Below are positions 1 to 36,155 of a stretch of DNA of 36,155 nt, in pieces. The stretch's first letter is position 1. Each line of letters begins with the position of its first letter. The notes beneath the pieces were generated by a model. It worked only from the letters and a program-made list of their open reading frames with translations, did not search any database and had not been told where the DNA came from. The stretch is from Clostridia bacterium (GTDB taxonomy: Bacteria; Bacillota; Clostridia; Oscillospirales; Acutalibacteraceae): positions 1 through 36,155 of the forward strand of contig JAFYVE010000015.1 of assembly GCA_017549285.1 (NCBI GenBank), written 5' to 3'. Position numbers and translations under genes: made by a program.

Positions 1-29
1 ATTTGATGTAAAAATGGTTACAATATACA

Positions 30-56
30 TTAGCACTCAGTAATTGAGAGTGCTAA
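30..56 (+). promoter_or_regulatory. CIRCE operator (HrcA binding site)
   Basis: A perfect inverted repeat is visible: TTAGCACTC (30-38), nine bases, GAGTGCTAA (48-56). This is the exact CIRCE consensus bound by the heat-shock repressor HrcA. It lies 35 bases before the groES start, so the operon is expected to be derepressed by heat or misfolded protein. The promoter is probably just upstream or partly outside the window; I see only weak -10-like sequence near 19-29. Confidence 0.97.
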
Positions 57-91
57 AACTTTAAATGATAATTTTTCAGGAGGAATATACA

Positions 92-376
92 ATGACACTT
101 AAACCTTTGGGTGACAAAGTTGTAGTTAAGTTTGTCGCAGCAGAAGAAAAGACACAGAGCGGTATCATCCTTTCATCAGCAGCTCAGGAGAAGCCCCAGA
201 TTGCAGAAATCGTTGCAGTAGGCCCCGGCGGTGTTGTTGACGGTAAGGAAATCGTTATGGAAGTAAAAGTAGGCGAAAAGGTTATACTTAACAAATATGC
301 AGGTACAGAAGTCAAGCTCGGCAACGATGAATACACAGTATGCCGTCAGAATGACATTCTTGCAGTAGTAGAATAA
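92..376 (+). CDS. groES: GroES co-chaperonin (Cpn10)
   Basis: This 94-residue protein matches the usual Cpn10 length. GroES forms the heptameric lid on GroEL and closes the folding chamber in the cytoplasm. The N-terminal LKPLGDKVVVK strand and the following mobile loop (around residues 15-30) are typical, and the VGPG and VLNKYAGTEVK segments are recognisable Cpn10 motifs. The start at 92 is preferred over the in-frame ATG at 65 because a strong AGGAGG (78-83) lies eight bases before it. groEL follows after 19 bases, so the two are one CIRCE-controlled operon. Confidence 0.98.
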   Translation: MTLKPLGDKVVVKFVAAEEKTQSGIILSSAAQEKPQIAEIVAVGPGGVVDGKEIVMEVKVGEKVILNKYAGTEVKLGNDEYTVCRQNDILAVVE

Positions 377-380
377 TTGA

Positions 381-2039
<1,659 letters not shown>

Positions 2040-2074
2040 TTCAATGTACAATTAACAATTGAATGCATAAAATT

Positions 2075-2106
2075 AACGCAGACACTTTTTGGAGTGCCTG
2101 CGTTTT
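2075..2106 (+). terminator. Rho-independent terminator of groESL
   Basis: The arm AACGCAG (2075-2081) pairs with CTGCGTT (2098-2104), and an imperfect inner extension (ACACT with AGTG) continues the stem. A run of T follows. It lies 36 bases after the groEL stop. Confidence 0.8.
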
Positions 2107-2113
2107 TGATTTG

Positions 2114-2416
2114 TTAAAAATTACTTCCTGAATACCTGACAGTTACAATATGAACTTCTTTTTTGTCTGTCAGTACTTTATAGATAATCAGATATTTTTT
2201 GACAATCAGTTGTCTGTAATTCTGATTTGCATATATACCTGTTTTTCTTATTGCACCTCTTTCGGGCATCTGTTCAAGGCTGAGTATTGCATTTTCGATA
2301 GCTGAAATCATGTTTTCAGCAATTGAAGGTTCTGAAAGATTGTTAGAAATATATGAATAAATACCGTCAAGGTCACGGTATGCTCTCTGATATAATTTTA
2401 CTGTAAAATTATCCAA
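2114..2416 (-). CDS. Type II toxin, ParE/RelE family
   Basis: This 100-residue protein has the length and pattern of ParE/RelE-fold toxins. Features are an N-terminal strand (FTVKLYQRAYRDL), two helices, then a C-terminal sheet with MPERGAIRKTG, YRQLIVKKYLIIYKV and VHIVTVRYSGSNF. RelE members are ribosome-dependent mRNA interferases and ParE members poison gyrase. The sequence does not let me choose between them, although the late YRQLIVKKYLIIYKV pattern is common in ParE-like proteins. The start is TTG, placed eight bases after GGAG. The gene overlaps the end of the antitoxin gene by eight bases, which indicates translational coupling. A nucleotide-level relic is unlikely because the frame is intact. 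Confidence 0.85.
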   Translation of the reverse strand: MDNFTVKLYQRAYRDLDGIYSYISNNLSEPSIAENMISAIENAILSLEQMPERGAIRKTGIYANQNYRQLIVKKYLIIYKVLTDKKEVHIVTVRYSGSNF

Positions 2417-2672
2417 GATGTTTTCTCCTTAACTGTGAAAGAGAATCTTTTGCATCAAGAAGTATACCGTTATTGTAAAATTCATTTTCAGCTTCTGTTA
2501 TTGCAGTATCGACAGCTTTGTTTTCAATCATTTCTTCATATGCTTCAATACTCATTATTACAAGGTCACCGTATCCGTTTTTTGTGATAAAAATCGGCTC
2601 TTTTTTTGCGTGACAAATATCTGAAATCTCAGTTGTGTTTCTTAAATCGGTAATAGGTCTGATGTTTGGCAT
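2409..2672 (-). CDS. Type II antitoxin, Phd/YefM family
   Basis: This 87-residue protein begins with the Phd/YefM-type DNA-binding fold: RPITDLRNTTEISDICHAKKEPIFITKNGYGDLVIMSIEAYEEM is the family signature over residues 4-48. The variable, acidic C-terminal half would wrap the cognate toxin encoded directly downstream. Such antitoxins neutralise the toxin and also repress their own promoter, alone or with toxin bound. The start at 2672 has an AAAGGAG site upstream. The pair sits alone between groEL and the alaS-HIT genes, a typical position for a small mobile toxin-antitoxin unit, though I see no mobility gene beside it. Confidence 0.87.
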   Translation of the reverse strand: MPNIRPITDLRNTTEISDICHAKKEPIFITKNGYGDLVIMSIEAYEEMIENKAVDTAITEAENEFYNNGILLDAKDSLSQLRRKHLG

Positions 2673-2692
2673 ATATAAGCACTCCTTTCTGA

Positions 2693-2725
2693 CATAATTA
2701 TATCATTATTATGTGCAAAATGCAA
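2693..2725 (-). promoter_or_regulatory. Promoter/operator of the toxin-antitoxin pair
   Basis: Read on the minus strand, TTGCAT (2720-2725), 17 bases, and TATAAT (2697-2702) make a good sigma-A promoter. Short inverted arms CATAAT/ATTATG (2693-2698 and 2708-2713) flank the -10, as expected for an autorepression operator. Confidence 0.6.
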
Positions 2726-2734
2726 CCATATAAA

Positions 2735-2773
2735 CAAAAAACACCGACACATCGTAAGTGTCGGTGTTTTTTT
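2735..2773 (-). terminator. Terminator after the HIT gene
   Basis: A perfect ten-base stem, ACACCGACAC (2741-2750) with GTGTCGGTGT (2758-2767), has a seven-base loop. A-rich sequence lies on its left and T-rich on its right, so it can act in both directions. On the minus strand it ends the HIT/alaS transcript and insulates the toxin-antitoxin promoter. Confidence 0.88.
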
Positions 2774-2782
2774 ATGCTTATT

Positions 2783-3124
2783 TTAGCCGGGAGGCCATGT
2801 CATATCTCTGCCTGCAAGCAGATGGAAATGAAGGTGTTTTACTGTCTGACCTGCGCTGTCGCCACAGTTGGTAACAACGCGGAAACCGTCAGAAAGACCT
2901 TTTTCTTCAGCAATCTTTGCGGCAACTTCAAAAATGTGAGCAACAAGATGACTGTTGTCTGTATTGATATCTGCGGCAGAAGTGATGTGTTCTTTGGGAA
3001 TGATGAGTACGTGAACGGGAGCTGCGGGAGCTATATCGTTGAATGCATAAACCGTATCATCTTCATAAACCTTTGAAGAGGGGATTTCGCCCTTGATTAT
3101 TTTACAAAAAAGACAATCGTTCAT
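2783..3124 (-). CDS. HIT family (histidine triad) nucleotide hydrolase
   Basis: A 113-residue HinT-type protein. The N-terminal CLFCKIIKGEIPSSKVYED is the usual opening with a CxxC pair. The histidine triad HLHFHLLAG lies near the C terminus and provides the catalytic histidine. Family members hydrolyse purine nucleoside phosphoramidates and can cleave aminoacyl-adenylates, which suits a gene placed 12 bases after alaS. I chose ATG 3124 over the GTG at 3133 because the AGAGG site overlaps the GTG but is well spaced from the ATG. It is almost certainly co-transcribed with alaS and ends at the strong hairpin. Confidence 0.93.
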   Translation of the reverse strand: MNDCLFCKIIKGEIPSSKVYEDDTVYAFNDIAPAAPVHVLIIPKEHITSAADINTDNSHLVAHIFEVAAKIAEEKGLSDGFRVVTNCGDSAGQTVKHLHFHLLAGRDMTWPPG

Positions 3125-3136
3125 TTTTGTCACCTC

Positions 3137-5773
3137 TTATTTAAGGAATGATGAAGCGATTTCTGTTGACTTTTCAACAGCTTCTGGTACCTTGGTGATA
3201 TCCTTGCCGCCTGCCATAGCGCTGTCGGGTTTGCCGCCGCCTGAACCGCCTGCAATCTTTGCGATTTCTCTTACGATGTTACCAGCGTGAGCACCCTTTG
3301 CAATTGCACCCTTACCGCACATACAACCGAAAGAAACTGTTCCTTTTTCTTTTACAACTGATGCGGCAATCATAATGATATCGTCACCGAAATCCTTTGC
3401 AGAGTCGAGAACGCTTCTTACCTTTTCAGCACCGCCTTCACCGATGTCTGATGCGATAATCTTGATGCCGTTTACTTCTGTAGCATTGTCAAGAAGTGAA
3501 GCAGACTGAGCTTTTGCAATCTGAGCCTTGAGAGCTTCGATTTCTTTTTCTTTTGCCTTGAGCTCAGCCGCAACTGCAGAAGTCTTTGCTGCAAGCTGAG
3601 AAGCATTGCCGAGCTTGAGAGTATCTGCTGCAGAGTAAATGAGTTCATTCTTTTCGTCGATGTATTTAAGAACATTCTTGCCTGTTACAGCCTGAATTCT
3701 TCTTACACCTGCTGCGACTGATGACTCAGAAACAATCTTGAAAAGACCGAGCTTACCTGTGTTGTCTGCGTGAGTACCGCCGCAGAGCTCTGTTGAGAAG
3801 TCACCTGCTTTTACAACTCTTACAACATCGCCGTACTTTTCACCGAAGAGAGCCATAGCACCCATAGCTTTTGCTTCGTCAATGGGCATTTCGCGGTTTA
3901 TAACTTCATTTGCTTCAAGAATAACTTCGTTAACGAGTGCTTCAACCTTCTTAAGCTCTTCACTTGTCATACCTGTGAAGTGTGTGAAGTCAAAACGTAC
4001 CTCGTTTGCATCAACAAGCTGACCTGCCTGTTCAACGTGAGTGCCGAGCACTTCTCTGAGTGCTGCCTGAAGAAGGTGAGCCGCTGTGTGGTTTCTCATA
4101 ATAGCTTTCCTTGCTTCTTTGTTGTAAACTGTAACAGCCTTGTCGCCGACCTTTACGCTGTCACCTGAAAGTGTACCGTGGTGAAGCCAGATGCCGTCGG
4201 GGTCTTTTGTTGTGTTTGTGACTTCGAATGTTGCGTCACCGATTGTGATAACACCTGTGTCACCCACCTGACCGCCGCTTTCTGCATAGAAAGAAGTTCT
4301 GTCAAGAACGATAACAGCATCGTCACCGTCGTTGATGAAATCTTTTCTTTCACCGTCTGTAACGAGTGCAAGAACAACTGCATCTGTATTATTTTCTGTA
4401 TAACCTGTGAATTCTGTCTTTGCAACATCCTTGAAAGAAACGCCGTTGTTTCTCCAGTCTGAGTCTGCAGCATTTCTCTTGGCACTCTTTGCTTTGAGTC
4501 TTGCTTCTTCAACGAGAGTGCGGAATTTTGCTTCATCAACAGTCATATTCTTTTCTTCTGCGATTTCCTTTGTAAGGTCAATGGGGAAGCCGTATGTGTC
4601 CTGAAGCTTGAATGCGTCTTCACCTGAAATTATACCGTCTTTTGCATTCTCCATCATTTCGTTAAGGAGAACAAGACCTGAGTCGATTGTCTTATAGAAG
4701 CTTTCTTCTTCCATTGCAATGACTTTCTTGATGTAATCCTGCTTTTCAACAAGGTTGGGGTAAGCAGATGCATTTTCTGCAATAACTGTATCACATACTT
4801 CAGCAAGGAAAGGTCTGTCAATGCCTATGAGTCTGCCGTGTCTTGCAGCTCTTCTGAGAAGTCTTCTTAAAACATAGCCTCTGCCGCTGTTTGAGGGAAG
4901 AACACCGTCGCCGACCATAAATGTTGTGCTTCTGATGTGGTCTGTGATAACACGGAGTGAGATATCTTTCTTTGCATCATCGTGGTAGTTGATACCTGCG
5001 ATAGAGATGATGTGCTTCATAATATTCTGCACTGTGTCAACCTCGAAAAGGTTGTCAACATCCTGCATTACACAAGCAAGTCTTTCAAGACCCATACCTG
5101 TATCGATATTGGGGTTTGCAAGACGTGTATAATTGTTATTACCGTCATTTTCAAACTGAGTGAAAACAAGGTTCCATACTTCAATGAATCTGTCACAGTC
5201 ACAGCCTACCTTACAGTCAGGGCTGCCGCAACCTTTGTCGGGACCTCTGTCAAAGTAGATTTCAGAACAGGGGCCGCAGGGACCTGCACCGTGCTCCCAG
5301 AAGTTGTCCTCTTTGCCGAAACGTACCATGTGTGAGGGGTCAACGCCTACTTCCTTGGTCCAGATGTCGAAAGCTTCGTCATCTTCAAGATATACGCTGA
5401 CATAAAGGAGCTCTTCGGGGATTTCGAGAACCTTGGTGAAGAATTCCCAAGCCCAGGCTGTTGCTTCGTGCTTGAAGTAATCACCGAATGAGAAGTTGCC
5501 GAGCATCTCGAAATATGTGCCGTGACGTGCTGTTTTACCAACGTTTTCAATGTCGGGTGTACGGATACACTTCTGACAAGTTGTAACTCTCTTGCGAGGG
5601 GGAGTAACTTCTCCTGTGAAATATTTTTTCATGGGTGTCATACCTGCATTGATAAGCAGGATACTCTTGTCACCCTGAGGAACAAGTGAGAAACTGGGGA
5701 GTCTCAGATGATCCTTTGATTCAAAAAATGCCAAATACTTTTCTCTTAATTCGTTAAGACCTGTCCATTTCAT
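3137..5773 (-). CDS. alaS: Alanyl-tRNA synthetase
   Basis: An 878-residue class II synthetase that charges tRNA-Ala. Parts in order are the N-terminal catalytic domain (INAGMTPMKKYFTG, CQKCIRTPDIENVGKTARH, HGTYFEMLGNFSFGDYFK), the editing domain with the zinc/deacylation motif NHTAAHLLQAAL, the CGGTHADNTG motif, and a C-terminal DHHA1-like region with GSGGGKPDSAMAGG. ATG 5773 is used because AGGAGG sits eight to ten bases upstream and family members begin here; the upstream extension (to 5857) reads through the leader terminator. Expression is controlled by the T-box leader. The HIT gene follows in the same transcript. Confidence 0.98.
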   Translation of the reverse strand: MKWTGLNELREKYLAFFESKDHLRLPSFSLVPQGDKSILLINAGMTPMKKYFTGEVTPPRKRVTTCQKCIRTPDIENVGKTARHGTYFEMLGNFSFGDYFKHEATAWAWEFFTKVLEIPEELLYVSVYLEDDEAFDIWTKEVGVDPSHMVRFGKEDNFWEHGAGPCGPCSEIYFDRGPDKGCGSPDCKVGCDCDRFIEVWNLVFTQFENDGNNNYTRLANPNIDTGMGLERLACVMQDVDNLFEVDTVQNIMKHIISIAGINYHDDAKKDISLRVITDHIRSTTFMVGDGVLPSNSGRGYVLRRLLRRAARHGRLIGIDRPFLAEVCDTVIAENASAYPNLVEKQDYIKKVIAMEEESFYKTIDSGLVLLNEMMENAKDGIISGEDAFKLQDTYGFPIDLTKEIAEEKNMTVDEAKFRTLVEEARLKAKSAKRNAADSDWRNNGVSFKDVAKTEFTGYTENNTDAVVLALVTDGERKDFINDGDDAVIVLDRTSFYAESGGQVGDTGVITIGDATFEVTNTTKDPDGIWLHHGTLSGDSVKVGDKAVTVYNKEARKAIMRNHTAAHLLQAALREVLGTHVEQAGQLVDANEVRFDFTHFTGMTSEELKKVEALVNEVILEANEVINREMPIDEAKAMGAMALFGEKYGDVVRVVKAGDFSTELCGGTHADNTGKLGLFKIVSESSVAAGVRRIQAVTGKNVLKYIDEKNELIYSAADTLKLGNASQLAAKTSAVAAELKAKEKEIEALKAQIAKAQSASLLDNATEVNGIKIIASDIGEGGAEKVRSVLDSAKDFGDDIIMIAASVVKEKGTVSFGCMCGKGAIAKGAHAGNIVREIAKIAGGSGGGKPDSAMAGGKDITKVPEAVEKSTEIASSFLK

Positions 5774-5805
5774 TGGAATATACCTCCTGAATAATTTGTA
5801 AAAAA

Positions 5806-6030
5806 ATAAAAAATGCCCTATGAACAAATCAGGGTGAGAAAAATCCCACGGTACCACCTGAATTGTGCATAACGCACCACTCGTTTCTGTTTAACGCACA
5901 GCATACGTACTGCTCATCGCAGTCTTGCTCCGAGCCGGCACATCATCATTCCGATACAGCCTCACACCAACCGGCTGCTCTCTGAAAACTTCCTGATGAA
6001 TTCTGCTCTTCACAGCAATTCAAATATTAA
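5806..6030 (-). promoter_or_regulatory. Alanine-specific T-box leader of alaS
   Basis: On the minus strand the T-box core AGGTGGTACCGTGGG occupies 5845-5859; its TGGT can pair with the ACCA end of uncharged tRNA-Ala. Stem I is recognisable: TTGCT/AGCAA base, a kink-turn-like GTGAA/GG internal loop, GAGC/GCTC, then a specifier loop holding GCC (5937-5939) followed by G, and a distal GGTTGGTGTGAGGC segment. GCC is an alanine codon, which agrees with the gene. A short CCC-GGG hairpin and T-runs just before the alaS RBS (about 5804-5835) are the likely terminator. Uncharged tRNA-Ala should allow readthrough. Confidence 0.93.
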
Positions 6031-6037
6031 CATACAT

Positions 6038-6067
6038 ATTATATACTACACGTGGTGTATAAGTCAA
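6038..6067 (-). promoter_or_regulatory. alaS promoter
   Basis: On the minus strand TTGACT (6062-6067), 18 bases, then TATAAT (6038-6043). Transcription would begin near 6030, giving a leader of about 255 bases that contains the whole T-box. Confidence 0.75.
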
Positions 6068-6075
6068 GAGAAACT

Positions 6076-6113
6076 TTTTAAAGGACTGTACAAAAAAGTA
6101 CAGTCCTTTAAAA
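6076..6113 (-). terminator. Hairpin after the CAP-dockerin gene
   Basis: A perfect 16-base inverted repeat (6076-6091 with 6098-6113) encloses a six-A loop. The core is AAGGACTGTAC/GTACAGTCCTT. It starts at the stop codon of the CAP gene. On the minus strand the T-tract is weak (AGTTTCTC), so termination may depend on the AU-rich stem base. The hairpin also separates this gene from the alaS promoter. Confidence 0.65.
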
Positions 6114-7370
6114 TTAAAATGTGTCAATTTTTGCCGATACCCTGAGGATTTTTCTTGCGTCCGATGCTGTGATTTTGTTGTCAGCGTTCACATCGGCTGC
6201 AGCAGTCTGTTCTTCATTGAAATGTTCAAGCTTTGCGGCAGCTCTGAGAGCAAGTCTTGCGTCTGATGCTGTGATTTTGCCGTCTTTGTTGATATCACCG
6301 ATTGTTACTGTTGCAGGAAGTGAAGGCACTTCTTCGTTGTCTTCGGAAGTATCGTCAGAAGTGAAGAAATTGACTGTATATGTGAGTGTTGTGTCCTGTC
6401 CTGATGCTGTTTTAAGACCTTTTACGGTTATTGTGTATTTCCCGTTATATTCATTGACAGCTTCGGGTCTGAAAATGATTGCATTGTTGACACCGTATCC
6501 CATTGTGCTGATGTTGAAATAACCGTCAGCTGATGATTTGCTGAAAGAATATGTTCCGTCTTCACTCTTCATTTCAATTGAAACACCTGAAATGTCAGGC
6601 GCACTGTATTTTGAAGGATTAAGCGAAATGTTCCATGCGTGTTCTGTTGTGAAAAGAGGGGCGTCGCTTACCATATAGCCTGAGGGAGGCCAGCTGATGA
6701 AATCGAAGTCGTCAGCTTTAGCTGATTTATCAAATGCGTAAAGCGAAGAATAGTATTTCTGACCGTTGTTTGCCGTGCCAAAACCTGTTGCACCCATTGT
6801 TGGGTTGAGGAGCCATCTTCTGTGTCCGAGTCTGTCAATATTTGTGGCATCACTGTCATTCATCCACATATCAACGGAAAAAGTGAGAGGACCTGATTCG
6901 GGCTGATTGCCGTAAAAGTAGGAAAGATTGCCGTAAGCAGCTCCTGTGTAGCCTTTATCGAACATTTCCTGACTCATTCCCGAAGGTTTAGAGGGAGCGT
7001 GTGAAAGCTTTTTGTTTGCAGCTGTTACCAGTGCTGCTGTCTGTGCAAAATCGGTGTATTCAGCCGAAATTGTCACATTTTTAAGACCTGCAAGTCTTCT
7101 GTATGCGTTGAGTCTGTCAAGACCTGCTTTTATTATATCGTCTTTTACTTTGCCCTGTGAATAAGGTAAAGCAACGGAAGGCTCATTGATATAGATGTTT
7201 TCGTTGTCACTTACGGGAGTGTTCTGAGAAAGTGAAACGATTTCCTGTTTTGTGAGCTTTTTCATTGATTTAAAGCCCGAGTAACCGTCTTCTGCAGATG
7301 ATGTGATTGCCGTGCAGGAAAAAACAATGATTGCAACAAGTAAAAATGAAATAATCTTTCTGATTTTCAT
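6114..7370 (-). CDS. Secreted CAP-domain protein with C-terminal type I dockerin
   Basis: A 418-residue exported protein. Residues 1-26 form a signal peptide (basic start, hydrophobic core, AITSSAE cleavage zone). A CAP/SCP-like domain covers roughly 75-220, with LNAYRRLAGL, LSHAPSKPSG and NIDRLGHRRWLLNP. A beta-rich region (220-345) follows, then an acidic linker. A dockerin at about 356-418 has two calcium-loop repeats, DINKDGKITASDAR and DVNADNKITASDAR. Dockerins bind cohesins on scaffoldins or the cell wall, so the protein may be held in a cellulosome-like assembly. CAP domains in bacteria are often wall- or matrix-associated; the precise activity is unknown. The RBS is AAGGAATG. Confidence 0.88.
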   Translation of the reverse strand: MKIRKIISFLLVAIIVFSCTAITSSAEDGYSGFKSMKKLTKQEIVSLSQNTPVSDNENIYINEPSVALPYSQGKVKDDIIKAGLDRLNAYRRLAGLKNVTISAEYTDFAQTAALVTAANKKLSHAPSKPSGMSQEMFDKGYTGAAYGNLSYFYGNQPESGPLTFSVDMWMNDSDATNIDRLGHRRWLLNPTMGATGFGTANNGQKYYSSLYAFDKSAKADDFDFISWPPSGYMVSDAPLFTTEHAWNISLNPSKYSAPDISGVSIEMKSEDGTYSFSKSSADGYFNISTMGYGVNNAIIFRPEAVNEYNGKYTITVKGLKTASGQDTTLTYTVNFFTSDDTSEDNEEVPSLPATVTIGDINKDGKITASDARLALRAAAKLEHFNEEQTAAADVNADNKITASDARKILRVSAKIDTF

Positions 7371-7390
7371 AGTATCATTCCTTTTTTTAT

Positions 7391-7418
7391 AAAAGCTGCC
7401 TTGAAAAAGACAGCTTTT
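7391..7418 (-). terminator. Intergenic hairpin between lipoprotein and CAP gene
   Basis: AAAAGCTG (7391-7398) pairs with CAGCTTTT (7411-7418). The T-tract on the minus strand is poor (ATAAAAAAA), so this may be a partial terminator or an mRNA processing hairpin rather than a full stop. Confidence 0.45.
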
Positions 7419-7425
7419 ACGGATC

Positions 7426-7998
7426 TTATTTTACAAAAACAAATTCACTGTCAGTCTTATTGAATGCTGTTGCAGAAGAAAGACCTTCAATTCCGAGTGA
7501 GCCGATGTCTTCACCGTTTACTGTATAAAATACATCATATTCTTTGCCGAGATTAGCCTGAATGCTGTAGCACAGGCTGTTGAGCATAAACACCTGAAGT
7601 TCTTTTACAGAAGCGAAGGTGAAGCTTTCTCTTACCGTGTCGGGTACAGCATCTGCGATTATTGAAGCATCTGATAACCAGTCAATGGTAATTGTTTTTG
7701 TCGTTTCATCAGTTGACGAACTGATTCTGAATTTAAGACCTGTCCAGCCCGATAAACCTGCTGAAATTCTTTCGGGAGTGATTACACCGCCGTTACAGGA
7801 AAACTCGGTTGAAAGAAGTGACTCTTTGTCTGCACCTGATACGGCATAAATCATACCTTTCACTTCTTTGTTATCTTCTTCTGTCTGTCCTTCTTCAATA
7901 ATATTGTGATTATGTCCTTCGGGTTCGTTTTTTTCACCGCAGGCACTTAAAGTGAACATAATCATAAGTGCAAGAAAAATTGAAATTAATTTTTTCAA
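7426..7998 (-). CDS. Small lipoprotein of unknown function
   Basis: A 190-residue protein with a textbook lipoprotein signal: MKKLISIFLALMIMFTLSAC, with the lipobox cysteine at residue 20. A histidine/acid-rich linker (EGHNHNIIEEGQTEEDN) follows, then a globular domain. The C-terminal strand-helix pattern (SVKELQVFMLNSLCYSIQANLG then YDVFYTVNGEDIGSLG) faintly resembles GerMN-type domains, but I do not claim membership. TTG 7998 is chosen as start: GGAG (8008-8011) directly abuts the in-frame TTG at 8007, whereas 7998 has nine-base spacing and gives an ideal signal peptide. It may be co-transcribed with the CAP gene downstream. Confidence 0.75.
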   Translation of the reverse strand: MKKLISIFLALMIMFTLSACGEKNEPEGHNHNIIEEGQTEEDNKEVKGMIYAVSGADKESLLSTEFSCNGGVITPERISAGLSGWTGLKFRISSSTDETTKTITIDWLSDASIIADAVPDTVRESFTFASVKELQVFMLNSLCYSIQANLGKEYDVFYTVNGEDIGSLGIEGLSSATAFNKTDSEFVFVK

Positions 7999-8021
7999 AA
8001 TCAGCAACTCCTTTTAAATGC

Positions 8022-8030
8022 ATTATACCA
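8022..8030 (-). promoter_or_regulatory. Possible extended -10 promoter for the small lipoprotein
   Basis: The minus strand reads TGGTATAAT (8022-8030), an extended -10 box about 25 bases before the TTG start. No good -35 is visible. Confidence 0.4.
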
Positions 8031-8065
8031 CATAATGAATTAAAAATAAATATTATGCTGAAAAA

Positions 8066-9631
8066 TTATGCGATAGGATCTGTTTTGTAAATGAACATAC
8101 AGCTTGTCTGCATATATTCGGGTGCAGAAGTGTAAATTCTGTAACCTGCATTAAGCCAGGACTGCATCTTTTTAATAAGAGTTTCAGCTTCTTCAGGTAA
8201 TTCGGTAATATCTGTTTCTCCAAGTGCTGAGCTGTTTGATGCCATTGTGTCAAGAGCTGCTGTGAGTGAATTCAGGTTGTCAGCTTCGGTCAGTTTTGTA
8301 AGAACATCAAGAAGTTCCTTGTTTTCGTTGAGATAAGTCATAAGTTCCGAAAGAGTTGCAAGTGTTTCGGGAAGCTTTTCCATTGATGCTGCAACTTCAG
8401 GATCTTCAAGTGCTGCAGAGAACTGATTAAGAAGAGGAGTTATTTCATCAAGGTCTTCCGAAATATCCATAAGTGAACCGAGAACACTCTTGAGTGCAGG
8501 AACATTTGACATAACGTTCATAAGTGACTGCATATCTTCGCCCTCAAGTTTTGTAATGAAGTTTGAGAGTGTTGTGATGTTTTCGGGAGTGAGAAGAGTT
8601 GTCATTGTTTCAAGCATCTTTTTGTTTTCGTTGTAGACCTTGAGACCCTTCTGCATTATATCAAGCATTTCCTTGATTTTATTTGTGTCTTTCATAAATT
8701 CTGCAACAACCTGATTTGGGTCAATCTGTGCAAGAAGATTGCTGACATTTTTCACTTCATTGAGAACATTTTTTGCATCTTCAAGAGTCTTGGGCATCGC
8801 AATATCCATATTGAGTGCTGAAAGAGGCATAGCTGCAAAATATGCGTCACCGAGAGTGAAGTCTGTAACGGTTGCTTTTATTGTGAATGTGCTGGGGAAT
8901 GAGAAATCTTCAAAACCTGAGATGTTGAGTTTGTCAAGCTGAAGGCTTTCATTGAGTCCGGGAGCACCCGTCATAACGATTGCTTCAAAACTGCCGCCGC
9001 CTACCGAAATGCAGTTTGTAACTTCAATGTTTGAGAAGTTTTCATAGGGAAGCATAAAACCGCCGACCATCGCAAGGGGAGCATACATCGTGTATTTTAC
9101 ACCGTCTGCTTCAATTTCCTGAACGATGTTGTTCTTCATTGTGATTTCCATTCTGAAGTTACCGCTTTTACCTTTAAGGTCTGCGGGAGTCATTTCCTGT
9201 TCATCAAGGAAGTATTTTATTGAAACATCTATGGGAAGCTGTTTGTCTGAAGCACCTTCATAATACACATCGGAAGTTGTCATATGCCAAGTGAGTTTGC
9301 CGTCTGCGCTTACGGAAGCTGCCTGACCTCTTGTAACAACAAAATCTTTGAGTGTTGTTGAGTCAACTACTTTTACTTCAGCTCTGTCAGCGTGTAACCA
9401 GTCTGAAACGGTGATTTTCTTAACAGAACCGTCACTGTTGAGGTTTACATAAACATTTTCATTTTTTGTAACAGTCTGTGTTGTGTCAGTGTAAGTTATG
9501 AGGGGGGCTGATGATTCATCACCCGTTGCAGGTTCTTCTCCAACAGGTGTCTTTGAACACGCTGTGAGCATCAGCATCAGGAGTGCAAGGCATAAAGCCG
9601 TTATTTTCTTTATTTTATTTATATTTTTCAT
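8066..9631 (-). CDS. Lipoprotein partner of the MMPL exporter
   Basis: A 521-residue lipoprotein (signal ending LMLTAC, cysteine 25). Residues 30-265 look beta-rich. The remainder to about 490 is a long series of helices with hydrophobic heptads (for example LNEVKNVSNLLAQID, LLNQFSAALEDPEVAASMEKL), reminiscent in style of the YhgE/Pip-type helical regions that accompany MMPL transporters. Its ATG overlaps the stop of the exporter gene as ATGA, so the two are translationally coupled and probably act together at the outer face of the membrane. I infer a periplasm-like adaptor or substrate-handling role; no catalytic motif is visible. No strong terminator follows. Confidence 0.8.
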   Translation of the reverse strand: MKNINKIKKITALCLALLMLMLTACSKTPVGEEPATGDESSAPLITYTDTTQTVTKNENVYVNLNSDGSVKKITVSDWLHADRAEVKVVDSTTLKDFVVTRGQAASVSADGKLTWHMTTSDVYYEGASDKQLPIDVSIKYFLDEQEMTPADLKGKSGNFRMEITMKNNIVQEIEADGVKYTMYAPLAMVGGFMLPYENFSNIEVTNCISVGGGSFEAIVMTGAPGLNESLQLDKLNISGFEDFSFPSTFTIKATVTDFTLGDAYFAAMPLSALNMDIAMPKTLEDAKNVLNEVKNVSNLLAQIDPNQVVAEFMKDTNKIKEMLDIMQKGLKVYNENKKMLETMTTLLTPENITTLSNFITKLEGEDMQSLMNVMSNVPALKSVLGSLMDISEDLDEITPLLNQFSAALEDPEVAASMEKLPETLATLSELMTYLNENKELLDVLTKLTEADNLNSLTAALDTMASNSSALGETDITELPEEAETLIKKMQSWLNAGYRIYTSAPEYMQTSCMFIYKTDPIA

Positions 9632-12090
9632 ACCTGTTCTTCATCTCCGTTATCAGAATTGTCTGACAAATCGATATCGTATTTGTCTGTAAGACCTTTT
9701 AATGAGTCGGAATAATCTGCTGTCTGACTTTCTGTATATATATTTCTTGCAGAGCCTGTTCTTGCAATCAGTCTGTTATCTTTACCCTTCTGTTTCTTCG
9801 GCATCTTTTTTGTTGCCGAGAACGGCTCGAGGGGATTGATGGGGTCCTGAATTTCTGAAATAACCGTTTCGTTCTCTTTTTCAACAGGAGTGGTGTTGTC
9901 AAAGAGTTTCGGCGCCGGTGTTATAACGGGCTCTTCGTGTTTTACCATCGGTATTTTTATAACGGGTACTGCCTTTACGGGCTCATCGTCTTCAGGTTCG
10001 GGAATTTCAACAACCTTCTTGGGTACACGCCATTTGTAGGTGGTTTTGTTGATAAAACCTTCCGTAACAACAAGAATGGGAGTAAGGAAAAGAATGATAA
10101 CAAGCGCACTGATGAGAGCACCTCTTGCAAGCATTGTACACATTGATGTAACAATGTCGATGTCACATACAAGACCTACACCGATTGTTGCTGCAAAGAA
10201 AACAAGAGAACTCTGGTAAATTGAACGGTGTGAAAGGTCTGCAGCGATTTTCATAGCCTGTTTCTTTTCAACACCCTTCTGTATCTCTTCTCTGAATCGT
10301 GTTGTCAGAAGAATTGCATAGTCAACCGTAGCACCCAGCTGAACACAGCTTATAACGGTGGGGGTGATGAAGCATATCTCTTCACCTGTGAGGAAAGATA
10401 TTGCAATGTTTATCCATATTGCAAGTTCAATTGAAAGAACAAGAATAAACGGAATTGATATTGATTTGAAAACAAGTGCTATAACAATGAATATTGCCGC
10501 AATTGAAATGATATTTGTAATAATGAAGTCCCTGTCTGTAACGGAGATAAGGTCCTTATACATAGGTGCTTCACCCGTTACATAACCTTCGGCATCATAC
10601 GTTTTCACAATCTTTGTCATCTCATCAATCAGAGCATTACATTCATCCGAAGCAGGGGAATATGCTGCATTTACCATCAACAGTTCTTTGCCTGCCGTGG
10701 AAAGCATTGATTTTACTGATTCGGGAAGAATATCAACAGAAAGTGTTGTGCCCATCATTGAACCCATATTGAGCACTGTCGTAACACCGTCAATCTGTGA
10801 AAGGCTGTCAGCAAGAGCAATTTTTTCTGTGTCGGGCAGGTCTGCGTCAACAAGCACAATGTTCATACTTGCCATATTGAAGTCTTCCTTGAGAATATCC
10901 ATGGCGGCGATGGATTCCATATCTTTAGGCATAGCATCCATCATATTGTAGTATTTTGCTACGTTGTTCTGACCGTACCAGGCAGGGAAAATCAGGATAA
11001 CAAAGACAATTGCAATAACTTTTCTGAGCTTGATTGTGACTTTATTGAGTCCGCCGAAAGGTGGAACAAGGCTCTTATGTCTTGTTTTGTTGATTGCGTT
11101 TTCAAAAACAAGAAGAAGAGCAGGGAGAATTGTTACAGTTGTGAAAATCCCGAAGATAACACCCTTTGCCATAACAATACCCATATCGAGACCGAGCGTA
11201 AAGCTCATGAAACACAATGCAATAAAACCGAAAACAGTTGTGACCGATGAACCTGCAAGAGATGCAAAAGTTTCAACAATAGCTTTTGACATTGCGGCTT
11301 CACGTGATCTGTATTTCGGCTTTTCTTCAATATATCTGTCCATAAGGAAGATTGAATAGTCCATTGTAACGCCTAGCTGAAGAATTGCTGCGATTGACTG
11401 GGTGATAAATGAAACCTGACCGAAAATGAAGTTTGTTCCCATGTTATAAAGGATTGAAATACCGAGAGCCATGAGCATAACTATGGGAAGTATGAATGAT
11501 TCCATTGTCATGCCGAGTGCGATAAGTGCAAGCCCTACGGCAATTGCAGCGAAAACGGGAACCTGCTCAAACATAAGCTGACTCATATCATATGTCATAG
11601 CGGCAGTACCGCTCATTACACAGTTTTCAGGAAGAATATCCTGAATTGCATCAATCGCATCAAGTGTTTTGTTTGATGACCCCGGTGAACTGAACTGCAC
11701 CATCATAAGTGTGCTGTCACCGTCTGCGCTGTAAAGCATTGATGTCATCCCTGACGGGAGCATTGAAAGAGGTATCGGTGATTCTGATACTGCACCTATC
11801 CACAGGACAGCTTTTACATTTTCAATCTCTTCAATGGAATTTTCAATTGTTTTGGCTTCGTCAAAAGTTAGATCGTCAAGGACAATAATTCCCATAGATG
11901 CCATATTGAAATCCTTATCAAGAATTGTAATGCCTTTAACGGAATCAAGTCCTTCAGGCAGATAAGATAAGATGTCATAATTGACAGGGGTAAAAATAAA
12001 ACCCAGTATTGACGGAATCAGAAGCAGAATCGCAATAAGGATAACTTTTTTAGTATTTTTTGTTATCCAGTGCGCCATAGAATTTATCAC
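9628..12090 (-). CDS. MMPL/RND-superfamily membrane exporter
   Basis: An 820-residue polytopic protein with about 12 membrane helices in two homologous halves. Each half has one N-terminal helix, a large external domain and a cluster of helices. The duplication shows directly: DKDFNMASMGIIVLDD near residue 53 and KEDFNMASMNIVLVDA in the second half, and the GVTMDYSIFLMDRY and GATVDYAILLTTRF segments. Aspartates in those helices are the expected proton-relay positions. Family members export lipids, peptides or antimicrobials by proton motive force; the substrate is unknown here. A charged cytoplasmic tail of about 130 residues is unusual. GTG 12090 is preferred because GAGGAG lies ten bases upstream. 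Confidence 0.92.
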   Translation of the reverse strand: MINSMAHWITKNTKKVILIAILLLIPSILGFIFTPVNYDILSYLPEGLDSVKGITILDKDFNMASMGIIVLDDLTFDEAKTIENSIEEIENVKAVLWIGAVSESPIPLSMLPSGMTSMLYSADGDSTLMMVQFSSPGSSNKTLDAIDAIQDILPENCVMSGTAAMTYDMSQLMFEQVPVFAAIAVGLALIALGMTMESFILPIVMLMALGISILYNMGTNFIFGQVSFITQSIAAILQLGVTMDYSIFLMDRYIEEKPKYRSREAAMSKAIVETFASLAGSSVTTVFGFIALCFMSFTLGLDMGIVMAKGVIFGIFTTVTILPALLLVFENAINKTRHKSLVPPFGGLNKVTIKLRKVIAIVFVILIFPAWYGQNNVAKYYNMMDAMPKDMESIAAMDILKEDFNMASMNIVLVDADLPDTEKIALADSLSQIDGVTTVLNMGSMMGTTLSVDILPESVKSMLSTAGKELLMVNAAYSPASDECNALIDEMTKIVKTYDAEGYVTGEAPMYKDLISVTDRDFIITNIISIAAIFIVIALVFKSISIPFILVLSIELAIWINIAISFLTGEEICFITPTVISCVQLGATVDYAILLTTRFREEIQKGVEKKQAMKIAADLSHRSIYQSSLVFFAATIGVGLVCDIDIVTSMCTMLARGALISALVIILFLTPILVVTEGFINKTTYKWRVPKKVVEIPEPEDDEPVKAVPVIKIPMVKHEEPVITPAPKLFDNTTPVEKENETVISEIQDPINPLEPFSATKKMPKKQKGKDNRLIARTGSARNIYTESQTADYSDSLKGLTDKYDIDLSDNSDNGDEEQV

Positions 12091-12203
12091 TTATCTGTCA
12101 CTCCTCATTTTTAACCATATTATTCGATTATGTACATTATTGCATTTAAAAATCAACTCAGTATTAACAAACTATATATTTTTTTAATATTTTTATAAAA
12201 ATA

Positions 12204-12240
12204 AAGCGTCCGCATACATCTGCAGGCGCTTATTGTACAT
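12204..12240 (-). terminator. Orphan terminator-like hairpin in the 12.09-12.38 kb gap
   Basis: An 11-base stem with one wobble and one mismatch (12204-12214 with 12221-12231) is followed on the minus strand by an AT-rich tail. No minus-strand gene ends here, so it may insulate the divergent MMPL and phage-cassette promoters. The rest of this 293-base gap holds the divergent promoters and LexA-like operators. Confidence 0.45.
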
Positions 12241-12276
12241 TTACAGGGACTCAAAAATTTAATTCAGATGAACGTA

Positions 12277-12305
12277 TTGACAATACAAACAAATGTTCAT
12301 ATACT
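12277..12305 (+). promoter_or_regulatory. Promoter of the phage-derived cassette
   Basis: TTGACA (12277-12282), a 17-base spacer and TATACT (12300-12305) form a near-consensus sigma-A promoter. It is the only strong promoter seen for the 13-gene plus-strand cluster, and it is overlapped by two LexA-like operators. Confidence 0.82.
12286..12299 (+). promoter_or_regulatory. LexA/DinR-like operator 1
   Basis: AAAC-AAAT-GTTC lies between the -35 and -10. It differs in one core base from the Firmicute SOS box GAAC-N4-GTTC. A repressor bound here would block polymerase. Confidence 0.5.
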
Positions 12306-12314
12306 TAAACATGC

Positions 12315-12328
12315 AGAACAAACGTTCT
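12315..12328 (+). promoter_or_regulatory. LexA/DinR-like operator 2
   Basis: AGAACAAACGTTCT contains an intact GAAC-N4-GTTC core and fits the Bacillus pattern CGAACRNRYGTTYC at every internal position. It lies just downstream of the predicted start site, 29 bases from operator 1. Confidence 0.68.
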
Positions 12329-12383
12329 GAAATGTTGGTGTATATTCGGAAATGCTCTTCCCCGGAATGCACAAAAAGGAGCG

Positions 12384-12800
12384 ATGAAAAAATTGAAGTG
12401 CGTGTCATACTACGGTACGATAACTATGGCTGACATGGGAAAGGATGATGAGTTGAGCTGTACGGAAAACGATTGTGCCGGATGTCTTTATCAGGCAGCC
12501 AGACTTTCCTTATATGATGTTCTGAACGCTGTAATCAACAACGAACTTTCGGAAACCGAAAAAAGAATAATTGAACTTCATTGGTTCGGGAATATGTCCG
12601 TAAAAAGTATTGCGGCAGCTTCGGGATTATCGCTTGCAGGCATAAGAAAATCCCTGAACAGAGCCCATAAAAAAATTGAAGCAATTCTTAAATACATAGT
12701 GCTTTATAATGAGATGCTTGACGGCAGTAAATCGGTACCCCGTGTTCAGGATATAAAAATTTCAATAGTGAAAAACGGAAAGGAGTTCAGCACGGTATGA
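12384..12800 (+). CDS. Sigma-70 region 4-like regulator (phage type)
   Basis: A 138-residue protein whose middle (about 55-100) reads LSETEKRIIELHWFGNMSVKSIAAASGLSLAGIRKSLNRAHKKIE in short segments, the pattern of a sigma region 4 helix-turn-helix. There is no region 2, so it is not a full sigma factor; it could direct late transcription or act as an activator, as small sigma-4-like proteins do in clostridial phages. A cysteine cluster (C-x4-C-x2-C, near residue 29) precedes it. The start is uncertain: AAGGAG ends only two bases before ATG 12384, whereas TTG 12393 has 11-base spacing. The next gene overlaps as ATGA. Confidence 0.75.
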   Translation: MKKLKCVSYYGTITMADMGKDDELSCTENDCAGCLYQAARLSLYDVLNAVINNELSETEKRIIELHWFGNMSVKSIAAASGLSLAGIRKSLNRAHKKIEAILKYIVLYNEMLDGSKSVPRVQDIKISIVKNGKEFSTV

Positions 12801-13036
12801 AAACTCTTATTGAACTTGCAGAAGAATATGAAAACTCAATCAGGAATATTGAGGAAATTGTCAGAAAAACAAGAACAGCTATGAAGGAAGCAGGGAAGAT
12901 ACATAACTTCGACGAAGTTAAAAAACTCGGAGCAAAACTTGCTGTTCTCTATGAAGAAATCCGTGATATGCGTATAGTTTCTCAGAAACTAAGAACTTAT
13001 TACGATGAAGAAACATTATTTCAGGAGGCAATATGA
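12797..13036 (+). CDS. Small coiled-coil protein in phage cassette
   Basis: A 79-residue, almost wholly helical and highly charged protein (LAEEYENSIRNIEEIVRKT, LGAKLAVLYEEIRDMRIVSQKL). It is not recognisable as a named family. It overlaps its neighbours by four bases on both sides, so it is translated as part of the same unit. Small coiled coils of this kind occur among tail-tip assembly proteins, but that role is inferred from position alone. Confidence 0.65.
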   Translation: MKTLIELAEEYENSIRNIEEIVRKTRTAMKEAGKIHNFDEVKKLGAKLAVLYEEIRDMRIVSQKLRTYYDEETLFQEAI

Positions 13037-13359
13037 TTATTAACAGATTGATTGTTCCCGAGGGGAACAAACTGGAGTTCAATGTTGAACACCACGAAAA
13101 CGATAAACTTTATGAACTTGCAGAGGGTGAACTTTATTATATCAAGATTTCAGATTCCGTTGACCCGTTTACACTCAGAGCATATATTCTGAGTCAGAAC
13201 AGTCATTTCAGCTTTCCTCTTACAATTGAAGAAGGTGAGTATGTTTTTGAAATAGGAATACTTGATGAAAGACAGGATAGTCGAATTATTCTTCCCGCAC
13301 TTGATGAAAGACACCGTCCTCTTAATCAGTTGCTTATTCTCAGGAGGCTTGAATACTGA
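13033..13359 (+). CDS. Beta-rich small protein, possible baseplate/fibre component
   Basis: A 108-residue protein predicted to be mainly beta strands (KLEFNVEHHENDKLYELAEGELYYIKISD, then FSFPLTIEEGEYVFEIGIL). It has no signal peptide. The pattern of a ligand-free beta sandwich followed by a linker fits small fibre-attachment or baseplate-upper proteins, but I cannot name a family. The start codon overlaps the previous stop (ATGA), and a GGAGG-type site is present (13024-13028). Its stop codon shares a base with the next start. Confidence 0.6.
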   Translation: MIINRLIVPEGNKLEFNVEHHENDKLYELAEGELYYIKISDSVDPFTLRAYILSQNSHFSFPLTIEEGEYVFEIGILDERQDSRIILPALDERHRPLNQLLILRRLEY

Positions 13360-13613
13360 TGGAATGTAAAACCGTAAAAGCTGAAATAAAATCCCCCGTC
13401 GTGAATGCATTCACATTTCCCGAAGGCCCCAGAGGAATCGGCATAAAAGAAATCAGACGGATAAATAACGTTATGATCATCACTTTTGATGATGACAGAC
13501 AGCAGGTTCTTGAAATGCCCGACTGGTGGTTCGGTACAAGGACTGAATATAACAATCTGTCTGAATCTCAGAAGTATGAAAAAGAAATCTATTTTATTGA
13601 GGAGGGGACATAA
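13359..13613 (+). CDS. Phage tail-fibre-like small protein
   Basis: An 84-residue protein. FPEGPRGIGIKEI resembles the short collagen-like Gly-Pro-x-Gly stretch that precedes receptor-binding domains in phage fibres. The C-terminal WFGTRTEYNNLSESQK and EIYFIEEGT follow the common phage fibre pattern GTxxEYxxL...IYFIxE. It is likely a segment of a tail fibre or upper baseplate protein that exists here as a separate small gene. It starts one base into the preceding stop codon and shares its last base with the next start, so coupling is tight. Confidence 0.7.
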   Translation: MECKTVKAEIKSPVVNAFTFPEGPRGIGIKEIRRINNVMIITFDDDRQQVLEMPDWWFGTRTEYNNLSESQKYEKEIYFIEEGT

Positions 13614-13762
13614 TGTTTCTGCGTGAAGGAAAAGAATATTATCCCCTGGAAATATCTCAGATTTACGGCAGGGGAGAAAAGAAAATTTATAACCGTGATG
13701 AAAGAAAAAAAGCATATATCTATATTGCGGTTGAAAATACTGAAAACAAAGGAGAAGAATAA
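13613..13762 (+). CDS. 49-residue basic small protein
   Basis: This short frame (ATG 13613 to TAA 13760-13762) encodes MFLREGKEYYPLEISQIYG and ends ENTENKGEE. A very strong GAGGAGGGG site lies directly upstream. Its ATG overlaps the preceding TAA and its TAA overlaps the next ATG, so it fills the gap between two genes exactly and is very probably real. The product is charged, tyrosine-rich and soluble, with no motif that I recognise. Confidence 0.75.
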   Translation: MFLREGKEYYPLEISQIYGRGEKKIYNRDERKKAYIYIAVENTENKGEE

Positions 13763-14466
13763 TGGCAAATTATATAAATATCACGCTTGATACTATCGCA
13801 CCGTCAGGTGTGAGTATTCTTGTCAACGGTGATGCGGATAAAGTGACATCAACAGCAGCCGTTCTTTCAATTGGCTGTACCGATGAATCAACTGATGGTT
13901 ATCAGATGAAAATCTGGGGCACAGCAGATGCACCGACAGAAGCTGATGCAATATGGGAAACATACAGAACATCAAAGAATGTAACACTCGCTTCGGGTGA
14001 CGGTCTTAAAACCGTTTATGTGAAAGTTCGTGATGATGTATGGAATGAATCTTCAGCAGTAAGTGATTCTGTCACGCTTTATGAAAAAGTTCCCGCAATC
14101 AGCAGTTTTTCGGTTGGTAATTCAAGGATTTCTCTGACATCCGGAAAGGATTGCGCTGTAGGTGCATTTTATGCAGATGAAAAAATCAACGCCGCAAAGC
14201 TTATGATTGTCCAGAATGTCAACGCACCTCACGATTCACCTTCAAATATTGCAATTCCTACAACAAACGGGTCTGATATTCACGATGACAATTATTCTGT
14301 ATCAGCGTCAGACGCTGTTCTTGAATTCAACGGTGAGGTTGACAGTGTTATCGGAATCAATTACACAATACGTGCCGCCGATATTGTTGCTGTTGCACCC
14401 GGTGACGGAATAAAAATTATCAAGGCTTTTGTAAGAAGTGCCGCAACGGGCAGTTGGAGTGTCTGA
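13762..14466 (+). CDS. Ig-like domain phage fibre/adhesin protein
   Basis: A 234-residue protein with an N-terminal Ig-like unit. LDTIAPSGVSILVNGDADKVTS opens it, followed by STDGYQMKIWGTAD, then GDGLKTVYVKVRDDVWNESS near residues 78-100. This is the well-known TAPSG...DGxKTVYVKVRDxxGN pattern of bacterial Ig-like repeats in tail or surface proteins. The second half (about 110-234) is also beta-rich and may be a second domain. No signal peptide is present, which argues for a structural phage-type protein rather than a secreted adhesin. GGAGAAG precedes the start. Confidence 0.75.
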   Translation: MANYINITLDTIAPSGVSILVNGDADKVTSTAAVLSIGCTDESTDGYQMKIWGTADAPTEADAIWETYRTSKNVTLASGDGLKTVYVKVRDDVWNESSAVSDSVTLYEKVPAISSFSVGNSRISLTSGKDCAVGAFYADEKINAAKLMIVQNVNAPHDSPSNIAIPTTNGSDIHDDNYSVSASDAVLEFNGEVDSVIGINYTIRAADIVAVAPGDGIKIIKAFVRSAATGSWSV

Positions 14467-14467
14467 T

Positions 14468-14923
14468 GTGATTGATATTACGATTGACAGAAACAGAATA
14501 AGCTCTTTTTTTAAAGCTGAAATAAATGTCACATCTGATGTGCCGTTCACTTCAATTGAAGCCAGAGCCACAAAAACAGGTTCAGCTTTCGGCAGAAGAA
14601 CGGGAATCTGTCTTCTCAGGGATGATGTAACCTTGTCAGACGGCGTTGTCAATCTTCCGTCTGCAGTAAATGAATATTCTTTTGATGCCGAATGTGCTGA
14701 AATTCAGACAGACGGTGAATACAGAATAAGTGTTTTTGTGCTGACTGAAGACGGCAAATGGAATGACGGCTCCGTTTTTCTTTCTTTATCAGGTGAAACC
14801 GTTGTTGATTCGGACGGTGCTTTGATTTTTGTGAAAAGAGACGGAAGCGGTACCGATGAAACATACAGAAGTGCTTATTCGGGTAATGATTATAACAGTT
14901 TTATTTCGGAGGTGCTTTTATGA
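14468..14923 (+). CDS. Beta-rich putative fibre protein
   Basis: A 151-residue protein with alternating strand patterns (SSFFKAEINVTSDVPFTSIEAR, DGEYRISVFVLTEDGKWND). The second half contains another Ig-like hairpin similar to the preceding gene's DGxKTVYVKVRDDxWN, so the two probably derive from one multi-domain fibre. GTG 14468 is chosen as start because GGAG (14456-14459) lies eight bases upstream and the previous gene stops at 14466; the in-frame ATG at 14438 would lie inside that gene. It overlaps the next gene by ATGA. Confidence 0.7.
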   Translation: MIDITIDRNRISSFFKAEINVTSDVPFTSIEARATKTGSAFGRRTGICLLRDDVTLSDGVVNLPSAVNEYSFDAECAEIQTDGEYRISVFVLTEDGKWNDGSVFLSLSGETVVDSDGALIFVKRDGSGTDETYRSAYSGNDYNSFISEVLL

Positions 14924-15369
14924 GTGAATATTATCTCGGATATACGGGTGCACAACTTGATGATGCCGTGAATAAGGTCAGAAACGGCTTTATAAACCCG
15001 AAAGATCTGATAATTCATTGTAAGGAAACTGCATCAGGTACTTTTCAGGGAAGCGGGCAGACGTGTGACAAGCTTTCACTCGGTCTTACTTTCAGAGCAA
15101 AAGTGATTCTTATTATTGCCACAACACCGATTACAACAACAAACGCTGCCTCACCCTATGAAATATGCTCAATTCTCAGAGTGTATGACAATGATTTTTC
15201 AGGGCTTAAAAACGGTTGTGTCTTTGTCTATAAGTCGAGCAGTAATGTAAAAACAGGTTTTTCAACAAGTAACGGGGTCAGCAGTAATTCTGATAACACA
15301 ATAACAGGCTGGGGATCATCCACAAAATTTGCATCGGGTGTGACTTATGCCTGGTATGCGTGGGGGTAA
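14920..15369 (+). CDS. Phage tail fibre/tip-like protein
   Basis: A 149-residue protein. The N-terminal YYLGYTGAQLDDAVNKVRNG is the common phage pattern YTGxxIDxAVxKV found at the start of fibre and distal tail proteins. The rest is a serine/threonine/glycine-rich beta domain ending SGVTYAWYAWG, typical of a receptor-binding or carbohydrate-binding tip whose last strand ends in glycine. It probably forms the variable host-contact domain if the cassette makes a particle. Strong coupling (ATGA) with the upstream gene supports one unit. Confidence 0.75.
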   Translation: MSEYYLGYTGAQLDDAVNKVRNGFINPKDLIIHCKETASGTFQGSGQTCDKLSLGLTFRAKVILIIATTPITTTNAASPYEICSILRVYDNDFSGLKNGCVFVYKSSSNVKTGFSTSNGVSSNSDNTITGWGSSTKFASGVTYAWYAWG

Positions 15370-15372
15370 AAA

Positions 15373-15627
15373 ATGTTTTATTATAAATTTATTGATAAAG
15401 ACGGCAATGTGACTTATCAGGCTCACAACAAAGCTGTTGAACGTGAAGAAATGCTTGAAATAACAGAAACTGAATATAACACAGTTGCCGAAGAGCTCAG
15501 AAAAAAAGCCGAAAGCGAAATGCAGAAGGAAGAGCTCTCAAAGGACGCTTACATAAGAGAGCTTGAAAATGAAAACGCTGCATTACTTTACAGGATTCTC
15601 ACGGGGGAGGAATTAACCGATGCTTAA
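15373..15627 (+). CDS. XkdW-like/coiled-coil phage protein
   Basis: An 84-residue protein. The N-terminal YYKFIDKDGNVTYQAHNKAV forms a small beta hairpin, followed by ITETEYNTVAEEL and a helical coiled coil ending ENAALLYRILTGEELTDA. Small proteins with this architecture commonly sit between the last fibre gene and xkdX in Gram-positive prophages; in PBSX the same slot holds xkdW. The similarity is positional and architectural, not proven. The gene starts four bases after the previous stop, preceded by a G-rich site. Confidence 0.65.
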   Translation: MFYYKFIDKDGNVTYQAHNKAVEREEMLEITETEYNTVAEELRKKAESEMQKEELSKDAYIRELENENAALLYRILTGEELTDA

Positions 15628-15745
15628 CAAAATAATATATTACTATATGCTTGGAATCTATAAAGAAAAGCATATGAAAAAACTGCTTGATGCAGGTGCT
15701 ATGACTCGTGAGGAATACGAAGTCATTGTTAACGGAGGTGTTTGA
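15620..15745 (+). CDS. XkdX-like 41-residue phage protein
   Basis: A short frame of 41 codons starting at ATG 15620 after GGGGGAGG. The product reads KIIYYYMLGIYKEKHMKKL then DAGAMTREEYEVI. This matches the XkdX pattern: a Y-rich start, GxY, a helix, a G, then T-x-E-E-Y-x-x-I. In PBSX-type prophages xkdX directly precedes the lysis genes, exactly as here. Its start overlaps the end of the preceding gene and its stop is two bases before the endolysin start. Confidence 0.78.
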   Translation: MLNKIIYYYMLGIYKEKHMKKLLDAGAMTREEYEVIVNGGV

Positions 15746-15747
15746 AT

Positions 15748-16527
15748 TTGAGTAAAAAAATCCTTTCAGAGGGAATTGATGTTTCATATGCTCAGGGCAG
15801 AATTGACTGGGCAAAACTTAAAGGAAAAATCGGTTTCGCAATTATACGTTGCGGTTTCGGAGGTGATTTCACCAATCAGGATGATTCTCAGTGGCTCAAT
15901 AACGTAAATGGTTGCATAGAAAACGGCATTCCTTTCGGTGTGTATCTTTACAGCTATGCAACAACACCTGAAAAAGCAAGAAGTGAAGCCGAACACGTGT
16001 TAAGACTCATAAAAAATATTGATTTTGACCTGCCTGTATTTCTTGATCTTGAGGAAGAGCAGATAAGAAGACTCGGCAAGGAAAGAATTCTTGAAATTGC
16101 AAAGACTTTCTGCTATTACATCGAAAAAGAGGGCTATACATACGGTACTTATTCAAACAAGAACTGGTTCACAAATTACCTTACCGATGAGTGGTACGAT
16201 AATAAGGTCAAATGGCTTGCCCAGTATTACAAAGAGGTCACATATAAGGGGACATATGATATCTGGCAGTATACAAGTACGGCAAGAATTGAAGGCATAA
16301 ACGGTAATGTTGACTTCAACAGAGGTTATATTTCTTTCGTCAGAGGTGATGCTGACGGGGACGGAAAAATCACAGCTGCAGATGCAAGAAAAATTCTCAG
16401 AGCATCGGCAGGGCTTGAAAATCTTCAGGGACAGACTCTTGCAAACGCAGATGCTGACGGTGACGGAAAAATAACCGCCGCAGATGCGAGAAAAGTCCTT
16501 CGTGAGTCTGCAGGACTCTCTGACTGA
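15748..16527 (+). CDS. GH25 lysozyme (endolysin) with C-terminal dockerin
   Basis: A 259-residue muramidase that cleaves the MurNAc-GlcNAc bond. GH25 hallmarks are GIDVSYAQG (9-17), the catalytic DxE pair in VFLDLEEE (D100 and E102) and DIWQYTSTARIEGINGNVD near the domain end. Residues 200-257 are a type I dockerin with two near-identical repeats, ADGDGKITAADARKILR and ADGDGKITAADARKVLR. There is no signal peptide, so a holin must release it. TTG 15748 is chosen because GGAGG (15734-15738) is nine bases away; the TTG at 15742 is too close. A dockerin replaces the usual wall-binding repeats. Confidence 0.93.
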   Translation: MSKKILSEGIDVSYAQGRIDWAKLKGKIGFAIIRCGFGGDFTNQDDSQWLNNVNGCIENGIPFGVYLYSYATTPEKARSEAEHVLRLIKNIDFDLPVFLDLEEEQIRRLGKERILEIAKTFCYYIEKEGYTYGTYSNKNWFTNYLTDEWYDNKVKWLAQYYKEVTYKGTYDIWQYTSTARIEGINGNVDFNRGYISFVRGDADGDGKITAADARKILRASAGLENLQGQTLANADADGDGKITAADARKVLRESAGLSD

Positions 16528-16528
16528 A

Positions 16529-16798
16529 ATGAACGAAAAGGAAGTCTGGGAAAGACTTACCTCAGCGGAATCAAGCATAAAATCGGCACATCATCGGCTT
16601 GATTCCGTTGAAAAACTCACTCAGTCGGTGTCCGATATGGTCGTTGAAGTGAAGCACATGAGGGAAGACCTGAACAATGTGCGGCAGGAGCTTGACGAAG
16701 TGCGTAACCGTCCCACGGCTTTTTATGAAAAACTCATGTGGCTTGTAATCGGTGCCTGTGTTTCGGGTGCTGTATCGGCAATATTTGCTTTTATTTAG
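16529..16798 (+). CDS. XhlA-like membrane protein
   Basis: An 89-residue protein. Residues 1-62 form an amphipathic coiled coil (VWERLTSAESSIKSAHHRLDSVEKLTQ, then EVKHMREDLNNVRQELDEVR), and residues 66-88 form one membrane helix (KLMWLVIGACVSGAVSAIFAFI). This is the architecture of XhlA/haemolysin-type proteins that assist holins in PBSX. ATG 16529 is preferred because the upstream frame overlaps the lysozyme gene. No clear RBS is present, so translation is probably coupled to the endolysin stop two bases before. A four-base TAGG overlap region leads straight into the holin RBS. Confidence 0.8.
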   Translation: MNEKEVWERLTSAESSIKSAHHRLDSVEKLTQSVSDMVVEVKHMREDLNNVRQELDEVRNRPTAFYEKLMWLVIGACVSGAVSAIFAFI

Positions 16799-16806
16799 GA
16801 GGAAAA

Positions 16807-17052
16807 ATGGAAATTCTTACATACGTAACGGAGCATGCATTAGTGCTTATTCCCGTTCTGATTATCATCGGGCAGATTATGAAAAATCTTGAATTTATTC
16901 CCGATAAGTTCATTCCGCTGATTCTGTTGCCTTTCGGAATCGTGGGTGCTATGGCTCTCGGCGGCTGGACAGTACCGTCTGCAATTCAGGGCGTCCTTGT
17001 AACGGGCACGGCAGTTTACGGGAATCAGATTGTAAAACAACTTAAACAATAA
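16807..17052 (+). CDS. Phage holin, Hol44/superfamily V-like
   Basis: An 81-residue protein with two to three hydrophobic segments: HALVLIPVLIIIGQIMK (10-26), FIPLILLPFGIVGAMALGGW (35-55) and a C-terminal VLVTGTAVYGNQIVKQ. The length, the I/V-rich first helix and the EFIPDKFIPLIL turn match small phage holins. A perfect AGGAGG (16797-16802) precedes the start. It would form membrane pores that let the signal-less GH25 enzyme reach the wall. It is the last gene of the cassette and is followed directly by a hairpin-rich repeat. Confidence 0.85.
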   Translation: MEILTYVTEHALVLIPVLIIIGQIMKNLEFIPDKFIPLILLPFGIVGAMALGGWTVPSAIQGVLVTGTAVYGNQIVKQLKQ

Positions 17053-17351
17053 TTTGTTGAGGTCCTCAGATAAACATTTCGTAATAAAAACAATCTTTGT
17101 AGGGACCGATGCCTATATCGGTCCGTTGTTTCATCAGAGATGAAACGGGGAACCCCCGGCGAGGGTTCCCCACGCAAAAACAGTCACACCGGACTGTTTT
17201 TGCTCCCTTCCTGCGCTTTTTAAGGAAAAAGAGTTTCGCACTCTGCTTCAGTGCGACAAAGGGCTTTGCCCTTTTGAATCCCACGAGCTTTTGTAAAAGC
17301 TCGACCAAAACTTTTATATTTTTTTATCCCGACAAATTCTGATTTATCAAA
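17053..17351. repeat. Hairpin-mosaic intergenic repeat, copy A
   Basis: No gene is credible here. Seven perfect hairpins stand in series from 17103 to 17302, with stems of 8, 8, 9, 12, 6, 7 and 8 bases (first: GGACCGAT/ATCGGTCC; fourth: GCAAAAACAGTC/GACTGTTTTTGC). The right end, about 17327-17346, is the exact 20-base inverse of the left end of copy C (35954-35973). The opening module GTAGGGACCGATGCC (17099) also recurs at 35987. Copies of this type behave like non-coding mobile or structured elements. The short frames across it are reading-frame noise. Confidence 0.8.
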
Positions 17352-17386
17352 CAAAAAAAGGAGCTGTTCATCTGAACGGCTCCTTG
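17352..17386 (-). terminator. metK terminator
   Basis: AAGGAGC (17358-17364) pairs with GCTCCTT (17379-17385), the stem being extended by GTTCA/TGAAC. On the minus strand seven T follow directly. It lies 13 bases beyond the metK stop. Confidence 0.88.
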
Positions 17387-17398
17387 ATTTTTATTCAA

Positions 17399-18580
17399 TT
17401 ACTTTACAGCTTCGAGAAGGGCATCAACTTTGTCTGTATGCTCCCAGGGGAGGTCGATATCTGTTCTGCCCATATGACCGTAAGCAGCTGTCTGGCTGTA
17501 GATAGGTCTTCTGAGGTCGAGAGTATCGATAATTGCAGCGGGACGAAGGTCGAATACCTTGTTTACAGCTTCTGCAAGCTTTTCGTTTGAAACCTTGCCT
17601 GTACCGTATGTATTGACCATAACTGATACGGGACGTGCAACACCGATTGCGTATGCAAGCTCGATTTCGCACTTCTTTGCAAGACCTGCTGCAACGATGT
17701 TCTTTGCAACGTATCTTGCAGCGTAAGCTGCACTTCTGTCAACCTTTGTGGGGTCCTTACCTGAGAAAGCACCGCCGCCGTGTGCAGCATATCCGCCGTA
17801 TGTATCAACGATAATCTTTCTGCCTGTAAGACCGCTGTCACCGACGGGGCCGCCGATAACGAATCTGCCTGTGGGGTTGATGAAAATCTTTGTGTTTTCG
17901 TCAATGAGTTCAGCGGGGATAACGGGATTGATAACGTTTTCGATAAGGTCTTTTCTTATCTGTTCCTGAGTTGCTTCTTCCTTGTGCTGAGTTGAAATAA
18001 CAACTGCTTCAATTCTTACAACCTTGTCGTCATCATATTCAACAGTAACCTGAGTCTTACCGTCGGGACGGAGATACTTAAGTGTGCCGTTCTTTCTGAC
18101 TTCTGTAAGTCTTAAAGCAAGCTTATGAGCAAGAGAAATGGGCATAGGCATAAGTTCTTCTGTTTCGTCACAAGCGAAACCGAACATCATACCCTGGTCA
18201 CCTGCACCGTGAAGGTTGTACTTGTCGTCGTCGCCTTCTTTCATTTCAAGTGACTTACTGACACCCATGCTGATGTCGGGTGACTGCTTGTCAAGTGTTG
18301 TGAAAACAGCACAAGCGTTGCCGTCGAAACCTGCTTCGGGTGAATCGAAACCGATGTCGCAGATTGTTTTTCTGATGATTGCAGGGATGTCAACAACAGC
18401 TTCTGTTGTGATTTCACCCATAACCATTGCCATACCTGTTGTGCAGCAGCTTTCACAAGCTACTCGTGAATATTTGTCCTGAGCAAGAAGAGCATCAAGG
18501 ACAGCGTCTGAAATCTTGTCACAGACTTTATCGGGATGTCCTTCAGTAACTGATTCTGAAGTAAAAAGTCTTTTTGCCAT
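17399..18580 (-). CDS. metK: S-adenosylmethionine synthetase
   Basis: A 393-residue enzyme of normal length making SAM from methionine and ATP. Recognisable motifs are the N-terminal [21 protein letters not shown], the [12 protein letters not shown] signature near residue 118, the [21 protein letters not shown] stretch and the [20 protein letters not shown] segment with its catalytic lysine. The start has a GGAGG site eight bases upstream. It is transcribed alone: a SAM-I riboswitch lies upstream and a strong terminator follows. High SAM should therefore stop its own synthesis. Confidence 0.98.
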
Positions 18581-18625
18581 TTTGTTTTTCCTCCGTAAAA
18601 AATATATAATCTGAAATTTTAACCG

Positions 18626-18655
18626 TAAAAAAGCTCACAGACTGAGCCGTGAGCG
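18626..18655 (-). terminator. SAM-I riboswitch expression-platform terminator
   Basis: GCTCAC (18633-18638) pairs with GTGAGC (18649-18654), then six T on the minus strand (18627-18632). It sits between the SAM aptamer and the metK RBS, as expected of the off-state terminator. Confidence 0.88.
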
Positions 18656-18661
18656 TTAAGC

Positions 18662-18752
18662 CTTATCTCTCGGTCAGACCGTCGGATTTAGCACCTTGCT
18701 TATGCAGGTTGCCGGACATCACAGGGCCGTTCCCTCCGTCACTCTTTATAAG
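18662..18752 (-). promoter_or_regulatory. SAM-I riboswitch (S box) of metK
   Basis: On the minus strand the aptamer runs from CTTATAAAGAG through GGAGGGA, CGGCCCTGTGATGTCCGGCAAC split over the P2/P3 arms, AGGTGCTAAATCC and finally GAGAGATAAGG. These are the conserved S-box blocks in the correct order. The P1 stem pairs 18662-18671 with 18742-18752. A terminator follows, so SAM binding should switch metK off. Confidence 0.96.
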
Positions 18753-18771
18753 GAATATTCAATTCTTTATT

Positions 18772-18800
18772 ATTTTACAATAAACGATGTATTTTGTCAA
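18772..18800 (-). promoter_or_regulatory. metK promoter
   Basis: The minus strand reads TTGACA (18795-18800), 17 bases, then TAAAAT (18772-18777). It places the transcript start just before the S box. Confidence 0.85.
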
Positions 18801-18854
18801 GTGGGAATTACTGCTTTTAGATTATCAGCTAAATATACGTACAGAAAAACAGTA

Positions 18855-19655
18855 TTATTTGTGGAAAGCTGTGGATGTTTCTTCAGGATACAGTGATGTT
18901 ATAAATTTTTCCATAAAGAAGTTGTCATACAATACACTGTAATCACGTGGAGAATAGTATTCGTCGCTTTCTGCAACAACTGTTATATCAAGTTGCTCTG
19001 TAGTGATAAGATTATCATCTGCATCATAGAATTCAACCGATAATACAACGCTGTTAAGAGTTCTGATTTCAGAGAATGGAATATAGCTTACAGGGGAAAG
19101 TGAAAGCGGACGGAACAGCTTCCCGAACATTGTTATGTTTTTATGAAGGTCTGTATAGGCATAGTCCGTTACGGAAATAGTTTTTGTTTTAAAATAATCG
19201 TATCCGTCAGGCATACTTCCGAAAATAATGTTGTCAGAAAAGAAATCAAGATATACATCCTGAGGGTTACCAATGCTGTTGTTTTCATTCAGCTTTTTGA
19301 AAAGTGCATCCCAGTCAATTGTTGTTGAGTCTGCAAAACTTTCATAGTCTGAGGGATTGTCAGCCAGAAGAATACTTGCAACATAATCATAAGCAACAGA
19401 TTCCGCAACTGAATGGTCAGCATAAATAATATTCTCGTTATTGCCGTTATGCTTTTTCGGAATATCAGCTATATGATAAACAGAAAAAATAATGCCGGTA
19501 ATTAATATTGCTGTCATAATCGCAAAGATAACGCTTTTGTATTTAAAACAAACAATGCGTTTGTTTTTTATTGTCGGATTATGTATCTCGGCTCCGCAGA
19601 CAGGACAGTATTTATAATCCCCCTGAATCTCCGTTGTGCATTTATTGCAATACAT
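18855..19655 (-). CDS. Zinc-ribbon single-pass membrane protein, unknown function
   Basis: A 266-residue protein. A zinc ribbon at 3-20 has cysteines C3, C6, C17 and C20 (CNKC and CPVC). A membrane helix spans about 41-63, and the external part of about 200 residues has no recognised domain. Zinc-ribbon plus single-helix proteins are common and poorly characterised in Clostridia. The ATG at 19655 is chosen because GAGGTG lies upstream and the protein then begins cleanly at the ribbon; the longer frame would overlap ribU. The 16-base gap after ribU suggests co-transcription under the FMN riboswitch. Confidence 0.75.
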   Translation of the reverse strand: MYCNKCTTEIQGDYKYCPVCGAEIHNPTIKNKRIVCFKYKSVIFAIMTAILITGIIFSVYHIADIPKKHNGNNENIIYADHSVAESVAYDYVASILLADNPSDYESFADSTTIDWDALFKKLNENNSIGNPQDVYLDFFSDNIIFGSMPDGYDYFKTKTISVTDYAYTDLHKNITMFGKLFRPLSLSPVSYIPFSEIRTLNSVVLSVEFYDADDNLITTEQLDITVVAESDEYYSPRDYSVLYDNFFMEKFITSLYPEETSTAFHK

Positions 19656-19671
19656 TTTCAACACCTCGTTA

Positions 19672-20274
19672 TTACTGTTTTTTAAGAATAGGGGAGATTC
19701 TTTTGTAAATTGCGAAGCACATGATTGACACAATCATTGACTTTATAAAGTTGAAAGGCAGGTTGAATATTGCAATTGCCTCAAAAAGGTTGCTGACAGA
19801 GGGAAGAATTGCCTGATACATACCCAGAATCATTTCTTCTGTCATACCGAGCACCTTTATGTAAAGCGGATAAACGATAAAGTAGTTTGAAAAAACGCTG
19901 AAAACTGCCATTACGGCTGATGAAATAACACAGCTGATAAGAGCCCATTTCTTATTCTTTTTCTTTTTGTAGATTATTGCCGCAATACCTACAAAAACCG
20001 CACCGAGAACAAAGTTTGATATTTCACCGATTGCTCCCGTTGTTGAAACGAAAACGTGAATAAAGTTCTTTATGAAACAGACTGCAATACCCCATAACGG
20101 ACCGTAAGCAAATCCTGTTATCAACGCGGGAAGTTCTGAAAAGTCGAGTTTGATGAATGCAGGCATAATGGGGATTGAAAATTCAATCATCATAAGTACT
20201 GTACTGAGTGCACCCATTACTGCAGTTACTGTCAATGCTCTTACATTGAATTTTTTTGATTTTTTCGATTTCAT
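19672..20274 (-). CDS. ribU: Riboflavin transporter substrate-binding subunit RibU (ECF type)
   Basis: A 200-residue membrane protein with about six helices. The characteristic RibU segments are IEFSIPIMPAFIKLDFSELPALI and GFAYGPLWGIAVCFIKNFIH (about residues 30-75). It binds riboflavin and works with the shared ECF energising module, not encoded here. The start is ATG 20274 with AAGGTG upstream (20281-20286). An FMN riboswitch lies 290 bases upstream, as is typical for ribU, but a mobile-element-like sequence has been inserted between the riboswitch and the RBS. The membrane protein gene downstream may share the transcript. Confidence 0.93.
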   Translation of the reverse strand: MKSKKSKKFNVRALTVTAVMGALSTVLMMIEFSIPIMPAFIKLDFSELPALITGFAYGPLWGIAVCFIKNFIHVFVSTTGAIGEISNFVLGAVFVGIAAIIYKKKKNKKWALISCVISSAVMAVFSVFSNYFIVYPLYIKVLGMTEEMILGMYQAILPSVSNLFEAIAIFNLPFNFIKSMIVSIMCFAIYKRISPILKKQ

Positions 20275-20286
20275 AGTTATCACCTT

Positions 20287-20560
20287 AGGGTGACAGGAAT
20301 AATACAAACCCGTTTTTTACAGGCTGATTTCCGTCAATCCTTCCTTAAAATACTCGCAAATCCGTCAAGGATTTGCTGTGTTTTATGCGTTGGCTTGCCA
20401 AAAATCCGCACTGTAAAAAATCTTCGACCTTAAAACGAGAAATTTTTATTGGATTTTTGGTATTGAGGATGCAGGAAGGCTGCCGCCTTTCAAATCCGAA
20501 ATGCCGAAAAGACTTAAAAATAGCCGTTTTAAGGCGGATTCGGATTATTCCTGTCACCCT
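20287..20560. mobile_element. MITE-like element with 17-base terminal inverted repeats
   Basis: The left end AGGGTGACAGGAATAAT (20287-20303) is the exact inverse of the right end ATTATTCCTGTCACCCT (20544-20560), giving 274 bases between. Inside are further inverted pairs: CCAAAAATCC/GGATTTTTGG (20398-20407, 20451-20460), CCTTAAAACG/CGTTTTAAGG (20428-20437, 20525-20534) and GCAAATCC/GGATTTGC (20356-20376). No transposase or credible gene is present, and no clear target duplication is seen. It starts six bases beyond the FMN riboswitch T-tract and ends at the ribU RBS. Confidence 0.72.
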
Positions 20561-20565
20561 GAAAT

Positions 20566-20596
20566 AAAAAATACGCACTGAAAATATCAGAGCGTA
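20566..20596 (-). terminator. FMN riboswitch expression-platform terminator
   Basis: TACGC and GCGTA form the stem base (20571-20576 with 20592-20596), CTGA/TCAG extend it after one T-T mismatch, and six T follow on the minus strand. It lies directly after the aptamer, so the riboswitch keeps its own terminator despite the insertion downstream. Confidence 0.75.
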
Positions 20597-20615
20597 AAAG
20601 ACAAACGATATGTTT

Positions 20616-20724
20616 TCTTCTTTCATCCGGACTATAACCGTCGGTAACGGAATTTCACCGTTTCGGCACCAATAGGTGTTAGCAGACTTTACTGCCGGTG
20701 GGGAATCACACCCCGCCCTGAAGA
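20616..20724 (-). promoter_or_regulatory. FMN riboswitch (RFN element)
   Basis: On the minus strand all RFN blocks occur in order: CTTCAGGGCGGGGTG, ATTCCCCACCGGC, AGTAAAG, AGCCTGCTAA-type segment (TCTGCTAACACC), GGTGCCGA, GGTGAAATTCCG, ACCGACGGTTATAGTCCGGATG and AAGAAG. Binding of FMN should favour the adjacent terminator and reduce ribU expression. Confidence 0.96.
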
Positions 20725-20742
20725 TATTTTCTTTACAGTTTT

Positions 20743-20770
20743 ATTATATGCAAAAAAAAGTGGTTGTCAA
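20743..20770 (-). promoter_or_regulatory. Promoter of the FMN riboswitch-ribU transcript
   Basis: On the minus strand TTGACA (20765-20770), 16 bases, then TATAAT (20743-20748). Transcription would begin just before the RFN element. Confidence 0.82.
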
Positions 20771-20783
20771 TAGTAAATATGTG

Positions 20784-20812
20784 TAGACAAAATGTTTTTT
20801 TTATTGTAAAAT
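20784..20812 (+). promoter_or_regulatory. Promoter of the GH2 gene
   Basis: TAGACA (20784-20789), 17 bases and TAAAAT (20807-20812), about 30 bases before the start codon. It diverges from the riboswitch promoter. Confidence 0.7.
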
Positions 20813-20842
20813 ATAAAAGATAATAAATGAGAGGTGTAAAGA

Positions 20843-22621
20843 ATGTCACATATAAAAACAATTTTCTATGATAAAGTTGACAGAAACTGTCCCCTTAATG
20901 AATATCCCCGTCCTCAGTTTCAGCGTGATTTCTGGGTTAATCTCAACGGTGAATTTGACTATGCTATCACTGATGTGAACACAACATTTCCTGAAAAATA
21001 TGACGGAAAAATTATTGTTCCTTTTGCAATTGAATGTGCACTTTCAGGTGTTGAAAAGCATATCACAAAGGATGACAGACTCTGGTACAGAAAGAATTTT
21101 ACTCTTTCAGAGGAATTCAGTGGTAAGAGAGTAATTATCAATTTTGATGCTGTTGACTGGGAATGTAAAGTCTACGTCAACAAGAAGCTTGTAGGCTCAC
21201 ATCAGGGCGGTTACAATGCTTTTTTATTTGATATTACAGATTATGTAACAGACGGCGAAAACGAGCTCGTTGTTTATGTATATGACCCCACAGACGAAGG
21301 CTGGCAGCAGAGAGGCAAGCAGGCAACAGAATCTCACGGCTTCTGGTATACAGCCACATCAGGTATCTGGCAGACAGTATGGCTTGAAGCAGTTTCGGAT
21401 GCTCATATTGAATCAATCAGACTTCTTCCCGATATCGATAAGGGTGTTATAAACGTAAAACCTGTTGTTTCTGCAGGTAGTGACTATCTTCTTAAAGCAA
21501 CTGTATACGACGGTGAAAATGCTGTTGCAGAAGCTGAAATCGGCAAGGATACTGATATTACTGTTCCTGATTTCAAACTCTGGAGCCCCGAAGAGCCCAA
21601 TCTTTATGATATGGTGCTTGAACTCTCAGTTGACGGAGTTGTTGTTGATATAGTAAAGACATACTTCGGTATGAGAAAGTTCAGTATGGGTAAGGATTCA
21701 AAGGGCTATATGCGTCTTTGTCTTAATAACAAGCCGTATTTCCATAACGGACTTCTCGATCAGGGCTACTGGTGTGACGGCGGTATGACACCTCCCACAG
21801 ATGAAGCTATGATTTACGATATTCAGAAGATGAAAGATCTCGGCTTCAATATGCTCCGTAAACATATCAAAACTGAGCCTGCAAGATGGTATTATCATTG
21901 TGACAGACTCGGAATGCTCGTATGGCAGGATATGATAAGCGGCGGTAAGGCTCTCAGTCAGTTCTTTGCAGGTGTTATCCCCATTATTCAGGGCGGTTTC
22001 ATTCCTGTTGCTGCATTTTCAATGAAAGATAATAAATATGAACTCTTCAACAGAGGTAAGAAAGAATGGCGTGACTTCTTCAGGAAGGAAATGTTTGAAA
22101 TGATTGATCAGCTTTATAACTGTGTTTCAATCGCAACATGGGTTCCTTTCAACGAAGGATGGGGACAGTTTGATGCAGCTGAAATCGGTAACGCTGTCAA
22201 GGCTGCAGACCCCTCAAGACATTGTGACCACGCAAGTGGCTGGTATGACCAGAAGGCTGGCGATTTCAGAAGTATCCACAGATACACAATCCCCGTTCAG
22301 GTGCCGAAAAAAGAGAACAACAGAGCTTTCGTTCTCAGCGAATTCGGCGGATATTCACATATTATCGACGGTCACGTATGGAACAAGGCAAAGAGCTTCG
22401 GTTATATGATGTATAACTCAAAAGAATCTCTTACAAAGGCTTACAGAAAGCTTTTTGAAAAGCAGATTATCCCCATAATTGACAAGGGGCTTTCTGCAAC
22501 CGTCTATACTCAGGTAAGTGACGTTGAGTTTGAAGTAAACGGCATCCTTACTTATGACAGAGCTATTGTCAAGGTTGATGAAGCAACTCTTAAGGAGCTC
22601 AACTCAAAGCTTAAACTCTGA
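20843..22621 (+). CDS. Glycoside hydrolase family 2 protein
   Basis: A 592-residue intracellular enzyme; no signal peptide. An N-terminal galactose-binding-like sandwich (RLWYRKNFTL, EVYVNKKLVGSHQGGYNAFLFDITDYV) is followed by an Ig-like GH2 domain and a TIM barrel. In the barrel, FNEGWGQFD holds the probable acid/base E438 and VLSEFGGY the probable nucleophile E500. This variant of GH2 (short C terminus, NEGWGQ) is common in gut Firmicutes, and its glycan could be a beta-galactoside, glucuronide or mannoside; I cannot choose. The RBS is GAGAGGTG. It stands as its own unit between a divergent promoter and a terminator. Confidence 0.93.
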   Translation: MSHIKTIFYDKVDRNCPLNEYPRPQFQRDFWVNLNGEFDYAITDVNTTFPEKYDGKIIVPFAIECALSGVEKHITKDDRLWYRKNFTLSEEFSGKRVIINFDAVDWECKVYVNKKLVGSHQGGYNAFLFDITDYVTDGENELVVYVYDPTDEGWQQRGKQATESHGFWYTATSGIWQTVWLEAVSDAHIESIRLLPDIDKGVINVKPVVSAGSDYLLKATVYDGENAVAEAEIGKDTDITVPDFKLWSPEEPNLYDMVLELSVDGVVVDIVKTYFGMRKFSMGKDSKGYMRLCLNNKPYFHNGLLDQGYWCDGGMTPPTDEAMIYDIQKMKDLGFNMLRKHIKTEPARWYYHCDRLGMLVWQDMISGGKALSQFFAGVIPIIQGGFIPVAAFSMKDNKYELFNRGKKEWRDFFRKEMFEMIDQLYNCVSIATWVPFNEGWGQFDAAEIGNAVKAADPSRHCDHASGWYDQKAGDFRSIHRYTIPVQVPKKENNRAFVLSEFGGYSHIIDGHVWNKAKSFGYMMYNSKESLTKAYRKLFEKQIIPIIDKGLSATVYTQVSDVEFEVNGILTYDRAIVKVDEATLKELNSKLKL

Positions 22622-22623
22622 TA

Positions 22624-22654
22624 TTGTCACTTGAAAATTATTTCAGGTTGACAA
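22624..22654 (+). promoter_or_regulatory. Candidate BirA operator of bioY-birA
   Basis: TTGTCACTT (22624-22632) and AGGTTGACAA (22645-22654) form an inverted repeat whose right arm covers the -35 of the bioY promoter. The arms resemble the biotin-operator halves TTGTNAACC/GGTTNACAA. The spacing is about one to two bases shorter than usual and the left arm has mismatches, so this is a candidate only. Confidence 0.5.
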
Positions 22655-22676
22655 TTAATGATTAATATGATAAAAT
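22648..22676 (+). promoter_or_regulatory. bioY-birA promoter
   Basis: TTGACA (22648-22653), 17 bases, TAAAAT (22671-22676): a near-consensus promoter starting about 20 bases before the bioY start codon and inside the GH2 terminator hairpin. Confidence 0.82.
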
Positions 22677-22705
22677 CACTTCATAACTTATGGAGTGATT
22701 TTTTT
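22673..22705 (+). terminator. GH2 terminator overlapping the bioY start region
   Basis: AAATCACTTCAT (22673-22684) pairs with ATGGAGTGATTT (22690-22701) with one wobble, then five to seven T. The 3' arm contains the bioY RBS GGAG (22692-22695). Confidence 0.85.
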
Positions 22706-23278
22706 ATGGTTGTGAAAAGATGCAGAATATATGATATTGTCATAACAGCACTTATGACTGCTGTTATGTGCGTTGCGTCTTTTATTGCAATCCCCGTCGG
22801 AGCTGTACCCGTTACGTTACAGACGTTTGTAATCTATATTGCATGTGCGGTTCTGGGAACAAAAAAGGCGGTAATTTCCGTTGTACTCTATCTTCTTTTA
22901 GGTGTACTCGGTTTGCCCGTTTTTTCATCCTTCAGAGGAGGTATCGGCGTTCTTGCAGGTGCCACGGGTGGCTATATTCTGGGATTTCTGCTGATTGCAT
23001 TGATTTCGGGGCTGATTATAAAAGTTAAGAAAAATAACCGCATTTTTATGTTTGTTGCGTTTTTTACGGGAACACTTATGTGTTACCTTGCAGGAACATT
23101 ATGGTATGTTGTTTTTTATATCGGTGAATTGAGTTTAAATAATTTTGCAGGTGCGTTTTCCATCTGTGTTCTGCCGTTTATTGTTCCTGATATTATAAAA
23201 ATGATTGTTGCGACAATCGTTTCAAAATCTCTTTGTGAAAGGGGAATACTGAATGAAAACAGTCGACAGCGTACTTGA
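22706..23278 (+). CDS. bioY: Biotin transporter substrate-binding subunit BioY
   Basis: A 190-residue membrane protein with six helices. BioY hallmarks are FIAIPVGAVPVTLQTFVIYIA (about 30-50), the LLLGVLGLPVFSSFRGGIGVLAGATGGYILGF stretch read in segments, and the C-terminal LPFIVPDIIKMIVATIV. It binds biotin for uptake with the shared ECF module. ATG 22706 is the start: GGAG lies ten bases upstream, and the frame before it runs through the promoter. It overlaps birA by 26 bases, so uptake and its biotin-sensing regulator are one operon. Confidence 0.93.
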   Translation: MVVKRCRIYDIVITALMTAVMCVASFIAIPVGAVPVTLQTFVIYIACAVLGTKKAVISVVLYLLLGVLGLPVFSSFRGGIGVLAGATGGYILGFLLIALISGLIIKVKKNNRIFMFVAFFTGTLMCYLAGTLWYVVFYIGELSLNNFAGAFSICVLPFIVPDIIKMIVATIVSKSLCERGILNENSRQRT

Positions 23279-24230
23279 ATTCCTTGAAGAAAACAAGGGA
23301 AGATTCGTTTCCGGCGGTGAAATGGCATCAAAGCTCGGTGTGAGCAGAAATGCCGTGTGGAAAAGCATAAAACACCTTGAATCAAAGGGATATCCCATAG
23401 ATGCCGTCACAAATAAAGGCTACAGGCTCAACGAAAACAATACAATGCTTTCTGCGGCAGGAATCAGGAAATATATAAAGAGTGATAAAATCCGTGTTGA
23501 ATTCAGGGATTGTGTAACATCAACGAATACTCTTGTAAAGGAAATGGCTGAAAACGGCAAGGAAGAAGGCTATGTGCTTGTAGCATCAGAGCAGACCGGG
23601 GGAAAGGGAAGACTCGGCAGAAGATTTGAGTCGCCTGCAGGGTGCGGAGCTTATTTCAGCATCCTTTTAAGACCTCAGTTATCACCCTCAGATTCACTTC
23701 TCATAACAACGTGTGCCGCAGTTGCCGTTGCCAAGTCAATTGAAAAGAATACGGGACGAATGACTTCGATAAAGTGGGTAAATGACATATATATGCGTGA
23801 CAGAAAGGTTGCGGGGATACTCACTCAGGCGGCTTTTGATACCGAATGCGGAAAGTTAAGCTTCGCCGTGCTCGGAATTGGCATAAATATGTATTACCCC
23901 ACGGAAGAAATGCCCGATGAAATAAAGGATATTGCAGGAAGTGTCTTCAATGAAAAGCCTGATAGCGAAACGGTCAGCCGTATTGTTGCAGATACAATCA
24001 ATTTCTTTATGGAAGACTATAATTCTCTTACAGGTAAGCATTTTCTGTTTGATTATAAAAGCCGTTCATATCTTGACGGCAAGAACATCAATGTTATAAA
24101 GCAGACAGGAGTTTTCAGCGCTCAGGCACTCGGTATTGATGATGATTTCAGGCTTCATGTGCGTTATGAAGATTCAACCGAAGAATTTTTGTCAACGGGT
24201 GAAGTCAGCACAAAGGTTGCGGGAGGGTAG
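23253..24230 (+). CDS. birA: Bifunctional biotin ligase/biotin operon repressor BirA
   Basis: A 325-residue two-function protein. Residues 1-62 form a winged helix-turn-helix (GGEMASKLGVSRNAVWKSIKHLESKGYPI). The ligase core follows: SEQTGGKGRLGRRFESPAGCG contains the biotinyl-AMP GRGRxGR-like loop, and IKWVNDIYMRDRKVAGIL binds biotin and carries the catalytic-site lysine. A C-terminal SH3-like domain closes it. It biotinylates acetyl-CoA carboxylase-type carriers and, as biotinyl-AMP complex, represses bioY. The gene overlaps bioY's end, with AAAGGGG upstream of its ATG. Confidence 0.96.
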   Translation: MKTVDSVLEFLEENKGRFVSGGEMASKLGVSRNAVWKSIKHLESKGYPIDAVTNKGYRLNENNTMLSAAGIRKYIKSDKIRVEFRDCVTSTNTLVKEMAENGKEEGYVLVASEQTGGKGRLGRRFESPAGCGAYFSILLRPQLSPSDSLLITTCAAVAVAKSIEKNTGRMTSIKWVNDIYMRDRKVAGILTQAAFDTECGKLSFAVLGIGINMYYPTEEMPDEIKDIAGSVFNEKPDSETVSRIVADTINFFMEDYNSLTGKHFLFDYKSRSYLDGKNINVIKQTGVFSAQALGIDDDFRLHVRYEDSTEEFLSTGEVSTKVAGG

Positions 24231-24233
24231 ATT

Positions 24234-25109
24234 ATGTTTGTTATAACGGGAGCAGGCGGTTTTCTCGGTTCATATCTTATAAAATGCATCCTTGATAATA
24301 CCGATGAGAAAATAATTGCCTGTGCAAGAAACAAAAGCGTTTTTTCTGCAGAAAACGAACGTGTTTCTGTTCTCTGCGGTGACCTGACGGATAAAAACTA
24401 TCTTTCGCATGTTGCAGAAAAAATCAATGAAAACGAAAACGTGAAAATAATCTGGACTGCGGCTTGTCATAATATCGATTATGTTGCAAAGAATCCCGAT
24501 GAAGCTTATTATTTCAATGTCACAATACCTTCAATGCTGCTTGAAAAAGTAAAAACCTTTGAAAAGCTTATGTTCACTTCAAGTGACACCGTTTACGGCG
24601 AGGGCGGAGCTTATGCATTCAGAGAAGATGATGAACTCAAACCGATTAGCGTTTACGGTAGTCAGAAAGCCGAAGCCGAAAAAGTGTTTGTTTCCAAGGG
24701 CGGAACAGCTCTCAGGCTACCACTTATGTTCTCACGCAGTCTGTCCGTGACAAAAAAGCATTTCTGTGATATAATATATGAAAATCTTAAAAACGGTGAA
24801 GTCACAAAGCTTGTTACGGGCGCTGTGCGTTCTACTCTTGATTACAGCTCTGTTGCAGAGATTATTATCGGACTCTGCCGAAAAAATGAACTTCCGTCAG
24901 TAATAAATATCAGCGGTGATGATGCTTTATCAAAGTTTGAGTTGGGTATTCTGTTTGCTGAGTGTAACGGACTTGATAAATCGCTTCTTGAACCGGTTGC
25001 TTCACTCGGTGAAACGGCTGAAGGTGCAAAACGTGCCGACAGTACCGTACTTTCAAATGCATTATTGAAAAAAATCCTTGAAAAGGATGAAATAAAAATT
25101 AAATTGTGA
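24234..25109 (+). CDS. NAD-dependent epimerase/dehydratase family protein
   Basis: A 291-residue extended short-chain dehydrogenase. The nucleotide-binding motif TGAGGFLG is at residues 5-12, the serine-threonine part SSDTVYG at 116-122 and the catalytic YGSQK (Y141, K145) follow in normal spacing. Members act on nucleotide sugars or reduce dTDP-4-keto-rhamnose (RmlD-like); the substrate cannot be read here. It begins four bases after birA and precedes a lipoprotein gene by ten bases, so it may be co-transcribed with bioY-birA, though no biotin role is implied. Confidence 0.85.
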   Translation: MFVITGAGGFLGSYLIKCILDNTDEKIIACARNKSVFSAENERVSVLCGDLTDKNYLSHVAEKINENENVKIIWTAACHNIDYVAKNPDEAYYFNVTIPSMLLEKVKTFEKLMFTSSDTVYGEGGAYAFREDDELKPISVYGSQKAEAEKVFVSKGGTALRLPLMFSRSLSVTKKHFCDIIYENLKNGEVTKLVTGAVRSTLDYSSVAEIIIGLCRKNELPSVINISGDDALSKFELGILFAECNGLDKSLLEPVASLGETAEGAKRADSTVLSNALLKKILEKDEIKIKL

Positions 25110-25119
25110 GGTAAATATT

Positions 25120-25779
25120 ATGAAAAAAATCGCATTGTTGTTATGTTTTGTTCTCATATTCACAATTCTTTCAGCCTGCAGCGACCAAAAACCTCTTCCC
25201 GATGGTGAAACAGAGCTTTTCAGCACAGATGAAGAAATCTATGAAGCTATGACAGGTGCCGCAGAAGAAGGCAACTTCAAAACAGCAGTTGCATATTACG
25301 GCACAGGGGGAGCCGGTGCCGATAAAGAAGATGCAAGAGACTGGTATCTTTATTCACTTGTTATGGATGAATACAATGAAAACGGTTGTATAGGCTATCC
25401 TCTTGATATGCTGACAGAAAAGCTGAATCCATCTTTTTCTCCTGCAAAAAAGATGGTTGACACTCTGAAAACTCAGGTGTCGGAATTCAACGGTGTATAT
25501 CATATGGACGGAAGTTATCTTTATATTTATGACGGCAAAATTGCAGTTTCAATCGGCACCCAGATAACAGATTATTACTTCTGTGCTTATGAAGTATCGG
25601 TTAAAGACGGAGTATTCTTCTGGACAGAACGTAAATCTGACGGAACTCATAACGACCTTTACACAATTACGAAAAACGGCGGTAAGGTTGTTGTTACCCC
25701 CGTTGAAGAAAATAAAAACGATATGTATTCAGGCACATACGACCCATTTAATGCCGAAATGCCGATGCTGTGCTATTAA
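25120..25779 (+). CDS. Lipoprotein of unknown function
   Basis: A 219-residue lipoprotein (MKKIALLLCFVLIFTILSAC, lipobox cysteine 20). The rest has a helical part (ATGAAEEGNFKTAVAYYGTGG-type, resembling a short tetratricopeptide-like repeat) followed by a beta-rich C-terminal domain with paired strands (GSYLYIYDGKIAVSIGT, YYFCAYEVSVKDGVFFW). No catalytic motif is visible. It closes the preceding transcript, since a clean terminator follows. Confidence 0.8.
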   Translation: MKKIALLLCFVLIFTILSACSDQKPLPDGETELFSTDEEIYEAMTGAAEEGNFKTAVAYYGTGGAGADKEDARDWYLYSLVMDEYNENGCIGYPLDMLTEKLNPSFSPAKKMVDTLKTQVSEFNGVYHMDGSYLYIYDGKIAVSIGTQITDYYFCAYEVSVKDGVFFWTERKSDGTHNDLYTITKNGGKVVVTPVEENKNDMYSGTYDPFNAEMPMLCY

Positions 25780-25785
25780 AATGAT

Positions 25786-25812
25786 AATTCCGGAGCAATC
25801 CGGAATTTTTTT
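25786..25812 (+). terminator. Terminator after the lipoprotein gene
   Basis: AATTCCGGA (25786-25794) pairs with TCCGGAATT (25799-25807) around a GCAA loop, followed by seven T. Confidence 0.92.
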
Positions 25813-25870
25813 GTATAATCTTTTGTATATTTACTAATGTAAAAATATATAAATTTTTATTTTTATTTAC

Positions 25871-25899
25871 TTGATATTGACTATATGCTGTGATATAAT
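25871..25899 (+). promoter_or_regulatory. Promoter of the surface acylation locus
   Basis: TTGATA (25871-25876), 17 bases and TATAAT (25894-25899), 38 bases before the SGNH gene. It is the only strong promoter seen before the four-gene locus. Confidence 0.8.
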
Positions 25900-25936
25900 T
25901 TATCTGTTGTAGTATGATATCAGAAAGGGGATTTAT

Positions 25937-26761
25937 ATGAAATTAAAACTTATTACACTTATTCTGGCAATCTGTGTGCTGTTCTCATCCTGCGGAAAAG
26001 GGGATGACCAAAAAAATGACGATATCATTGAATCGGCATCTCAGTCATCTGAATATGAGCAGAACCTTCCCGTAAGCGGTAAACTTCCCGAAAGCTCAAG
26101 GGTAGACAGCAGTTATTTTGACGATGCAGCATTTGTCGGTGATTCAATAAGTCTTAAACTCAGCTATTATCAGGCTTCAACCAGTGCTCTCGGTAAAGCT
26201 CAGTTCTTTGCATCGGGTAGTCTTTCTGCCGCAAACGCATTGTGGGATGTTTCTTCAAAATCGGTTCATCCTTCATATCAGGGCACAAAGTCAAAAGTCG
26301 AAGACTGTGTTGCAAAATCAGGTGCAAAAAAGCTTTTCATAATGCTGGGTATGAATGATATCGGTGTTTACGGCCTTGAAAGCTCAATTGAACATTATAA
26401 GGAGCTTATCGGTCTTATTATTGAAAAATCCCCCGGAATTCAGGTTTTTGTTCAGTCAATGACTCCTATGGCTTCTTCAAGCACGAGTCAGAGCAGTAAA
26501 CTCAATAATGAAAAAATCAAAGAATATAACACACTTCTTCTTGAAATGTGTAAAGAAAACGGATGGTATTACCTTGATGTGGCATCTGTGATGTATGATG
26601 ATTCAGGCTCAGTACTCAGAGAATCATATTGCAGTGACCTTTCAAGTATGGGTATGCACTTCACTAATGAAGGTTGCGAAAAATGGGTAGACTATCTTAA
26701 AACACACGCAATAAATGCTGAAGCTTATCCTGAAAAGGAAGTTGTGGAAGCAGTAGGATAA
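25937..26761 (+). CDS. SGNH/GDSL-type hydrolase-like lipoprotein
   Basis: A 274-residue lipoprotein (lipobox cysteine 19). SGNH blocks are visible: FVGDSIS with the nucleophile S70, and LGMNDIG with N140. The final block reads MGMHFTNEGCEKW: the histidine H241 is present, but the residue that is normally Asp in DxxH (position 238) is Met. Family members act as O-acetylesterases or acetyltransferases at the cell surface. With the MBOAT and DHHW genes downstream it probably takes part in O-acylation of an exported polymer. Whether it is active is uncertain because of the substitution. Confidence 0.82.
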   Translation: MKLKLITLILAICVLFSSCGKGDDQKNDDIIESASQSSEYEQNLPVSGKLPESSRVDSSYFDDAAFVGDSISLKLSYYQASTSALGKAQFFASGSLSAANALWDVSSKSVHPSYQGTKSKVEDCVAKSGAKKLFIMLGMNDIGVYGLESSIEHYKELIGLIIEKSPGIQVFVQSMTPMASSSTSQSSKLNNEKIKEYNTLLLEMCKENGWYYLDVASVMYDDSGSVLRESYCSDLSSMGMHFTNEGCEKWVDYLKTHAINAEAYPEKEVVEAVG

Positions 26762-26785
26762 AATAAAAAACAGGAGAATGAAAAA

Positions 26786-27277
26786 ATGAAAAAAATCTTA
26801 TCAATCTTAATCGCAGTAATTATTGCCTGCTCATTTGCAGCTTGTTCTGGAGATAAGGCACCCTCAAACAACAACACATCATCAATTCAGGTTGACCTTT
26901 CCGCTGTAAAGAATGTAATGATTCAGCAGCTTTCTCCCACAGACCCCATTGATATTCAGGCAGATGCTCTCCTTAACCTTTACGGTATTGCAGCAGAAGA
27001 TATCGAATCAGCAGCCTGCTACACAACAATGGACGGTGCATTCCCCGAAGAAGTTGTTATGGTAAAGGCAAAAGACGGTGAAGCTCTCAAGAGAATTGAA
27101 GAGAAGATGAACAACCGTATTGCTGAAGTAAAAGTTCAGTCACAGAGCTATGATGCTGAAAACTATGCAATTGCTCAGAAGAGTGAAGTCCAGAAGAACG
27201 GCAACTACATCGCTATGTTCCTTTCACCTGATTACGATTCACTTGTTGATATTTTTAAATCCAATTTTGAAGGATAA
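26786..27277 (+). CDS. DUF4358-type lipoprotein
   Basis: A 163-residue lipoprotein (lipobox cysteine 20, FAAC). The domain starts with VDLSAVKNVMIQQL and contains LNLYGIAAEDIESAACYTTMDGAFPEEVVMVKAKD and a helix-strand tail, the pattern I associate with DUF4358. It has no known activity. Proteins of this type repeatedly neighbour MBOAT-SGNH loci in Clostridia, so it may be a small accessory subunit of a surface acyltransferase system. AGGAG is nine bases upstream. Confidence 0.75.
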   Translation: MKKILSILIAVIIACSFAACSGDKAPSNNNTSSIQVDLSAVKNVMIQQLSPTDPIDIQADALLNLYGIAAEDIESAACYTTMDGAFPEEVVMVKAKDGEALKRIEEKMNNRIAEVKVQSQSYDAENYAIAQKSEVQKNGNYIAMFLSPDYDSLVDIFKSNFEG

Positions 27278-27294
27278 AATAAGGAGAACTTCTC

Positions 27295-28689
27295 TTGGTA
27301 TTCAGTAGTCTTTTATTCATGTTCGTTTACTTTGCGCTTGTGCTGGCTGTATATTATGTCATCCCACGCAAAGTAAAGAACTTATGGCTTTTTGTTGTAA
27401 GTATACTTTTTTACGGTTTCGGTGAACCCGTTTATGTTTTCCTGATGCTGTTTTCAATAACGGGAAACTATGTTGCAGGTCTTCTTCTTGACAAATGGAA
27501 AGATAAGATTAAAGCAAAACGCACAGTTCTCGTTCTTGACGTCATATTCAATCTCGGCATGCTCGGATTCTTCAAATATACGGGCTTTGTGCTTGGTATG
27601 TTTGACAGCATTCCTGCCGTGGCAGCACTTCAGCTCCCCGAAATCGCTCTTCCCATAGGAATTTCGTTCTATACATTCCAGACAATGTCTTACATCATTG
27701 ACCTTTACTGGGGAAACTGCAAAGTGCAGAAGAATTATATAACATTCGGCACTTATGTTGTTCTTTTCCCTCAGCTTATCGCAGGTCCCATTGTAAGATA
27801 TGTCGATGTTGAATATCAGCTTCAATACAGAAAAGAAACAATTGATTTGTTCACAAAGGGTGTCAAGCTCTTTGTTTTAGGTCTTGCAAAGAAAGTTCTT
27901 ATTGCAAACCAGATGGGTCTTTTCTGGACACAGATAAAAGGAGACCCCGAAAGCGGTGTACTCGGAAGCTGGATGGGTATTATCGCATTCACTCTTCAGA
28001 TTTACTTTGACTTCTCGGGTTATTCCGATATGGCAAGGGGCCTTGGTAATTTCTTCGGATTTGAGTTTGTTCAGAACTTCAATTATCCGTATGTTTCTCA
28101 GAGCATTACGGATTTCTGGAGAAGATGGCACATTTCACTCAGCAGCTGGTTCAGAGAGTATGTTTACATCCCTCTCGGAGGTAACAGAAAAGGTAAGGCA
28201 CGTCAGGTGCTCAATCTTATGATTGTCTGGATGCTCACAGGTCTGTGGCACGGTGCGAGCTGGAACTTTGTTCTCTGGGGTGTTTATTTCGGAGTTCTTC
28301 TCATAATTGAAAAGTTCCTTCTTGCAAAAATACTTAAAAAACTGCCCTCATTCTTCCGTCACGTATACGCACTTTTCTTTATCGTGATGGGTTGGGTAAT
28401 CTTTGATTTCCTTGAAATGGCAGAAATGGGTCAGTTTATTGTAAGACTCTTTACGGGCAATTATGGCTTTGTGGGTGACAATGCACTTTACCTTGTGCTT
28501 TCATACATTCCGTTGTTTGTCATCGGTATCGGTGCCTGTCTTCCCGTATGGAAAAAACTTTACATCAGAACACAGGAAAAGAAATGGAGTATTGCTCTGC
28601 AGTGTGTTGCAACAGCAATCGTGCTTGTACTTTCAACAGCTTCACTCGTCAGTTCAAGCTATAATCCGTTCCTGTATTTCAGATTTTAA
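27295..28689 (+). CDS. MBOAT family O-acyltransferase (AlgI/DltB-like)
   Basis: A 464-residue membrane protein with about 11 helices. It starts VFSSLLFMFVYFALVLAVYYVIP at a TTG codon (AAGGAG eight bases upstream), the usual AlgI opening. Family motifs are IGISFYTFQTMSYIIDLYWG, FPQLIAGPIVRY, SITDFWRRWHISLSSWFREYVYIPLGG and TGLWHGASWNFVLWG with the catalytic histidine H319. These enzymes move acyl groups across the membrane to an exported polysaccharide or teichoic acid. The DHHW partner lies downstream. Confidence 0.94.
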   Translation: MVFSSLLFMFVYFALVLAVYYVIPRKVKNLWLFVVSILFYGFGEPVYVFLMLFSITGNYVAGLLLDKWKDKIKAKRTVLVLDVIFNLGMLGFFKYTGFVLGMFDSIPAVAALQLPEIALPIGISFYTFQTMSYIIDLYWGNCKVQKNYITFGTYVVLFPQLIAGPIVRYVDVEYQLQYRKETIDLFTKGVKLFVLGLAKKVLIANQMGLFWTQIKGDPESGVLGSWMGIIAFTLQIYFDFSGYSDMARGLGNFFGFEFVQNFNYPYVSQSITDFWRRWHISLSSWFREYVYIPLGGNRKGKARQVLNLMIVWMLTGLWHGASWNFVLWGVYFGVLLIIEKFLLAKILKKLPSFFRHVYALFFIVMGWVIFDFLEMAEMGQFIVRLFTGNYGFVGDNALYLVLSYIPLFVIGIGACLPVWKKLYIRTQEKKWSIALQCVATAIVLVLSTASLVSSSYNPFLYFRF

Positions 28690-28700
28690 GGAGAAACACC

Positions 28701-29825
28701 ATGAAAAAAACAAAGCATATTATAAGCGGTATATTCCTGGTGTTTATCTTTGCGTTTGCAATTCTTCTTGCAGTTTTACCCAAACAGGATTATTCGCAGA
28801 ATGAAAAAAGAGTTCTTACTCTTTTCCCTGCATTCAGCACAGAAGCTCTTTTTGACGGCAGCTGGTTTAAGGATATCGAAACCTTTGTTTCAGATCAGTT
28901 CCCGTTCAGAGATACATTCGTAGGTATTAATGCATATTATAACCTTCTGACGGGCAGAAACGGTTCAAACGGCGTTTATAAGTGTGATGACGGTTATCTT
29001 ATTGCCGATGCCGAAAAAATTGACTTCGCACGTACAGAGCGTAATATTCAGATAATGAGTGAGTTTGCAAAGAATAACAATCTTCCCGCAAAGCTCATTA
29101 TTGTTCCCGCACCCGGTTACATTATGGATAACGTTCTTCCCAAAAATCACACTCAGTATCACGATGATGAGATTTTCTCGGTTGCAGAAGAAAAGCTCGA
29201 CGGTATTGAACTTATTGACCTGAGAGAAACTTTCAATCAGAAAAAGAAAGATACACAGCTTTATTTCAGAACTGACCATCACCTGACAACTGCAGGTTCT
29301 TATGTGATGTATGAACAGTTCTGCAAAGCAAATGGACTCAATCCCGTTTCTGATTTCTCAGAAAAAGAAACACTTAAGGATTTCTACGGCACAAACTATT
29401 CAAAGAGTGGTCTGTGGCTTGAAAAACCCGATAATGTGGAAATATGGCATTCATCAAACAATTACGAATATGAAGTTGTTATTGATGATATGACAGAGAA
29501 GAATACTTATGATTCTCTCTATTTTTATGATCACGATAAGAATATGGACAAGTATCCTGTATTCCTCAACGGTAACCACGCACTCGTTTCAGTTAAGAAC
29601 AAGAGTGTCACAAACGGTGAAAAGTTACTGATTGTCAAGGATTCATATGCTCATTGTTTTACCACATTCCTTTGTGAAAACTATGAGGAAATCCATATGG
29701 TTGACCTGAGATATTTCAGACAGAGCACATCGGAGCTGATTCAGGCAAACGGTATCACCGAAATACTTTATCTGTACGGCGCAGAGAACTTTGCGAATAT
29801 GTCAGATATATCTTGGCTCAGATAA
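28701..29825 (+). CDS. DHHW/AlgJ-AlgX-like exported protein
   Basis: A 374-residue protein anchored by one N-terminal helix (6-26). YFRTDHHLTTAGSYVMY gives the D192-H193/H194 motif, and LLIVKDSYAH gives the S315 nucleophile, the arrangement of the AlgJ/AlgX catalytic triad. Such proteins complete acetyl transfer to the exported polymer after the MBOAT protein. Here DHHL replaces the common DHHW. The gene starts 11 bases after the MBOAT stop with AGGAG upstream and ends the operon. Confidence 0.88.
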   Translation: MKKTKHIISGIFLVFIFAFAILLAVLPKQDYSQNEKRVLTLFPAFSTEALFDGSWFKDIETFVSDQFPFRDTFVGINAYYNLLTGRNGSNGVYKCDDGYLIADAEKIDFARTERNIQIMSEFAKNNNLPAKLIIVPAPGYIMDNVLPKNHTQYHDDEIFSVAEEKLDGIELIDLRETFNQKKKDTQLYFRTDHHLTTAGSYVMYEQFCKANGLNPVSDFSEKETLKDFYGTNYSKSGLWLEKPDNVEIWHSSNNYEYEVVIDDMTEKNTYDSLYFYDHDKNMDKYPVFLNGNHALVSVKNKSVTNGEKLLIVKDSYAHCFTTFLCENYEEIHMVDLRYFRQSTSELIQANGITEILYLYGAENFANMSDISWLR

Positions 29826-29829
29826 TATT

Positions 29830-29862
29830 AAAAGGAGTTGTACGGCCGTACAGCTCCTTTTT
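29830..29862 (+). terminator. Terminator of the acylation locus
   Basis: AAAAGGAGTTGTAC (29830-29843) pairs with GTACAGCTCCTTTT (29848-29861), one G-T wobble, loop GGCC, then T. Confidence 0.88.
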
Positions 29863-29871
29863 AGTGTCATA

Positions 29872-30172
29872 CAAATCAGAATTTGTCGGTCTGTTTTACC
29901 GTAGGGGCGCCCATCGGGCGTCCGTTCGTGGGATATGTAATTGTTGTAGGGCGGCTTGCCCTCAAGCCGCCGATTTGTCGCAGACAAATTGGAAATCGAA
30001 GATTTCCACTATCGGACAAAACTGAATATTGAGTTTGTTACAACAGAACGGTGTACCACCGTTATTGCTCCGTTACACTCCGCAATCGGCGGGTTGAGGG
30101 CAACCCGCCCTACGGAATAACTTTTTCATTGTAAATTATTTATTAAAACATCCCGACAAATTATTGTTTGTC
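29872..30172. repeat. Hairpin-mosaic intergenic repeat, copy B
   Basis: No credible gene. In order: CAAATCAGAATTTGTCGG (29872), a GTAGGGGCGCCC hairpin (29911), a GTAGGGCGGC hairpin (29946-29971), an ATTTGTCGCAGACAAAT hairpin (29973), a GGAAATC/GATTTCC hairpin, an AACGGT/ACCGTT hairpin (30047-30063), an identical 30-base block shared with copy C (30060-30089), then an inverted GTAGGGCGG hairpin (30088-30113). The end CCCGACAAATTATTGTTTGTC resembles the end of copy A. Confidence 0.82.
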
Positions 30173-30203
30173 AAACAAAAAAGCGGTCATTCCGACCGCT
30201 TTT
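30173..30203 (-). terminator. Terminator of the ftsEX operon
   Basis: AAAAGCGGTC (30179-30188) pairs with GACCGCTTTT (30194-30203) around a five-base loop. On the minus strand a run of T follows. It lies three bases beyond the S41 stop. Confidence 0.88.
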
Positions 30204-30206
30204 GAA

Positions 30207-31154
30207 TTATTTTTTTAGTGCTGTTACCGAAGCGTATGCCTGCATAAACTGAGTGTCATCAGAAAGCTTGTCTGTTTTCTTTGTGAGCTCTTTTTCGTAG
30301 TCAGGCTTAACACCGACATTATCATAGTTTTCGCTTGTGTAGGGGAGAAGCTTTGCAACTGTGAGAACAACAGCGCTGCCGTCCGAAAGCTCGAAAACCT
30401 GCTGATATGTTCCGTTGCCTGCAGAAGTTTTTCCTACGATTGTGCCTTTGCCGAAATCACGGATATCACACGCCAGCAGTTCACCTGCACCTGATGTCTT
30501 TTCGTTTATGATAACAGAAACGGGAATATCAATGCTGTTTGAATCGGCTGAAAAAACTTCAATGTTCTTGTTGTTCTTATCAACGGCAGTTGCAATTGCC
30601 TGTGTGCCTTCTGTTGCAAGCGGTACAATTATGTCAATTATCTTTGCTGCCGATTCAATATTGATGCTGTCTGTATCACGTACATCAATAACAAGTCCTG
30701 CTATTGATTTCGATCTGAGTGATGCGTATGCTTTTTCAAAATCCTGCGGGGTGGTGGCTGTGAAATCAAGGATTTTTATATAACCTGCGTTGCTGTATTT
30801 TTCATATTTTACACTACTTACTGTGTTGCCTTGTTTATCCGTGCCTTGCTGTGATGCCTTGAAACGGGCATATTCATCAGAGGTCATAGAGAAATTGCGT
30901 CCTACGGTAAGTGAGCCGAGATACCCCTCAGAGATGCCGTCGTTTACAGTTTCATCTTCGCTGTTGCCGAGATAATGTGTTCTTACCAGACTGTCAATTT
31001 CCGAAAGATTGGTATACATAGCTTCTCTTTCGGGGAGGTCTGAAATAAGTGTACTGTAAATACTCATTGTTACGGCAGTTGTTATCATCGCAGTGAGAAT
31101 CAAAGTGATTACAGCAATTGTTATACAAAGACCTACGGATATTTTTTTATGCAT
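30207..31154 (-). CDS. S41 family peptidase homologue, predicted inactive
   Basis: A 315-residue protein with one N-terminal membrane helix (about 8-30), no PDZ domain, and an S41 core (about 120-290). By length and motif it resembles CtpA/CtpB, but NEKTSGAGELL places glycine (G222) where the catalytic serine of the SAS-type motif belongs. AGNGTYQQ places asparagine (N247) where the catalytic lysine belongs. The spacing of 25 residues between the two positions equals that in Prc and CtpB, and Q251 is kept, so the alignment is firm. It is the last gene of the ftsEX operon, 11 bases downstream of the M23 gene. Confidence 0.82.
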   Translation of the reverse strand: MHKKISVGLCITIAVITLILTAMITTAVTMSIYSTLISDLPEREAMYTNLSEIDSLVRTHYLGNSEDETVNDGISEGYLGSLTVGRNFSMTSDEYARFKASQQGTDKQGNTVSSVKYEKYSNAGYIKILDFTATTPQDFEKAYASLRSKSIAGLVIDVRDTDSINIESAAKIIDIIVPLATEGTQAIATAVDKNNKNIEVFSADSNSIDIPVSVIINEKTSGAGELLACDIRDFGKGTIVGKTSAGNGTYQQVFELSDGSAVVLTVAKLLPYTSENYDNVGVKPDYEKELTKKTDKLSDDTQFMQAYASVTALKK

Positions 31155-31165
31155 AGGATACTCCG

Positions 31166-32467
31166 TTATACGCTGATGTAGTTTGCGGGGTTAACTCTTG
31201 AACCGTTGATTCTTACTTCAAAATGAAGGTGAGGTCCTGTGGAATTACCCGTGCTTCCTACGTAAGCAATTGTCTGACCCTTTGAAACAGTCTGACCTGC
31301 ACTTACGGCAAGTGAACTTGCGTGTGCATAAAGTGTTGAAAGACCGTTACCGTGGTCAACTACAACATAGTTTCCGTAGCTCCAGTGATATGAAGCTGTG
31401 ATAACTGTTCCGGCTTCTGCGGCTGAAATGTTCTTGCCGTATGAACCGCCGTAAACACAAAGGTCAAGCGCACCGTGATAAGAACCGTCAGAGTTTCTGT
31501 AGAAGGGTGAGCTTACATATGTGCCTGAATACTGAAGGGGACAGATAAGACCCGATGAGTTATTGAGAATACCTGAGCCTGATGAACCGTTTGTTTGAAG
31601 TAATGCTTCAATCTGACGGTCAAATCTTGCAATTTCAGCTTCGTATTCCTTGATCATAGCCTTGTATTCAGCACTCTCATTGTTAAGACTTGCAAGATAA
31701 TTGCTGTTCTGGCTTACCTTTTCTTCAATTACGTTCTGATTAGCTTCAACTTTTGCTCTGTTTTCTTCAACAGCATCCTGAAGCTTTTCAATTTCTTCAA
31801 TTTTTTTATCAATTTCACCCTGCATTTCTCTGATTGACTCTTTATCCTTGTCAATCTGAGCTACAGTGTCATTGATTGTATCAATATCATCATTGATTCC
31901 GTTGATAAGTCCGTTTTCATAGTCTGCAAGACTGCTTAAAAACTGAACTTTTGTAAGATAATCAGAGAAATCGTCTGACAAGAGAAGAACTTCAAGTGCA
32001 GATGTTTCACCGTTTATGAAGTTTGTTCTGATAAGTCCCTTGAGCTCTTCATATTTGTCTTCAATTTCTTTGTTTTTTTCTTCAATCTGTCTGTTGCATT
32101 CGTCAATCTGATCATTGAGCTCATCAATCTGCTTTTCAAGCTCTTCATTCTGAGCCTCATAATCATCTATATCTGCCTGATGAGCGTCAATCTGACCGTT
32201 GTATACATCAATCTGCTCCTGATACATAGCAACTTGCTTATCAAGCTCTTCGATATATGTTTTAACTTCGCTGATATTGCCTTTGAGTGAATTGATTTTA
32301 TCCTGAGCGGCGTCAATCTTTTCTTCATATTCGGCAATTTTGTCTTTATATTCATCAACCTTGCTGTTTGCGGAAACAGAAAGATTATAGCAGGTAATTG
32401 CTGAAATGAGAACAGACAGCGAGAGAATCAATGAAAATATTCTGTTTTTTAATGAGAATTTATTCAT
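31166..32467 (-). CDS. PcsB/EnvC-like murein hydrolase (M23 domain)
   Basis: A 433-residue exported protein. A signal peptide (1-33) precedes a long coiled coil (35-290) with repeated EIDELNDQIDE-type heptads, then an M23 metallopeptidase at about 310-433. Zinc ligands are H331 and D335 (HGALD) and H415 (HLH), with H382 in YAHAS as the other active-site histidine. Proteins with this plan are recruited and activated by FtsEX through their coiled coils, to cut peptide crosslinks at division. The start overlaps ftsX by eight bases, matching that partnership. The domain appears catalytically complete. Confidence 0.95.
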   Translation of the reverse strand: MNKFSLKNRIFSLILSLSVLISAITCYNLSVSANSKVDEYKDKIAEYEEKIDAAQDKINSLKGNISEVKTYIEELDKQVAMYQEQIDVYNGQIDAHQADIDDYEAQNEELEKQIDELNDQIDECNRQIEEKNKEIEDKYEELKGLIRTNFINGETSALEVLLLSDDFSDYLTKVQFLSSLADYENGLINGINDDIDTINDTVAQIDKDKESIREMQGEIDKKIEEIEKLQDAVEENRAKVEANQNVIEEKVSQNSNYLASLNNESAEYKAMIKEYEAEIARFDRQIEALLQTNGSSGSGILNNSSGLICPLQYSGTYVSSPFYRNSDGSYHGALDLCVYGGSYGKNISAAEAGTVITASYHWSYGNYVVVDHGNGLSTLYAHASSLAVSAGQTVSKGQTIAYVGSTGNSTGPHLHFEVRINGSRVNPANYISV

Positions 32468-33398
32468 TCGTTACTACCTTTCCGTGTTCTTTCAGGTATC
32501 TGCCCAATGAAATAAAGCTGCCCACAGCGCCTGTGACAACACCTGTTGCAGAGAATGCTATTGCAAGTGTTACTGCACAGTTTTCAAAGGGAACCATTGT
32601 GTTTCCGAGTATTGCAAACATAGATGCAAGAACCTTTTCAGCGGCAACATAAAGTCCGAAAATAAGACCGTATGAGCAGGCAGCTGAAAGAAGCCCTATA
32701 ATGATACCTTCAACAATGAATGGCCATCTGATGAACCAGTTTGTTGCACCTACAGCCTTCATAATGCTGATTTCAAGGCTTCTTGAGAACATTGTTATTC
32801 TGACTGTGTTTGCAATAATAAAGAGTGATACGGTAAGAAGAATTACAACAATTACAATGCTTACAAGTCCTACAGCATTCTGAATGCTTGCAATTCTTGA
32901 AGCAAGTTCACCGTTTTCACGTACATGCAAAACATTTTCATATGTTTTTATCTGGTTAACGGTGGCGCCGAACTCTTCCATATCGGTAATTGTGACTTTG
33001 TAAGCATCGGGGAGGAAGTCGCTTCCTATATCCTGAAGAACTGATGCAGATTCACCCATATCGTAAAGAATTGCTGAATATGATTCGTCTTTCGAAACAA
33101 ATACGCAGTCCTTTACATTCGGTGTTGTTCTTATCTGTTCGCCCAATGCTGATTCTGATGCATCATCACATTCATCTTCTATGAAAACCATAACAACGTT
33201 CTGTTCACCTACACGGTCAATAACAGACTGTATGTTTTCATAAATAAGATACGCACCGCCGATGAGAATAAGGCAGGAGAGCATAACCGTGATTGATGCA
33301 ACGGTCATAAGCTTGTGGATTCTGACGTTTCTGAAACCTTCTTTTGTGAGGTATCTTAAGTTGAAACGACCTTTATTCAGTTTGTTTTTGCGACTCAT
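32460..33398 (-). CDS. ftsX: Cell division membrane protein FtsX
   Basis: A 312-residue permease-like protein with four membrane helices: one near 30-50, then an external domain of about 130 residues, and three near 180-290. It starts RYLTKEGFRNVRIHKLMTVASI, the usual FtsX opening, and contains EISIMKAVGATNWFIRWPF near residue 215. It transmits ATP hydrolysis by FtsE to the external hydrolase. The gene overlaps ftsE by four bases and the M23 gene by eight, so the three are one tightly coupled unit. Confidence 0.94.
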   Translation of the reverse strand: MSRKNKLNKGRFNLRYLTKEGFRNVRIHKLMTVASITVMLSCLILIGGAYLIYENIQSVIDRVGEQNVVMVFIEDECDDASESALGEQIRTTPNVKDCVFVSKDESYSAILYDMGESASVLQDIGSDFLPDAYKVTITDMEEFGATVNQIKTYENVLHVRENGELASRIASIQNAVGLVSIVIVVILLTVSLFIIANTVRITMFSRSLEISIMKAVGATNWFIRWPFIVEGIIIGLLSAACSYGLIFGLYVAAEKVLASMFAILGNTMVPFENCAVTLAIAFSATGVVTGAVGSFISLGRYLKEHGKVVTNE

Positions 33399-34513
33399 AC
33401 TGCACCTCCGTTATCTTCCGATGCAGTATCGGATGAATTTTCATCATTTCCGGAATTCATTTCCTGTAATTCATCAATTGCTTCTTCAGTTTTCTTTGTT
33501 CTTGCTGCACTTGATGCTGCAAAAGCGGCAAGAATTGAACTGATATCTTCATCTTTTTCAATTGAATACTGTTCTGTTGAGCCTTCCTCTGTATTTGCGT
33601 TGAGCTGTTCTGTTATTTCATTGAGAACAGCCTCTGCTTCCTGTGTCTGAGCAGGCTCTTCTTTTTTTGGCTCGGGCTGAATTTCAGGAATTTCGGGTGC
33701 CTGAGGAATTGTTTCCTCTATGGGTACATTATCCTGACCGTATGTGAAGATGAACTTTTCAACATCGTCATATTCATTGGGAGCATTATAAAAACCTGCA
33801 TCGGTGGGAACAACATCGGGATTGATAAGCCCTAAAATCTGTTCTCTGTCATAACCGTCTGCTATGATTTCGCCCTCTTTGAGAACAACTATTCTGTGGT
33901 CATACTGTCTTACAAGGTCGTGAGCATGTGTAACCATAACGATTGTTGTTCCGTTTGCCTTGTTGATGTGGTTAAGAAGGTCCATTATCTCAACACTCAT
34001 CGCAGGGTCGATGTTGCCTGTCGGTTCGTCTGCAATAATGAGGTCAGCATTGTTTACAAGTGCTCTGGCAATAGCAACACGCTGCTGTTCACCACCGGAA
34101 AGCTCCTTGGGTAATGACTGTGTCTTATTGAGAAGACCAACCATACCGAGTGCGTGAGTAACTCTTTTTCTTACTTCACGTTCTTTAATGCCTGTAACTC
34201 TCAAAGCAAAAGCGACATTGTCATATACGCGCATATCCGGTATCAGTCGGAAATCCTGAAAAACGATACCCATTGTGCGGCGAAAATAAGGAATGTCGCG
34301 TTTTTTCATTTTATTAAGATTGTAGCCGTTGATTGTAACCGTTCCGCTTGTGGGAACTTCCTCTCTCATTATAAGTTTCAGGAATGTACTTTTGCCGGCA
34401 CCGGAAGCGCCGACAACAAATACAAATTCTCCGTCATTTATAGTGAGATCAACATTTTTCAGAGCTTCATACTCATCGTTATAAGCTTTTGATACTTTGC
34501 TGAATTCTACCAT
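33395..34513 (-). CDS. ftsE: Cell division ATPase FtsE with long acidic C-terminal extension
   Basis: A 372-residue ABC ATPase. Walker A GASGAGKST is at 35-43, the signature LSGGEQQR at 138-145, and Walker B DLIIADEPTG at 157-166, all intact. The canonical FtsE part ends near residue 230. A 140-residue tail follows (acidic, rich in Glu/Pro/Ser/Asn), which FtsE does not normally have. It contains a conserved-looking helix, AAFAASSAARTKKTEEAI. The tail may bind another division protein. It heads the four-gene ftsEX block. Confidence 0.95.
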   Translation of the reverse strand: MVEFSKVSKAYNDEYEALKNVDLTINDGEFVFVVGASGAGKSTFLKLIMREEVPTSGTVTINGYNLNKMKKRDIPYFRRTMGIVFQDFRLIPDMRVYDNVAFALRVTGIKEREVRKRVTHALGMVGLLNKTQSLPKELSGGEQQRVAIARALVNNADLIIADEPTGNIDPAMSVEIMDLLNHINKANGTTIVMVTHAHDLVRQYDHRIVVLKEGEIIADGYDREQILGLINPDVVPTDAGFYNAPNEYDDVEKFIFTYGQDNVPIEETIPQAPEIPEIQPEPKKEEPAQTQEAEAVLNEITEQLNANTEEGSTEQYSIEKDEDISSILAAFAASSAARTKKTEEAIDELQEMNSGNDENSSDTASEDNGGAV

Positions 34514-34541
34514 AAAATTATCCTCGTTTACAATGAGCTTC

Positions 34542-34569
34542 TCCGGTGGGAGATTAATACTTCACCGGA
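34542..34569 (-). other. Hairpin between regulator and ftsE
   Basis: TCCGGTG (34542-34548) and CACCGGA (34563-34569) can pair across the regulator's last codons. There is no T-tract, so it is not a clear terminator and the two genes are probably co-transcribed. Confidence 0.4.
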
Positions 34570-35642
34570 TTTGCATCAAGGTATTTTTTGACCATAAGTG
34601 CGACTTTGAATACGATAGCATCGTCAAATTCACGAAGGTCAAGACCGGTAAGCTTTCTGATTTTTTCAAGTCTGTATACAAGAGTATTTCTGTGAACAAA
34701 CAGTTTTCTTGAAGTTTCTGAAACATTGAGGTTGTTTTCAAAGAACTTCTGGATTGTGAAAAGTGTTTCGTGGTCAAGACTTTCGATTGAGCCTCTCTTG
34801 AAAACTTCTTTGAGGAACATATCGCAGAGAGTTGTGGGAAGCTGATAGATAAGTCTTGCTATACCGAGATTTTCATAGCTTACGATTGTTTTTTCTGTGT
34901 CAAACACTTTGCCTACTTCAAGGGCAACCTGAGCTTCCTTGAAAGCCTTTGCAAGGTCTTTGATGCCTGTTACTGCAGTACCGATACCAACGAGAGTGTG
35001 TGTATAGAACTCTGTACCGAGAGAATCTGCGATTGAACGGGCAAGTTTTTCAAGATCTCTTGATTCAATGTTGGGTTTAACTTCTTTTACAAGAGCAATA
35101 TCTGATTCGTTGATGTTGATAACGAAATCCTTTGTTTTGTCGGGGAAAAGGTTCTGGATAGCATCAAAAATTGATACTTCAGCAGGTTCTGTGATTCTGA
35201 TAAGAAGAACTGCTCTTGTTGTGTCGTTGTTGAAATGCAGTTCACGAGCCTTTATAAGGATATCACCCGGGAGGATGTTATCAAGCATAACATTTTTGAT
35301 GAAGTTAGCTCTGTCATATTTTTCGTCATAATACTGCTTTATGCTGCTGATTGCAACTGTAAGTACACCGACATATTTTTTTGCCGAATCATCTGCACCG
35401 TCAACAAAAACGGCATATTCGGGATGAATAGGAGAACCGAAGCTTTTGAAAACCATATCGTTGACACACACAACGTCTGAAACAGCAAAAACCTGTTCAC
35501 CTACAGTTGAATCAAGAACCTCTCCGATTCTGCCGAGCTCACTGCAAGCAATAATTGTGCCTGTTTCATCAATAACACCGATAGCACTGTCAACGGTATC
35601 TTTCATCTGATGGATAACACTCTGGAATAATCTGTTCGACAT
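34554..35642 (-). CDS. CdaR/PucR-family transcriptional regulator
   Basis: A 362-residue regulator. The N-terminal part (1-130) is a sugar-diacid-recognition-like sensor (SAIGVIDETGTIIACSELGRIG). A GGDEF-like CdaR domain sits in the middle, and the C terminus has the helix-turn-helix of this family, NLNVSETSRKLFVHRNTLVYRLEKIRKLTGLDLREFDDA. Members normally respond to sugar acids or purine-like metabolites. The gene is only 40 bases upstream of ftsE on the same strand, with AGGAGG before its ATG, so it may be transcribed with the division genes. The ligand is unknown. Confidence 0.87.
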   Translation of the reverse strand: MSNRLFQSVIHQMKDTVDSAIGVIDETGTIIACSELGRIGEVLDSTVGEQVFAVSDVVCVNDMVFKSFGSPIHPEYAVFVDGADDSAKKYVGVLTVAISSIKQYYDEKYDRANFIKNVMLDNILPGDILIKARELHFNNDTTRAVLLIRITEPAEVSIFDAIQNLFPDKTKDFVININESDIALVKEVKPNIESRDLEKLARSIADSLGTEFYTHTLVGIGTAVTGIKDLAKAFKEAQVALEVGKVFDTEKTIVSYENLGIARLIYQLPTTLCDMFLKEVFKRGSIESLDHETLFTIQKFFENNLNVSETSRKLFVHRNTLVYRLEKIRKLTGLDLREFDDAIVFKVALMVKKYLDANPVKY

Positions 35643-35711
35643 ATAAATATCCTCCTGATATCTTTCTTAAACCCTTTACATTTATGCAATATCACTATTA
35701 CGTTACTATAC

Positions 35712-35739
35712 ATTTTACACATTTTTCAGAATATTGCAA
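35712..35739 (-). promoter_or_regulatory. Possible promoter of the regulator-ftsEX operon
   Basis: On the minus strand TTGCAA (35734-35739), 16 bases, TAAAAT (35712-35717). A second -10-like TATAGT lies at 35705-35710. Confidence 0.45.
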
Positions 35740-35780
35740 TACTTATTGAGAAAAAAAGTTCGTAAAACAATGAAAAAAGT

Positions 35781-35809
35781 GTTTAATATTCCAAAACAGA
35801 ATATTAAAC
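35781..35809. repeat. Perfect 11-base inverted repeat
   Basis: GTTTAATATTC (35781-35791) and GAATATTAAAC (35799-35809) flank a seven-base loop. It is AT-rich, lies about 140 bases upstream of the regulator gene, and could be an operator or a hairpin. Bases 35810-35940 hold no visible gene. Confidence 0.55.
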
Positions 35810-35952
35810 TATGGATTATTAACAATTTTGTGGTCTTGTTTTTGTCAAATTGACAGTTGTATATTTTTACTAATGGTAACAAAAAAACAACGACTCAATG
35901 CCGTTGTCGGGAAGGAAAGTGCATGGATAATGCATTATTTTATTAAATTATT

Positions 35953-36155
35953 CAAATCAGAATTTGTCGGGATGTTTGAACCGAGTGTAGGGACCGATGC
36001 CCACATCGGTCCGTATTTGTCGAAGACAAATCGGAAATCTCTGATTTCCGTTAACAAAACAAATTAATTTATTTGGTTTATTGTAATTGAACGATTTTCA
36101 ATCGTTATTGCTCCGTTACACTCCGCAATCGGACCGATGTAGGCATCGGTCCCTA
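35953..36155. repeat. Hairpin-mosaic intergenic repeat, copy C (truncated by window end)
   Basis: No credible gene. Order matches copy B: CAAATCAGAATTTGTCGG (35953), a GTAGGGACCGATG hairpin (35987-36012), ATTTGTCGAAGACAAAT (36015), GGAAATC/GATTTCC, AACGAT/ATCGTT (36089-36106), a 30-base block identical to copy B (36103-36132), and an inverted GGACCGATG hairpin running to the last base (36131-36155). The window ends inside it. Confidence 0.82.

Follow-up and report, generated by a model that had tools for sequence, protein, structure and literature searches.

Among the 36,155 nucleotides of Clostridia bacterium DNA analysed here (contig JAFYVE010000015.1; hereafter the window) lies a compact run of phage-type genes beside an MMPL transporter gene. 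Is this cassette a self-contained unit, the end of a prophage, a satellite, or one part of a system whose remainder is encoded elsewhere in the genome? We consider it probable that the cassette is operon II, carrying the regulator, fibre and lysis genes, of a two-locus, vertically inherited system resembling a gene-transfer agent (GTA). Computation identified LexA-type boxes, the regulator g1 and genes of fibre families and for lysis in the cassette, together with a single-copy head operon at a different locus.

Organisation of the cassette

Thirteen plus-strand ORFs cover 99.8% of positions 12384-17052, and adjacent ORFs overlap by up to 44 nt or are separated by at most 8 nt (taking the longest starts for g7 and g12). 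The first-pass annotation had described thirteen tightly packed genes behind one strong promoter, and the operon is indeed real and intact from 12277 to 17052. Its promoter is the top match of 19 sigma-70-like sequences in 12000-17450, where shuffles lead one to expect 13.9, and by eye the nine congeneric cassette promoters have a similar architecture. The features are as follows.

9628..12090, minus strand: MMPL transporter, the constant divergent neighbour of the cassette
12277..12305, plus strand: sigma-70-type promoter, TTGACA-17-TATACT, 11 of 12 consensus positions
12287..12298, plus strand: LexA-type box 1, AAACAAATGTTC, between -35 and -10
12316..12327, plus strand: LexA-type box 2, GAACAAACGTTC, just downstream of -10
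12384..12800, plus strand: g1, sigma-70 region-4 regulator, above the Pfam cut-off (start at ATG 12384 or a downstream codon)
12797..13036, plus strand: g2, protein of about 80 aa, partner of g1 in many genera
13033..13359, plus strand: g3, small protein with a resemblance to BppU seen by eye only
13359..13613, plus strand: g4, small protein, fibre-connector-like by eye (WWFGTR..EYN..L)
13613..13762, plus strand: g5, 49-aa protein
13762..14466, plus strand: g6, tail-fibre-region protein (phrog_10898, E 1.7e-50)
14438..14923, plus strand: g7, shorter relative of g6 (phrog_10898, E 8.5e-4)
14920..15369, plus strand: g8, putative receptor-binding protein with constant N-terminus and variable middle
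15373..15627, plus strand: g9, small protein without a profile match
15620..15745, plus strand: g10, XkdX-like match that misses the Pfam and NCBIfam cut-offs
15742..16527, plus strand: g11, GH25 muramidase (E 2.5e-24) with C-terminal type I dockerin (E 3.9e-9)
16484..16798, plus strand: g12, XhlA-like membrane protein (phrog_937 'hemolysin', E 4.1e-8; Pfam XhlA only E 0.024)
16807..17052, plus strand: g13, holin superfamily V (Phage_holin_5_2, E 6.1e-18)
17103..17124, plus strand: terminator-like hairpin

The sigma-4-like regulator, GH25 endolysin and holin read from the sequence at first pass were all recovered by profile searches as g1, g11 and g13, respectively; the dockerin of g11 had escaped that reading. 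Of the proposed XkdW/XkdX-like pair, g10 keeps its sub-threshold likeness to XkdX, while profiles lend g9 no support as an XkdW. Profile searches of g3 (Pfam, PHROGs) returned nothing below E 0.2, and comparison with PDB profiles gave no credible relative for g3 or g6 among the 9 and 25 matches listed, respectively. A homologue of the C-terminal part of g4 is present in a phage-like contig (L018). No replication or integration genes were recognised with Pfam or PHROGs among the 13 cassette and nine head-operon genes, several of which have no match of any kind.

Conservation of the locus

The first-pass annotation had proposed a check of locus conservation and dN/dS in related genomes. Of the 11 genomes examined for the genus, 8, including the window's own, have the cassette next to this MMPL gene. 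Between G007 and G009, the 10 cassette genes that could be measured give dN/dS values of 0.08-0.24; this pair is more trustworthy than G000-G004, for which dS is near or beyond saturation. The MMPL gene gives 0.13 for the G007-G009 pair, and g3-g6 are under purifying selection. A ninth genome, G008, has a minimal form of the cassette. Capsid, g1, lysin and holin genes are present in this genome, and g4 and g6 find no match. G010 and G002 carry the capsid gene and have no cassette at the MMPL locus. Intact frames, also claimed at first pass, extend to the relatives, with no stops in g4 or g6 across the cassettes of the genus. Four of five splits are common to the cassette, head and host trees; G005 and G006 differ in position between the cassette and host trees, with high support in both. 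Given the shared MMPL locus, the open frames, the purifying selection and gene trees that mostly agree with that of the host, the cassette is an ancient, vertically inherited host operon.

A head operon elsewhere in the genome

That no head genes are visible holds for the window, where the 23 other ORFs of at least 150 aa match no phage structural family in Pfam; the cassette is therefore not the end of a prophage on its contig. Head or tail genes elsewhere on this contig had been named as the sign of a remnant end. Neither was found by Pfam among the other window ORFs of that length, and the cassette does not have the adjoining head and tail genes of a contiguous PBSX-type remnant.

Contrary to the first-pass claim, the cassette is not self-contained, since a second contig of the window's genome (G000:C52) carries a conserved operon of terminase, portal and capsid genes (terS-terL-portal-MCP). 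In the window's genus this operon ends after connector-like genes, and YdbC adjoins it in 7 of 8 carriers. Baseplate genes were not recognised in this operon; Baseplate_J is absent from the window's own genome and occurs only in G001 among the 11 genomes of the genus. The capsid gene is single-copy in all 11, and it is found in 229 of 398 genomes of the family, 226 of which have one copy. Comparison of the capsid with PDB profiles gave no credible relative among the seven matches listed. An apparent loss of the head operon from G008, which gave no strong terL match, was dismissed when the capsid gene was found there. The genome has several features of an FpGTA-like GTA: capsid, portal and terminase genes; structural genes that are conserved, vertically inherited and single-copy; and, at a separate locus, a second operon with fibre or receptor-binding and lysis genes.

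All 8 carriers have a conserved element ahead of terS; it was not recognised in G002, a congener without a cassette. We rejected a family-wide distribution of this element: scores at 14 loci from other genera range from -10.4 to 7.1, compared with 23.1-32.0 for the sites from which the matrix was built (4 of the 14 reach an uncorrected p < 0.05). A tail locus bearing the element was likewise rejected: the window's own genome has one exact site and 12 with two mismatches, and inspection of these 12 by eye revealed no tail genes.

Proposed SOS control and the g1-g2 pair

The lexA gene of the same genome is preceded by the type of box found at the cassette promoter. With at most one change, a LexA-type box is present in 8 of 9 cassette promoters and in 7 of 8 canonical lexA promoters of the carriers, the eighth (G008) having a box with two changes. 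A loose form of what we take to be the LexA-type consensus is not enriched in the window's own genome, with 92 matches against 241 for the reversed control. Under this assumed consensus, a box over the promoter, of a type common to the lexA promoter, makes the cassette a putative member of the LexA/SOS regulon.

Across the family, a LexA-type box lies upstream of g1 homologues in 19 of 30 loci, compared with 41 of 1244 background windows, and a g2-like gene lies downstream in 22 of the 30. In other genera the companions of g1 are g2 and, in many cases, lysis genes, not the fibres of the cassette; in G207 the capsid gene is about 3 kb away from a g2-g1 pair (g2 recognised by eye). With one genome per genus, the first listed, for 134 genera other than the window's own, g1 occurs in 31 of 76 genera with the capsid gene and 1 of 58 without it at a threshold of 1e-8 (Fisher 1.9e-8, relatedness not corrected; 38 of the 58 were scored negative as the remainder outside the matches listed). 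The counts are 18 and 1 at 1e-10, and 48 and 11 at 1e-6. The sole g1-positive, capsid-negative genome, G095, has congeners (G207, G280) that carry the capsid gene.

Proposed mechanism and alternative readings

The suggestion of a domesticated unit for controlled lysis or release was partly right: the conserved locus, open frames, purifying selection and SOS-type promoter favour it, but its self-contained character does not stand. We propose that DNA damage would inactivate LexA and so allow transcription of operon II. g1, perhaps with g2, may then activate operon I via the conserved element upstream of terS. Particle formation, packaging and transfer could follow in the window's lineage: capsids would fill with host DNA, fibres g3-g8 would be added to them on a tail that is very short or missing, and the particles would probably leave the cell via the holin and the dockerin-tagged lysin.

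The most serious competitor, itself unlikely, is holin-endolysin secretion or altruistic lysis, similar to type 10 secretion, in which SOS-induced lysis frees enzymes or fibres and no particle is made. Fibre-less operons of regulator, lysin and holin in G008 and G122 fit this reading, as does the dockerin on the lysin in G008 and in the window; however, the capsid gene is retained in both G008 and G122, selection on g3-g6 is purifying, and g1 co-occurs with the capsid. We give still less credence to a fibre-plus-lysin bacteriocin or superinfection-exclusion locus, derived from phage receptor-binding genes and independent of the head operon. Such a locus could account for variation in g8 resembling that of a receptor-binding protein, and for homologues of g3-g8 on a phage-like contig in G004, but not for the association of g1 outside the genus with g2 and often lysis genes instead of these fibres. 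Against this reading, and against a defence system in general, which we rejected, the 10 of 13 proteins scanned matched no defence family. A decaying or helper-dependent remnant or satellite, the latter put forward at first pass, seems most improbable. The cassette does contain phage-type genes, and terminase-bearing phage-like regions exist in the genus; yet the conservation of the locus contradicts this origin, its position being fixed across species, its frames open and its dN/dS low. Neither integrase nor terminase was recognised in the cassette, and the genome has its own head operon.

The two-locus GTA reading could be extended to an ancient, dispersed, family-wide GTA, a proposal for which we see about even prospects. 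LexA would control a g1-g2 activator of an unlinked capsid operon, and fibres and lysins would be swapped modularly. Hosts with dockerins would tether the lysin to cellulosome-type scaffolds, so that packaged chromosomal DNA released by damaged cells reaches kin in tail-less, fibre-decorated capsids. To our knowledge, few GTAs have been described outside Alphaproteobacteria. If the proposal is true, a domesticated capsid is kept in 82 of 135 sampled genera of one family, more than half, part of them also with an SOS-controlled activator, and DNA damage, including that by antibiotics, would release packaged host DNA. Regulation would be open to test at LexA, g1 and the terS element, and chromosomal GTA loci may be filed as viruses in virus databases.

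Comparison with known systems

PBSX of Bacillus subtilis is a defective phage that packages host DNA, is inducible by DNA damage and has a positive regulator. The cassette resembles it in its regulator and in the late gene order XkdX-XhlA-holin, whereas PBSX occupies one contiguous locus and has a contractile tail. Closer at hand, the phage-like region G007:C7 (L182, L183) has a g1 homologue shortly upstream of terS/terL, an XhlA 66% identical to g12 and an amidase-dockerin lysin; this last feature counts against an origin of dockerin lysins by domestication alone, which we rejected. The region differs in being contiguous, in its fibres, and in having genes that by eye resemble tape-measure and other tail genes.

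The Caulobacter GTA has a main cluster and distal loci co-activated by the GafYZ pair under the LexA-like repressor RogA (PMC9632790). Dispersed loci and, in our reading, a dedicated activator pair under LexA-like repression are common to both. According to the same paper, RogA does not have key residues for LexA-type cleavage and holin/endolysin homologues were not found there (PMC9632790); the host phylum is also unrelated.

The nearest parallel in described layout, as opposed to sequence, is FpGTA of Faecalibacterium, reported in 2026, which has two unlinked operons and for which particles have been shown (PMC12946183). Both systems combine a head and packaging operon with a separate operon for fibres and lysis (baseplate/fibre/RBP-holin-endolysin in FpGTA), and both hosts are Gram-positive anaerobes. 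In the window's genus, unlike FpGTA, operon I ends after connector-like genes, the window's own genome is without baseplate J, and a g1-g2 pair leads operon II under LexA-type boxes, with a dockerin on the lysin. The SOS remark in the FpGTA paper is general, and the words 'LexA' and 'dockerin' are absent from its main text (PMC12946183). New relative to the description of FpGTA are SOS boxes at the promoter, a g1-g2 pair that recurs across genera, lysins fused to a dockerin, and the spread through the family.

Organisation of the cassette

The window is a complete contig (C10, 36,155 bases) of a 2.3-Mb genome, here G000, that is 88% complete in 56 contigs. ORF mapping and a promoter scan bear out the first-pass annotation in reading an unbroken series of 13 genes behind one promoter. 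The genes run end to end on the + strand (12384-17052, 99.8% coding) and the promoter, TTGACA-17-TATACT starting at 12277, is the top-scoring match of its region.

Genes of the cassette (window 12277-17052 including the promoter, + strand, in order)
g1: sigma-70 region 4 protein (profile match)
g2-g5: small proteins with no convincing profile match
g6: member of phage family phrog_10898 (profile match)
g7: weaker relative of g6 (phrog_10898)
g8: fibre-like protein (by eye)
g9: no family assigned from profile searches
g10: XkdX-like protein
g11: GH25 muramidase with a type I dockerin (profile match)
g12: XhlA-like protein
g13: holin

The label XkdW earlier given to g9 lacks profile support, while the GH25 endolysin assigned to g11 stands, with a type I dockerin that had been overlooked. 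Elsewhere on the contig, the 23 remaining ORFs of at least 150 aa are host-type or unmatched, and none matched a phage structural family in Pfam.

Elsewhere in the window lie a T-box leader (5827-6022), a SAM riboswitch before metK (18660-18754) and an FMN riboswitch (20611-20729). A CAP-domain protein (6114-7370) bears a type I dockerin (E 1.2e-10) resembling that of g11. The intergenic stretch 17025-17177 is rich in hairpins, and a similar antisense reading frame recurs on another contig (L106, G000:C48); the two are perhaps copies of a dispersed repeat.

Conservation and inheritance of the locus

The cassette is an old host locus. Gene g6 is present in nine of 40 genomes searched (the window's own, seven congeners and one from another genus), and g4 in eight of the 11 genomes sampled from the genus, counting the window's own. 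The proposed search for conserved gene order was positive, with all seven other carriers showing the same order, divergent beside the same MMPL transporter, at 26-98% protein identity. Exceptions are G001, without visible g7-g10, and some genomes in which g9, g10 or g12 was undetected; g1-g6 and the holin are common to all eight carriers. The cassette's far flank varies from species to species. No cassette occupies this locus in G010 and G002, the two congeners whose MMPL sequences diverge most.

The dN/dS values suggested as a further check, obtained for the close pair G007 and G009, are 0.11-0.24 for g1-g7 and 0.08-0.11 for g11-g13, with 0.13 for the MMPL gene. The comparison covered g1-g9 and g11-g13; divergence of g8 and g9 is beyond measurement, which fits the expectation for a receptor-binding region. 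Compared pairwise, trees of the cassette, head operon and host agree on four of five splits; G005 and G006 are placed differently with high support (97 for the cassette split, 100 for the host split).

All eight carriers, and G008 too, have a dockerin-bearing lysin; the dockerin is a Pfam match in G005, G006, G008 and the window itself, and is spanned by the alignment in the other five. At the same locus, G008 has a minimal form of only g1, a GH25-dockerin protein, an 89-aa protein and a holin. G006 has an amidase in place of GH25 with the dockerin retained, and in G069, from another genus, a dockerin is carried by an NlpC/P60 lysin. A phage-like region of G007 (contig C7) encodes an amidase-dockerin protein, so in these hosts such lysins belong to phages as well.

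LexA-type boxes at the promoter

Two LexA-type boxes lie at 12287-12298, between the -35 and -10 elements, and at 12316-12327, directly past the -10. The pattern is what we take to be the Firmicutes LexA consensus. Allowing at most one change, it was found in eight of nine cassette promoters, with two boxes in seven; the ninth (G001) has imperfect boxes by eye. Of eight canonical lexA genes in carriers, a count leaving out G001 with its partial lexA match, seven have a box that departs from the consensus by no more than one change, and the eighth (G008) has one with two changes. The lexA gene of G010 has no box. A single perfect box turns up fairly often by chance over the length scanned (40 of 100 shuffles), and the window's own genome shows no enrichment of the loose consensus (92 matches vs 241 for a reversed control). 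The case for SOS control rests on box position, pairing, conservation and the boxes at lexA promoters. Family-wide, a box lies upstream of g1 in 19 of the 30 loci examined (16 of 26 outside the genus), compared with 41 of 1244 control windows.

The same box also occurs in this genome at L108, L105, L110 and L107 (contigs C51, C39, C9 and C13), ahead of genes that by eye include a SLOG/RadC-like operon and mobile-element-like genes.

A separate head operon

A terminase search led to contig C52 of the same genome.

Genes of the head operon (G000:C52, in order)
terS: first gene
terL: phrog_2 (4e-44)
portal: phrog_30703 (4e-120)
two genes: phrog_16951, then phrog_4588
major capsid: phrog_3922 (6e-106)
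three connector-like genes (named from position), followed by host genes

YdbC (named by eye) adjoins this operon in seven of eight carriers, the exception being G003. The capsid gene is present as one copy in each of the 11 genus genomes and, family-wide, in 229 of 398 genomes and 82 of 135 genera, singly in 226 of the 229 as read off the hit table. Other genera have baseplate genes behind the capsid gene (L322 by profile; L321 and L323-L325 similar, by eye), and the IMG/VR contig L254 adds a tail sheath; Baseplate_J in the window's genus is found in G001 only. IMG/VR holds 337 stretches encoding a capsid relative, and many of the 80 listed are contigs of 10-14 kb. The gut 'Bacteriophage sp.' record MT835508.1 (L199) looks by eye like a stretch of bacterial chromosome, marked by ribosomal protein and Rnf-like genes, that contains a head operon.

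A sequence element resembling TGTGAACWTTTTGTAAACAAA lies upstream of terS in all eight carriers (six by pattern with at most two mismatches, G005 by eye, G001 by weight matrix). It has one exact site in the window's own genome and was not found in G002, which is without a cassette. Of seven genomes scanned, G003 alone has a LexA-type box overlapping the element, so a relay via g1 is the simplest guess: g1 would pass the SOS signal to the head operon through the terS element.

Linkage of the regulator pair to head and lysis genes

Across 134 other genera, each represented by one genome, a g1-like gene (E 1e-8 or better) was found in 31 of 76 genera with the capsid gene vs one of 58 without, a count that ignores kinship. 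G207 carries a g2-g1 pair (g2 by eye) roughly 3 kb beyond its capsid gene, and in the G007:C7 phage-like region (L182, L183) a g1 homologue stands a little ahead of terminase genes. A g2-like gene directly follows g1 in 22 of 30 g1 loci family-wide. What accompanies the pair varies (mostly by eye): fibre and lysis genes at L331, L333 and L335, a lysin only at L330, and nothing at L332, L334 and L339; at L338, g1 heads an operon of lysin, XhlA and holin. The recurring core is therefore g1-g2, and fibres and lysins are exchangeable.

By eye, L329, L339 and L340 have reversed g2-g1 pairs with a divergent XRE-type regulator, and an ImmA-like gene in two. An 8.8-kb phage-like contig (L018, G004:C65) has homologues of g3-g8 behind a gene for a 2109-aa protein, and is likely a relative of the fibre-module donor.

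Comparison with known systems

We consider it probable that the cassette is one part of a dispersed system resembling a gene transfer agent (GTA), namely its SOS-type operon for regulation, fibres and lysis, and that the head operon belongs to the same system; transfer of DNA by the putative particles is less assured. A search of the open literature gave a single matching paper and turned up no account of such a system with dockerin lysins, LexA boxes or the g1-g2 pair. In-silico LexA sites have been reported at the GTA cluster of Dinoroseobacter (PMC6473078). The matching paper (Borodovich et al. 2026, PMC12946183) remarks generally that GTAs are likely SOS-inducible and describes the Faecalibacterium agent FpGTA, whose capsids measure 40 nm and package 8.4-8.9 kb of host DNA. 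Its operon I encodes the head, and a separate operon II encodes baseplate, fibre, receptor binding, holin and endolysin. The window's genus shares this layout of two operons.
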